The translations under genes and the position numbers were made by a program. 43,069 nucleotides of DNA from Chloroflexota bacterium (GTDB taxonomy: Bacteria; Chloroflexota; Dehalococcoidia; Lucifugimonadales; Lucifugimonadaceae), in assembly GCA_002714425.1 (NCBI GenBank), contig PAXI01000012.1, positions 39,116 through 82,184 on the forward strand, read 5' to 3'. Each line of letters begins with the position of its first letter. Within the stretch, counting starts at the first letter, position 1. The notes under the pieces were generated by a model. It was not told where the DNA came from. It did not search any database and saw only the letters and a list, made by a program, of their open reading frames with translations. Shown here in pieces: positions 1 through 43,069 of this stretch.

Positions 1-11
1 TGTAAATTTTC

Positions 12-29
12 CATAACTTATATGTTATG
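12..29. promoter_or_regulatory. Inverted repeat upstream of pstB, possible operator
   Basis: CATAAC and GTTATG are perfect 6-base inverted arms around a 6-base centre. The right arm runs into TATGAT, a plausible -10 hexamer. It lies about 110 bases before pstB, in a stretch (1-140) where I see no gene. It could be a regulator site for pstB-phoU, or belong to the 3' end of whatever lies upstream. No known Pho-box consensus is clearly matched. Confidence 0.25.
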
Positions 30-140
30 ATAAAGTCTACATATGAATCAAGAAACTAATTGATAGAGTTTTAATAAAAATTTAATTTTTTAGATATAAA
101 ATTACTTCTAGAGAAATAAAATAAAAGCGAAATGAAATAA

Positions 141-974
141 ATGGGAAAAATTGATAATGCAACCATAGCTTCATCAGGAAGCAATGAAAATATAATTAAA
201 TTTGATGTGTCAAATAATATTCTTCAGTGCGAGAACCTATCAGTAAATTATGGCGAAGTTGCTGCAATTGAAAACGTAAGTATGGGTATCCCAAAAAATA
301 GCATCGTATCACTTATTGGACCTTCAGGTTGCGGGAAAAGCACCCTTTTGAGATGCTTCAATCGGATGAATGATCTTATACCTCAAGCTAGTGTAAAAGG
401 TAGTGTGAGGTTTTTTCAAAATGAAATCTATTCTGATAATGTTGATCCAACTGAAATACGATTTAGAATAGGTATGGTTTTTCAAAGGCCAAATCCTTTT
501 CCAAAAAGCATATACGAGAATATAGCGTTTGGTCCTAAAATTAATGGGTTAACAGATAATTTAGATGAAGTAGTTGAAAGTTCATTAAGAAGAGCTGCAG
601 TTTGGGATGAAGTAAAGGATAGGCTTAATGAAAGCGCATTAAGTATTTCCGGTGGTCAACAGCAAAGAATTTGTATAGCTAGGGCATTAGCAGTTAATCC
701 TGAAGTAATACTAATGGATGAGCCAGCATCAGCACTTGACCCAATATCGACACAATCTATAGAAGATTTGATAGTAGAGTTATCCTCTGAAGTTACTATT
801 CTTATTGTTACACATAATATGCAACAGGCTACAAGAATTTCAGATTATGCTGCTTTTATGCTTGCAGGAGAAGAAAGAATTGGAAGACTTATAGAATATG
901 GCACAAATGAACAGGTATTTGGGAATCCTAAGGATAGTAGAACTGAAGCTTATGTTACAGGAAGAATAGGTTGA
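141..974 (+). CDS. pstB: Phosphate ABC transporter ATP-binding protein PstB
   Basis: Cytoplasmic ATPase that powers high-affinity phosphate uptake by the PstSCAB complex. The 277-residue protein shows Walker [10 protein letters not shown] at about residues 60-68, the ABC signature SISGGQQQR at about 168-176, and Walker B with D-loop ([11 protein letters not shown]) at about 190-200. The Q-loop segment [16 protein letters not shown] is typical of PstB rather than of other ABC ATPases. The first 25 or so residues are a non-conserved extension, usual in this family. The stop codon overlaps the region of the phoU start, so the two are co-transcribed. pstS, pstC and pstA are not in view and would be expected to the left of the window edge. 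Identification is secure. Confidence 0.95.
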
Positions 975-976
975 AT

Positions 977-1660
977 ATGGATCAAAACAATGATTTAAAT
1001 GTTGCACGTCAAGGATTCGAGGCAAGTCTAAACAAACTACAATCGGATATTTTGCTTCTAGGTGACTTAGTAATTCAAGCCATCAATAAATCTATACATT
1101 CTCTAAAGACAAGAAACATCGAAAAATCTCAAGAAGTTATAAAAGATGATGATAAAATCGATGATTTAGAAACAGAAATACAAGTTTTATGCGTAGAACT
1201 AATAAGAAAAGAAGCTCCACTTGCCTCAGATCTCAGAAGAATAGTGTCTGCGCTACAAATAGTAGATGAACTTGAAAGAATTGGTGATTATGCTGAAGGT
1301 ATAGCAAAGATAAGTGTAACTATGGGAAAATTAGTCCCGATAAATGAATTAGTACTTATACCAAAAATGGCAGAAAGTTCAGTAAATATGCTATCTAAGT
1401 CTTTAGAATCTTACACGCTAAGAGATTTCTCAATCTGCAGTAGTATACTTGAAGAACTAAGATCTAAGGATAAAGAAATTAATGCTATGCATAAACAGGT
1501 TCAAAGTGAATTGTTAAACACCATTAAGTCTGACTCATCCAAAGGAGGAGAGCAAGCTACATATTTGATGTGGGCTGCTCATAACCTTGAAAGAATAGCA
1601 GATCGTTCAAAAAATATTGCTGAGAGATCGCTTTTTCAGGTAACTGGAGAAATAAGTTAA
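977..1660 (+). CDS. phoU: Phosphate signalling regulator PhoU
   Basis: PhoU links the Pst transporter to the phosphate-sensing two-component system and represses phosphate uptake when phosphate is plentiful. The protein (227 residues) consists of two helical PhoU repeats, each with the acidic/basic signature typical of metal-binding PhoU bundles: about residues 75-105 (RKEAPLASDLRRIVSALQIV then ELERIGDYAEGIAK) and about 175-215 (NLERIADRSKNIAE). A TTG at 971 would also open the frame, but AGG at 968-970 is then directly adjacent; ATG 977 has that AGG six bases upstream and is preferred. It directly follows pstB. Its TAA stop shares TTAA (1657-1660) with the stop of the convergent gene. Confidence 0.93.
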   Translation: MDQNNDLNVARQGFEASLNKLQSDILLLGDLVIQAINKSIHSLKTRNIEKSQEVIKDDDKIDDLETEIQVLCVELIRKEAPLASDLRRIVSALQIVDELERIGDYAEGIAKISVTMGKLVPINELVLIPKMAESSVNMLSKSLESYTLRDFSICSSILEELRSKDKEINAMHKQVQSELLNTIKSDSSKGGEQATYLMWAAHNLERIADRSKNIAERSLFQVTGEIS

Positions 1661-2022
1661 GCGTTTATTGGCGGGAATGGTTTTCTCGGTTTGATAATTA
1701 CTTTCGCAATATTTTTAGTATCAATCAATTTATAATTCGTATTTTTCTTATTTAAACCTGTATCAATAATTCTACGAACTGTTCTAGTACTGAGATTAAA
1801 CATATTAGAAATTTCTCTAATTGAAAATCCTTCATTTATTTTTAAATTAATTCTTTTATTTCTATCAATAATTTTATTTTTTTTATCATCATATTTACAT
1901 TGCGAAAATTTACAATTAAGACATGATGGAGAAATATCACAACCATCATCAACATAATTATGATTATCTGGAAGAGCATGCAAACGGCTAACAGGATAAT
2001 ATTTTTGTTTTTTTAATAACAT
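1657..2022 (-). CDS. Cys-cluster helix-turn-helix protein under LexA control
   Basis: A 121-residue basic protein of unknown role. Near the N terminus four cysteines (about 28, 34, 37, 42; pattern C-x6-C-x2-C-x4-C) follow a DDG and probably bind zinc or another metal. After a charged linker comes a helix-turn-helix (about 66-87: FSIREISNMFNLSTRTVRRII), like sigma-70 region 4 or resolvase-type HTHs. I recall similar DDGC...C..C....CxYD proteins from Chloroflexota and phages, without an assigned function. The frame can open at TTG 2031, but a TATAAT at 2036-2031 (minus strand) places the transcription start next to ATG 2022, so that ATG is chosen. A perfect LexA box overlaps the promoter, so the gene is predicted to be induced by DNA damage. 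It converges on phoU. Confidence 0.72.
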   Translation of the reverse strand: MLLKKQKYYPVSRLHALPDNHNYVDDGCDISPSCLNCKFSQCKYDDKKNKIIDRNKRINLKINEGFSIREISNMFNLSTRTVRRIIDTGLNKKNTNYKLIDTKNIAKVIIKPRKPFPPINA

Positions 2023-2030
2023 ATAAAACA

Positions 2031-2060
2031 ATTATAGAACAGATGTTCTAAACATTTCAA
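2031..2060 (-). promoter_or_regulatory. Promoter of the Cys-cluster HTH gene
   Basis: On the minus strand, TTGAAA (2060-2055) and TATAAT (2036-2031) are separated by 18 bases. This is a near-consensus sigma-70 promoter. Transcription should start at about 2024, within two or so bases of ATG 2022, leaving no room for a ribosome binding site. Confidence 0.7.
2035..2050. promoter_or_regulatory. LexA operator (SOS box)
   Basis: TAGAACAGATGTTCTA matches GAAC-N4-GTTC, the LexA box known from Gram-positive bacteria, with six-base perfect arms. It covers the spacer and first bases of the -10 box of the minus-strand promoter, so bound LexA would block that promoter. It is also about 115 bases upstream of the divergent alcohol dehydrogenase, too far to be an obvious operator for it. 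The same arm sequence recurs in front of lexA at 17591. Confidence 0.8.
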
Positions 2061-2121
2061 GTAATTTACTAAATTTTCTCAAATAAACCATTCTTCAAAT
2101 ATATATTTATAAATGCTAGAC

Positions 2122-2137
2122 TAAATCTAAAGATTTA
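2122..2137. promoter_or_regulatory. Inverted repeat upstream of alcohol dehydrogenase
   Basis: TAAATC-TAAA-GATTTA forms perfect six-base arms with a four-base centre, located where the -35 region of the 2166 gene would be (candidate -10 TACAAT at 2148-2153, twelve bases before ATG). It could be an operator or chance in AT-rich DNA. Confidence 0.25.
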
Positions 2138-2165
2138 TTATGCTTAATACAATGGATAAAATGTT

Positions 2166-3215
2166 ATGAAAAGTAAAGCTGCTATACATATTGAATATAA
2201 AAAAAAACTAATTGTTGATGAAATCAGCATCCCAAGTCCAAGTGATGATCAAGTGATTATAAAGTTATTCTCAAGCGGTGTATGTCATTCTCAATTACAC
2301 CAAATGAATAATATTGAAACCCAAACACCTACCTTATTAGGTCATGAAGGATTCGGTATAGTGTCTCATGTTGGCAAATCAGTTAGTCATCTCAAGGAAG
2401 GAGATGCAGCTATAGTTACATGGGTTCCAAGAGAACCTATGTCAGGGCGATGGTTCCCTCCTCCCGGTGGCGCGACGTGGAATGGGAAAAAACTAAGTGG
2501 TGCCACAGCAACATGGTCTGAGGATACAATCGTATGGGGTGGGTATGCAGTAAAAGTAACTGATAATGCACCAAAAGACGTTACATCAATAGTTGGATGC
2601 GCAGTCTTAACTGGAGCTGGAGCTGTGACACATACAGCAAAAGTACGACCCGAGGAATCGGTCGCAGTTTTTGGAGTTGGAGGAGTTGGGATTTCTGCTA
2701 TTCAGATGGCTTCTATACTGGAAGCATATCCAATTATTGCTGTAGATTTAGATGATTCTAAATTAGATTTTGCAAAACAATTTGGAGCAACCCATGGAAT
2801 AAATGCAAAAAAAGAGGACCCTGTAAAAAAAATAATTGAAATTACTAAAGGTGGTGCTGATTATTGCTTTGATGCAATAGGATTAAAAATTACAAATGAA
2901 CAAATACTACCTGCAACCCGTGGTGGTGGGTCTGGTGCAGAAAATATTGGAGGAATGGCGGTATTAATAGGGATGCCTGGTAAAGAAATGACTGTTGATC
3001 CAGGACATTTTATGTACCATCAAAGACAATATAGAGGATCATTAGGGGCAACTTATCCAGATAAAGATTTTAATATGTACCTAAGATTAAATAAAGAAGG
3101 AAAGTTTCCTCTTGATAAACTTGTAACAAAAAGATACAAACTGGATGAGATTAATAATGCATGTGAAGATTTACATAATGGAAAAATTTTTGGTAGAGCA
3201 ATACTAGAGTACTAG
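2166..3215 (+). CDS. Zinc-dependent alcohol dehydrogenase (class III-like MDR)
   Basis: NAD-dependent medium-chain dehydrogenase/reductase, 349 residues. Catalytic zinc ligands are present: Cys40 (SGVCHS), His60-Glu61 (GHEGFG) and Cys145. The nucleotide-binding Rossmann motif is GVGGVG at about 170-175, and Asp after the second strand (AVDLDD) favours NAD over NADP. The four-cysteine structural-zinc loop normal in this family is absent; residues about 85-125 instead form a Trp/Gly/Pro-rich stretch. The substrate cannot be told from sequence; aryl or alkyl alcohols and hydroxymethyl-thiol adducts are all known in related enzymes. It stands alone on the plus strand. Its stop TAG shares CTAG (3212-3215) with the stop of the convergent Gfo/Idh/MocA gene. 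Confidence 0.85.
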   Translation: MKSKAAIHIEYKKKLIVDEISIPSPSDDQVIIKLFSSGVCHSQLHQMNNIETQTPTLLGHEGFGIVSHVGKSVSHLKEGDAAIVTWVPREPMSGRWFPPPGGATWNGKKLSGATATWSEDTIVWGGYAVKVTDNAPKDVTSIVGCAVLTGAGAVTHTAKVRPEESVAVFGVGGVGISAIQMASILEAYPIIAVDLDDSKLDFAKQFGATHGINAKKEDPVKKIIEITKGGADYCFDAIGLKITNEQILPATRGGGSGAENIGGMAVLIGMPGKEMTVDPGHFMYHQRQYRGSLGATYPDKDFNMYLRLNKEGKFPLDKLVTKRYKLDEINNACEDLHNGKIFGRAILEY

Positions 3216-4483
3216 ACTAAGTATTTTTCGTTTATTTCTCTTTGATAAATATCTTCTTTTCCAGAAATCACATCTTCAAGTTTGATCAATTTCCCCTTTA
3301 GACCCGATTCAATTAAACCATAGGCTAATCCTAGAGCTTCTATACCCTCATCGAAACCAACTTCAGGTTTTTTATTGTTAATAATTGATCTATAAAAATC
3401 TAAATATTGAAAGGCTAAAATTTTTGCATCTACAAGATGAAAGTCATGGCTATAATTTGATAATTTATCAACACCGTCCCATATTTTTGATGTATCATCG
3501 TCTAAACTAAAATTGGGGACTAATTCAAACAATTTATCACCACTTATTTCTTTGCCATTAGAAAAAACTATCTTCGGAGATTTTCCAGACCTACTTGAAG
3601 ATCTATACAAAGTACCCTCGCTTCCAGTTATTGTACTTATCCCTAAATTTTGACCATGAGATGTATCAGAAAAAGAAATTTGACCTATGGCTCCTGAATT
3701 AAATCTTAATACACCAAAAGCTGAATCAACAGCATCTTGAACTATTTTATCTCCTTCCTTGTTGTTTTCCTTTCTGTGTGAATACATATGGGATAAAACT
3801 GGTGCGACATCCTCCATTTTTCTTAGTATTCGTTCTTTTTCAAAAATTGAAACTTGAGCAAAAATTGTTTCTACATTACCTAATAAATATAAAAGCATGT
3901 CTGCATTGTGTACTCCTGCATCAAGAACATTACCTCCAGCTTGATACTTTTTTGATCTCCAAACAGTACTATGCATTACAGACTTATTTGAGCTAGAAAG
4001 ATTTAAGTCAAGAGTGAAATAAATATCACCAATTTTATTTGAGTCAATCAATGCCTTTGTAAGCCTGTTAATAGGATCTCTTCTATAATTTTCTGCAACA
4101 GATAATACTTTTTTGGTAATAACAGAAATATTTTTCATTTTATTTGCAGCTTTAATTGTTATGGCAATTGGTTTTTCTGTAATTACGTGAAGTCCATTTT
4201 GCATTGCATCGATAGCAATCACATGATGCATAGGTGTACTAGTTGCAATATCCACAGCATCTAAGTTTTTTAGAGAGTATATTTTTTCTATATCGGTTAT
4301 TACATCTGGTCTCTTACCTTCAGTATTATATATATAATCAGCAACCGACTCTGCAACAGATTCATGAATATCACAAACAGCTACAATATTTAAATCAGAA
4401 AAATATTTTTTAAGTTCCAGATAGCCATTAGCATGCCTTTTCCCCATACCTCCAGCTCCAATTAATGCCATATTAATTGTCAT
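3212..4483 (-). CDS. Gfo/Idh/MocA-family oxidoreductase
   Basis: NAD(P)-dependent dehydrogenase of the glucose-fructose oxidoreductase / inositol dehydrogenase / MocA family, 423 residues. The N-terminal Rossmann fold starts with LIGAGGMGKRH at about 7-17, and the family's EKP motif (HVITEKPIAIT) lies near residue 97. The C-terminal alpha/beta domain carries the AGGNVLDAGVHNADML segment that usually supplies catalytic Asp/His. AGGAAG sits four bases before the ATG. It follows the ketopantoate-reductase-like gene by eight bases and is surely co-transcribed with it. The substrate is probably a sugar, polyol or sugar acid but cannot be specified. Confidence 0.85.
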   Translation of the reverse strand: MTINMALIGAGGMGKRHANGYLELKKYFSDLNIVAVCDIHESVAESVADYIYNTEGKRPDVITDIEKIYSLKNLDAVDIATSTPMHHVIAIDAMQNGLHVITEKPIAITIKAANKMKNISVITKKVLSVAENYRRDPINRLTKALIDSNKIGDIYFTLDLNLSSSNKSVMHSTVWRSKKYQAGGNVLDAGVHNADMLLYLLGNVETIFAQVSIFEKERILRKMEDVAPVLSHMYSHRKENNKEGDKIVQDAVDSAFGVLRFNSGAIGQISFSDTSHGQNLGISTITGSEGTLYRSSSRSGKSPKIVFSNGKEISGDKLFELVPNFSLDDDTSKIWDGVDKLSNYSHDFHLVDAKILAFQYLDFYRSIINNKKPEVGFDEGIEALGLAYGLIESGLKGKLIKLEDVISGKEDIYQREINEKYLV

Positions 4484-4491
4484 AATTCTTC

Positions 4492-5523
4492 CTAAATATT
4501 CAGCATTTTAATTAGAGGTTCTAAATGTTTTTTATCACTATTAAAATTAATTCCTAAACCCTTAATTATTTCAACGATTTTGTCATTAAATGGTGTTTCA
4601 ATTCCAACTTTTTTACCCATCTTAGATACATATCCATTGAGAAAATCAATCTCATTCCTTCTTCCTTTCTTAACATCTTGAGCAAATGAAGGATAACCTA
4701 AAGAGCCGGCTCTTTTTCCAGATTCTGCTAATGAGTTTTCCAATTCTTCTACATTTTTTCCATCAGCAGCATCGATTAATGCTTCAGGTGAAACACCTCC
4801 AACAGAATATATATTATGACCTAATGCTTTAGCAACTTTTGCTACTTCTGATCCTAGTTGTATCCCAATTTTTCTAGGATATAACTCAGTTCTAACTTCT
4901 GCTGTTCCATATCCACTCAAACCAGCCAAAGCGTTAGCCATACAATTAGTAATTAGCTTTGACCATCTTTCTCCCCAAAGATCATTTGATAACTCTGTTT
5001 TCCCAACAAAATTCATTATTTCTACCAATTTTTTAGCTCTAATTGTTGTGGAGCCATCCTGTTCAGCTATCTTAAATGCAGGGGAATTATTATCTGTTCT
5101 AATTGCAATGCCAGGCTCATATGCAGCCGCACCTATAGTTATAATACACCCCAAAGACCTCTTAGCCCCAACTATATTAGCCATTCTTTCATCATTGACA
5201 CCATTTTGAAAATTAACAAAAAAGCCCTCATTTTTTTCTATATAATTTTTCATCATCATAGATACCCACTCAGTGTCATATGATTTGACAGCTATAAAAA
5301 TCATATCAAAAGCAATCTCTTGATTTTGTAATTCGCTTATGTGTATAACTTTCGGCTTGGATAAATGTTCACCATCTCTTGTTTTTACTATAAGTCCATC
5401 TTTTTTAATTTTTTCTAAATGCTCATGCCACTGATCAACCAAAGTTATATCATATCCACTTTTTGATAGCATTCCACCAACTACACCGCCTATACCACCA
5501 GCGCCTGCAATAGCTATTCTCAT
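4492..5523 (-). CDS. Ketopantoate reductase (PanE/ApbA) family protein
   Basis: 343-residue 2-dehydropantoate 2-reductase family enzyme, which would reduce a 2-oxo acid with NADPH. The N-terminal dinucleotide motif is AGAGGIGGVVGG. The conserved QNG motif follows (NFQNGVND). The C-terminal domain has the family's catalytic Lys and Asn within WSKLITNCMANALAGL. GGAG lies six bases before ATG 5523. Next to a Gfo/Idh/MocA dehydrogenase rather than panB or panC, it is more likely a catabolic relative than the pantothenate-pathway enzyme, so no gene symbol is given. Confidence 0.8.
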   Translation of the reverse strand: MRIAIAGAGGIGGVVGGMLSKSGYDITLVDQWHEHLEKIKKDGLIVKTRDGEHLSKPKVIHISELQNQEIAFDMIFIAVKSYDTEWVSMMMKNYIEKNEGFFVNFQNGVNDERMANIVGAKRSLGCIITIGAAAYEPGIAIRTDNNSPAFKIAEQDGSTTIRAKKLVEIMNFVGKTELSNDLWGERWSKLITNCMANALAGLSGYGTAEVRTELYPRKIGIQLGSEVAKVAKALGHNIYSVGGVSPEALIDAADGKNVEELENSLAESGKRAGSLGYPSFAQDVKKGRRNEIDFLNGYVSKMGKKVGIETPFNDKIVEIIKGLGINFNSDKKHLEPLIKMLNI

Positions 5524-5586
5524 TAGTTACTCCATATCATTTCCTATTTAGTATGAATTTTAGTATATACTCGGAATTTAAAAAGT

Positions 5587-6060
5587 CTATCCTCTTTTAA
5601 TTTTTTTTATCTGATATTTAATTTTTCTTTTTCTATTATTTCTATTTTTTGCTACTAAGGCTTCAATAGTTTTGATACCCTCTTCTGAAATCCTTACCCT
5701 ACCAATTGTTGTTATATCAGCCAATCCTTTCTTAGAAAGAAATGCTAGTTTTGCACTAGCCGTAGTAATATGAATAGTCTTGTACCACTTTGATAGCATT
5801 ATGTAACAAATTTCCATCGCAGACAACGAATCTGTTGAAGTCGCAAGAACAAATAAAACTCTATCAGTAGCATTATTCAATTTAGCGAAATCTGAAATGT
5901 TAAATAGCGTTCTTCTTGAATCCCATATTGAAATAATCCATTTTTTTTCAGAATCTGATAGTTTTTCCCATAATAACTTTCTTTTTTGCTCAAGATTATA
6001 AGACTGTCCTTTCCTATGAGGAATATATGATAATGATATTTGGTGGTTTAGTATTGCCAT
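5587..6060 (-). CDS. Hypothetical protein with probable winged-helix end
   Basis: 157 residues; I do not recognise the family. Residues about 95-135 (MEICYIMLSKWYKT then ASAKLAFLSKKGLADI and RVRISEEGIKTIEAL) read like a winged-helix DNA-binding domain with a wing and recognition helix. The C terminus (about 138-157) is very rich in Lys and Arg. It is the first gene of a probable minus-strand operon, 63 bases before the PanE-like gene, so it could regulate that pair. No Shine-Dalgarno sequence is evident. Alternative: an unrelated small nucleic-acid-binding protein. Confidence 0.55.
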   Translation of the reverse strand: MAILNHQISLSYIPHRKGQSYNLEQKRKLLWEKLSDSEKKWIISIWDSRRTLFNISDFAKLNNATDRVLFVLATSTDSLSAMEICYIMLSKWYKTIHITTASAKLAFLSKKGLADITTIGRVRISEEGIKTIEALVAKNRNNRKRKIKYQIKKIKRG

Positions 6061-6123
6061 ATCTAAAGTATAAAAAATAAATTAAAATAAATCTAAAACT
6101 AAATTAAACAACTTGATAGATTT

Positions 6124-7077
6124 ATGAGTATAAACAAAAAAATAATTGCCGTGGATATAGGTGGCAGTAATATTAGAGTTGCTATAACAAATCCTGATGG
6201 AAAAATCTTTAAGAAAATATCTTTCGAGAATGATGGGAACAAAGACATATCAATTGCGACTGAAAAGATATTATACAATATTTTAAATATCAAAGAAAAA
6301 AACAATATACTAGGTATTGGGATATCCTCTGCTGGTCCAATTGATCCAAATACAGGAACATATAATCATTCGCCTAACCTTAGTTCTTGGCATGGAAAAT
6401 CGATGAAAAAAACTTTAGAACAAGTAACTAATCTTCCAGTTTTTTTTGGTCATGACGCGACCTTAGCTGCACTTGCAGAAGTTACGCATGGTGAATTTAA
6501 AAATTCAGAAAACTTAATTTATATAACTATAAGTACAGGTATCGGTGGCGGAATTATAGCAAATAATAAGATGATTACTGGAAAAAGTGGATCTATAGAG
6601 TTGGGACACATGATTGTTAACCCTGGAGGAGAAAAATGCAATATTGGGTGTGTTGGCTGCCTAGAAGGATGTGCATCAGGTCCAGCTATAGTTAATATTA
6701 CAAAAAAACTTTATGACAATTACAGCGATGAAGACGCCCTAAAAAAAATGACTAATTTAGATAAAAAAAATCTAACTACAAAAATAATTTTTGATGCTGA
6801 AAAAATGGGTAGTGATCTAAGTAGAAAAATTGTACAAGATACATTAAAACATATTTCTACTGGAATTATAAATTTATTAAATATTTTTGATCCTGAAGTG
6901 ATAATTCTAGGTGGTGGTGTAATAAATAGCCTTAGTAGTTACTGGTCAGAATTACAAAACATGTCTAATAAGAGAGCTTTACCGGGACATAGAAAAACCC
7001 CGATTAAAATTACATCATTAGAAGAGGATGTTTGCCTTTTGGGTGCAAGTGTTTTAGTTACCAAAGAGACGACTTAA
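6124..7077 (+). CDS. ROK-family sugar kinase (probable glucokinase)
   Basis: 317-residue cytoplasmic kinase of the ROK family, expected to phosphorylate glucose or a related hexose with ATP. Visible motifs: ATP-binding VDIGGSNIRVA at about 10-20; AGPIDPNTG; the catalytic-Asp segment GHDATLAALAE; the glycine-rich STGIGGGI; and the ROK zinc motif (GHMIVNPGG followed by CNIGCVGCLEGC). The catalytic segment has His where most members have Asn just before Asp. It is a single gene, divergent from the 6060 gene and abutting the stop of the HEAT-repeat gene. N-acetylmannosamine or other hexose kinase activity is possible. Confidence 0.82.
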   Translation: MSINKKIIAVDIGGSNIRVAITNPDGKIFKKISFENDGNKDISIATEKILYNILNIKEKNNILGIGISSAGPIDPNTGTYNHSPNLSSWHGKSMKKTLEQVTNLPVFFGHDATLAALAEVTHGEFKNSENLIYITISTGIGGGIIANNKMITGKSGSIELGHMIVNPGGEKCNIGCVGCLEGCASGPAIVNITKKLYDNYSDEDALKKMTNLDKKNLTTKIIFDAEKMGSDLSRKIVQDTLKHISTGIINLLNIFDPEVIILGGGVINSLSSYWSELQNMSNKRALPGHRKTPIKITSLEEDVCLLGASVLVTKETT

Positions 7078-8226
7078 TTATTCTTCATCATAATCGAATA
7101 AATCTTCTGGCAATAAGTCTATATCAAAGGGATCACCTCTATCCAACCCAAGTTCTTCTGCTTCTTCAGTTATACCCGTACCAAAATCATTACTCTCGCT
7201 AAAGGCCGTATTGATCTCATCAAAATTGATTTCTAGAGGGTCATAACCTTCTAAATCTATGCCTGGCTGAATATCCGAAGAGCCATACAAATTTTGCGCC
7301 ATCTCTGGTGTAACGACAAGATCCAGATTTTGCTCTTCTTTAATAATTTTAATAGATAATTTTGATTGTTCAACAACTAAAGGTTCAGGACTAAGTAAAG
7401 ACTGCTCTAGAAGTTTCAAGGCCTTTTCACCACCTATACTTTGTATAGAAATTATAGCTGACAATTGCACATCCAAGTCTTCATCTTCTAGCAATTTTTC
7501 TAGGTGGAATAATTCACTTTCTGTACCAATAATTCCTAAAGACGTTGATGCCTCGCATCTTATTTTTGAGTCTTCATGACTTAAATCTTCAACAATATAA
7601 TTCATCCATTTTGTATCTCCAGATAAGCCCATACAAATAACAGACGATTTTTTCGAGTAAAATTCAGCAGAATTCCATGCAGATAAAATATATTCATCAA
7701 CAGCCTCATGATTAAAAATGGATACAGATTCAAGTGCATTCATTCTTATACTATTAGGCTCGCTAATATTAGAAATTATTCCAAATAAAGAATCAAAAAT
7801 AAGTTTAGAATCACTAATAATTAATTTTTTTTCAAAAGCCATTATAGAAAAGCCAGACAATGCTTTAGCAGCTTTACCTCTAAGTTCTATTGATTCCCCT
7901 TCAAGCATTTCTTTTACAAAAATCTTAATTAGTTTTCTATCCTCGGATTCAATCAATCCTTCCAAACATGATATTTTAATTTTATCATTTGGATAACTCA
8001 AAAATTTCTTAAAAATTGATTCGTATTCTAAGTATGATTCTTGATCATTAATTTGAACTAATTTATTAATTATTTCTAATATTTCAAGTAAGGGAAACTT
8101 AGAAATATATTCAAAGAAATTTGAAGCCTCATCATCACTTAAGTTTGTAAGACTTTCCAAATCTTTGTACTTTATTTCATTGAAATTTTTATTTAGTAAA
8201 TTTTCAAGAGATATATTTTTTGACAT
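7078..8226 (-). CDS. HEAT-repeat protein with acidic C-terminal tail
   Basis: 382 residues, cytoplasmic, no signal peptide. Residues about 60-300 are repeated helical pairs of about 30 residues with the HEAT/PBS-lyase-like pattern (LRGKAAKALSGF, IRCEASTSLGIIG, VQLSAIISIQSIGG). Such repeats act as protein-protein docking surfaces. The last 80 or so residues are strikingly acidic, low in Lys and Arg, and end in DLLPEDLFDYDEE, so they are probably disordered. Partners are unknown. It is divergent from folC with 64 bases between the starts. The specific function is not recognised. Confidence 0.7.
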   Translation of the reverse strand: MSKNISLENLLNKNFNEIKYKDLESLTNLSDDEASNFFEYISKFPLLEILEIINKLVQINDQESYLEYESIFKKFLSYPNDKIKISCLEGLIESEDRKLIKIFVKEMLEGESIELRGKAAKALSGFSIMAFEKKLIISDSKLIFDSLFGIISNISEPNSIRMNALESVSIFNHEAVDEYILSAWNSAEFYSKKSSVICMGLSGDTKWMNYIVEDLSHEDSKIRCEASTSLGIIGTESELFHLEKLLEDEDLDVQLSAIISIQSIGGEKALKLLEQSLLSPEPLVVEQSKLSIKIIKEEQNLDLVVTPEMAQNLYGSSDIQPGIDLEGYDPLEINFDEINTAFSESNDFGTGITEEAEELGLDRGDPFDIDLLPEDLFDYDEE

Positions 8227-8290
8227 GGTTCACTTATCTAACAGGTAATAATATAATTATAGACAAATAAAATAATATTGGCATTAGTAA

Positions 8291-9652
8291 ATGATAAATA
8301 AAATTTTTGAAAAATCTCTAACAAAAATTTTTTCTTTGGCAGATTTTGAAAGGAAAGAGAACTCTGTAAAGTATAAAGATTTTCATTTATTAAAAGTTAA
8401 TCGATTATTAGATTACATAGGTAATCCACAAAAAAATCAAAATTTCATTCATGTCGCTGGAAGTAAGGGCAAGGGAAGTACCTCAAAAATAATCTCAGCC
8501 TGTTTGGTAGAAAGTAAAATCAAAACAGGCTTATTTATATCACCTTCAATACATAAATTTACGGAAAGAATATCAATAAATGGAAGAAATATATTAGAAA
8601 AAGAATTTGTGAATTTAGTAGAAGATTTATGGCCATACGTATTAAGAATTAATAATGAAAAAGATTTGGGATCTATAACGGTTTTTGAGTTTCTTACAGT
8701 TATGTCATTTGAGTATTTTAAGAGAAAAAAAACTGAACTAAATGTTATAGAAGTTGGATTGGGAGGGAGATTTGATTCAACAAATGTAATAGAACCAATG
8801 ATATCAGTAATTACACCAATCAGCTTAGATCATGTAGGAGTTCTAGGAAACACAATTTCAAAAATTGCATACCAAAAAGCTGGAATTATCAAAAAGGAGA
8901 CCCCAATAGTTATTTCAAAACAAGATGCTAATGCTAAAAAAATAATTAATTTAGAGGCAAAGAAAAAAAAATCAAAAATTTACGAATCTAGTAAAGAAAT
9001 TAAAGTAATCGAAAAAATAGACGAGGGGCTCAAAGGAGTAAAATTAAAGCTTCATAACAAAATTTTAAAACAAAACCACAACACTCAACTAAGTTTATTA
9101 GGAGAACATCAAATTGAAAACCTAAAAACTGCGTTAACTGTGCTATCCATCATAAAAAAATCTGGAGTAAAAATTGACCTAGATACTTCCTGTAAAAAAA
9201 TACAAAATATCACATGGCCAGCAAGGAATCATTTAGTTTCTAAGAATCCATATATATTTGCAGATGGAGCACACAATGATCATTCTGCACAATTATTATC
9301 AAGAAGTATCAATGATTTATTCCCAAAATTAGAGGATTTGATAATAATTTTTGGCTGCAATATTGGACATCAACCTATAGATATAATAGAAACATTTAAG
9401 AATTACAGCCCAAAAATTATAGTTACTCAATCTAGGCATCCAAAATCTTTCGATATTAAGAAAATGAAAAATCTACTGGTTAATAGTAAAATTAAAGTAA
9501 TAGAGTATACAGAAAATACAAATTTAGCTTTGAATAAAGCTAAAAAGCTTGCTAAATCAAATGATTTAATATTAGCAACTGGATCTTTATTTATCGCTGC
9601 TGAAATAATTGAAATCGAAAAAAAAATCCAGCCTGAAATATATAAAATGTAG
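8291..9652 (+). CDS. folC: Folylpolyglutamate / dihydrofolate synthase FolC
   Basis: Mur-ligase-family enzyme that adds glutamate to dihydropteroate and/or folates. The 453-residue protein has the P-loop HVAGSKGKGSTS at about 55-66, the downstream SPSIHKFTERI segment, GLGGRFDSTNV, SLDHVGVLG, and the Lys-containing YQKAGIIKKETPIV loop that carries the carbamylated lysine in the family. The C-terminal domain has DGAHNDHSA. It leads a two-gene unit with fabF, ten bases apart. TAATAT at 8273-8278 is a candidate -10 box twelve bases before ATG, and there is no Shine-Dalgarno sequence. Confidence 0.9.
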   Translation: MINKIFEKSLTKIFSLADFERKENSVKYKDFHLLKVNRLLDYIGNPQKNQNFIHVAGSKGKGSTSKIISACLVESKIKTGLFISPSIHKFTERISINGRNILEKEFVNLVEDLWPYVLRINNEKDLGSITVFEFLTVMSFEYFKRKKTELNVIEVGLGGRFDSTNVIEPMISVITPISLDHVGVLGNTISKIAYQKAGIIKKETPIVISKQDANAKKIINLEAKKKKSKIYESSKEIKVIEKIDEGLKGVKLKLHNKILKQNHNTQLSLLGEHQIENLKTALTVLSIIKKSGVKIDLDTSCKKIQNITWPARNHLVSKNPYIFADGAHNDHSAQLLSRSINDLFPKLEDLIIIFGCNIGHQPIDIIETFKNYSPKIIVTQSRHPKSFDIKKMKNLLVNSKIKVIEYTENTNLALNKAKKLAKSNDLILATGSLFIAAEIIEIEKKIQPEIYKM

Positions 9653-9661
9653 AAAAAATTT

Positions 9662-10909
9662 ATGAAAGAAAATGAAAAAATAGTTGTTACTGGATTGGGT
9701 GTAGTCTCGTGTTTAGGAGATAGTGTAGATGATTTTTGGTCTTCCTTAAAAAATGGTAAATCCGGTATAAATGAAATCAGTTTGGTAAGCCCTGATGGCT
9801 TTCCTTGTAAGGTATCAGGTGAAGTTAAGGACTTCGATCCTACAAATTACATAGATAAAAAAGAATTAAAAAGAATGGGTAGATTTTCACATCTAGCTCT
9901 TGCAGCAGCCAAAAATGCAATAGATGATGCAAGCTTAAATATAAGTAATGAAAACTCTGACAGAATTGGAGTACTAATTGGAAGTGGTTCAGGCGGATTA
10001 CCAGAAACAGACCAGCAAGCAGAAGTTAAGGTGAAAAGAGGCGCGTCAAGAATGAGCCCGTTCTATATTCCTATGATGTTAGTTAATATGGCTTCAGCAA
10101 ATATATCTAGAACATTTGGAATAACCGGTTACACTAATACATGTATAACTGCTTGCGCAGCTAGTACACAAGCGATTGGAGAAGCAACTGAGATCATCAA
10201 AAGAGGTGATGCTGACGTAGTTATAACCGGTGGTACAGAAGCTGGTATTTGCGAAATCGGAATGGGTGGATTTAGTACTATGCAAGCTTTATCTACCTGG
10301 GATGGAGATCCAAAATTAGCAAGTAAGCCATTCGATATAAAACGTGATGGGTTCGTACCCTCTGAAGGTAGCGGAATAATAATTTTAGAAAGTTATAGTC
10401 ACGCAAAAAAAAGAAATGCAAAAATTTATGGTGAAATTGCAGGTTGGGGAGTATCATCAGATGCTTATCATTTAGTACAACCTCATCCGGACGGTATAGG
10501 TGCAGCAAAAGCGATACAATTAGCATTAAGATCAGCTAAGGTTAATCTAGAAGATATAAGTTACATAAATGCTCACGGAACATCAACTCCAATCAACGAC
10601 AAGGCTGAAACTAACGCAATAAAAAAAGTCTTTAAAGATATAGCTTATAAAATACCAATAAGTTCTACTAAATCAATGATTGGACACAGTTTAGGAGCAT
10701 CTGGCTCGCTTGAAGCAATTGCATGTATCAAATCTATTGAAGAAAATATAATACATCCAACAATAAACCTGGAAGATAAAGATCCTGAATGCGACCTTGA
10801 TTATGTTCCAAACAATGCTATAGAGAAAAAATTAAACGTAGTTTTGTCTAACAGCTTTGGGTTTGGAGGACAAAATGCATGTTTAGTAATAAAAAAATTA
10901 CACGATTAA
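9662..10909 (+). CDS. fabF: Beta-ketoacyl-ACP synthase II FabF
   Basis: Elongating condensing enzyme of type II fatty acid synthesis; joins malonyl-ACP to a growing acyl-ACP. The catalytic triad is clear in the 415 residues: Cys165 in TACAAS, His near 305 in NAHGTSTPIND, and His near 342 in MIGHSLGASGSLE. The glycine-rich end SFGFGGQNACLV is intact. It follows folC by ten bases, with no acpP or other fab gene nearby. Its TAA stop shares TTAA (10906-10909) with the stop of the convergent ABC ATPase gene. Confidence 0.93.
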   Translation: MKENEKIVVTGLGVVSCLGDSVDDFWSSLKNGKSGINEISLVSPDGFPCKVSGEVKDFDPTNYIDKKELKRMGRFSHLALAAAKNAIDDASLNISNENSDRIGVLIGSGSGGLPETDQQAEVKVKRGASRMSPFYIPMMLVNMASANISRTFGITGYTNTCITACAASTQAIGEATEIIKRGDADVVITGGTEAGICEIGMGGFSTMQALSTWDGDPKLASKPFDIKRDGFVPSEGSGIIILESYSHAKKRNAKIYGEIAGWGVSSDAYHLVQPHPDGIGAAKAIQLALRSAKVNLEDISYINAHGTSTPINDKAETNAIKKVFKDIAYKIPISSTKSMIGHSLGASGSLEAIACIKSIEENIIHPTINLEDKDPECDLDYVPNNAIEKKLNVVLSNSFGFGGQNACLVIKKLHD

Positions 10910-12036
10910 TTTTTGTATACTATAACTGATCGATTTTTATTTAAGATTATCTGCACCTTTGAGTCTACTGCAATATTTTCGTAATTATTCATTCTTGAAT
11001 GAATAATTTCTCCTTTTTCAGATAATATCTCATATTCGTCATACTCGCCTCTATATTCTCTAGAAATTACCCTATTTGAAAAATTTTCACTGCCTTCATT
11101 AATTAAATGTACATCAGATGGCCTAATTAGAACTTTGACATTTTGATGATCCTCTATTTTTTCTGTAGATTTAGCCCTAAATTTTCCAAATGAAGTTTCA
11201 ACAGAATTGTTTTTGTATTCACCCTCAATAAAATCGCAAGGACCTACTAAACTTGCGACATCTGGTGTTAAAGGATTATTGTAAATATACTCAGGTGTAT
11301 CTATTTGTAATAATTTTCTATTGGAAACAACAGCAACTCTATCTGATATAGCTAAAGCTTCTTCACGATCATGTGTTACTAAAATGGTAGTAGTTTCAGT
11401 ATTGGTTACTATTTTCTTAATATCTTTTCTCAATTCTCTTGCCAATATTCTATCTAGATTACTAAATGGCTCGTCTAGAAGCAGTGCAATTGGATTAGTT
11501 GCCACAGCCCTTGCAATGGCTACCCTTTGTTGTTGTCCCCCAGATAATTCATGCACATATTTATTTTCATATCCATGCATGCCAACCATGGACAAAATAT
11601 TATTTATTTTGTCTGTTTTGTCAACTATCTTGCTGTCCATACCAAACTCAATATTTTTATATACAGTCATATGAGGAAAAAGTGCATAATCTTGAAAAAC
11701 TACACCTAAATTTCTGTGATTTGGTGGAGCATGTAAAAAGTTAGATCCAACTAATTGTCCTCCAATTCTCAAATATCCTGATGAAATTTTTTCAAAACCT
11801 GCGATCATTCTAAGAGTTGTTGTCTTTCCAGCACCGCTCTCACCTAGTATGCTTATAAATTCCCCATGTTTTACAAGTAAATTCAAATTTTCAATAGTTG
11901 GAAAATTATCATTCGAATAAAAATGAGTTACTGAATCTAAATGAATCACACCTGTTTCATTAGAACTCATTTCTGATTTTAATTTTCTTTCTTTAACTTT
12001 AGAGAAATTCTTAATTTTATTGAGAATTAATTTCAT
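10906..12036 (-). CDS. ABC importer ATPase, iron(III)/thiamine/polyamine type
   Basis: 376-residue ATPase of the CysA/FbpC/PotA group. Walker A GESGAGKTT is at about 65-73, the signature LSGGQQQRVAIARA near 165, Walker B LLLDEPFSNLD near 190, and the H-loop in VTHDREEAL. A C-terminal TOBE-like extension of about 120 residues is typical of this group. The first 25 or so residues are extra and Lys-rich; ATG 11970 (MSSNET) is an alternative start. It lies four bases after the two-domain permease gene, so the two form one importer. The permease architecture favours ferric iron (FbpBC) or thiamine (ThiPQ). No binding protein is encoded nearby. Confidence 0.85.
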   Translation of the reverse strand: MKLILNKIKNFSKVKERKLKSEMSSNETGVIHLDSVTHFYSNDNFPTIENLNLLVKHGEFISILGESGAGKTTTLRMIAGFEKISSGYLRIGGQLVGSNFLHAPPNHRNLGVVFQDYALFPHMTVYKNIEFGMDSKIVDKTDKINNILSMVGMHGYENKYVHELSGGQQQRVAIARAVATNPIALLLDEPFSNLDRILARELRKDIKKIVTNTETTTILVTHDREEALAISDRVAVVSNRKLLQIDTPEYIYNNPLTPDVASLVGPCDFIEGEYKNNSVETSFGKFRAKSTEKIEDHQNVKVLIRPSDVHLINEGSENFSNRVISREYRGEYDEYEILSEKGEIIHSRMNNYENIAVDSKVQIILNKNRSVIVYKN

Positions 12037-12040
12037 TTGA

Positions 12041-13681
12041 TCACTTTTGTATGTTGTATCTTGTGCTTTTTAGAGTCATGAATGCCATTGGAATTCCTGC
12101 AATAAGAATAAGTATGAGAGAAGCTCCACCAGTTCTAGTAAAAAATGCTTCCGTTGCAGCTCCCCATATTGTTGTTGAAAGAGTATCGTATCCTATAGGC
12201 GACAATATAAGTGTAGCAGGAAGTTCTTTTAATGTAAGTAAAAAAACAATTATCCCACCGGATAAAATGCCAGGCATAATTAAGGGGAGAGTAACTCTTA
12301 ATATCACCATAATAGGTGTTTTTCCTAAGGAATATGCCGCATCTTCTAGTCTTGGATTAACTTGTAAAACCGATGCTCTGATCGATCCAATACTGGCTGG
12401 TATAAATAAAACAATATATGAAAAAATTAATAGCCATATTGACTGATATAGCGGGAAGAATAAATTTATACTCAAAAATACTAATGACAATGCCACTACT
12501 ATACCTGGAAGCCCAAAACCAATGTAAGAAGCAAATTCGATAAAATTATTTAGTTTATGTTTATATCTAGTAATAAAAATTGCTACTGGCAATGCAGTCA
12601 GAACAGTAAAAAAACTAGCTAAAAAAGCAACATATAATGAATTTAAAACGGGATTCAACAGAGGTAGAAGATCATTTCCATTAATAAGCCCTCTGATCAA
12701 CCAATAAAATAGTACACCTATTGGTGTTATCAATGACAATAAAATAATTAGGAATAAAATTAACACTAATGCCCACTTCAGGGCACCGGTTTCTAATGGT
12801 TTAGCAATTTTTTCAGATCCAGATGTACTCCTGTGAAAAACCCCCTTACCTCTGGTAAAGTATTCAATGAAAATAAAAAATAATGCAAAAAAAACTAGTA
12901 ATAGGGATAATATTGAGGGAAGAGATCGATTAATAGAAGCATCATACAATGTCATAATATTTACAGTGAAAGTATTATACCTAAGTAGTGCCATTCCTCC
13001 ATAATCACTCAAAGTATATAAAGCTGCTAAGAGTGTCCCCGCTGCAATTGCTGGTCTAAGTAATGGAATGGTTATAAAGAAAAAAGTCTTATATGAACCA
13101 TACCCTAGCGATCTTGAAGCTTCTAATAATTGTGGATCAAGTCTTCTTAAAGCTCCCCTGACTATTAAAAAAACGTAGGGATAGGTCATAATTACAAGTA
13201 CAAATGTAGCTCCTGGGAGGCCGTAAATTTCTGGCAATCTATCAACTCCAAATATTGATAAAAATTTCTGCAATTGTCCCCGAGGAGAATATAACTCTAC
13301 AACCGTTGTCGCTAATATAAAACTAGGTATAACTAGAGGTAAAATTAACCCTAGAGTAAGAACTTTTTTGAATGGAATATCAGTTTTCTCTATAACCCAA
13401 GCGGAAAATACAGCAACAATACATGAAACTACTGAAACCAGAAAAATTATTGAAATAGTACGAAAAAAAACTAAGAATACATTTTTAGTCAGAATTATGC
13501 TTACTAAATTACCTCCAGCAATTTCAAATGATCGAAAAAGTAAATATAGGGCTGGAGTTATACACAATAAAGCTATGATTAAAGTTAGTATAATTAAAAA
13601 AATGGGAGGCTTGTTCTTATTATATAATATGTTTTTATTAAAATTATTTTGATTCATGAAATTAAATTTTACTAAATTCAT
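12041..13681 (-). CDS. ABC importer permease, fused two-domain FbpB/ThiP type
   Basis: Integral membrane permease in which two six-helix halves are fused. Each half carries the EAA loop that contacts the ATPase: EASRSLGYGSYKTFFFITIP and DAAYSLGKTPIMVILRVTLP. This fused form is characteristic of ferric-iron (FbpB/SfuB) and thiamine (ThiP) importers. The frame opens at TTG 13699, but ATG 13681 is seven bases after TATAAT (13694-13689, minus strand) and is taken as a leaderless start, giving 546 residues; ATG 13657 is a third option. The promoter lies against the start of the divergent 13699 gene. It is co-transcribed with the ATPase. Confidence 0.83.
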   Translation of the reverse strand: MNLVKFNFMNQNNFNKNILYNKNKPPIFLIILTLIIALLCITPALYLLFRSFEIAGGNLVSIILTKNVFLVFFRTISIIFLVSVVSCIVAVFSAWVIEKTDIPFKKVLTLGLILPLVIPSFILATTVVELYSPRGQLQKFLSIFGVDRLPEIYGLPGATFVLVIMTYPYVFLIVRGALRRLDPQLLEASRSLGYGSYKTFFFITIPLLRPAIAAGTLLAALYTLSDYGGMALLRYNTFTVNIMTLYDASINRSLPSILSLLLVFFALFFIFIEYFTRGKGVFHRSTSGSEKIAKPLETGALKWALVLILFLIILLSLITPIGVLFYWLIRGLINGNDLLPLLNPVLNSLYVAFLASFFTVLTALPVAIFITRYKHKLNNFIEFASYIGFGLPGIVVALSLVFLSINLFFPLYQSIWLLIFSYIVLFIPASIGSIRASVLQVNPRLEDAAYSLGKTPIMVILRVTLPLIMPGILSGGIIVFLLTLKELPATLILSPIGYDTLSTTIWGAATEAFFTRTGGASLILILIAGIPMAFMTLKSTRYNIQK

Positions 13682-13688
13682 TACCAAA

Positions 13689-13694
13689 ATTATA
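13689..13694 (-). promoter_or_regulatory. -10 box of the permease-ATPase operon
   Basis: A perfect TATAAT on the minus strand, with TG immediately upstream, ends seven bases before ATG 13681. That spacing puts the transcription start at the start codon. No good -35 box is seen, and any -35 would lie inside the divergent 13699 coding region. Confidence 0.5.
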
Positions 13695-13698
13695 CACA

Positions 13699-14580
13699 AT
13701 GATAAATCTAAAAAATAATAAAGTAATTTATTTGATTATTATATTGATAATAGTATTCATAATATTGATATTTATTGATGACAATAAAGAAACTAAAGAT
13801 AATTATATTCCTACAGCATTTCCTACAATTACACCTGAGCCAATAAAAACCCCTATATCAAGCTCAGAAAACAAACCAGCAATTATTCCAACAATAATAG
13901 TAACCCCAACTATCATAAAAATTGAACCAACACCTATGCCACCTAGATCTTATGTTGAAGAAATGGGAAGATTAATTTATGAAAAAGGTATTAGTGCTGA
14001 AACTTTATTTTTAAAGTCGGTATCTACAAATGAATGGGAAGATGAATCACTTGGATGTCCAAAATTAGGTGAATACTATTCCGATAATAATAAACCTTAT
14101 AAAGGATACATATACATACTTAGCGACGGCGAAAACGAATGGGAATATCATACGGACTTAAATGATACATATACGGTAATTTGTGATGAAATTTTTAAAA
14201 ATAGTCATGAATTAATTAATATTAACTCAGAGTTAAACTTAAATCAGACTGAAAAAATAAAATTATATCGGTGGAATTTTGATGAAAATGAATTTTTATT
14301 CCTAGAATCATTAGAGGAAAAAGACTTGCTAGAGGTTATCAAGATACTAAAAACAGATTTAATTTTATCAGAACTGGAATCATGTCGGAGTTTATTCATG
14401 ATTGAATTTCATAGAGCAAACCAAATTGATCAACTAGAATTTATATGTCCTGAAAACAAAGATTTTTTGTTTGGCAATCAAAAATTTTGGAATCAAATGC
14501 AGGCAACAGCCCCAAAAGAATTAGGAAAGATTATTGGGTCATACCTAACAGGTCAACCAATTCCATCATTGCCTGAATAA
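13699..14580 (+). CDS. Membrane-anchored extracytoplasmic protein, unknown function
   Basis: 293 residues. A short basic start is followed by a hydrophobic helix (about 9-26), which I read as a signal anchor; there is no lipobox Cys. A Pro/Thr/Ile-rich linker (about 38-80) suggests a flexible spacer outside the membrane. Next comes a domain of about 85 residues with EDESLGCPKLGEYY, GYIYILSDG and EWEYHTD, a pattern I associate with secreted proteins of Chloroflexota. The remaining C-terminal part (about 165-293) has two further Cys and is not recognised. It sits 25 bases before rel but probably has its own transcript. Confidence 0.6.
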   Translation: MINLKNNKVIYLIIILIIVFIILIFIDDNKETKDNYIPTAFPTITPEPIKTPISSSENKPAIIPTIIVTPTIIKIEPTPMPPRSYVEEMGRLIYEKGISAETLFLKSVSTNEWEDESLGCPKLGEYYSDNNKPYKGYIYILSDGENEWEYHTDLNDTYTVICDEIFKNSHELININSELNLNQTEKIKLYRWNFDENEFLFLESLEEKDLLEVIKILKTDLILSELESCRSLFMIEFHRANQIDQLEFICPENKDFLFGNQKFWNQMQATAPKELGKIIGSYLTGQPIPSLPE

Positions 14581-14589
14581 TGATAAAAT

Positions 14590-14595
14590 TATAAT
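14590..14595 (+). promoter_or_regulatory. Candidate -10 box of rel
   Basis: TATAAT ends ten bases before ATG 14606, predicting a leader of about three bases, and no Shine-Dalgarno sequence is present. A TTGCCT at 14569-14574 is a poor -35 with a short 15-base spacer. It suggests near-leaderless expression. Confidence 0.4.
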
Positions 14596-14605
14596 AACTT
14601 GATAA

Positions 14606-16801
14606 ATGACAACAACTAAAGTAGATAATATATATAAAGAACTATTTCAAATAGTTAGTAAATACCTGCCCGATAAAGAAGTCGCATCAATAAAAAAAGC
14701 TTTAGATTTTGCACTTAATTCTCATCAAAATCAAAAAAGAATGTCAGGAGAACCTTACATAATTCATCCTGTGTACACTGCTATACATTTAGCTAAGATG
14801 AAACTCGATAGTGAGACTATTCAAGCTGCATTACTTCATGATGTGATAGAAGATTGTGGAGTATCTCACAAAGAATTATCCCAAAAATTCAACAAGAGTA
14901 TTGCCAATCTAGTTGACGGTGTAACCAAATTAAAGAAATTAGATATGATTTCAACAAATTCAAAAATGGTAAAACAGTATACTAAGCCAGAGGCCTCTAG
15001 ATCAGCATCATTGAGAAAAATGCTTGTAGCAATGGCTGAAGATATCAGGGTAGTTTTAATCAAGTTGGCAGATAGATTACACAATATGGAAACCTTGGAG
15101 CATTTGTCAATAGCAAAGAGAAAAAGAATTTCACGAGAAACATTAGATATTTATTCACCAATAGCTCACAGGCTAGGAATGAATGAGATGAAATGGAAAC
15201 TTGAAGATTTTGCTTTTAGATATTTAAATCCTGATTCATACAAGGTTACTTCAAAGTTAGTAAATAGAAAGAGAGCTGAAAGAGAAAAATATACTTCCGC
15301 AGCTATAAAATCAATTGAAAAACCTCTTAATGACAACGGCATACATTGCTATATAGATGGCCGAGTAAAAAATTTATACAGTACATACAACAAACTGGAA
15401 AAATATAAAAATCTTGGAAAGAAATTTGATGAGATTTATGACCTAATAGCTCTAAGAGTAATCTGTAAAAGCGAAAAAGATTGCTACACAGCATTAGGTA
15501 TAGTACATTCAAAATGGCGACCTGTCCCAGGCCAATTTGATGATTATATATCAACCCCAAAAGAAAATATGTATCAAGCACTTCATACGTCAGTTAGAGG
15601 CCCTGGAAATTATCCTATAGAAGTTCAAATAAAAACACAAGATATGCATATCATCGCAGAAGAAGGGGTAGCTTCACATTGGGTATATAAGGAAGCCAAA
15701 GATTCTCAAATAAATATAGATGAATTCGAAAAAAAAATGTCTTGGTTGAGAAGGCTTCTTGATTGGCATAATGAAATGTCTGGAGATGAAGAATACCTTA
15801 ATAATGTCAAAACTGATATTCTAAAAGATCAAGTTTTTGTTTATACTCCTAAAGGTGATGTTAAGGACTTACCAACAGGGGCAACTCCACTAGATTTTGC
15901 GTATAGAATACATACTGATTTAGGGCATGATGCAGTAGCAGCAATAATTAACGGAAAAATATCACCATTAAATACACCATTATCTAATGGAGATGTAATT
16001 GAAATTAAAAAGTCAAAATCAAATAGAGGTCCCAGTTTAGATTGGCTAAATAAAGACTTAAGGTACTTAATAACAGGAAGTGCTCAAACTAAAGTACGAC
16101 AGTGGTTTAGAAGACAAGAAAAAGAAGCAAATATCGAGCGTGGCAAAGATATAATAAAAAGAGAAATCAAACGACTTGATATAAGAAACTTCCCTGAATC
16201 AAAAATAAGCAAAGATCTAGAATTTGAAAATTTTGAAGAATTGTCAGAGGCTGTTGGAGTTGGTCAAATATCAATCCAGGCTATAACTGAAATGATAAAT
16301 CCAGTTAACCAAAATAATTTTTCCAATTATGCTGACGAAGAAAATAATATAAATAGAAACAATGAAAACATTTTTATAATGGGAGATAATGAGTTTTCGA
16401 TTGATATATCAAAGTGTTGCAATCCAATTTATGGTGAAGAAATTATTGGCTACCAAACTAAGAGTAAACTTGTTACAGTTTGTAGCCAAACTTGTAGAGC
16501 GATTACACAAGACCCAGAAAAAATTATACCTGTAGCTTGGAGGCATTCTGAATCTGCATTCCCATCAAGAATTGAGATACATGCATATGACCGCTTAGGC
16601 TTAATAAGAGATATTACAGACATAGTTTCATCTGAAAATATAAACATACATTCATTAGTTTCGCAAGAACACCCAAAAAATAACATTTCTAATGTCTACT
16701 TAACAGTGTACACTACAGGAGTAGAACAATTAAGCAGGCTATTCTCACGTATTGAAACAATACCTGGAGTAAATAACGTATTTAGAGTGTATGAAAAATA
16801 A
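14606..16801 (+). CDS. rel: Bifunctional (p)ppGpp synthase/hydrolase Rel
   Basis: Makes and degrades the alarmone (p)ppGpp in response to starvation. Domain order in 731 residues: HD hydrolase (about 30-190, with His54, His78-Asp79, Glu82-Asp83 and the LADRLHNMETL motif all present), synthetase (about 240-365, with STPKENMYQALHTSV and EVQIKTQDMH), TGS (about 408-470), a Cys-containing region near 605-635 (SKCCNP), and a C-terminal ACT domain (about 655-731). The hydrolase site looks intact. In the synthetase charge motif the sequence is QFDD (310-313), closer to the ExDD of synthetase-only RelA than to the RxKD of bifunctional Rel/SpoT. It precedes rpsT by 26 bases. Confidence 0.94.
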   Translation: MTTTKVDNIYKELFQIVSKYLPDKEVASIKKALDFALNSHQNQKRMSGEPYIIHPVYTAIHLAKMKLDSETIQAALLHDVIEDCGVSHKELSQKFNKSIANLVDGVTKLKKLDMISTNSKMVKQYTKPEASRSASLRKMLVAMAEDIRVVLIKLADRLHNMETLEHLSIAKRKRISRETLDIYSPIAHRLGMNEMKWKLEDFAFRYLNPDSYKVTSKLVNRKRAEREKYTSAAIKSIEKPLNDNGIHCYIDGRVKNLYSTYNKLEKYKNLGKKFDEIYDLIALRVICKSEKDCYTALGIVHSKWRPVPGQFDDYISTPKENMYQALHTSVRGPGNYPIEVQIKTQDMHIIAEEGVASHWVYKEAKDSQINIDEFEKKMSWLRRLLDWHNEMSGDEEYLNNVKTDILKDQVFVYTPKGDVKDLPTGATPLDFAYRIHTDLGHDAVAAIINGKISPLNTPLSNGDVIEIKKSKSNRGPSLDWLNKDLRYLITGSAQTKVRQWFRRQEKEANIERGKDIIKREIKRLDIRNFPESKISKDLEFENFEELSEAVGVGQISIQAITEMINPVNQNNFSNYADEENNINRNNENIFIMGDNEFSIDISKCCNPIYGEEIIGYQTKSKLVTVCSQTCRAITQDPEKIIPVAWRHSESAFPSRIEIHAYDRLGLIRDITDIVSSENINIHSLVSQEHPKNNISNVYLTVYTTGVEQLSRLFSRIETIPGVNNVFRVYEK

Positions 16802-16827
16802 ATATATATATATAAGAAGGAAAATTA

Positions 16828-17076
16828 ATGCCCCCAAAGAAAACTTTACGTTCACAAAAAAATAAAGCAGTTAGAAATAGAGCAGTCAAATCATTTACTA
16901 AAAGTAGAGTAAAAAACGCTATAGATGCTCTTGAGGATAGTACCCCTGAAAATAATCAAGAACTATTAAATCAGGCCTTCTCAGCCCTAGATAAAGCAGC
17001 TTCCAAGGGAGTTATCCATAAAAATAATGCTTCTAGGAAAAAGTCTAGATTATCTAAGAAAATTGAAGCTAAGTAA
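16828..17076 (+). CDS. rpsT: Small ribosomal subunit protein bS20
   Basis: 82-residue, strongly basic, helical protein that binds 16S rRNA early in 30S assembly. The family pattern is clear: Lys/Arg-rich start (LRSQKNKAVRNRAVKS), a middle helix, and the GVIHKNNASRKKSRLSKKI end. AGAAGGA lies seven bases before ATG, a good ribosome binding site. The 26 bases after rel contain a TATATATATATA run, which could act as a -10 region for a separate rpsT transcript. Confidence 0.95.
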   Translation: MPPKKTLRSQKNKAVRNRAVKSFTKSRVKNAIDALEDSTPENNQELLNQAFSALDKAASKGVIHKNNASRKKSRLSKKIEAK

Positions 17077-17083
17077 TTCATAA

Positions 17084-17548
17084 ATGGATGATTTAGATTC
17101 ACAGCACGAAAATCACAATAACCATAAAATAAACTCAACAAAAACTAATACTCTTTATAATTGGAGAATTTACCATCCTTATGAAGATGTTGAGGAAAGG
17201 GTTTGCGTTGAAGTTAATGCTTGGAGAGGTTTATTGTATCGTTGGCGATTTATAATACCCCATGACTATAAAGGCATAGTAAAATGGGGAGTAGGTAAAT
17301 CTGGAACAGGCATATTAAATGATTCTATAAAAAGCAAGATACAAAATGGTCCTGTAAAAATGATTAATGGTCCAACTGTATTATGGTTTGGCGGGAATGA
17401 ATCATTAAGTACAGAACTTTCAGCGTACTTAGTTTTTGAGGGTGAGCCTCCTGATTATATTTCATTTGGTCAAGCTAGGGAAGTAGACGGGCCACCTTAT
17501 GAAATGGAAGGTATAACCATGGGTAATAATACTCATCACCACCCCTAA
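17084..17548 (+). CDS. Hypothetical protein with His-rich ends
   Basis: 154 residues, no signal peptide or membrane helix. Not recognised. The first 20 residues are His/Asn-rich (QHENHNNHK) and the last seven include HHHP, so both ends could bind metal. The core (about 27-140) is rich in Trp, Tyr and Gly (AWRGLLYRWRFIIP, GPTVLWFGGNES) and looks like an all-beta domain. It begins seven bases after rpsT with no Shine-Dalgarno sequence, so it is probably translated from the rpsT transcript. Confidence 0.6.
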   Translation: MDDLDSQHENHNNHKINSTKTNTLYNWRIYHPYEDVEERVCVEVNAWRGLLYRWRFIIPHDYKGIVKWGVGKSGTGILNDSIKSKIQNGPVKMINGPTVLWFGGNESLSTELSAYLVFEGEPPDYISFGQAREVDGPPYEMEGITMGNNTHHHP

Positions 17549-17590
17549 TTGACAATATTGTTTAGTATATGATCACCAGTAATGATATTT

Positions 17591-17606
17591 TAGAACATTT
17601 GTGCTA
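17591..17606. promoter_or_regulatory. LexA operator of lexA
   Basis: TAGAACATTTGTGCTA is one base off the perfect GAAC-N4-GTTC box (GTGC in the right half) and shares its TAGAAC arm with the 2035 box. It overlaps the extended -10 TGCTATGAT (17602-17610), so LexA should repress its own gene. Transcription would begin near 17617, upstream of AAAGGA and ATG 17633. Confidence 0.75.
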
Positions 17607-17632
17607 TGATTAAAAATGAAAGGATTATAAAC

Positions 17633-18262
17633 ATGAAATCTATTTCAGAGCGACAAAAAATAATATTAGAATTTATTCAAGACTTCATAGAAGTCAATGA
17701 CTATCCACCAACTATTAGAGATATTCAAGCTGGTTGCAATATCAGTTCTACATCAGTGGTATCTTATAACTTAGATAAATTAAAAGAAACTGGTTATTTA
17801 GATAGAAATTCTGAGGTATCTAGAGGTCTCAAACTAACAAAAAATAATAGTGATTTTAGCGTCCCGTTATTAGGAACTATTGCTGCAGGATCTCCATTCC
17901 CATTACCAGATAATGATACTTGGTCTGATGTGAATGGGCAAGAGATAATTGAAATACCTCATTCTATGATTAATTCTCCAGATGGTGTTTATGCATTGAA
18001 AGTTAAGGGAGAATCTATGATTGATGCTTTTATTTCAGATGGAGACCTAGTTATCATGGAGCAAACCAGCAATGTCAGAAATGGTCAAATGGCAGCTGTT
18101 AGAATTATATCTGATGATTCTACAACACTTAAACATGTATATTCTGATGGAGAATATACAAAACTTGAACCTGCAAACAAACAGATGAAAGCAATGACAT
18201 TTGAATCTAATAATATTCAAATACTAAGTAAAGTAATTGGCGTTTGGAGATACTTAGGATAG
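17633..18262 (+). CDS. lexA: SOS transcriptional repressor LexA
   Basis: Represses DNA-damage genes and cleaves itself when RecA is activated. In 209 residues: winged-helix DNA-binding domain (about 1-68, SERQKIILEFI, then TIRDIQ and SSTSVVSYNLDKL), cleavage site Ala85-Gly86 in GTIAAGSPF, catalytic Ser128 (GESMID) and Lys167 (TTLKHV). The frame extends back to ATG 17606, but that codon lies inside the operator and -10 box; ATG 17633 has AAAGGA nine bases upstream and gives the canonical MKSISERQ start. Autoregulation is predicted from the overlapping box. Confidence 0.95.
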   Translation: MKSISERQKIILEFIQDFIEVNDYPPTIRDIQAGCNISSTSVVSYNLDKLKETGYLDRNSEVSRGLKLTKNNSDFSVPLLGTIAAGSPFPLPDNDTWSDVNGQEIIEIPHSMINSPDGVYALKVKGESMIDAFISDGDLVIMEQTSNVRNGQMAAVRIISDDSTTLKHVYSDGEYTKLEPANKQMKAMTFESNNIQILSKVIGVWRYLG

Positions 18263-18298
18263 AATTATACTAAAACCAATAATCGTTAGGAAAAAATA

Positions 18299-18463
18299 AT
18301 GCAAAATCTTGGAATAGCACAAATACTACTAATTTTAGTTATAGTTCTACTTCTATTTGGTGTGGGGAAGCTACCACAAGTTGGAAAAGGACTTGGTCAA
18401 GCCTTAAATGAATTTCGTGGAGCAGTAAATAAAGATGAAGAGAAAAAAAAGAATAAAAAATAA
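18299..18463 (+). CDS. tatA: Twin-arginine translocase subunit TatA
   Basis: A 54-residue protein: one N-terminal transmembrane helix (about 4-20), then the FGVGKLPQVGKGLGQALNEFR hinge and amphipathic helix (split here for the reader: FGVGKLPQVGKG, then LGQALNEFR), and a Lys-rich tail ending KKKNKK. This is the normal TatA/E plan, though short. TatA forms the variable pore-like oligomer that moves folded proteins across the membrane. AGGA ends seven bases before ATG. It lies 36 bases after lexA and faces tatC, with only three bases between the two stops. Confidence 0.9.
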   Translation: MQNLGIAQILLILVIVLLLFGVGKLPQVGKGLGQALNEFRGAVNKDEEKKKNKK

Positions 18464-18466
18464 ATT

Positions 18467-19183
18467 CTATTTTTCTCCAATTTTCACCAAAAACATACCA
18501 ATTTCAAAAAGAAGCATAACAGGTATAGCTACAATTATCTGTGAAATAGGGTCTGTTGGAGTTATCAGAGCTCCAAAAATAAAAGCAAGCAAGATCATCC
18601 ATCTTCTAAATCTTCTTAAAGAATCATAATTTATAAGTCTAATTTTTGCTAGTAAAAACATTATTATTGGTAATTCGAAAACTAATCCAAGCCAAAAAAT
18701 AAAAGTTACAACTTGAGAGACTAATGGGCCAACCATTATTACTGGCTCTCCAATATCCTTTGATAATTTGATCAAAAAATTTACTAACCTAGGTATAACT
18801 ACGATATATGCAAATAAAGCACCAGTGCCAAAAGATATGAGAGAAAAAGGAATAAGGATAAATATATATTTTTTTTCATTTTGCTTTAAGCCAGGTTTAA
18901 AAAACATTGATAACTCCCATAAAAAATATGGTAAAGTCAACATCACACCAAAAGTTATAGCTAACTTTGCTGCTACTACCCATCCTTCGGTTATCCTTTG
19001 AATTGCTATAACTCCACCATTATCTTGAATAATAGATTCTATATTAACAATAAAAAAGTCGAAAATTTGCTTGTAAAAAAATAACGAAATTATTGATAGA
19101 ACTAGAGCTAATAAAAAAACCCTAATCATCCTTTTTTTCAATTCATCAAGGTGCTCCATTATTGACATCATCTTATCGTTCAA
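18467..19183 (-). CDS. tatC: Twin-arginine translocase subunit TatC
   Basis: 238-residue polytopic membrane protein with six helices; with TatB it recognises twin-arginine signal peptides. The conserved cytoplasmic start MEHLDELKKRM (about 9-19), the FFKPGLKQNEKKY loop before the FGTGALFAYIVVIP helix, and the final ALITPTDPISQII segment are all diagnostic. Its ATG overlaps the stop of the upstream TatA/B gene by four bases (ATGA), so translation is coupled. It is the last gene of rlmD-maf-tatB-tatC. Confidence 0.93.
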   Translation of the reverse strand: MNDKMMSIMEHLDELKKRMIRVFLLALVLSIISLFFYKQIFDFFIVNIESIIQDNGGVIAIQRITEGWVVAAKLAITFGVMLTLPYFLWELSMFFKPGLKQNEKKYIFILIPFSLISFGTGALFAYIVVIPRLVNFLIKLSKDIGEPVIMVGPLVSQVVTFIFWLGLVFELPIIMFLLAKIRLINYDSLRRFRRWMILLAFIFGALITPTDPISQIIVAIPVMLLFEIGMFLVKIGEK

Positions 19184-19491
19184 GATTGTTTTTCCTTATT
19201 GTTTTTATCAAATGGATCATTAACTTCATCAATTATTTGATCTAATTTTGTAGATGATTCAATTTTTTTTAAATCATTTTTAATGTCATCTACAGGATCC
19301 AATTTTTTTAATTCTTCTATCTCAACAGCTTCTGTCACAATTGATATCAATTCATCTCTCTGCTTTTTCAATTGGGTATAGAATAATCTCATCTTTCTTA
19401 GACCAAAAATTAAGTTTTTGGGTCCTAAAAAAAATAAAGCAATAAATATTATCAATAAAAATTCAAATCCACCAACACCAAAAAAATTCAT
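19180..19491 (-). CDS. tatB: TatB-like twin-arginine translocase subunit
   Basis: 103 residues: an N-terminal membrane helix (about 6-22, GGFEFLLIIFIALFFLGPKN), the hinge Gly-Pro typical of TatA/TatB, an amphipathic helix (about 27-60), and a long charged, probably coiled or disordered tail. The long tail and the pairing with tatC favour TatB over TatA; a separate short TatA is encoded on the opposite strand. GAGGGA lies nine bases before ATG. It is coupled to tatC by a four-base overlap. Confidence 0.82.
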   Translation of the reverse strand: MNFFGVGGFEFLLIIFIALFFLGPKNLIFGLRKMRLFYTQLKKQRDELISIVTEAVEIEELKKLDPVDDIKNDLKKIESSTKLDQIIDEVNDPFDKNNKEKQS

Positions 19492-19511
19492 TTATACATT
19501 TCCCTCAAAAC

Positions 19512-20132
19512 TTATGTATGCTTATCACATAGTATATTATTATAGATCTTAAATTTCATTTTATTTAACAATTTTATCAATTTACAAACTGGCAAACCCA
19601 CTACATTATTGTAGCAACCAACATAACTTTTTACTAAGTTAAATTCTTTATCTTGAATTCCATAAGAGCCTGACTTAGATAATACATCATTATGTTTTAT
19701 ATAGTCATTTAAGTAATTATCACTATAATTTTTCATTAAAACCGCGGTTGTTTGAAAGTCGACCTCATAATGCTCTCTTTTCCTAAGGCAAATTGCTGTA
19801 GAAACATAATGAGAATTATTTTTTAATTTTTTGAGCATTGTTTTTGCTTCATCTAAATTATTAGGTTTAGGGAAAAAAAAATTTGAATTCCAAACAAGAG
19901 TATCTGCTGTCAGCAAAAAATAATTTTTATCATTATTATCTAAATTAGTATAAATATACTCGTTTTTTGCTATTGCAATAGATTTAGCAACTTCTTCAAA
20001 TGAATTACTTTTTTTTATCAATTTATGCTCATTAATATGATGTTGATATTTTTTTATTTTTAAGCCTAAATCCAATAAAATTGTCTCACGCCTTGGAGAT
20101 TCAGAGCCCAATATAAGTACATTGTTTTTCAT
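19512..20132 (-). CDS. maf: Maf-family nucleoside triphosphate pyrophosphatase
   Basis: House-cleaning enzyme that hydrolyses dTTP, UTP or modified NTPs; Maf proteins were first named for septum inhibition. The family signature is present in 206 residues: GSESPRRETIL near the N terminus, TADTLVW with the catalytic Asp, KPNNLDEAKTMLKKL, and the C-terminal SGSYGIQDKEF followed by VVGLPVCKL. Its start overlaps the rlmD stop by four bases. Confidence 0.9.
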   Translation of the reverse strand: MKNNVLILGSESPRRETILLDLGLKIKKYQHHINEHKLIKKSNSFEEVAKSIAIAKNEYIYTNLDNNDKNYFLLTADTLVWNSNFFFPKPNNLDEAKTMLKKLKNNSHYVSTAICLRKREHYEVDFQTTAVLMKNYSDNYLNDYIKHNDVLSKSGSYGIQDKEFNLVKSYVGCYNNVVGLPVCKLIKLLNKMKFKIYNNILCDKHT

Positions 20133-21391
20133 AGATCCTTCTCGTTTAGAGATAAGTATGCGATTATTTCGGTATGTTTTGTTTGAGGAAACATATCTAA
20201 AGGTACAATTTTTTCTACATTAAATAAATTATTTTTGCATAATATAGATAAGTCTCTAGCAAAAAATTTAGGTTCACAGGATAAAATTATAGTTTTTCTT
20301 GGTTTTAGTTTACGAACAGCCTCTAGTACGTTTTTGTGACATCCTATTCTTGGGGGGTCGAGTAATAAATAGTCAATATCTTTATTCCAATTTAATAAAA
20401 CATCTTCTGTTTTACCCATTATAAATTCTATATTTTTTATATTCTTTGCATTGTATTTTGCGTCTTCTATAGCCGAGTATGATTCTTCAATACCATATAC
20501 ATGCTTAACATAAGATGAAAGTAGAATACTAAATACTCCTACCCCAGAGTATGCATCAACAATAATTTCATCACCTGACAATTGTAAAAATTCCTTTATC
20601 TCATCAACTGCATTAGATAACTGTTCAACGTTTACCTGAAAAAAGGAGGCTCCTGCGACTCTAAAATTTGTATTTCTTATTTTTTCGTCATAATATTTTT
20701 GACCAGAAAAAATACCTGATGAATCTAAATCTAGTTTTGGCTGAATTATATAAGAATCATTATTTATAGCAGTTCTTATACTTACTTGAGTCACATCAGA
20801 AAGTTTATTTTGAATATTACCAAGAAAATTATTAATTTTTCCATTCATTATCATACATTTGTCGATTTTTACAAATTTTCTTGAATACATGTTCACGTAA
20901 CCTAAATTTGTATTATTATCTTCTCTAAAAGCTGTGAATCTGGCATGGTTCCTGTAATTAAACTCCTTGTTACTTGGAATAGTCTCGCTAATATCTACAT
21001 GAGAAATATTTTTATAATTTTTTATTTCATTTTCCAACCTAATTTTTTTTAATTTTAGTTGGAATTTATAATCAATGTGCTGCCATTGGCAACCAGTACA
21101 TTTTCCAAAATATTCACACTCAGGCAATTTTCTGTAATTACTAGCAGATAATATTTCTTCTATTGAACAAATAAATTTTTCAGGATATTTTCTTAAGACC
21201 TTAACCCTTAACTTTTCTCCTTCAATAGCTCCCAATATAAGTATAGGAATATTATTATTTATATATGCAATTCCTTCTCCAGATTCAGTAATTTTATCAA
21301 CGGTTAGTTCAAATATATCTCCAGGATATAATTCAACATCGGAGGTAAGATCAGGTCCATTATAATATTTTCTTCGTTTTCTTTTACCCAT
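20129..21391 (-). CDS. rlmD: 23S rRNA (uracil-5)-methyltransferase, RlmD/RlmC type
   Basis: SAM-dependent RNA m5U methyltransferase. Domains: an N-terminal TRAM RNA-binding domain (about 20-75), a [4Fe-4S] cluster motif (C-x5-C-x2-C in CEYFGKCTGCQW plus a fourth Cys in IDKCMIMN), and a C-terminal methyltransferase domain with VDAYSGVGVFSILL and DPPRIGCHKNV, the nucleophile Cys in ILSCEP, and the general-base Glu in HTEIIAYL. The frame reaches TTG 21403, but ATG 21391 (MGKRKRRK) is the better start, eleven bases after TAAAAT. Whether it targets U1939, U747 or a tRNA position cannot be told. First gene of the tat-containing operon. Confidence 0.88.
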   Translation of the reverse strand: MGKRKRRKYYNGPDLTSDVELYPGDIFELTVDKITESGEGIAYINNNIPILILGAIEGEKLRVKVLRKYPEKFICSIEEILSASNYRKLPECEYFGKCTGCQWQHIDYKFQLKLKKIRLENEIKNYKNISHVDISETIPSNKEFNYRNHARFTAFREDNNTNLGYVNMYSRKFVKIDKCMIMNGKINNFLGNIQNKLSDVTQVSIRTAINNDSYIIQPKLDLDSSGIFSGQKYYDEKIRNTNFRVAGASFFQVNVEQLSNAVDEIKEFLQLSGDEIIVDAYSGVGVFSILLSSYVKHVYGIEESYSAIEDAKYNAKNIKNIEFIMGKTEDVLLNWNKDIDYLLLDPPRIGCHKNVLEAVRKLKPRKTIILSCEPKFFARDLSILCKNNLFNVEKIVPLDMFPQTKHTEIIAYLSLNEKDL

Positions 21392-21456
21392 ATCTAATTT
21401 CAATTTTACTATATTGTTGTTTCATTATAGGAAAATAAATTATAAAATATTAAATA

Positions 21457-22374
21457 ATGATACCTGAACCTAAAGAAAAAAATAAATCTTCTGACATAAG
21501 AAGGTTACCCGAATGGTTTAAGGTGAAAGCACCTGGATCAGAAAATTATCTTTCAATAAAGAAAAAAATCCAAAACTTTAAACTCAACACTGTGTGTGAA
21601 GAAGCTGCATGTCCTAATATAGGTGAATGTTGGGATAGAGGAACAGCGACTTTTATGATTCTAGGAGATACCTGTACACGAGCTTGTTCTTACTGTAATG
21701 TAAAAACTGGTTGGCCTATTACAGTTGATAAGTCAGAACCAATAAGAGTGTCTCAAACAATAAAAAATATGGATTTAAAATATGCAGTAATTACTTCTGT
21801 CGATAGAGACGATTTAGAAGACTACGGATCAGATATATTTAGAGATACAATCTTAAATTCAAAAAAAATCAACCCGGAATGTAAAATCGAAGTTTTGATA
21901 CCGGATTTTGAAGGAGATTTTATCTCTCTCAAAAAAGTTGTAAATGCTAAACCTGATGTTTTAAATCATAATATAGAAACTACTAGAAGAGTATTTAGAA
22001 AAGTCAGACCTAGAGGAAACTATGACCTATCGTTGAAATTATTAAGTAATGTGAAAAAAATTAATGAATATATGCCAACAAAATCAGGTATGATGGTCGG
22101 ATTAGGCGAGACAATGCCAGAAATCATAGAAACAATGAATGACTTAAGATCGGTTAATTGTGACCTACTTACTATAGGTCAATATCTTCGACCCTCTAAA
22201 AATCATCATCCATTAATAAAATTTTATACACCTAAGGAATTTAAAGAGTTAGAAAAAATCGGTCTAGATTTAGGATTTAATCATGTAGCCTCTGGCCCTT
22301 TAGTAAGAAGTTCATATCATGCTGATGAACAACATGATGCAGCAATAGAAAACCTGTTAAATCTTTCAAAATAA
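21457..22374 (+). CDS. lipA: Lipoyl synthase LipA
   Basis: Radical-SAM enzyme that inserts two sulfurs into the octanoyl group on lipoyl domains. The 305 residues contain both [4Fe-4S] motifs: the auxiliary cluster CEEAACPNIGEC near 46-57 and the radical-SAM CTRACSYC near 73-80. The C-terminal RSSYHADEQ supplies the Ser ligand of the auxiliary cluster. It is the first gene of lipA-rsmI-metG-prenyl synthase-nth. A TAAAAT lies eight bases before ATG and there is no Shine-Dalgarno sequence. No octanoyltransferase (lipB/lipM) is in the window. Confidence 0.95.
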   Translation: MIPEPKEKNKSSDIRRLPEWFKVKAPGSENYLSIKKKIQNFKLNTVCEEAACPNIGECWDRGTATFMILGDTCTRACSYCNVKTGWPITVDKSEPIRVSQTIKNMDLKYAVITSVDRDDLEDYGSDIFRDTILNSKKINPECKIEVLIPDFEGDFISLKKVVNAKPDVLNHNIETTRRVFRKVRPRGNYDLSLKLLSNVKKINEYMPTKSGMMVGLGETMPEIIETMNDLRSVNCDLLTIGQYLRPSKNHHPLIKFYTPKEFKELEKIGLDLGFNHVASGPLVRSSYHADEQHDAAIENLLNLSK

Positions 22375-22378
22375 AAAT

Positions 22379-23203
22379 ATGTCAAACCTATATATTGTTG
22401 CAACCCCTATTGGCAATTTAGATGACATTACTTTAAGGGCAAAAAAAATACTACAAAATATAGAAATTGTAATTGCTGAAAATACCTATAACAGTAAAAA
22501 ATTATTAAAAAAGATTAATTCAAATGCAAGAATTATTCAGTATAACGATCACTCAAAAGAAAAAGATATAGAGTATATTCTAGATATATTGAGCAGGAAC
22601 GATATAGCACTCATTACAGATGCGGGGACACCAGGAGTATGTGACCCAGGAGCACTGATAGTAAAAATTTCAAAAAAATATAACCATAAAATTATTCCAA
22701 TACCTGGACCGTCATCCATAGTTGCTGCATTCTCTGTTTCAGGAATTTCTAGCAATGAATTTCAATTTATTGGATTTCTTCCAAAAAAACAAAAAGCAAG
22801 ACAAGATAAAATCTTAGAAATCAAAAATAGTACTATACCTACAGTAATGTTTGAATCACCACATAGATTCAATCAAACAATTATAGATATTGAAAAAATT
22901 ATGCCGGAGAGAGAAATATTTATAGCAAAAGAAATTACAAAAATTTTTGAAACATTAATTCATGGTAATGCAGAAAAAATTCAAAGCATATTTTCAAAAG
23001 AAAATATTAAGGGTGAATTTGTAATTATTATAAATGGTGATAAAAAGAAAAAAAATAATACTACCAAAAATAATGATATAGAGAAAATATTAAAAACTAT
23101 GAAAAGAGAAAACATATCAGGAAAAGTAGCTTCTAAAATAGTTTCAGAAAATTTCAATATATCAAAAAGTTCAGCATATAAATTATTTTTAGATTTACCA
23201 TAA
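22379..23203 (+). CDS. rsmI: 16S rRNA (cytidine-1402-2'-O)-methyltransferase RsmI
   Basis: Tetrapyrrole-methylase-fold enzyme that 2'-O-methylates C1402 of 16S rRNA. Diagnostic segments in 274 residues: LYIVATPIGNLDDITLRA at the N terminus, IAENTYNSKKLLKK, LITDAGTPGVCDPG, PGPSSIVAAFSVSG, FIGFLPKKQKAR and MFESPHRFNQT. It begins four bases after lipA with no visible Shine-Dalgarno sequence. An Asn/Lys-rich insert near 222-232 precedes the C-terminal helical part. Confidence 0.93.
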   Translation: MSNLYIVATPIGNLDDITLRAKKILQNIEIVIAENTYNSKKLLKKINSNARIIQYNDHSKEKDIEYILDILSRNDIALITDAGTPGVCDPGALIVKISKKYNHKIIPIPGPSSIVAAFSVSGISSNEFQFIGFLPKKQKARQDKILEIKNSTIPTVMFESPHRFNQTIIDIEKIMPEREIFIAKEITKIFETLIHGNAEKIQSIFSKENIKGEFVIIINGDKKKKNNTTKNNDIEKILKTMKRENISGKVASKIVSENFNISKSSAYKLFLDLP

Positions 23204-23260
23204 AAGTATTATTCTTAAAATAAGTTTATAATAAATAATAAAAATTTATAAGGAATGAAA

Positions 23261-24931
23261 TTGAGAAGGAAAATCCTAGTAGGTGTAGCGTGGCCATATG
23301 TTAATGGAGAACCTCATCTAGGTCACATAGCTGGCATGAATATGTCAGCAGATATCTTTGCTAGATTTCACAGAATCTCTGGTAATGATGTAGTTATGGT
23401 TTCTGGCTCAGACATGCATGGAACACCAACTGCCTTAAAAGCTATTGATGAAAATACAACTCCTGAGAAAATTGCTACAAAATATCATAAAATTTGGGAA
23501 CAGGCATTAAATGACATGGGGTTTTCATATGATTTATATACTAATACTCATACTCAAGAACATCAAGATGTAGTTCATGATATATTTCTAAAATTAGAAA
23601 AAAAAGACCTCTTATATGAACAAACCCAATCAATGCCTTTTTCTGAAAAAGAAAAACTTTTTTTATCGGACAGATTTGTATATGGTGAATGCCCTTACTG
23701 TGATGAAAATAAAGCTAGAGGAGATCAATGTGAAAAATGTGGAAAAACATTAGATCCAATTGACCTAAAAAATATCAAAAGTATACGTGATAATTCAACA
23801 CCGGTATTTAAGGAAACTACTCATAAATTTATTAAGTTGAGTTTTTTTGAAGAAAAATTAAGAAGTTGGATTGAAAGCAGATCTGATTGGAGGCAAAATG
23901 TAGTTAATCAATCATTAGGAATGATAAAAGAAGGCTTGCATGATAGGGCTATTACTAGAGATATTGAATGGGGAATTCCTGTACCAGTTAGCGATGAAAA
24001 ATATTCCTCAAAAAGCATATATGTTTGGTTCGAGGCAGTCATAGGATATTTGTCTGCAACAAAAAGCTGGGCAAAAAAACAAGGTGATAAAAATCTATGG
24101 AAAAAATGGTGGATCGATCCTGATGGTGAAACATATTATTTTCAAGGTAAAGATAACATCCCATTTCACACCATTATATGGCCAGCTATACTCTTAGGTT
24201 ACGAGGAACTAAATTTACCAACAGATGTGGTTGCTAATGAATACTTAAACCTTGGTGGATTAGACTTTTCAAAGAGTAAGGGGCATGCTGTTTGGGTTAG
24301 AGAATTTTTAAAAAGTTATGAATCTGAACCTTTAAGATATTACCTTACTAAAATCATGCCTGAAACATCTGACTCTGAGTTTACATGGAAGGGTTTTGTA
24401 GAAAGTAACAATAATGAATTAGTTGCAACTCTTGGAAATTTTGTTCACAGGATATTTAATATCATAAATAAGAATTATGACGGAATTATACCTGATCCTC
24501 AATCTATTGAAAAAGAAGATGAAAAAATACTTGATCAATGTAAAAAAACATTAATTGATATATCAAGCTGCATAGACTCTAGGAAATTTCGTAACGCGTT
24601 AAATCATTTGATGCAACTTGCCAGGGACGGGAATAAATATATTGACAAAAAAGAACCATGGAAAATGGTAAAAATTGATAAAAAATTGAGCTCTACTAGC
24701 CTTTGGGTAGGATGTAATATAATTTCTGCGCTAAGAACAGCTATGTATCCATTTTTGCCAAAAACATCAGATAAAATTCATAATATGATTTTTGATGATA
24801 GCGACACATTAAGAGATGGTTGGAGCGTGAGGGAAATACCACCAGAAACAAAACTTAAGAACGTAAAAACTTTATTTATAAAATTAGATGAATCTGTGAT
24901 TGACTTCGAAAACGGAAAATTTAAGGACTAG
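23261..24931 (+). CDS. metG: Methionyl-tRNA synthetase
   Basis: Charges tRNA-Met and initiator tRNA. Class I signature HLGH (EPHLGHIAGMN) is near residue 20; the KMSKS loop is present as DFSKSKG. A zinc-knuckle insert (CPYCDENKARGDQCEKCGK) marks the two-knuckle MetRS type. The anticodon-binding helices follow (about 400-550); there is no C-terminal EMAP/tRNA-binding domain. ATG 23255 sits directly against AAGGA (23250-23254); TTG 23261 is six bases after it, the right distance, and gives the usual LRRKILVGVAWPY start, so it is preferred. Confidence 0.93.
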   Translation: MRRKILVGVAWPYVNGEPHLGHIAGMNMSADIFARFHRISGNDVVMVSGSDMHGTPTALKAIDENTTPEKIATKYHKIWEQALNDMGFSYDLYTNTHTQEHQDVVHDIFLKLEKKDLLYEQTQSMPFSEKEKLFLSDRFVYGECPYCDENKARGDQCEKCGKTLDPIDLKNIKSIRDNSTPVFKETTHKFIKLSFFEEKLRSWIESRSDWRQNVVNQSLGMIKEGLHDRAITRDIEWGIPVPVSDEKYSSKSIYVWFEAVIGYLSATKSWAKKQGDKNLWKKWWIDPDGETYYFQGKDNIPFHTIIWPAILLGYEELNLPTDVVANEYLNLGGLDFSKSKGHAVWVREFLKSYESEPLRYYLTKIMPETSDSEFTWKGFVESNNNELVATLGNFVHRIFNIINKNYDGIIPDPQSIEKEDEKILDQCKKTLIDISSCIDSRKFRNALNHLMQLARDGNKYIDKKEPWKMVKIDKKLSSTSLWVGCNIISALRTAMYPFLPKTSDKIHNMIFDDSDTLRDGWSVREIPPETKLKNVKTLFIKLDESVIDFENGKFKD

Positions 24932-24934
24932 ATA

Positions 24935-25921
24935 TTGGATCCTGATGTAATATATAAACCTGTTAAGAAAGAACTTGATTTAGTTTTTGAAAAAATTGTT
25001 AATGTTTCTTCAAAATATGACAAAGATAAAAAAAATCAACAAGTTTTTGAACAGTTATCACATGTTCTTTCAGTGCCAGGAAAGAGAATACGTCCATCAA
25101 TAACTTTATTAGTATCTAATCTCTGGGGTGAATCTGATATTGACAAAACAATATTAATGGCAACAGGGGTTGAGCTTCTACACATAGCTACATTAGTACA
25201 CGACGATACTGTTGATCATGCAAACTTAAGACGAGGACATAAAACTGCGAGTAGTTTATGGGGGAGAAATGCTGCTGTTTTAATAGGAGATTATATATTT
25301 GCCACATCAGCAATATTTGTTTGTGAAACAAACAATGTGAGACTTATAAAAAGGTTTGCAGAAACAATAACAGAATTATCTAGGGGAGAATTAAATGAAA
25401 TTAATGACTCTTGGAAACCTATTATATCTGAGGATAAGTACTATCAAAGAATTTACGATAAAACTGCATCTTTATTTTGCACCGCTACTGAAAGTGGAGC
25501 TTTGTTAGGAAAATCTACTGAAAAAAACTCCAACGATCTAAAAAATTTTGGTTACTTTTTAGGCATGGCATATCAAATAATAGATGATTTATTAGATTAT
25601 AAATATTCAACAGATGATATTGGCAAACCTTCAACAAATGATCTCCGAGAAGGAATAATGACACTCCCTTCAATTTATGCTTATAATAATGGTTTAGAAA
25701 AAGAAATTAATAATTATATGAATTCATCTGAGGAAAAAAGATTATCTGCTTTACCTAAACTTGTTGATAAAATCAGAAATTCTGGAGGCATAGAATATTC
25801 AGAGAAAAAATCAAAAGATTTATTAGATAGTGGAAAAAAAATACTTAATAATTTGCCAAATTCTACTTACAAAAATTCTCTAGAAATAATTGTAGAGTAT
25901 CTTGGATCAAGAAAAAAATAA
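24935..25921 (+). CDS. Trans-polyprenyl diphosphate synthase
   Basis: Isoprenoid chain-elongating enzyme that condenses IPP with allylic diphosphates. Both Asp-rich motifs are present in 328 residues: first DDTVD in LVHDDTVDHANLRRG near residue 88, second DDLLD in YQIIDDLLDY near 215. The lack of insertion in the first motif and the length favour a medium- or long-chain product (for example the side chain of a quinone), like IspB/HepT. The start is TTG 24935 with AAGGA seven bases upstream. It is located three bases after metG. Confidence 0.88.
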   Translation: MDPDVIYKPVKKELDLVFEKIVNVSSKYDKDKKNQQVFEQLSHVLSVPGKRIRPSITLLVSNLWGESDIDKTILMATGVELLHIATLVHDDTVDHANLRRGHKTASSLWGRNAAVLIGDYIFATSAIFVCETNNVRLIKRFAETITELSRGELNEINDSWKPIISEDKYYQRIYDKTASLFCTATESGALLGKSTEKNSNDLKNFGYFLGMAYQIIDDLLDYKYSTDDIGKPSTNDLREGIMTLPSIYAYNNGLEKEINNYMNSSEEKRLSALPKLVDKIRNSGGIEYSEKKSKDLLDSGKKILNNLPNSTYKNSLEIIVEYLGSRKK

Positions 25922-25941
25922 ACTCTTAGGGATAACTATAG

Positions 25942-26595
25942 TTGCTAAAAAAAGAACGAGCAGCATACGTAATGAAAAAATTAGATGAAGTTTTTCCGAA
26001 AACTCCTATCCCATTAGTACATTCTAATAAATTCGAGCTATTAATTGCAGTTTTACTAAGCGCTCAGTGCACTGATGAAAGAGTTAATAAAGTATCATCT
26101 AAACTTTTTTCTTTGGCAAATAATCCAAAAGAAATGTCAAAAATCTCCGTTGAAACAATATATTCTTTAATTAAACCATGTGGCTTAGGACCAAAAAAAT
26201 CTAAAAATATAGTTAGTATTTCAAAAATACTAACTGAAAGGTATGGAGGAAAGGTTCCGTCAACTTATAAGGAATTAGAAAAATTACCAGGTATTGGGCA
26301 TAAAACTGCAAGTGTTGTTATGTCTCAGGGTTTTGGTCATCCTGCCTTTCCAGTTGATACACATATACATAGATTAGCTCAAAGATGGGGGCTGTCTAAA
26401 GGGAAAAATGTTTCTCAAACTGAAAAAGACCTGAAAAGTTTATTTCCAAAAAGTAAATGGAATAAATTGCACCTACAAATTATTTTTTACGGTAGATCAT
26501 TTTGTAGCGCAAGAGGGTGTGATGGTAGAAAATGTGAAATTTGTGTAACCTGCTTTCCCAAGCGGATAAAACCTTTTATAGCAAACAAAGCATAA
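25942..26595 (+). CDS. nth: Endonuclease III (Nth)
   Basis: Base-excision-repair DNA glycosylase/AP lyase for oxidised pyrimidines. In 217 residues: FELLIAVLLSAQCTDERVN near 32, helix-hairpin-helix LPGIGHKTASVV with the catalytic Lys, and VDTHIHRLAQRWGL with the catalytic Asp. The C-terminal cysteine cluster (FCSARGCDGRKCEICVTCF) has five Cys rather than the usual C-x6-C-x2-C-x5-C spacing. Start TTG 25942 has AGGGA nine bases upstream and matches the usual N-terminal length. Last gene of the lipA operon. Confidence 0.92.
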   Translation: MLKKERAAYVMKKLDEVFPKTPIPLVHSNKFELLIAVLLSAQCTDERVNKVSSKLFSLANNPKEMSKISVETIYSLIKPCGLGPKKSKNIVSISKILTERYGGKVPSTYKELEKLPGIGHKTASVVMSQGFGHPAFPVDTHIHRLAQRWGLSKGKNVSQTEKDLKSLFPKSKWNKLHLQIIFYGRSFCSARGCDGRKCEICVTCFPKRIKPFIANKA

Positions 26596-26596
26596 A

Positions 26597-26614
26597 AAAA
26601 AAGCCTACTTTTTT
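26597..26614 (+). terminator. Weak hairpin after nth
   Basis: AAAAAAG-CCTA-CTTTTTT can form a seven-base-pair stem with a four-base loop directly after the nth stop, ending in a T run. The stem is almost all A-T, so it is only a weak candidate intrinsic terminator for the lipA-nth operon. Confidence 0.35.
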
Positions 26615-26674
26615 CATTTCGATAAAATATTACATTTTAGTTACAAAAAATTAAGTATTTTTTTTAGTAAAATA

Positions 26675-26680
26675 TATAAT
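26675..26680 (+). promoter_or_regulatory. -10 box of the tRNA-Glu gene
   Basis: TATAAT ends 11 bases before the tRNA 5' end. A TTAAGT at 26651-26656 is a poor -35 with an 18-base spacer. The surrounding 26615-26691 has no gene. Confidence 0.45.
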
Positions 26681-26691
26681 ATTGTAATTAT

Positions 26692-26767
26692 GGGGCCATC
26701 GTCCAGCGGCCTAGGACACCACCCTTTCAAGGTGGAGACCGGAGTTCGAGTCTCCGTGGCCCTACCA
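26692..26767 (+). tRNA. tRNA-Glu (anticodon UUC)
   Basis: Full cloverleaf: acceptor stem GGGGCCA with TGGCCCT (one G-U pair at the first position), D stem GTCC/GGAC, anticodon stem CCACC/GGTGG with loop CTTTCAA (anticodon TTC at 26726-26728), T stem CGGAG/CTCCG with loop TTCGAGT. Discriminator A26764 is followed by an encoded CCA (26765-26767). It lies alone between nth and the convergent zinc-dehydrogenase operon. Confidence 0.97.
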
Positions 26768-26776
26768 AAATATATT

Positions 26777-27823
26777 TTACATAGTGATATGTACTTTTAT
26801 TGATCCAGATTTTTTATCTGATGCAATATCAAAACCTTTTTGAATGTTTTCTAAATTAAATCGGTGTGTAACTATATCTTTATATGGAAATCTATTTGAA
26901 TCAAGTAAATCTATTGCTATCTCATAATCATGAATTCCATTTGATTCAGAATAACACATTACTGATTCTATTCTAATCTCTCTTAATGAAGCATCGATTA
27001 AGTCTAATTCCATAGGGATTTTCATGCCTCCTAGATAAACCATTTTACCCTGACTCTTAGTAGCTCTAATTGATTGGTGGAATGTTTCAGATTGATGACC
27101 TCCAATCGACTCAACGACAATATCAGCTCCTATACCACCTGAAGCATCAAAGCATGCATCTTCGAATTCTCCACTTTTTGAGCTTACAACCACATCAGCA
27201 CCCATTTTTTTTGCTGCTTCTACTTGTTGTGGATATCTAGCTGAAGCAATTACTTTCTTTGCTCCAAAAGTTTTTGCTACAACAATAGATGACAGACCAA
27301 TAGTTGATGAACCAACAACTCCAACAATATCCCCTTTTTGCATTTGAGAATACCTTAATGCATGGACACTCACAGCCATAGGCTCTACTAATGCTCCATT
27401 TGTCCAATCTAAAGAATCGGGTAATTTAAATAAGCCTGATGGTAATCGAGTAATATATTCTCCAAATCCACCTCCAGTATCTTCTATCCTATGAATACAA
27501 TGTCTCATCTGCCCATTTTTACAATATATACAATTTAGGCACGCTCTTCCTGCACCTATCATTTCTACTGCAACTCTATCGCCTGGAACTAAATTTTTAT
27601 TATTATTACCTATTTCAATAATTTCTCCGGCTACTTCATGCCCTGAAGGTAAAATTTGTGATTCATTTCGCTCTGTTGTCAAGTGAATATCCGAACCGCA
27701 AATACCTGATTGAATAACCTTAATTAGTGCAGAGTTTTTAAATCTTTTTGGAAAAGGAACTTTTTGAACAAGGTAATCACCTTGGCCATTATCTAAGGCT
27801 GCTTTCATGAGTTTTTCACCCAT
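26777..27823 (-). CDS. Zinc-dependent sugar/polyol-type dehydrogenase
   Basis: 348-residue medium-chain dehydrogenase of the threonine/sorbitol/idonate dehydrogenase group. Catalytic zinc ligands: CGSDIH and GHEVAGEI; the structural zinc loop has four Cys (CLNCIYCKNGQMRHC). The nucleotide fold contains VGSSTIGLSSIVVAK. AAGGA is seven bases before ATG 27823, whose A overlaps the stop of the small gene upstream (TAATG), so translation is coupled. It is the last gene of a six-gene catabolic operon and probably oxidises a hydroxyl of the imported or processed compound. Substrate unknown. Confidence 0.85.
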   Translation of the reverse strand: MGEKLMKAALDNGQGDYLVQKVPFPKRFKNSALIKVIQSGICGSDIHLTTERNESQILPSGHEVAGEIIEIGNNNKNLVPGDRVAVEMIGAGRACLNCIYCKNGQMRHCIHRIEDTGGGFGEYITRLPSGLFKLPDSLDWTNGALVEPMAVSVHALRYSQMQKGDIVGVVGSSTIGLSSIVVAKTFGAKKVIASARYPQQVEAAKKMGADVVVSSKSGEFEDACFDASGGIGADIVVESIGGHQSETFHQSIRATKSQGKMVYLGGMKIPMELDLIDASLREIRIESVMCYSESNGIHDYEIAIDLLDSNRFPYKDIVTHRFNLENIQKGFDIASDKKSGSIKVHITM

Positions 27824-28014
27824 TAATTATTCCTTTTAAAATTTGTAAAATAAAACATTATTATAAACAATGGAACACTGACCATTAAAATAATTAATAT
27901 CATAATCATTGTAAATGCTGAAAAACCTGTAACATTCATTATTTTATCTATTATTGCTTCAATTAATTCAGGATCAACTGATTCTGAATGATGTAATAAA
28001 TAATTATAAGGCAT
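27823..28014 (-). CDS. Small single-helix membrane protein
   Basis: 63 residues: a polar start (PYNYLLHHSESVDPE), a short amphipathic stretch, then one long hydrophobic helix (about 33-57) and a basic end (NFKRNN), suggesting an inside C terminus. Its ATG overlaps the end of the MFS gene by 11 bases and its stop overlaps the dehydrogenase ATG, so it is embedded by overlaps on both sides and very likely translated. No family recognised. It could be an accessory subunit of the neighbouring transporter. Confidence 0.6.
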   Translation of the reverse strand: MPYNYLLHHSESVDPELIEAIIDKIMNVTGFSAFTMIMILIILMVSVPLFIIMFYFTNFKRNN

Positions 28015-29299
28015 TATTAGTTACACCTGTTTCTTTTATATATCTAATTGATTTAGATTTTTCAGGTAGAGATAACGAAACAAATCCTGCAAATAGTAAA
28101 GTTATTACTCCAAGTAAGAATGCATAGTCATAAGTTCCCCATTTAGTAAATGACCAACCAAAAAATATAACAGCTCCAGCCCCTCCAATTTGATGAGACA
28201 TGCTTGATATTCCAAAAAGAGTACCCATATTTTTCAAACCATAAATATCAGAGGTGAGAGAAGCAGTTAATGGTACAGTTGCTAGCCATGACGCCCCACC
28301 AATAATAGCAAAAGACCATATAGCATAATTTGAAGGTAAAATTATTATAGATGCAAAAGCTAAGCCTCTTACCAAATAAACTATTCCTAGTAAGTTTTTT
28401 CTCTGAAACTTATCTGATAAAAGTCCAATAAATATTACTCCAATAGCATTTATAATACTCAGAATACCAAAAGCTAAAGCAGCAGTGCCTGTTCCAATGT
28501 CTTCACTTAAAGCCCAACGAATAAAATGAACAGAAATTGAGCCAGTTGTTATTCCACATACAAAATATGAGAGAGATAGATTCCACATAGGTTTCGTTTT
28601 GAGTGATGAAATCCAACTAGAAAAAAAGTAAGGACCGATAATTTGTTTTTCACTTAATGTTTTTTTATTAGCTTTTATTTCTCCATCAGGTAGCATACTT
28701 AATTCTTCTGGTTTATTTTTTACAAATAACAACATAAGTGGAACGCCAATAAGTAGTGAAAACACACCAAGAATCATCCATGAATACCTCCAACCAAATT
28801 CAATTAATGAAAAACTTAAAAAAGGAACAATTACTAAACTACCCACTGAACCACCTGACATAACTATAGCCATAGCTGTACCTCTTTTTTTTACAAACCA
28901 TTTTGATACTATTACACCAACTGTTGCAGGAGAAACTCCTCCTGAAAAAAATGCTGTTATAAACCCATATAAAATTAACAACCCAAATACACTATTAATT
29001 AGTGAAATTAATGCAGTTGATATGGACATTATTGTCAAGGATATTACGATAACTATCCTTGCACCATATAAATCTGCTAATCTGCCGAGTAAAGGTTGAG
29101 AAAATCCATTTACCAACCATCCCATTGACGCAGCAAATGAAATAGCAGCTGTAGTTACTTGCCAATCATCTTCCCAAGTCTTGACAAAAACACCAAAACC
29201 TTGTCTGCTTCCTATAGTCAAAAAACTTGTAAAAAATAATGATAAAACTATCAGCCAACCATAAAAAAAATTTTTATTCGAGAGTTTTTTCATAATCAT
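28004..29299 (-). CDS. Major facilitator superfamily transporter
   Basis: 431 residues with 12 predicted membrane helices. The first loop after helix 2 carries QPLLGRLADLYGARIV, the MFS motif A pattern, and a second copy (IGLLSDKFQRKNLLG) follows helix 8. Its style (GSRQGFGVFVKTWEDDW at the start) resembles the monocarboxylate/oxalate-formate-type branch. Position inside the operon suggests it imports the carboxylate or sugar-like substrate used by the flanking enzymes. ATG 29293 is an alternative start. Confidence 0.85.
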   Translation of the reverse strand: MIMKKLSNKNFFYGWLIVLSLFFTSFLTIGSRQGFGVFVKTWEDDWQVTTAAISFAASMGWLVNGFSQPLLGRLADLYGARIVIVISLTIMSISTALISLINSVFGLLILYGFITAFFSGGVSPATVGVIVSKWFVKKRGTAMAIVMSGGSVGSLVIVPFLSFSLIEFGWRYSWMILGVFSLLIGVPLMLLFVKNKPEELSMLPDGEIKANKKTLSEKQIIGPYFFSSWISSLKTKPMWNLSLSYFVCGITTGSISVHFIRWALSEDIGTGTAALAFGILSIINAIGVIFIGLLSDKFQRKNLLGIVYLVRGLAFASIIILPSNYAIWSFAIIGGASWLATVPLTASLTSDIYGLKNMGTLFGISSMSHQIGGAGAVIFFGWSFTKWGTYDYAFLLGVITLLFAGFVSLSLPEKSKSIRYIKETGVTNNAL

Positions 29300-29305
29300 A
29301 AAACA

Positions 29306-30193
29306 CTAGTCAATCATTAATATTTCACACGAATCACGATTAATTATTCCATTAATAGATTCTTCTGGTATAGTTGGCAAGTGATGGTCTTTAGCAAATT
29401 TAGGAAGATTTAAAAGACTATCAATATTATCCTGCGGTTTAGTTACAGGCCAATCTGAACCAAACAAAATTTTATCTATTGCTCCCCATTCATAAAACAA
29501 CCTCATCCCCTGCCAAAAAGAATAAGGTCTATAAAATTGGGCAGACATATCAGCCCATACATTTGGATGCTTTCTAACAACTGATAAACAATCTGTCTGC
29601 CATGGATGCCCTAGATGAGCTAGAATCATTGTTAGCTTAGGAAATGCCATAGCAATTTTGTCAGTAGTTAATAATGGGTGAGCGTAAGTCAAGGGCGCTT
29701 CAGTCATAGGTGAAGTACCTTGATGAAATATTATAGGAATTTTATCTTTTTCTAATCTTGCAAATAAACGAAATGCTTCTTCGGATAGAGGGTCGAAATC
29801 TTGATAATTTGGTCCAAGTTTTATACCTTGACAATTTAAATCACCAATGCATCTTTCATATTCTTCCTCCCAATTAGGGTCTAAAGGATGAAGAGTCATA
29901 AATGGGATAATTTTTTCAGGATTTTTTAGAGAAGTTTGGTAAGCTACGTCATTCTGATTAAGATTTTTTGGCCAACCCGATACTTTTAGAACTCTTTCAT
30001 TAGGCTTCCATGGTCTAGGAGCAATGCCAAAAATAAAAGACTTATCAACAATTTTCATATCCTTAATATAATCATCAATCGAATTTGTCAATTGAACTTT
30101 ATCTCCAGATCTCATAGCTGTTTCATAAGCCATTTCATCCTCGGGAACTGTGTCCATGTGACTAGGCAAATGTGTATGTACATCAATTATCAT
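29306..30193 (-). CDS. Amidohydrolase-2 family TIM-barrel hydrolase (lactonase-like)
   Basis: 295-residue metal-dependent hydrolase. It begins MIIDVHTHLPSH with the family's HxH motif, has FHQG and LAHLGHPW mid-barrel, and FGSDWP with the conserved Asp near residue 255. This family includes sugar lactonases, 2-pyrone-4,6-dicarboxylate lactonase and decarboxylases. The frame extends to 30238, but ATG 30193 has AAGGAG six bases upstream and overlaps the previous stop as ATGA, so it is the true start. In this operon a lactonase step after a sugar dehydrogenase is a reasonable guess. Confidence 0.82.
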   Translation of the reverse strand: MIIDVHTHLPSHMDTVPEDEMAYETAMRSGDKVQLTNSIDDYIKDMKIVDKSFIFGIAPRPWKPNERVLKVSGWPKNLNQNDVAYQTSLKNPEKIIPFMTLHPLDPNWEEEYERCIGDLNCQGIKLGPNYQDFDPLSEEAFRLFARLEKDKIPIIFHQGTSPMTEAPLTYAHPLLTTDKIAMAFPKLTMILAHLGHPWQTDCLSVVRKHPNVWADMSAQFYRPYSFWQGMRLFYEWGAIDKILFGSDWPVTKPQDNIDSLLNLPKFAKDHHLPTIPEESINGIINRDSCEILMID

Positions 30194-30957
30194 ATTTTCT
30201 CCTTGCTTAAATATTTTATATGAGATTTCGGTTGCCATCCAAGATATTGTTTTGCTTTTGTAAGATTATGCTCCTCCTCATTTTCATCTCCAGCTATAAA
30301 GATAGGATCAAATCTACCATGACCTTTATTAATTTTATCTAAAGATAAAATGTACGCGTTAGCTAAATCTTCCTCGTCTGTTACATATAAATCTGTTATT
30401 GGTGCTAATCTTTCCTTTGCGTGTCTTATTTTTATATATTCGTTTCTTTTTCTTGGGCCTGTTATTCTTAGAGCAATAATATTCATATCAAACCAACTAG
30501 AAAAATATTGACATATTTTTTCTCCAAAGCCTTTGCTTAGACCATATACGCTAGGTGTATCTAGAGACATATTTTCAGTTGGAAAATATTTTCTTTCTCT
30601 GTAATGAACACTCATAGAACTTGTGTAAATTCCTTTACTTATGCCTTTTTCTTGAGCAAGCCATAGAAATGTATGTAAGCCTAAACAATTGGTAAAGTAG
30701 TTTTCTTGTATTATTTTTACATCTTGCTGAGTATTAGATCCCCCTTGAGGACTCTGCATTGCAAGCCATATAAATGCATCTGTATCTTTTACTGCTTGAT
30801 TAATTGCATTAGGGTCATCTATTGAGCCATTAATCCATTCGATATCTATTTTTGGCTTTTTTATATCAAGAACTTTTAGAGTAAAATTTTTTTCGATTAG
30901 GTATGGAGTAATAAATGACCCCACCATACCAGATCCTCCTACAAGTAATACTTTCAT
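30190..30957 (-). CDS. NAD-dependent epimerase/dehydratase family (extended SDR)
   Basis: 255-residue short-chain dehydrogenase/reductase. N-terminal LVGGSGMVGSFI is the dinucleotide motif; the active-site YxxxK is YGLSKGFGEK, preceded by TSSMSVHY with the Ser. The size and layout resemble uronate/sugar dehydrogenases and epimerases. It has a GGAAGG-type ribosome binding site about ten bases before ATG. Coupled to the next gene by a four-base overlap. Second gene of the catabolic operon. Confidence 0.83.
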   Translation of the reverse strand: MKVLLVGGSGMVGSFITPYLIEKNFTLKVLDIKKPKIDIEWINGSIDDPNAINQAVKDTDAFIWLAMQSPQGGSNTQQDVKIIQENYFTNCLGLHTFLWLAQEKGISKGIYTSSMSVHYRERKYFPTENMSLDTPSVYGLSKGFGEKICQYFSSWFDMNIIALRITGPRKRNEYIKIRHAKERLAPITDLYVTDEEDLANAYILSLDKINKGHGRFDPIFIAGDENEEEHNLTKAKQYLGWQPKSHIKYLSKEKI

Positions 30958-30987
30958 AAAATCTTATCCTTCCTATCTATTATTTTT

Positions 30988-31971
30988 TCAGTCTAGAGTG
31001 TAATTAAGTCTACATGAAGCTTCATTTAATTCTTTTATAATTTCTAAAGGTAATTTAATTGTCATTGCATCAGCAGCTTCAGAAATTTGCTCTGAATTAT
31101 CAGCTCCGGATATTGCTAAAGTAACTTCTGGATGAGATAAAACCCACGAAATCGCTAACTGTGACATTTCTATTCCTAATGTTTTTGAAATTTCATCTAC
31201 TTTATTTATGAACAAGCCAGTCTCACCACTTAAGAATTTTTCATAATCATTTTTTCTTTTTGAACCCCAAAGAGTATTTTTTTGAGGTTTCTCTCCTGGC
31301 TTATATGTGCCACTCAATAAACCCACTCCGAGAGGACTATACGCCATAAAGCCTAACCCAATATCCCTAATCATTGGAAACATTTCACTCTCAGCCTCTC
31401 TATTTAATAATGAATACGGATTTTGAACACATAACAAAGGATGAGCGTTTATAGAATCTTGCACTCTTAAGGCTTGAACAACTTGCCAAGACTTAAAGTT
31501 GCTTACGCCAACATATAATATTTTTCCTTGATTCTTTAATATTTCCATGGCTCTAAATTGTTCTTCAAATGAACTAATTGATTCAAAAACATGAAATATA
31601 TATATATCAATTCTATCCGTTGAGAGCCTTTGTAGAGATTTTTCAACTTGATTAATTATGTGATAAGCTGAAACACCTTTATCGTTGGGACCATTACCCA
31701 TAGGGGAGGCAACTTTTGATGTTATTACCAGATCATTCCTTTTATTTTTGATTATTTTACTAAGTAATTTTTCTGAAGAACCAATATTTTTTCTGTCATC
31801 CATATAACCATATACATTTGCACAGTCTATTAAATTTATTCCTTTATCAATAGCTGTATTAATTGTTTTGGTTGCTTCTTTTTCATCATTTTGACCACGA
31901 AAACCTAATCCTAATGCAACTTTTGAAACTTTAAGGCTAGAAGTACCGAAATTAACATATTGGTCGGACAT
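30988..31971 (-). CDS. Aldo/keto reductase
   Basis: 327-residue NAD(P)-dependent TIM-barrel oxidoreductase. The tetrad residues can be seen: Asp and Tyr in DCANVYGYMDD, Lys in VITSKVA, His in IYIFHVFE. GVSNFKSWQV and QNPYSLLNRE are typical of the group that includes aldose dehydrogenases and L-glyceraldehyde reductases. The frame opens at TTG 31983, but that codon lies in the GGAG ribosome binding site; ATG 31971 is six bases after GGAG and is used. It is the first gene of the operon, directly behind a 16-base palindrome. Confidence 0.87.
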   Translation of the reverse strand: MSDQYVNFGTSSLKVSKVALGLGFRGQNDEKEATKTINTAIDKGINLIDCANVYGYMDDRKNIGSSEKLLSKIIKNKRNDLVITSKVASPMGNGPNDKGVSAYHIINQVEKSLQRLSTDRIDIYIFHVFESISSFEEQFRAMEILKNQGKILYVGVSNFKSWQVVQALRVQDSINAHPLLCVQNPYSLLNREAESEMFPMIRDIGLGFMAYSPLGVGLLSGTYKPGEKPQKNTLWGSKRKNDYEKFLSGETGLFINKVDEISKTLGIEMSQLAISWVLSHPEVTLAISGADNSEQISEAADAMTIKLPLEIIKELNEASCRLNYTLD

Positions 31972-31985
31972 GAAATTCTCCAATC

Positions 31986-32001
31986 AACAAATATATTTGT
32001 T
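31986..32001. promoter_or_regulatory. Perfect 16-base palindrome, probable operator
   Basis: AACAAATATATTTGTT is its own reverse complement. It lies 14 bases upstream of ATG 31971, just before its GGAG, in the 65-base gap between the catabolic operon and the divergent ABC exporter. Its location suggests a dimeric repressor site controlling the catabolic operon. No further copy was noticed in this window. Confidence 0.5.
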
Positions 32002-32036
32002 AATATTAAACTATAAAAATAAAATTATTTATAAAT

Positions 32037-32792
32037 ATGAACCAAAGCATAGTAATAGTCAATAATCTTTCAAAAAAATACAATGAGGTTTACGCTGTTA
32101 ATGATATTTCGTTTAAGGTAAATAAAGGAGAAATATTTGGGCTTCTTGGTCCAAATGGGGCAGGTAAAACAACTACTGTTGAAATTTTAGAAGGACTAAT
32201 CAGTCCAGATAGTGGAGAAGCAATAATTGACGGTATTGATGCTATAAAAAATACAAAAAAAATCCGATCAATCATAGGAATACAACTACAACAAAATGCA
32301 TTTTTTGAAAATCTAAATTTGTATGAAATTATTGATGTTTATTCTAAATTATATAGTTCAAATAACGATCCTAATATAATCTTAGAAAAAGTTGACTTAG
32401 TATCCAAAAAAGATGCATCATATAATGAATTATCTGGAGGGCAGAAACAAAGACTTGCAATTGGAATAGCATTAGTAAATGATCCAGTTGTAATTTTTCT
32501 TGATGAACCTACCACTGGCCTTGATCCTCAAGCAAGAAGAAATCTATGGGAGCTGATTAATAATCTTAAAGGCCAGGGAAAAACCATTTTATTAACCACC
32601 CATTATATGGAAGAAGCTGAGGAATTATGCGATAGAGTTGCAATAATTGAAAATGGAAAAATTATTGCTCTTAATTCGCCTCAAAAATTAATTTCTGAGC
32701 TTATTTCTAGTGGATTTAAAGCACAAAAAAAAATCAATGAAGCAACATTAGATGATGTTTTCTTAAACTTAACTGGAAAAAAATTAATCTAA
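32037..32792 (+). CDS. ABC-2 type exporter ATPase
   Basis: 251-residue ATPase of the drug/daunorubicin-exporter group (CcmA/NodI style). Walker A GPNGAGKTT near 40-48, signature LSGGQKQR near 135, Walker B VIFLDEPTTGLD near 155, H-loop TTHYMEEAEEL. It lacks the long C-terminal extension of some members. It pairs with the permease eight bases downstream, so the two likely export a drug, lipid or other hydrophobic compound. Confidence 0.9.
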   Translation: MNQSIVIVNNLSKKYNEVYAVNDISFKVNKGEIFGLLGPNGAGKTTTVEILEGLISPDSGEAIIDGIDAIKNTKKIRSIIGIQLQQNAFFENLNLYEIIDVYSKLYSSNNDPNIILEKVDLVSKKDASYNELSGGQKQRLAIGIALVNDPVVIFLDEPTTGLDPQARRNLWELINNLKGQGKTILLTTHYMEEAEELCDRVAIIENGKIIALNSPQKLISELISSGFKAQKKINEATLDDVFLNLTGKKLI

Positions 32793-32799
32793 CTTAATA

Positions 32800-33972
32800 A
32801 TGAAACTATTCTTCGCACTAACCATAATCAATATAAAAATGTATTTTAGAAATAAACAGGGTATATTTTGGACACTGTTTTTTCCCGGATTTATAATGAT
32901 TATTTTTGGCTTCCAGTCCGTTTTTTCTGTTTCAGAAAACCCTCAAATCAGTGTATTTATAAGTGAAAACCCATCTAATAATTCTCAACAAAAATTGACT
33001 GAAAAAGAAGAAATTTTACTGAATAATATTTCTAATGATATAAAAAATATTTTGGGGATAAAAACCATTTACAGGCTAACTAATATAACCAAAAATCAAA
33101 ACTACGAAGAAGATAGTATAATTAGAGTAAATATATCTAGAGATATTATCAATAATACTTCCTTATGTGAAAAAATATCTGATAGTTGCAAGGTTATATT
33201 TACGTATGATGAATCATTTAAAAAGGATTCATTGACTAGTAAAATAATCATAGAAAAAAATCTACAAAAAATTATCCTTGAAAATTATCCTGAACTAGGT
33301 TCAAATAATGCTACTAAATATATTAATTCAATTAATTATATTTTGAATGATGAGAAATCAAAAAATAATTATAAAAATTGGATAGTTCCAGGAATAGCTG
33401 CTATGGCAATTATGCAAACAGGCATTTTTTCTGTAGGTTTTACATTGGTTAGATTAAAAAGAACTGGTACCTTACGAAGAATAAAAGCTACTCCAGCTGG
33501 AGCGTCTCATTTTTTAGCAGCACAAATAGCCACAAGAGGGATAGTAATTTTATTACAAACATACTTACTCTTATTATTAGGTAAAGTTTTTTTAGGCGCA
33601 GATATTAACATTTCTAATTTTATTTTTTGGGTAAATATCACTATAATTTCATTAATTGGAGGAGCTGTTTTTATTGGACTAGGATTAGCAATTTCTGGTA
33701 AATCCAGAAGCGAGGATACATTAGCGCCCGTTGCAAACCTTATAGTGTTTCCAATGATGATACTTTCCGGAATATTTTTTCCTGTTTCTTCATTACCAAA
33801 CTGGCTCTCAAATTTTACACAATTTTTTCCCTTATCATTTCTTGCAAATTTGATGAGATCCACTACAATGGATGAACTACAAATCTTATCTTCAGGTATA
33901 CAAACAATAGGTTTAATAGTCTGGTTTGTTATAATTTTCTTGATTGCTATTAAACTTTTTGAGTGGGAATAA
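32800..33972 (+). CDS. ABC-2 type exporter permease
   Basis: 390-residue membrane protein: one N-terminal helix (about 20-42), a polar outside domain of about 150 residues (45-195) rich in Asn and Lys, then five more helices. The conserved ABC2 segment ARGIVILLQTYLLLLLG and the late APVANLIVFPMMILSGIFFP are typical. It works with the preceding ATPase. The last codons run into the MerR-like gene with two bases between stop and ATG. Confidence 0.88.
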   Translation: MKLFFALTIINIKMYFRNKQGIFWTLFFPGFIMIIFGFQSVFSVSENPQISVFISENPSNNSQQKLTEKEEILLNNISNDIKNILGIKTIYRLTNITKNQNYEEDSIIRVNISRDIINNTSLCEKISDSCKVIFTYDESFKKDSLTSKIIIEKNLQKIILENYPELGSNNATKYINSINYILNDEKSKNNYKNWIVPGIAAMAIMQTGIFSVGFTLVRLKRTGTLRRIKATPAGASHFLAAQIATRGIVILLQTYLLLLLGKVFLGADINISNFIFWVNITIISLIGGAVFIGLGLAISGKSRSEDTLAPVANLIVFPMMILSGIFFPVSSLPNWLSNFTQFFPLSFLANLMRSTTMDELQILSSGIQTIGLIVWFVIIFLIAIKLFEWE

Positions 33973-33974
33973 TT

Positions 33975-34613
33975 ATGTCTGAAAAAAAAACTTTTTCTAT
34001 CGGTGAATTATCAGAAATGAGTAATCTCTCCACTGCAACTATTAATTATTATGTAAAAATAGGTGTCCTTGCTCCTCCAAAAAAAATTAATAAAACAAGA
34101 GCAATATATTCTGAAAATCACATAAAGATTCTAAAAAAAATAAAAAACCTTAAGAAGAAAAAAATAAATCTGAATGGTATTAAAGAAATAATAAACAATT
34201 CAGATTACTCAAATATAATTAATAATAAAATAAAAAATGAGAAAATTAGTATTAATCAATTAATTGTTAATAGCAATATTTCTCAAGATATATATGAAAA
34301 ACTTATTGACGCTAGAATAATTAAATTTCCAAAAACATCTGATCAAGGTATCCCGTACCACACATTAAATGATTTTGCTCTTTCTCAAGCTATTGGAGAA
34401 ATAATAAATCATGGTGTTAATATTGAACAAATCTTAAAAAATAAAGACCATTCTATTCTCTCAAAATCAGAATCAATGCTATTGGCTGAGTATATAAAAT
34501 CAATAGAAGGTGAAAAAAATAGAAAAAATATTTCTAGCATTATTCAATCTTTTGACACTATAAGAAAATATTTGAGAAGATTAGAATTAGAAAAAATTTT
34601 ATATAGAAAATAA
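33975..34613 (+). CDS. MerR-family regulator with two winged-helix segments
   Basis: 212 residues from ATG 33975; GTG 33963 also opens the frame but lies inside the permease gene. The N-terminal MerR domain is clear (FSIGELSEMSNLSTATINYY, then a wing and KILKKIKNLKKKKINLNGI). A second similar segment follows at about 90-145 (ISINQLIVNSNISQDIYEKL, then YHTLNDFALSQAIGEIINHG), which looks like another MerR-type helix-turn-helix. There is no obvious effector domain with Cys or a long dimer coiled coil. As the last gene of the exporter operon it probably regulates it. Confidence 0.75.
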   Translation: MSEKKTFSIGELSEMSNLSTATINYYVKIGVLAPPKKINKTRAIYSENHIKILKKIKNLKKKKINLNGIKEIINNSDYSNIINNKIKNEKISINQLIVNSNISQDIYEKLIDARIIKFPKTSDQGIPYHTLNDFALSQAIGEIINHGVNIEQILKNKDHSILSKSESMLLAEYIKSIEGEKNRKNISSIIQSFDTIRKYLRRLELEKILYRK

Positions 34614-34614
34614 T

Positions 34615-34998
34615 TTAATTTCTTCTTTTTGTCTTAACATAGTCCAGTATTGCCATCAGTCCATCTTCATTCGCACCCAGTGATTTCGCTTTCTTGAAAT
34701 CCTTTGATGAATTTTCATCTTCTCCAATAGCATAATAAGCTACACATCTGTTACCATATGCATCAACTAGCTTATTATCAAGTAATATAGCATTTGAGAG
34801 ATTTATGATTGCTTGCTCAAAGTTTCCTAAACTTAGGTGAGCAGTTCCCAAATTAAACTGTATTTTTGGGTTTTTAGGATCTAGCCAAGCTGCTTCTTCA
34901 AACATCTTAGAAGCATCATTTGGATTACCAAGTTGTGCTAATTTTAATCCTTTATCAAATAATATTTTTGATTTTTTTATATCTTCATTTACTTTCAT
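34615..34998 (-). CDS. TPR-repeat protein
   Basis: 127 residues, about three tetratricopeptide repeats (about 12-110): GLKLAQLGNPNDASKMFEEA, then FNLGTAHLSLGNFEQAI, then YGNRCVAYYAIGEDENSSKDF. No signal peptide. Likely a small scaffold or chaperone-like protein with unknown partners. Its start follows the alpha/beta hydrolase stop by one base, so the two are co-transcribed, and its stop faces the MerR gene with a one-base gap. Confidence 0.75.
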   Translation of the reverse strand: MKVNEDIKKSKILFDKGLKLAQLGNPNDASKMFEEAAWLDPKNPKIQFNLGTAHLSLGNFEQAIINLSNAILLDNKLVDAYGNRCVAYYAIGEDENSSKDFKKAKSLGANEDGLMAILDYVKTKRRN

Positions 34999-34999
34999 A

Positions 35000-35920
35000 T
35001 CAATTAATATCTAATAAAAATTTTCTCATCAATAAATTAACTTTTTTACTTTTTTCAACTAATGGAATATGCCCGCTATTCTTAACTAATTCTAATGAAG
35101 AATTTTCAACTAATTTTTTTATCCTATATCCATGTCTCAATGGAAATATTTTATCATTTTCACCCCAAATAATTAAAATATTTTTTTGTATAGAAGATAG
35201 CTCTTTATCATTAAATATCATTTTTTGACCAAAAATATTTGTAACTGCATATAAACTTTTTCTCAAAGCTTCCGAATGATTATCAACTTTTGTTACTTTA
35301 AATGCATAATCTTTATATACATCGAATCCAGGAAATCTCGTTGACTGAACTTCTAAATTTTTTATTAACATATCGTTAGATCTGTTATTATTTTTATTTA
35401 TTAAAAATTTTCCTAAAATAGGCACAGTGGCTAATCTAAATACCAAAGGAAACTCTTTTCCAAGCCCTGCAGAATCCATTAATATTACTCTTAAGAATCT
35501 TTCTGGAAATTTTAGTAAACAAGCAATTAGTCCCTGTCCACCCATTGATAATCCAACAACATTCGTTTTTACCAAACCTAGATTATCCATAAATGAGATT
35601 ATATAATTTCTCAATGAATCATTTAATGGTTTATTGTATGGTGTCCTATCAGATAAACCGAAACATGGATGATCAGGAACTATAACTCTATAAAATCTAG
35701 AAAAAAATCTTATCTGATTAAAGAAAATTCCTGAACCAGCTCCTCCTCCATGTAATAATAGTAGTGGTTCACCTTTACCATATTCTAAATAGTGTATATT
35801 TATTCCATTAATATTTGTATAGTGACCCTGATAACCCAATCCAACGAACTCTAGTAATGAACAAAGTGACTTATATACATTTTCTTGACTTTTAGTAAAA
35901 TTGATAATATTTTTGTCCAT
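35000..35920 (-). CDS. Alpha/beta-hydrolase fold enzyme
   Basis: 306-residue serine hydrolase. Oxyanion region HGGGAGSG near 57-64; nucleophile elbow GLSMGG with Ser125; Asp256 in WGENDKIFP; His284 in NSGHIPLVE complete the triad. The N-terminal 35 residues precede the fold. The family is broad: esterases, C-C bond hydrolases and haloperoxidase-like enzymes. No neighbour specifies the substrate. First gene of a pair with the TPR protein. Confidence 0.85.
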   Translation of the reverse strand: MDKNIINFTKSQENVYKSLCSLLEFVGLGYQGHYTNINGINIHYLEYGKGEPLLLLHGGGAGSGIFFNQIRFFSRFYRVIVPDHPCFGLSDRTPYNKPLNDSLRNYIISFMDNLGLVKTNVVGLSMGGQGLIACLLKFPERFLRVILMDSAGLGKEFPLVFRLATVPILGKFLINKNNNRSNDMLIKNLEVQSTRFPGFDVYKDYAFKVTKVDNHSEALRKSLYAVTNIFGQKMIFNDKELSSIQKNILIIWGENDKIFPLRHGYRIKKLVENSSLELVKNSGHIPLVEKSKKVNLLMRKFLLDIN

Positions 35921-35998
35921 AATTGGTTAAAATTTCTTATGTTTTAAGGTTATGTTAAATGGAATATAATTAAAATAACAATTAATGATAGATCAAAT

Positions 35999-36844
35999 AT
36001 GAAAAATTATAAACATCCCAATGATAGAGGATATACCAATCCTGAATTGTTTGTAACTACTGATTGGCTAGAAGATAATATAAATAAACCTAATCTTCAG
36101 ATAGTTGATGTAGATTCTCCTGAAGAGTATCGCCTTGGTCATATCCCTGGAGCATCTAATCCAATAGATAATTTTTATAAGACTTCTCTTGAAGATAGAA
36201 CACATCTTCAAGCCCCTGAAATATTTTCTGAAACAATGTCTAAACTAGGTATTGATAACTCAACACAAGTCATATGTTATGATCGTTCTGCAGGATTGTA
36301 TTCATTCAGACTTATTTGGGCCCTATATTATCACGGGCACAAAAATGTAAAATTTTTGGATGGAGGATACCCTAAATGGATTCACGAAAATCGCGAAGTT
36401 ACAAAAAATGAAACCATGACAGAAAATAAAATATTTAATACAAAAATTGACAAAAATATTTTTGCTGATAAAGATTTTTTACAAAAAAGCTTAGATGATA
36501 AATCAATTATAATTCTTGATGTTCGGAGTGACGATGAACGTAACGGGGTCAACTTAAGAGGAGGCTCTAGAGGAGGCAGAATACCTAGCTCAGTGCATAT
36601 TGAATGGAAGAATTTCCATACAACAGGAAATATACCTATATTAAAGAGTGCAGAAGAAATAAGAAGAATACTTTCTGAAAATAGTATTACCAAAGATAAA
36701 AATATAATTACTTACTGTCAAGGTGGAATTCGTGCAGCACATACTTTTTGGGCATTGAAATTGTCTGGATTTAATAATGTAAAAAATTATGATGGATCTT
36801 GGAGAGAATGGGCTGAAGATTTTTCATGCCCAATAGAAAATTAA
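35999..36844 (+). CDS. Two-domain thiosulfate/3-mercaptopyruvate sulfurtransferase
   Basis: 281-residue tandem rhodanese. The N-terminal non-catalytic domain (about 15-130) has VDVDSPEEYRLGHIPGA and DGGYPKW; the C-terminal domain (about 155-280) has LDVRSDDERNG and the catalytic Cys240 in the loop CQGGIRA. The loop is neither the CRKGVT of thiosulfate sulfurtransferases nor the CGSGVT of mercaptopyruvate sulfurtransferases, so the donor is uncertain. It stands 31 bases before the Usp gene and may share its transcript. Confidence 0.88.
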   Translation: MKNYKHPNDRGYTNPELFVTTDWLEDNINKPNLQIVDVDSPEEYRLGHIPGASNPIDNFYKTSLEDRTHLQAPEIFSETMSKLGIDNSTQVICYDRSAGLYSFRLIWALYYHGHKNVKFLDGGYPKWIHENREVTKNETMTENKIFNTKIDKNIFADKDFLQKSLDDKSIIILDVRSDDERNGVNLRGGSRGGRIPSSVHIEWKNFHTTGNIPILKSAEEIRRILSENSITKDKNIITYCQGGIRAAHTFWALKLSGFNNVKNYDGSWREWAEDFSCPIEN

Positions 36845-36874
36845 TTATTTCAATTAACTAAAAATCAGAATAAA

Positions 36875-37801
36875 ATGAAAATGAATAACACAAATTTAAA
36901 CAATTCTATGGACATTAAAAAAATCTTAGTCCCTTTAGATGGGTCTTCTAAATCTGAAAAGATTTTACCTTATGCATGGCTTTTTTCAGAATGGTTTTCT
37001 AGTGAGTTGAATTTGTTCCATTCATTACCACCAAAACACCCATTGGCAAACTTAAAAAACAACTACTCATTCGTCCCAGATAATAATAATGATCGAGGGC
37101 TATTGTTAGCAGGTCTTTATATGAAAGAAGTACAGGAACATTTAGGTAAGCATAACATAAATTCAAAATGGGGAATAGCATCCGGGCAGATTGCATCCAT
37201 GATTGTATCTAGAGCAGTTACAAGTTCTATAGAATTAATTGCAATGATAGCAAATCCAACAAATAAAATAAAAAGAATTTTTTTTCCAAAATCTATTGAT
37301 TATTTGTGGAAAACTACATCCTGTCCAATACTTATCGTAAAAAATAATAGCTTCAATAGTAACTCGACAAATTCTATTACCCCCTCTGAAATCATAACTT
37401 CAAAAGAGATAATTACAAATCCAGTGCTATCAAAGTTAATTACCTCTATATCATTAGCGACCAATGTACCATTATTAATCTTTTTAGATAAAGAAGAAAC
37501 TGAATTAGATGAGAAAATATCTAAATTACTTGATGATTATAAAATTAAATATAATATACTTTATTCTCAAAAAAATATTACCGAATCCATTAAAAAAGCT
37601 GCAATGAATAGTCCTCGTGCATGGATCGTTATAAACTCAAAATTACGATACGGAATAAATAGAGCAATCAATGGAAGTAATGCTGATGCTATTTTCAGAA
37701 GTACTGACAACCCTATAATTATCGTACCTGATAAGCATATAGTTAACCAAAGATCTAATCAGGTTCATAAAAATACGCAAAACTTAGAGATAAACAATTA
37801 A
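36875..37801 (+). CDS. Tandem universal stress protein (UspA-like)
   Basis: 308 residues with two Usp-like alpha/beta domains: about 13-155 (KKILVPLDGSSKSEKILPYA to CPILIVKN) and a diverged second (about 185-295, ending in NPIIIVPDK). The G-x2-G-x9-G-S/T ATP motif expected near the end of the domains is not seen, so both may be of the non-ATP-binding type. ATG 36908 is an alternative start. Its stop shares TTAA (37798-37801) with the opposite gene. Confidence 0.78.
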   Translation: MKMNNTNLNNSMDIKKILVPLDGSSKSEKILPYAWLFSEWFSSELNLFHSLPPKHPLANLKNNYSFVPDNNNDRGLLLAGLYMKEVQEHLGKHNINSKWGIASGQIASMIVSRAVTSSIELIAMIANPTNKIKRIFFPKSIDYLWKTTSCPILIVKNNSFNSNSTNSITPSEIITSKEIITNPVLSKLITSISLATNVPLLIFLDKEETELDEKISKLLDDYKIKYNILYSQKNITESIKKAAMNSPRAWIVINSKLRYGINRAINGSNADAIFRSTDNPIIIVPDKHIVNQRSNQVHKNTQNLEINN

Positions 37802-38154
37802 GTTTTTTCCTGATTTTTTCTTATTATGTAACTTATCAAAGCACCTATAGTACTACCAAACCAGGTATATGGAATTAATACTAACAAGATAACAATAAAA
37901 ATATCTGATGTTATTCCAAAAACCTCATTAATACCAAATATAACTCTAAATAATATAAATATCAATCCTGGAATAGACATCAGAAGTGACATGAATAATC
38001 CAAACCTTATAGTAGTTTTTTCATCAGTTTTTGCAATCCCTCCTCCAATAAATCCTGCAACAAAAGGGCTTATTGGCACAGCTATAAAGTGAACTATTGG
38101 TATCGGTATCGAAACCAACATTATCAAAAAACCAACTAGAACACCATTAATCAA
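37798..38154 (-). CDS. Small polytopic membrane protein, unknown
   Basis: 118 residues with about four hydrophobic helices (about 4-18, 22-42, 50-72, 82-110) and a basic end (IIRKNQEKT). Glycine-rich AGFIGGGIA suggests tight helix packing. It starts at TTG 38154, 12 bases after the Ldh2 gene stop, with only a weak AAGAAG upstream. Last gene of the transketolase-like operon. Family not recognised. Confidence 0.55.
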   Translation of the reverse strand: MINGVLVGFLIMLVSIPIPIVHFIAVPISPFVAGFIGGGIAKTDEKTTIRFGLFMSLLMSIPGLIFILFRVIFGINEVFGITSDIFIVILLVLIPYTWFGSTIGALISYIIRKNQEKT

Positions 38155-38166
38155 CTTATCATCTTC

Positions 38167-39258
38167 TTATAAGTTTTCTGGAATTTCTAACTCAGAACAA
38201 ATATTCTTAAACCACTCAATTACTTCTGGGTGTAAGGGTATACCTTTTTTTCTTCTCTCTATTCTTACTTCATGCTCAGGAAGCCCAGGATAAAAAACTC
38301 TATCATGACCAGGCATAGGTTTTGTTGTCTTAAAACCTTTCATCATTTCATCCATATTATTCTTAAATTCATGGATATCACCAAATGCATCAACTGAATA
38401 TGCTGCTACAAAATGCCCTCTTCTATTATCTGATAAGTTTGCAAATCCTTCTGCAAAAGAAAGTTGTCCACATAAAATATCAACCATAATTCCTAAACCA
38501 TATCCTTTGTGAGAACCAAGTTCTCTTGTAGAACCTAACGGTAATTGCCTTCTAACAGAATTAGCCGCAAAATCTGCAGAATTCCCACCTCGCATATCAG
38601 GAGTACCATCTTCATTAGCTACCCATCCTGGTTCCATCCCTTTTCCCATTCGGTTAGCCAAACCTATTTTATTTCCTGCTATAGAAGTCATTGCTGCATC
38701 AAACATAAAATGTGGCTGGTTATTACATGGCGCAGCAAAAGCTATAGGATTTGTACCTAGTTTAGGTTCTGCACCAAAAGTTGGTATCATTGCATTACCT
38801 CCCCCGGTCATACACCAACCAATCATATCTTTCTCTGCAGCAATCATAGCATGGTATCCAGCTGCGCCCAAATGCCCAGAATTTCTTATAGAAACAACTC
38901 CTATACCAACTTCTTTAGCTTTTTTTATTGCAATTTCCATGGCTTTTGGCGCAATTATAATTCCAAGCCCTTTATCACCATCTATGGTTGCAGTAGAAGG
39001 AGTTTCTTTTACAATATCAAGTTTTGGTGTGGGATTGAGAACTTTTGAATTATATAAATCAACATAAGATCTTAGCATATTGGAAACGCCATGAGTATCA
39101 ATCCCACTCTCATCAGCAAAAATTAATACATCTGCACCTAACACAGCTTCATCTTTTGGTACTCCACACTTAATAAAAATCTCTTCAACTAATCCTCTAA
39201 GTTTCTTTACATCTATTCTTACAGCGATATCATCTGGTACTTGGAAATGTTTTAACAA
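38167..39258 (-). CDS. Ldh2/malate-lactate dehydrogenase family oxidoreductase
   Basis: 363-residue NAD(P)-dependent 2-hydroxyacid dehydrogenase of the Ldh2/YlbC/YiaK fold (members use malate, lactate, sulfolactate, ureidoglycolate or 2,3-diketogulonate). Diagnostic segments: ESGIDTHGVSNML, VVSIRNSGHLGAAGYHA, LGTNPIAFAAP, GSHKGYGLGIMVDIL. The frame extends to TTG 39273, but AGGAG lies within those codons; TTG 39258 is seven bases after it and is the better start. Position after a transketolase-like enzyme suggests a role with its oxo- or hydroxy-acid substrate. Confidence 0.85.
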   Translation of the reverse strand: MLKHFQVPDDIAVRIDVKKLRGLVEEIFIKCGVPKDEAVLGADVLIFADESGIDTHGVSNMLRSYVDLYNSKVLNPTPKLDIVKETPSTATIDGDKGLGIIIAPKAMEIAIKKAKEVGIGVVSIRNSGHLGAAGYHAMIAAEKDMIGWCMTGGGNAMIPTFGAEPKLGTNPIAFAAPCNNQPHFMFDAAMTSIAGNKIGLANRMGKGMEPGWVANEDGTPDMRGGNSADFAANSVRRQLPLGSTRELGSHKGYGLGIMVDILCGQLSFAEGFANLSDNRRGHFVAAYSVDAFGDIHEFKNNMDEMMKGFKTTKPMPGHDRVFYPGLPEHEVRIERRKKGIPLHPEVIEWFKNICSELEIPENL

Positions 39259-39323
39259 ATGCTTACTCCTCAAGTTACAATTATTAATAATTTATATCTG
39301 AATCATACAAAATTTTATTATAT

Positions 39324-39809
39324 TTAGTTATTAAAATAACTAACTATTTGATTTTTTCTATATGAAAAAATTTTTACTAAATCTTTTTTTACATAAAAAT
39401 AATTAATTGCTCTACCTAAAAATCCAAAAGGAATTCTATAGTCCACTATGTCTTCCACAACTGTCTCTTTATCTGAGAGTCTAATAATTTTATGTAAATG
39501 TCTCCAATGATTATATGGCCCAATCAATTGTTTATCAACAAAAGAATTTGGTGGGTCCCATAATTCAATTAAACTTCTCCATCTTACACTAATCATATGA
39601 AGTTTTAATTTATAGTCTATTATAGTATTTTTCTTCATTGTTATAGGCCGAGGAGTTTCAATATTAAATCTCAACCAAGGAGGGGTTATAAAATTCAAGT
39701 TATCAGCACTTGAAAAAAAATTAAATGTATCATCTACAGATGCATTAACTATAGTCTTGTCATGAAGTCTATATAAGTTATTTTTTTTTCTTGTAATTTC
39801 TATGTTCAA
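39324..39809 (-). CDS. SRPBCC (START-like) ligand-binding protein
   Basis: 161 residues of the SRPBCC fold: VNASVDDTFNFFSSADNLNFITPPWLRFNI (shown as VNASVDDTFNFF, then LNFITPPWLRFNI), TIIDYKLKLHMISVRWRS, GPYNHWRHLHKI and VDYRIPFGFLG. Such proteins hold a hydrophobic ligand in a helix-grip cavity. It follows the transketolase-like gene by nine bases, with a TTG start and no Shine-Dalgarno sequence. Function unknown. Confidence 0.75.
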   Translation of the reverse strand: MNIEITRKKNNLYRLHDKTIVNASVDDTFNFFSSADNLNFITPPWLRFNIETPRPITMKKNTIIDYKLKLHMISVRWRSLIELWDPPNSFVDKQLIGPYNHWRHLHKIIRLSDKETVVEDIVDYRIPFGFLGRAINYFYVKKDLVKIFSYRKNQIVSYFNN

Positions 39810-39818
39810 CTGGGTAGT

Positions 39819-42347
39819 TTAAATTGAATTGTTCAGTCTTTTCATTCTATCGTCGTAATCATTAGCAAATTTAGATACAGCTTCTAATATTGAACTTTCA
39901 TCTAATTTTGCTTCTTTGATAACATCGTCTTCGGTACCTCCAGTTAACCATTGATCGTCAAAATCTGAGGTAAGGGAATATTCCTCAGTTAATTGGCCTA
40001 ACCCACTAACAGGCCAAACTCTTTTTGTTCCTGTAGTTATAACCATACAATTGTTCTTATCTTTATTTGATAAAACCTTCTCTTTATATTCATCTGTCTG
40101 ATGATTAAATAATTCTTCACTAATTGCTGAAATAATTTTTACATTTATTCCATTTTGTTCAATCTTATCCATTACATTTACAAGATTAACTGTTGAACTA
40201 GATCCTTGAACTAATACCACTCCATGTTTTGGTTTTGATTCATCATAATCTCTAATCATATACATACCTTTAGAAGCTGCATTTATATCTTTATCTGAAA
40301 ATTTTGATCTATCAGCTACAGGAAAGTCTGGTCTTGCGACTTCTAAAACTATGATTCCTACTTTTGGATCACGTGCTGCAATTTCTGCTGCAGCAAAGTA
40401 ACCTGGTGCAACATCATTATAATCCCAAAAACTTAATATAATAACCTGCCCTTTTGGAAATAATTTCCATACTTGTGGTGCAAAAATACCAAAATGAGTT
40501 CTTGCATCAGCTGCTGTTTCTGGACCTGAATGACCAGCCAAAATATGGGCTACACCCATTCTAAATGGTGAGTCTTGATTTTGCTGACTCCAAACACGTA
40601 AAGGTAAATACATTAATGGTGTAAATGCTCCGTATGTCCCTGAAATAGCCCAAACACCGGAGTGAATACTTGGGTCTTTTGATAAACTTTGGCTAGTAAA
40701 ACCTACAACTGTTGATGCATTCCCTGCTTCTTGAATACCAGCTTTTAAACGATTTCCAACTATATTATCTACAGGATCATAATGCCCCCATAAAGATCCA
40801 CCGTCGACATTAATTGATTCAGCTAAATCTGCAGCAGCTATTACAAACCTATTATCAGTTACATAGTTTGCCCATTTTATTATTTCTGAGATTGCTCTTC
40901 TAGTACCTTTATTGGCTCCAGGTTTCTCAAATAATGTAATCTTGATATCTTTTTTCTCGCCTGTAACAGGGTTTTTCACTGAAATATCTTTAGATTCTGA
41001 AGGTAAATTTTTTACTAATAATCGTTCATCTTGGAAAGGATCTTTTTGTGTATCTACTCTTAATGACAAATTATCATTAACTTTGTCTCCAATTTCGACG
41101 AGTTTATTTGCTAACCATTTACCAATACCTTTTTTCTCCAAAACTGACATGATTATATCTATATTAGTTTTTAATTGAATAAATTTTTCTCCAGTATTAC
41201 TCACTGGTCCATCATAAATGCCATCAAATTTTACACCATATTTATTTTCAAAAGATTTTGCCAAAGCCTGAAAGTATTCACCATTCATTGGCATTCCATA
41301 AGCGTGACTTGCATGGTCTTTTACCTGATTTATATCACCAGGTAGTTTTCCGTCAACTGCACCTGGCCAATATCCTTTTAAGGTTTTCCCTATGACAATC
41401 ATTGGTCTACGATCAGAGATGTCCCAATCTTCCATAACTTTTAAAGATGCAACTACTTGATCGTAATCAGTTGCATCATCCAACTTAAGAACATTCCATC
41501 CGTATGAAGACCACTGATCTTCTATTTTGTAAGTATCTTCTTTGACTATGCTTCCTATTAGCTCATCATCAATGCCCGCATTATTATAGGACATTAATAC
41601 CCTAAGCCTTTTACCAACTCGCTGAGCTACCGCTTGTGTTTTAAATTCTTGTGAATGTCCAGAAGTTAAGGCAAATTCCCCCTCAATAGCAATAATTTTT
41701 AATGACGGATCAGCACCCATCATATCCCAAAATGCAGCCTTACCTGCCGCAGTAGCAATTCCTATTCCTGAAGGGCCACCATTAACATCATTAGTCAAGT
41801 CTGTCGATTCAGAATGCTCTGAAAGAGCTTTTATACCCCTAATTTTTGCTTGAGCCATGGAAGGATGGTCCGCAATATTATTATCTTCTAAAATAGTTGA
41901 TAGAGCACCTGCTCCTCTTCTGAAACCAAGAGAATCTATTGATAACATTGATGTTTTTGGGTCTATTTTATATTTTTCATCTTTTGTACTATCGTATTCT
42001 CTAATTAGTGATTCTCCCATAATCATCCATAAAGCATATGTTGCTGGGGCATTATGCCCACCTGCTAGCAAAAATTTATCTGCAAATGGATGCTTAGGAT
42101 TTCTGTAGTCAAAAGTCATTCCACCATTCTCAGGCCCAGCTAGATGGGAAGCTACTACATAGGGAGTATAAGCTGTAGGCCCCCCAAAATGACCTGTCTG
42201 ATGATAATTACACATCATTACAAAAGTCATAGTGGTCATAAATCCGATATCTTCTAGCATTTCTTTATCATAATTAGGTAAATTTACAGTATTATTTTTT
42301 TCACTAGAACTATTAATAGATGAAACTACGTTTATGTTTTTACTCAT
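39819..42347 (-). CDS. Transketolase-like thiamine-diphosphate enzyme, substrate unknown
   Basis: 842 residues from ATG 42347, longer than usual transketolases (about 660). The N-terminal ThDP-binding half (about 30-380) contains LAGGHNAPA, FRRGAGALS and a divergent ThDP motif: GEF instead of GDG near residue 223, ending with NN near 255. The pyrimidine-binding half (about 480-680) has ADLAESINVDGGS, GIQEAGN with the likely activating Glu, and GHSGPETAADARTHF. A C-terminal transketolase-type domain (about 690-815) follows. It might act as a transketolase, an oxo-acid dehydrogenase E1-like or a decarboxylase-type enzyme. AGGGAG is ten bases before ATG 42347 but only one before ATG 42356. Confidence 0.75.
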   Translation of the reverse strand: MSKNINVVSSINSSSEKNNTVNLPNYDKEMLEDIGFMTTMTFVMMCNYHQTGHFGGPTAYTPYVVASHLAGPENGGMTFDYRNPKHPFADKFLLAGGHNAPATYALWMIMGESLIREYDSTKDEKYKIDPKTSMLSIDSLGFRRGAGALSTILEDNNIADHPSMAQAKIRGIKALSEHSESTDLTNDVNGGPSGIGIATAAGKAAFWDMMGADPSLKIIAIEGEFALTSGHSQEFKTQAVAQRVGKRLRVLMSYNNAGIDDELIGSIVKEDTYKIEDQWSSYGWNVLKLDDATDYDQVVASLKVMEDWDISDRRPMIVIGKTLKGYWPGAVDGKLPGDINQVKDHASHAYGMPMNGEYFQALAKSFENKYGVKFDGIYDGPVSNTGEKFIQLKTNIDIIMSVLEKKGIGKWLANKLVEIGDKVNDNLSLRVDTQKDPFQDERLLVKNLPSESKDISVKNPVTGEKKDIKITLFEKPGANKGTRRAISEIIKWANYVTDNRFVIAAADLAESINVDGGSLWGHYDPVDNIVGNRLKAGIQEAGNASTVVGFTSQSLSKDPSIHSGVWAISGTYGAFTPLMYLPLRVWSQQNQDSPFRMGVAHILAGHSGPETAADARTHFGIFAPQVWKLFPKGQVIILSFWDYNDVAPGYFAAAEIAARDPKVGIIVLEVARPDFPVADRSKFSDKDINAASKGMYMIRDYDESKPKHGVVLVQGSSSTVNLVNVMDKIEQNGINVKIISAISEELFNHQTDEYKEKVLSNKDKNNCMVITTGTKRVWPVSGLGQLTEEYSLTSDFDDQWLTGGTEDDVIKEAKLDESSILEAVSKFANDYDDRMKRLNNSI

Positions 42348-42385
42348 TTTAAACATTCTCCCTATGTTTTAAATTCTCCTAAGCA

Positions 42386-42414
42386 ATTATAGTTCGTTAT
42401 TAATAAATTATCTA
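42386..42414 (-). promoter_or_regulatory. Promoter of the transketolase-like operon
   Basis: Minus-strand TAGATA (42414-42409), 17-base spacer, then a perfect TATAAT (42391-42386). Transcription would begin near 42379, giving a leader of about 32 bases that carries the AGGGAG ribosome binding site. Confidence 0.55.
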
Positions 42415-42454
42415 TCTTATTTTATTTAAATAGAATAGATTACATATTGTTTTT

Positions 42455-43069
42455 TCATATAACCCAATTCGGTAAAGAATCTAAACTGAAAAGTTTCTTA
42501 ATATTCTTTTTATTTATAACATTCTTAGACAAACCTGAATATATTATCGAACCAGAAGATAACATAACACATTCAGATATGTTATACCTCACGAAATCTA
42601 TATCATGAGACGTAATAATTATATTTGTATCGAATTCCTTAATAGTATTTAATATTTGAGTCACTAATAATTTATTGGATAAATCTAAATTCGAGGTAGG
42701 TTCATCAAGTAGTAAATATTTAGGCTCTTGAACTAAAGCTCTGGCGAATCTCACTTTTTGCCTTTCGCCAGATGATAAATCATCTGTCCTATTTTTCCTA
42801 ATCGATTCCAAATTTAGTAATTCAATTGTCTGATTAATGATTTTTCTGTCACTTTTACTTTGAAATCCCCAAAAAGACAAGTATGGATATCTACCCATTT
42901 CAATTATTTCCTCAACAGAAAATCCATAAGTTGGCTCATATTCTTGGGAGACAATTGCAAACATTTTCGCAAGTTGCTGAGGAGAAAAATTCAAAATATT
43001 ACTATTATCTATGAAAATCTCTCCTCTGTTACTTTTTAATAAACCCGAGATAATTTTTAATAGTGTTGT
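42455..43069 (-). CDS. ABC importer ATPase (FecE/BtuD type), 5' end outside window
   Basis: The reading frame stays open to the window edge; the TTG at 42994 is internal. At the edge the protein begins TTLLKIISGLLKSNRGEI, the segment just after Walker A, so Walker A is beyond the window. Visible: Q-loop region IVSQEYEP, VEEIIEMGRYPYL, signature LSSGERQKVRFARA, Walker B YLLLDEPTSNLD and H-loop TSHDIDFV. The EMGRYPYL segment is typical of siderophore, haem or cobalamin importers. The C terminus is complete. Confidence 0.82.
   Translation of the reverse strand, partial: TTLLKIISGLLKSNRGEIFIDNSNILNFSPQQLAKMFAIVSQEYEPTYGFSVEEIIEMGRYPYLSFWGFQSKSDRKIINQTIELLNLESIRKNRTDDLSSGERQKVRFARALVQEPKYLLLDEPTSNLDLSNKLLVTQILNTIKEFDTNIIITSHDIDFVRYNISECVMLSSGSIIYSGLSKNVINKKNIKKLFSLDSLPNWVI

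Follow-up and report, generated by a model that had tools for sequence, protein, structure and literature searches.

LexA normally represses its target genes by blocking their promoters, and RecA-stimulated cleavage of LexA induces them. SOS control of phage genes is a known phenomenon, and so are gene transfer agents, in which phage head genes reside in host chromosomes, often at separate loci, and depend on a host-controlled DNA-binding activator (RcGTA GafA, PMC6363796; CcGTA, PMC9632790, PMC11150451). In Gram-positive bacteria, the LexA motif is GAAC-N4-GTTC (PMC3323433). The locus described here shares with this regulon the palindrome and its overlap with a promoter, and lexA and recA of the same genome carry related boxes, but the target is a phage-derived gene and not a repair gene, and the box has longer flanks, TAGAAC/GTTCTA, and often occurs as tandem copies 19 bp apart. 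The dispersed phage head genes found in the class to which the genome belongs and the likely DNA-binding product of the locus are reminiscent of gene transfer agents, from which the system differs in that LexA boxes stand directly on the operons and the modules of the class are known from genes alone.

The gene lies in the window, the 43,069-nucleotide stretch of Chloroflexota DNA that was analysed, within an AT-rich genome of ~1.4 Mb (1.395 Mb). Its open reading frame runs on the minus strand from an ATG at 2022–2020 to a stop codon that ends at 1657 (1657–2022), tail to tail with phoU, and encodes a protein of 121 residues with four conserved cysteines and a helix-turn-helix (HTH), hereafter the Cys4-HTH protein. 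The open-reading-frame program lists a TTG at 2031 as the start, but it is the ATG that the members of the genus conserve. Upstream on the same strand, a -35 element TTGAAA (2060–2055), an 18-bp spacer, a -10 element TATAAT (2036–2031) and eight bases precede the ATG. The LexA box TAGAACATCTGTTCTA at 2035–2050 is a perfect palindrome reading TAGAAC-ATCT-GTTCTA and shares two bases with the -10 element. The preliminary description had pointed out this overlap of box and promoter at 2031–2060 as well as the ATG eight bases past the -10 box, and we confirmed both. The near-leaderless start is conserved in the genus: in three genomes the ATG follows the -10 element after 8, 8 and about 10 bases, and no Shine-Dalgarno sequence was seen. 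Because transcription normally begins about 7 bases beyond the -10 element, the mRNA is probably leaderless or nearly so.

This promoter has the only copy in the genome of the extended palindrome TAGAAC-N4-GTTCTA, of which about 0.16 copies are expected. The bare motif GAAC-N4-GTTC was found at 12 sites, compared with about 12 expected from base composition and 15 for the backwards pattern, and was rejected as evidence for LexA because it occurs at chance level. Sites with one mismatch to the extended palindrome lie at recA, at lexA, on contig C15 and at a permease gene, the last of which, on contig C14, was discarded because it falls inside the gene. Exact copies of TAGAACATNTGTNCTATNAT occur at only two places in the genome, the Cys4-HTH gene and lexA. 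The presumed repressor gene lexA (17633–18262, plus strand; PF01726 and PF00717 matches) lies in the same window and is the only LexA gene found in the genome, and it is preceded by a LexA box with one mismatch, TAGAACATTTGTGCTA, at 17591–17606 on the plus strand. The near-copies of the box read TAGAACATTTGTGCTATGAT in the lexA promoter and TAGAACAAATGTGCTAATAT at recA. When the lexA loci of relatives were located by tblastn, a similar site, often GAACAT-N2-GTGC, preceded the gene in at least 19 of 30. Taken together with the conservation described below, LexA control of the Cys4-HTH gene is very probable from sequence. At position 25035 of contig C15, a near-perfect LexA box, TCGAACATTTGTTCTA, is accompanied by a second box, GCACAAATGTTCTG, about 30 bp away; they are followed by no normal gene, only by a 23-codon open reading frame, MKKNKLVYLYTRINGVEKIKFYA, and an inverted repeat with a T run, and the site could direct an SOS-induced small peptide or RNA.

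Orthologues of the Cys4-HTH gene were detected in 68 of 100 relatives, with strong matches throughout the class; several of the relatives in which the gene was not detected are incomplete assemblies. Elsewhere in the phylum only generic HTH matches with E values above 1e-7 were obtained, and the INPHARED phages yielded none to the protein. The two genus mates that hold the gene keep the box, the -35 and -10 elements and the short leader, with protein identities of only 74% and 55%. Conservation of the box before orthologues, one of the checks set by the preliminary description, was borne out. A perfect box precedes the gene or its operon in all 28 of the family loci read first, and lies at most 3 kb upstream in 67 of 88 loci across the class, compared with at most 5 of 88 for any of 12 control palindromes made of permuted half-sites; the other 21 lack a perfect box over this distance, some because of contig ends. 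Complete genomes of the class, of 1.4–2.1 Mb, also have members of the family of Cys4-HTH genes, but no perfect box was seen close to those that were read. In the remaining genera of the family, boxes usually come as tandem pairs, most commonly 19 bp apart, located directly before the Cys4-HTH gene or before a preceding gene that we call X, and in GC-rich orthologues the box is found upstream of the preceding gene rather than directly before the Cys4-HTH gene. The gene adjoins phoU-pstB and/or cinA in 32 of 34 family loci, and its dN/dS values against the two genus mates are 0.28 and 0.42. This fixed position and these ratios indicate that selection has retained the gene through vertical descent. 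Its sequence changes faster than those of the neighbouring genes (74% identity against 92% for PhoU), and the purifying selection acting on it is weaker than that on phoU. Genus g11 (G031, G044; L080, L081) carries extra, diverged Cys-HTH copies elsewhere, with no perfect LexA box nearby.

The preliminary description recognized a 121-residue protein with an HTH of the DNA-binding type, which the sequence bears out, but gave the cysteine cluster as C-x6-C-x2-C-x4-C, which is off by one. The true spacing is C28-x5-C34-x2-C37-x4-C42 (codons at 1897–1941, minus strand), and a pattern search with the C-x6-C spacing returned zero matches. All four cysteines are invariant across 30 aligned members, and together with the motif DDGC...CLxCPL they form the most conserved part of the protein. 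The invariance of these residues suggests a metal or Fe-S site. The HTH, which resembles sigma-70 region 4 in weak matches, spans residues 63–92 (codons at 1747–1836, minus strand); the residues S78, R80, T81 and R84 in its recognition helix are invariant in the same alignment, and the structure prediction is confident over about residues 51–80 (pLDDT >90). Pfam matches of the protein were weak and generic, the best scoring below the gathering cut-off, and the PDB contained common HTH folds but no solved structure covering the whole protein. Weak matches to phrog_836, annotated as a late transcriptional activator, were obtained from 29 of 30 members (best E 6.7e-6), and weak matches to phrog_532 and to Pfam Mor from 10 of 30 members each, all over the HTH part alone; the terminase small subunit family was matched by 2 of 30 members at E 0.005. 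HTH matches of this kind do not discriminate between transcription factors and proteins of packaging or recombination. A PADLOC match to mad1 in 16 members was dropped as a link to defence because it spans the HTH alone. The confident HTH, together with the weak matches to region 4 and to phage activator families, points to DNA binding. Phage late transcriptional activators are alike in the HTH, but the Cys4 part of the protein is not present in them. WhiB-like proteins are likewise small, have four conserved cysteines and may work beside sigma region 4. Their cysteine spacing differs, however, the HTH is on the same chain here, and no WhiB family was among the Pfam hits listed.

Alternatively, the small protein could be an SOS effector of another kind, its Cys4 part acting on RNA polymerase, DNA replication or the cell cycle and its HTH serving only to dock. 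The four cysteines and DDGC...CLxCPL are conserved beyond what would be expected of a mere scaffold, region-4-like folds serve also as protein-docking modules, and the tail of the protein is fast-evolving. We regard such an effector role as unlikely, since our searches gave no homologue with a role of this kind and the invariant residues of the recognition helix fit DNA binding.

The genomic context of more distant orthologues bears on the origin of the gene. Other families of the order and class, like viral contigs, have the Cys-HTH gene between an intact gene for the terminase large subunit and a portal gene (phrog_64, E 6e-30). At L065–L067 the intact terminase is preceded by genes for a 3-helix membrane protein, a 110-aa protein and a 72-aa single-helix membrane protein, and the three genes starting such modules had no match of known function in PHROGs. 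Where a LexA box was found in an intact module, it precedes the whole operon or the terminase. Four viral contigs show the order terminase-CysHTH-portal, whole or partial, and three of them continue with scaffold-like and capsid genes. Compared with the tailed-phage head module terminase-portal-scaffold-capsid, these contigs (L092, L096, L098) hold the same Cys-HTH gene between terminase and portal, whereas in the genome of the window terminase, portal and capsid were not found and the Cys-HTH gene alone remains. On these neighbourhoods, the Cys4-HTH gene descends from a phage packaging module. The preliminary description overlooked this descent, the LexA control of a terminase operon in relatives and the gene loss that left the gene on its own, while its placing of the target outside the usual SOS repair genes was borne out, and its LexA box, HTH and near-leaderless start stand. 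In a terminase tree, each of five multi-member families forms a clade, with low support in the case of f89, a pattern that mainly vertical descent within families would produce; three phage sequences are nested among the families, so some exchange with phages is possible. In viral contig L092 a LexA box stands immediately before the Cys-HTH gene (around 645), in L112 the gene begins one base after an unrelated terminase (around 8000), and L113 has two Cys-HTH copies (around 8000 and 13200).

Within the family the module appears to be reduced stepwise. In other genera of the family the Cys-HTH gene is preceded by gene X, of 200–280 aa, which aligned with the intact terminases of the class over 184 columns (hhalign probability 99.5%, E 1.3e-22) and whose predicted structure (pTM 0.77) matched HK97 and other large terminases. 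X has neither the Walker A motif (RQ[AG]GKNE) nor Walker B (LLEVDEAQ) and has no nuclease half; it is the decayed remnant of a terminase large subunit. In four genera including that of the window, X is absent beside the gene, and nothing but the Cys-HTH gene with its LexA box or boxes is left. A profile search for X in 11 genomes without an adjoining X, including that of the window, found none; the run had no positive control and by itself is weak evidence. No portal was found in the genomes of the family, including that of the window, except for one weak fragment, and no capsid gene was found in the three family genomes searched, again including that of the window.

This series also bears on the idea that the protein is a packaging accessory, that is, a TerS-like DNA-recognition or assembly partner of terminase and portal for which the reduced lineages kept another DNA-binding use. 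The position of the gene between terminase and portal, its place directly after an unrelated terminase in L112 and the two matches to the small subunit family all fit this idea. It is nevertheless improbable, given that a better small-subunit candidate exists in the distinct 110-aa gene that precedes the terminase, that the Cys-HTH gene has no terminase as a neighbour in viral contigs L101 and L113, and that it persists where both terminase and portal are gone. A decaying prophage relic with a surviving but unimportant LexA site would agree with the decay of the terminase, the loss of portal and, in the three genomes searched for it, of capsid, and the failure to detect the gene in some relatives, a number of which have incomplete assemblies, but is very unlikely in view of dN/dS well below 1, the invariant cysteines and HTH residues, the fixed genomic position and the box and promoter kept both in diverged genus mates and at all 28 of the family loci read first.

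The combined reading that we favour, with a probability of about 0.6, is that the gene encodes an SOS-induced DNA-binding regulator of phage origin, and a secondary regulator is the most likely role of the Cys4-HTH protein. The elements read directly from sequence are the box, the promoter, the lexA gene, the conservation in orthologues, the phage synteny, the terminase decay and the purifying selection; LexA binding, damage induction, the metal, the DNA target and the sign of regulation are what we infer from them. In the ancestor, a small Cys4-HTH protein would have been encoded between the terminase large subunit and the portal, in a packaging operon of tailed-phage or gene-transfer-agent-like type that was under LexA boxes across the class. 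The family would then have lost the portal, and its terminase would have decayed and later been lost in several genera, while the Cys4-HTH gene would have persisted together with its LexA box. At present, LexA bound to the box between the -35 and -10 elements would block the promoter, and upon DNA damage its cleavage would release a leaderless or near-leaderless mRNA for the 121-residue protein. The region-4-like HTH of the protein would contact DNA, and the Cys4 part would hold a metal or an Fe-S cluster. As a secondary regulator of transcription, the protein may formerly have acted on late genes of the phage or particle and may now act on host genes during the SOS response. The retention of the LexA switch throughout the family suggests that a viral late gene is used in the bacterial damage response.

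The capsid genes raise a wider point. Of 20 genomes searched, 12 have a capsid gene of the viral-contig type, often on a contig other than that of the terminase, and three of the capsid loci read, in other families at separate chromosomal places (L206, L207, L211), have LexA boxes 0.5–0.6 kb upstream. Tentatively, much of the class may harbour a gene-transfer-agent-like system with LexA-repressed terminase-portal and separate capsid operons and the Cys4-HTH protein as its dedicated regulator, of which the family lost the particle and recruited the regulator as an SOS transcription factor; this extension is considerably less certain than the regulator role itself. No report of a terminase-CysHTH-portal module was found in literature searches that were thin on subscription journals. 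Two things appear to be new: a LexA-controlled packaging operon that shrank step by step to a single DNA-binding gene, and the presence of LexA boxes at separate head operons across a class of Chloroflexi. Living genomes still show the series from a complete LexA-controlled packaging operon through a dead terminase to a lone SOS-controlled gene, which opens to testing the idea that the host SOS network captured a late gene from a phage. For a little-studied phylum, the gene extends the SOS regulon by a conserved target outside DNA repair, and it hints that the class may possess a gene-transfer-agent-like system induced by damage. In family f19 (L121, L126, L132–L135, L148), a nearly full-length terminase-like gene has neither Walker A nor Walker B, and LexA boxes stand just upstream of most copies, apparently a second loss of the ATPase motifs with SOS control kept.
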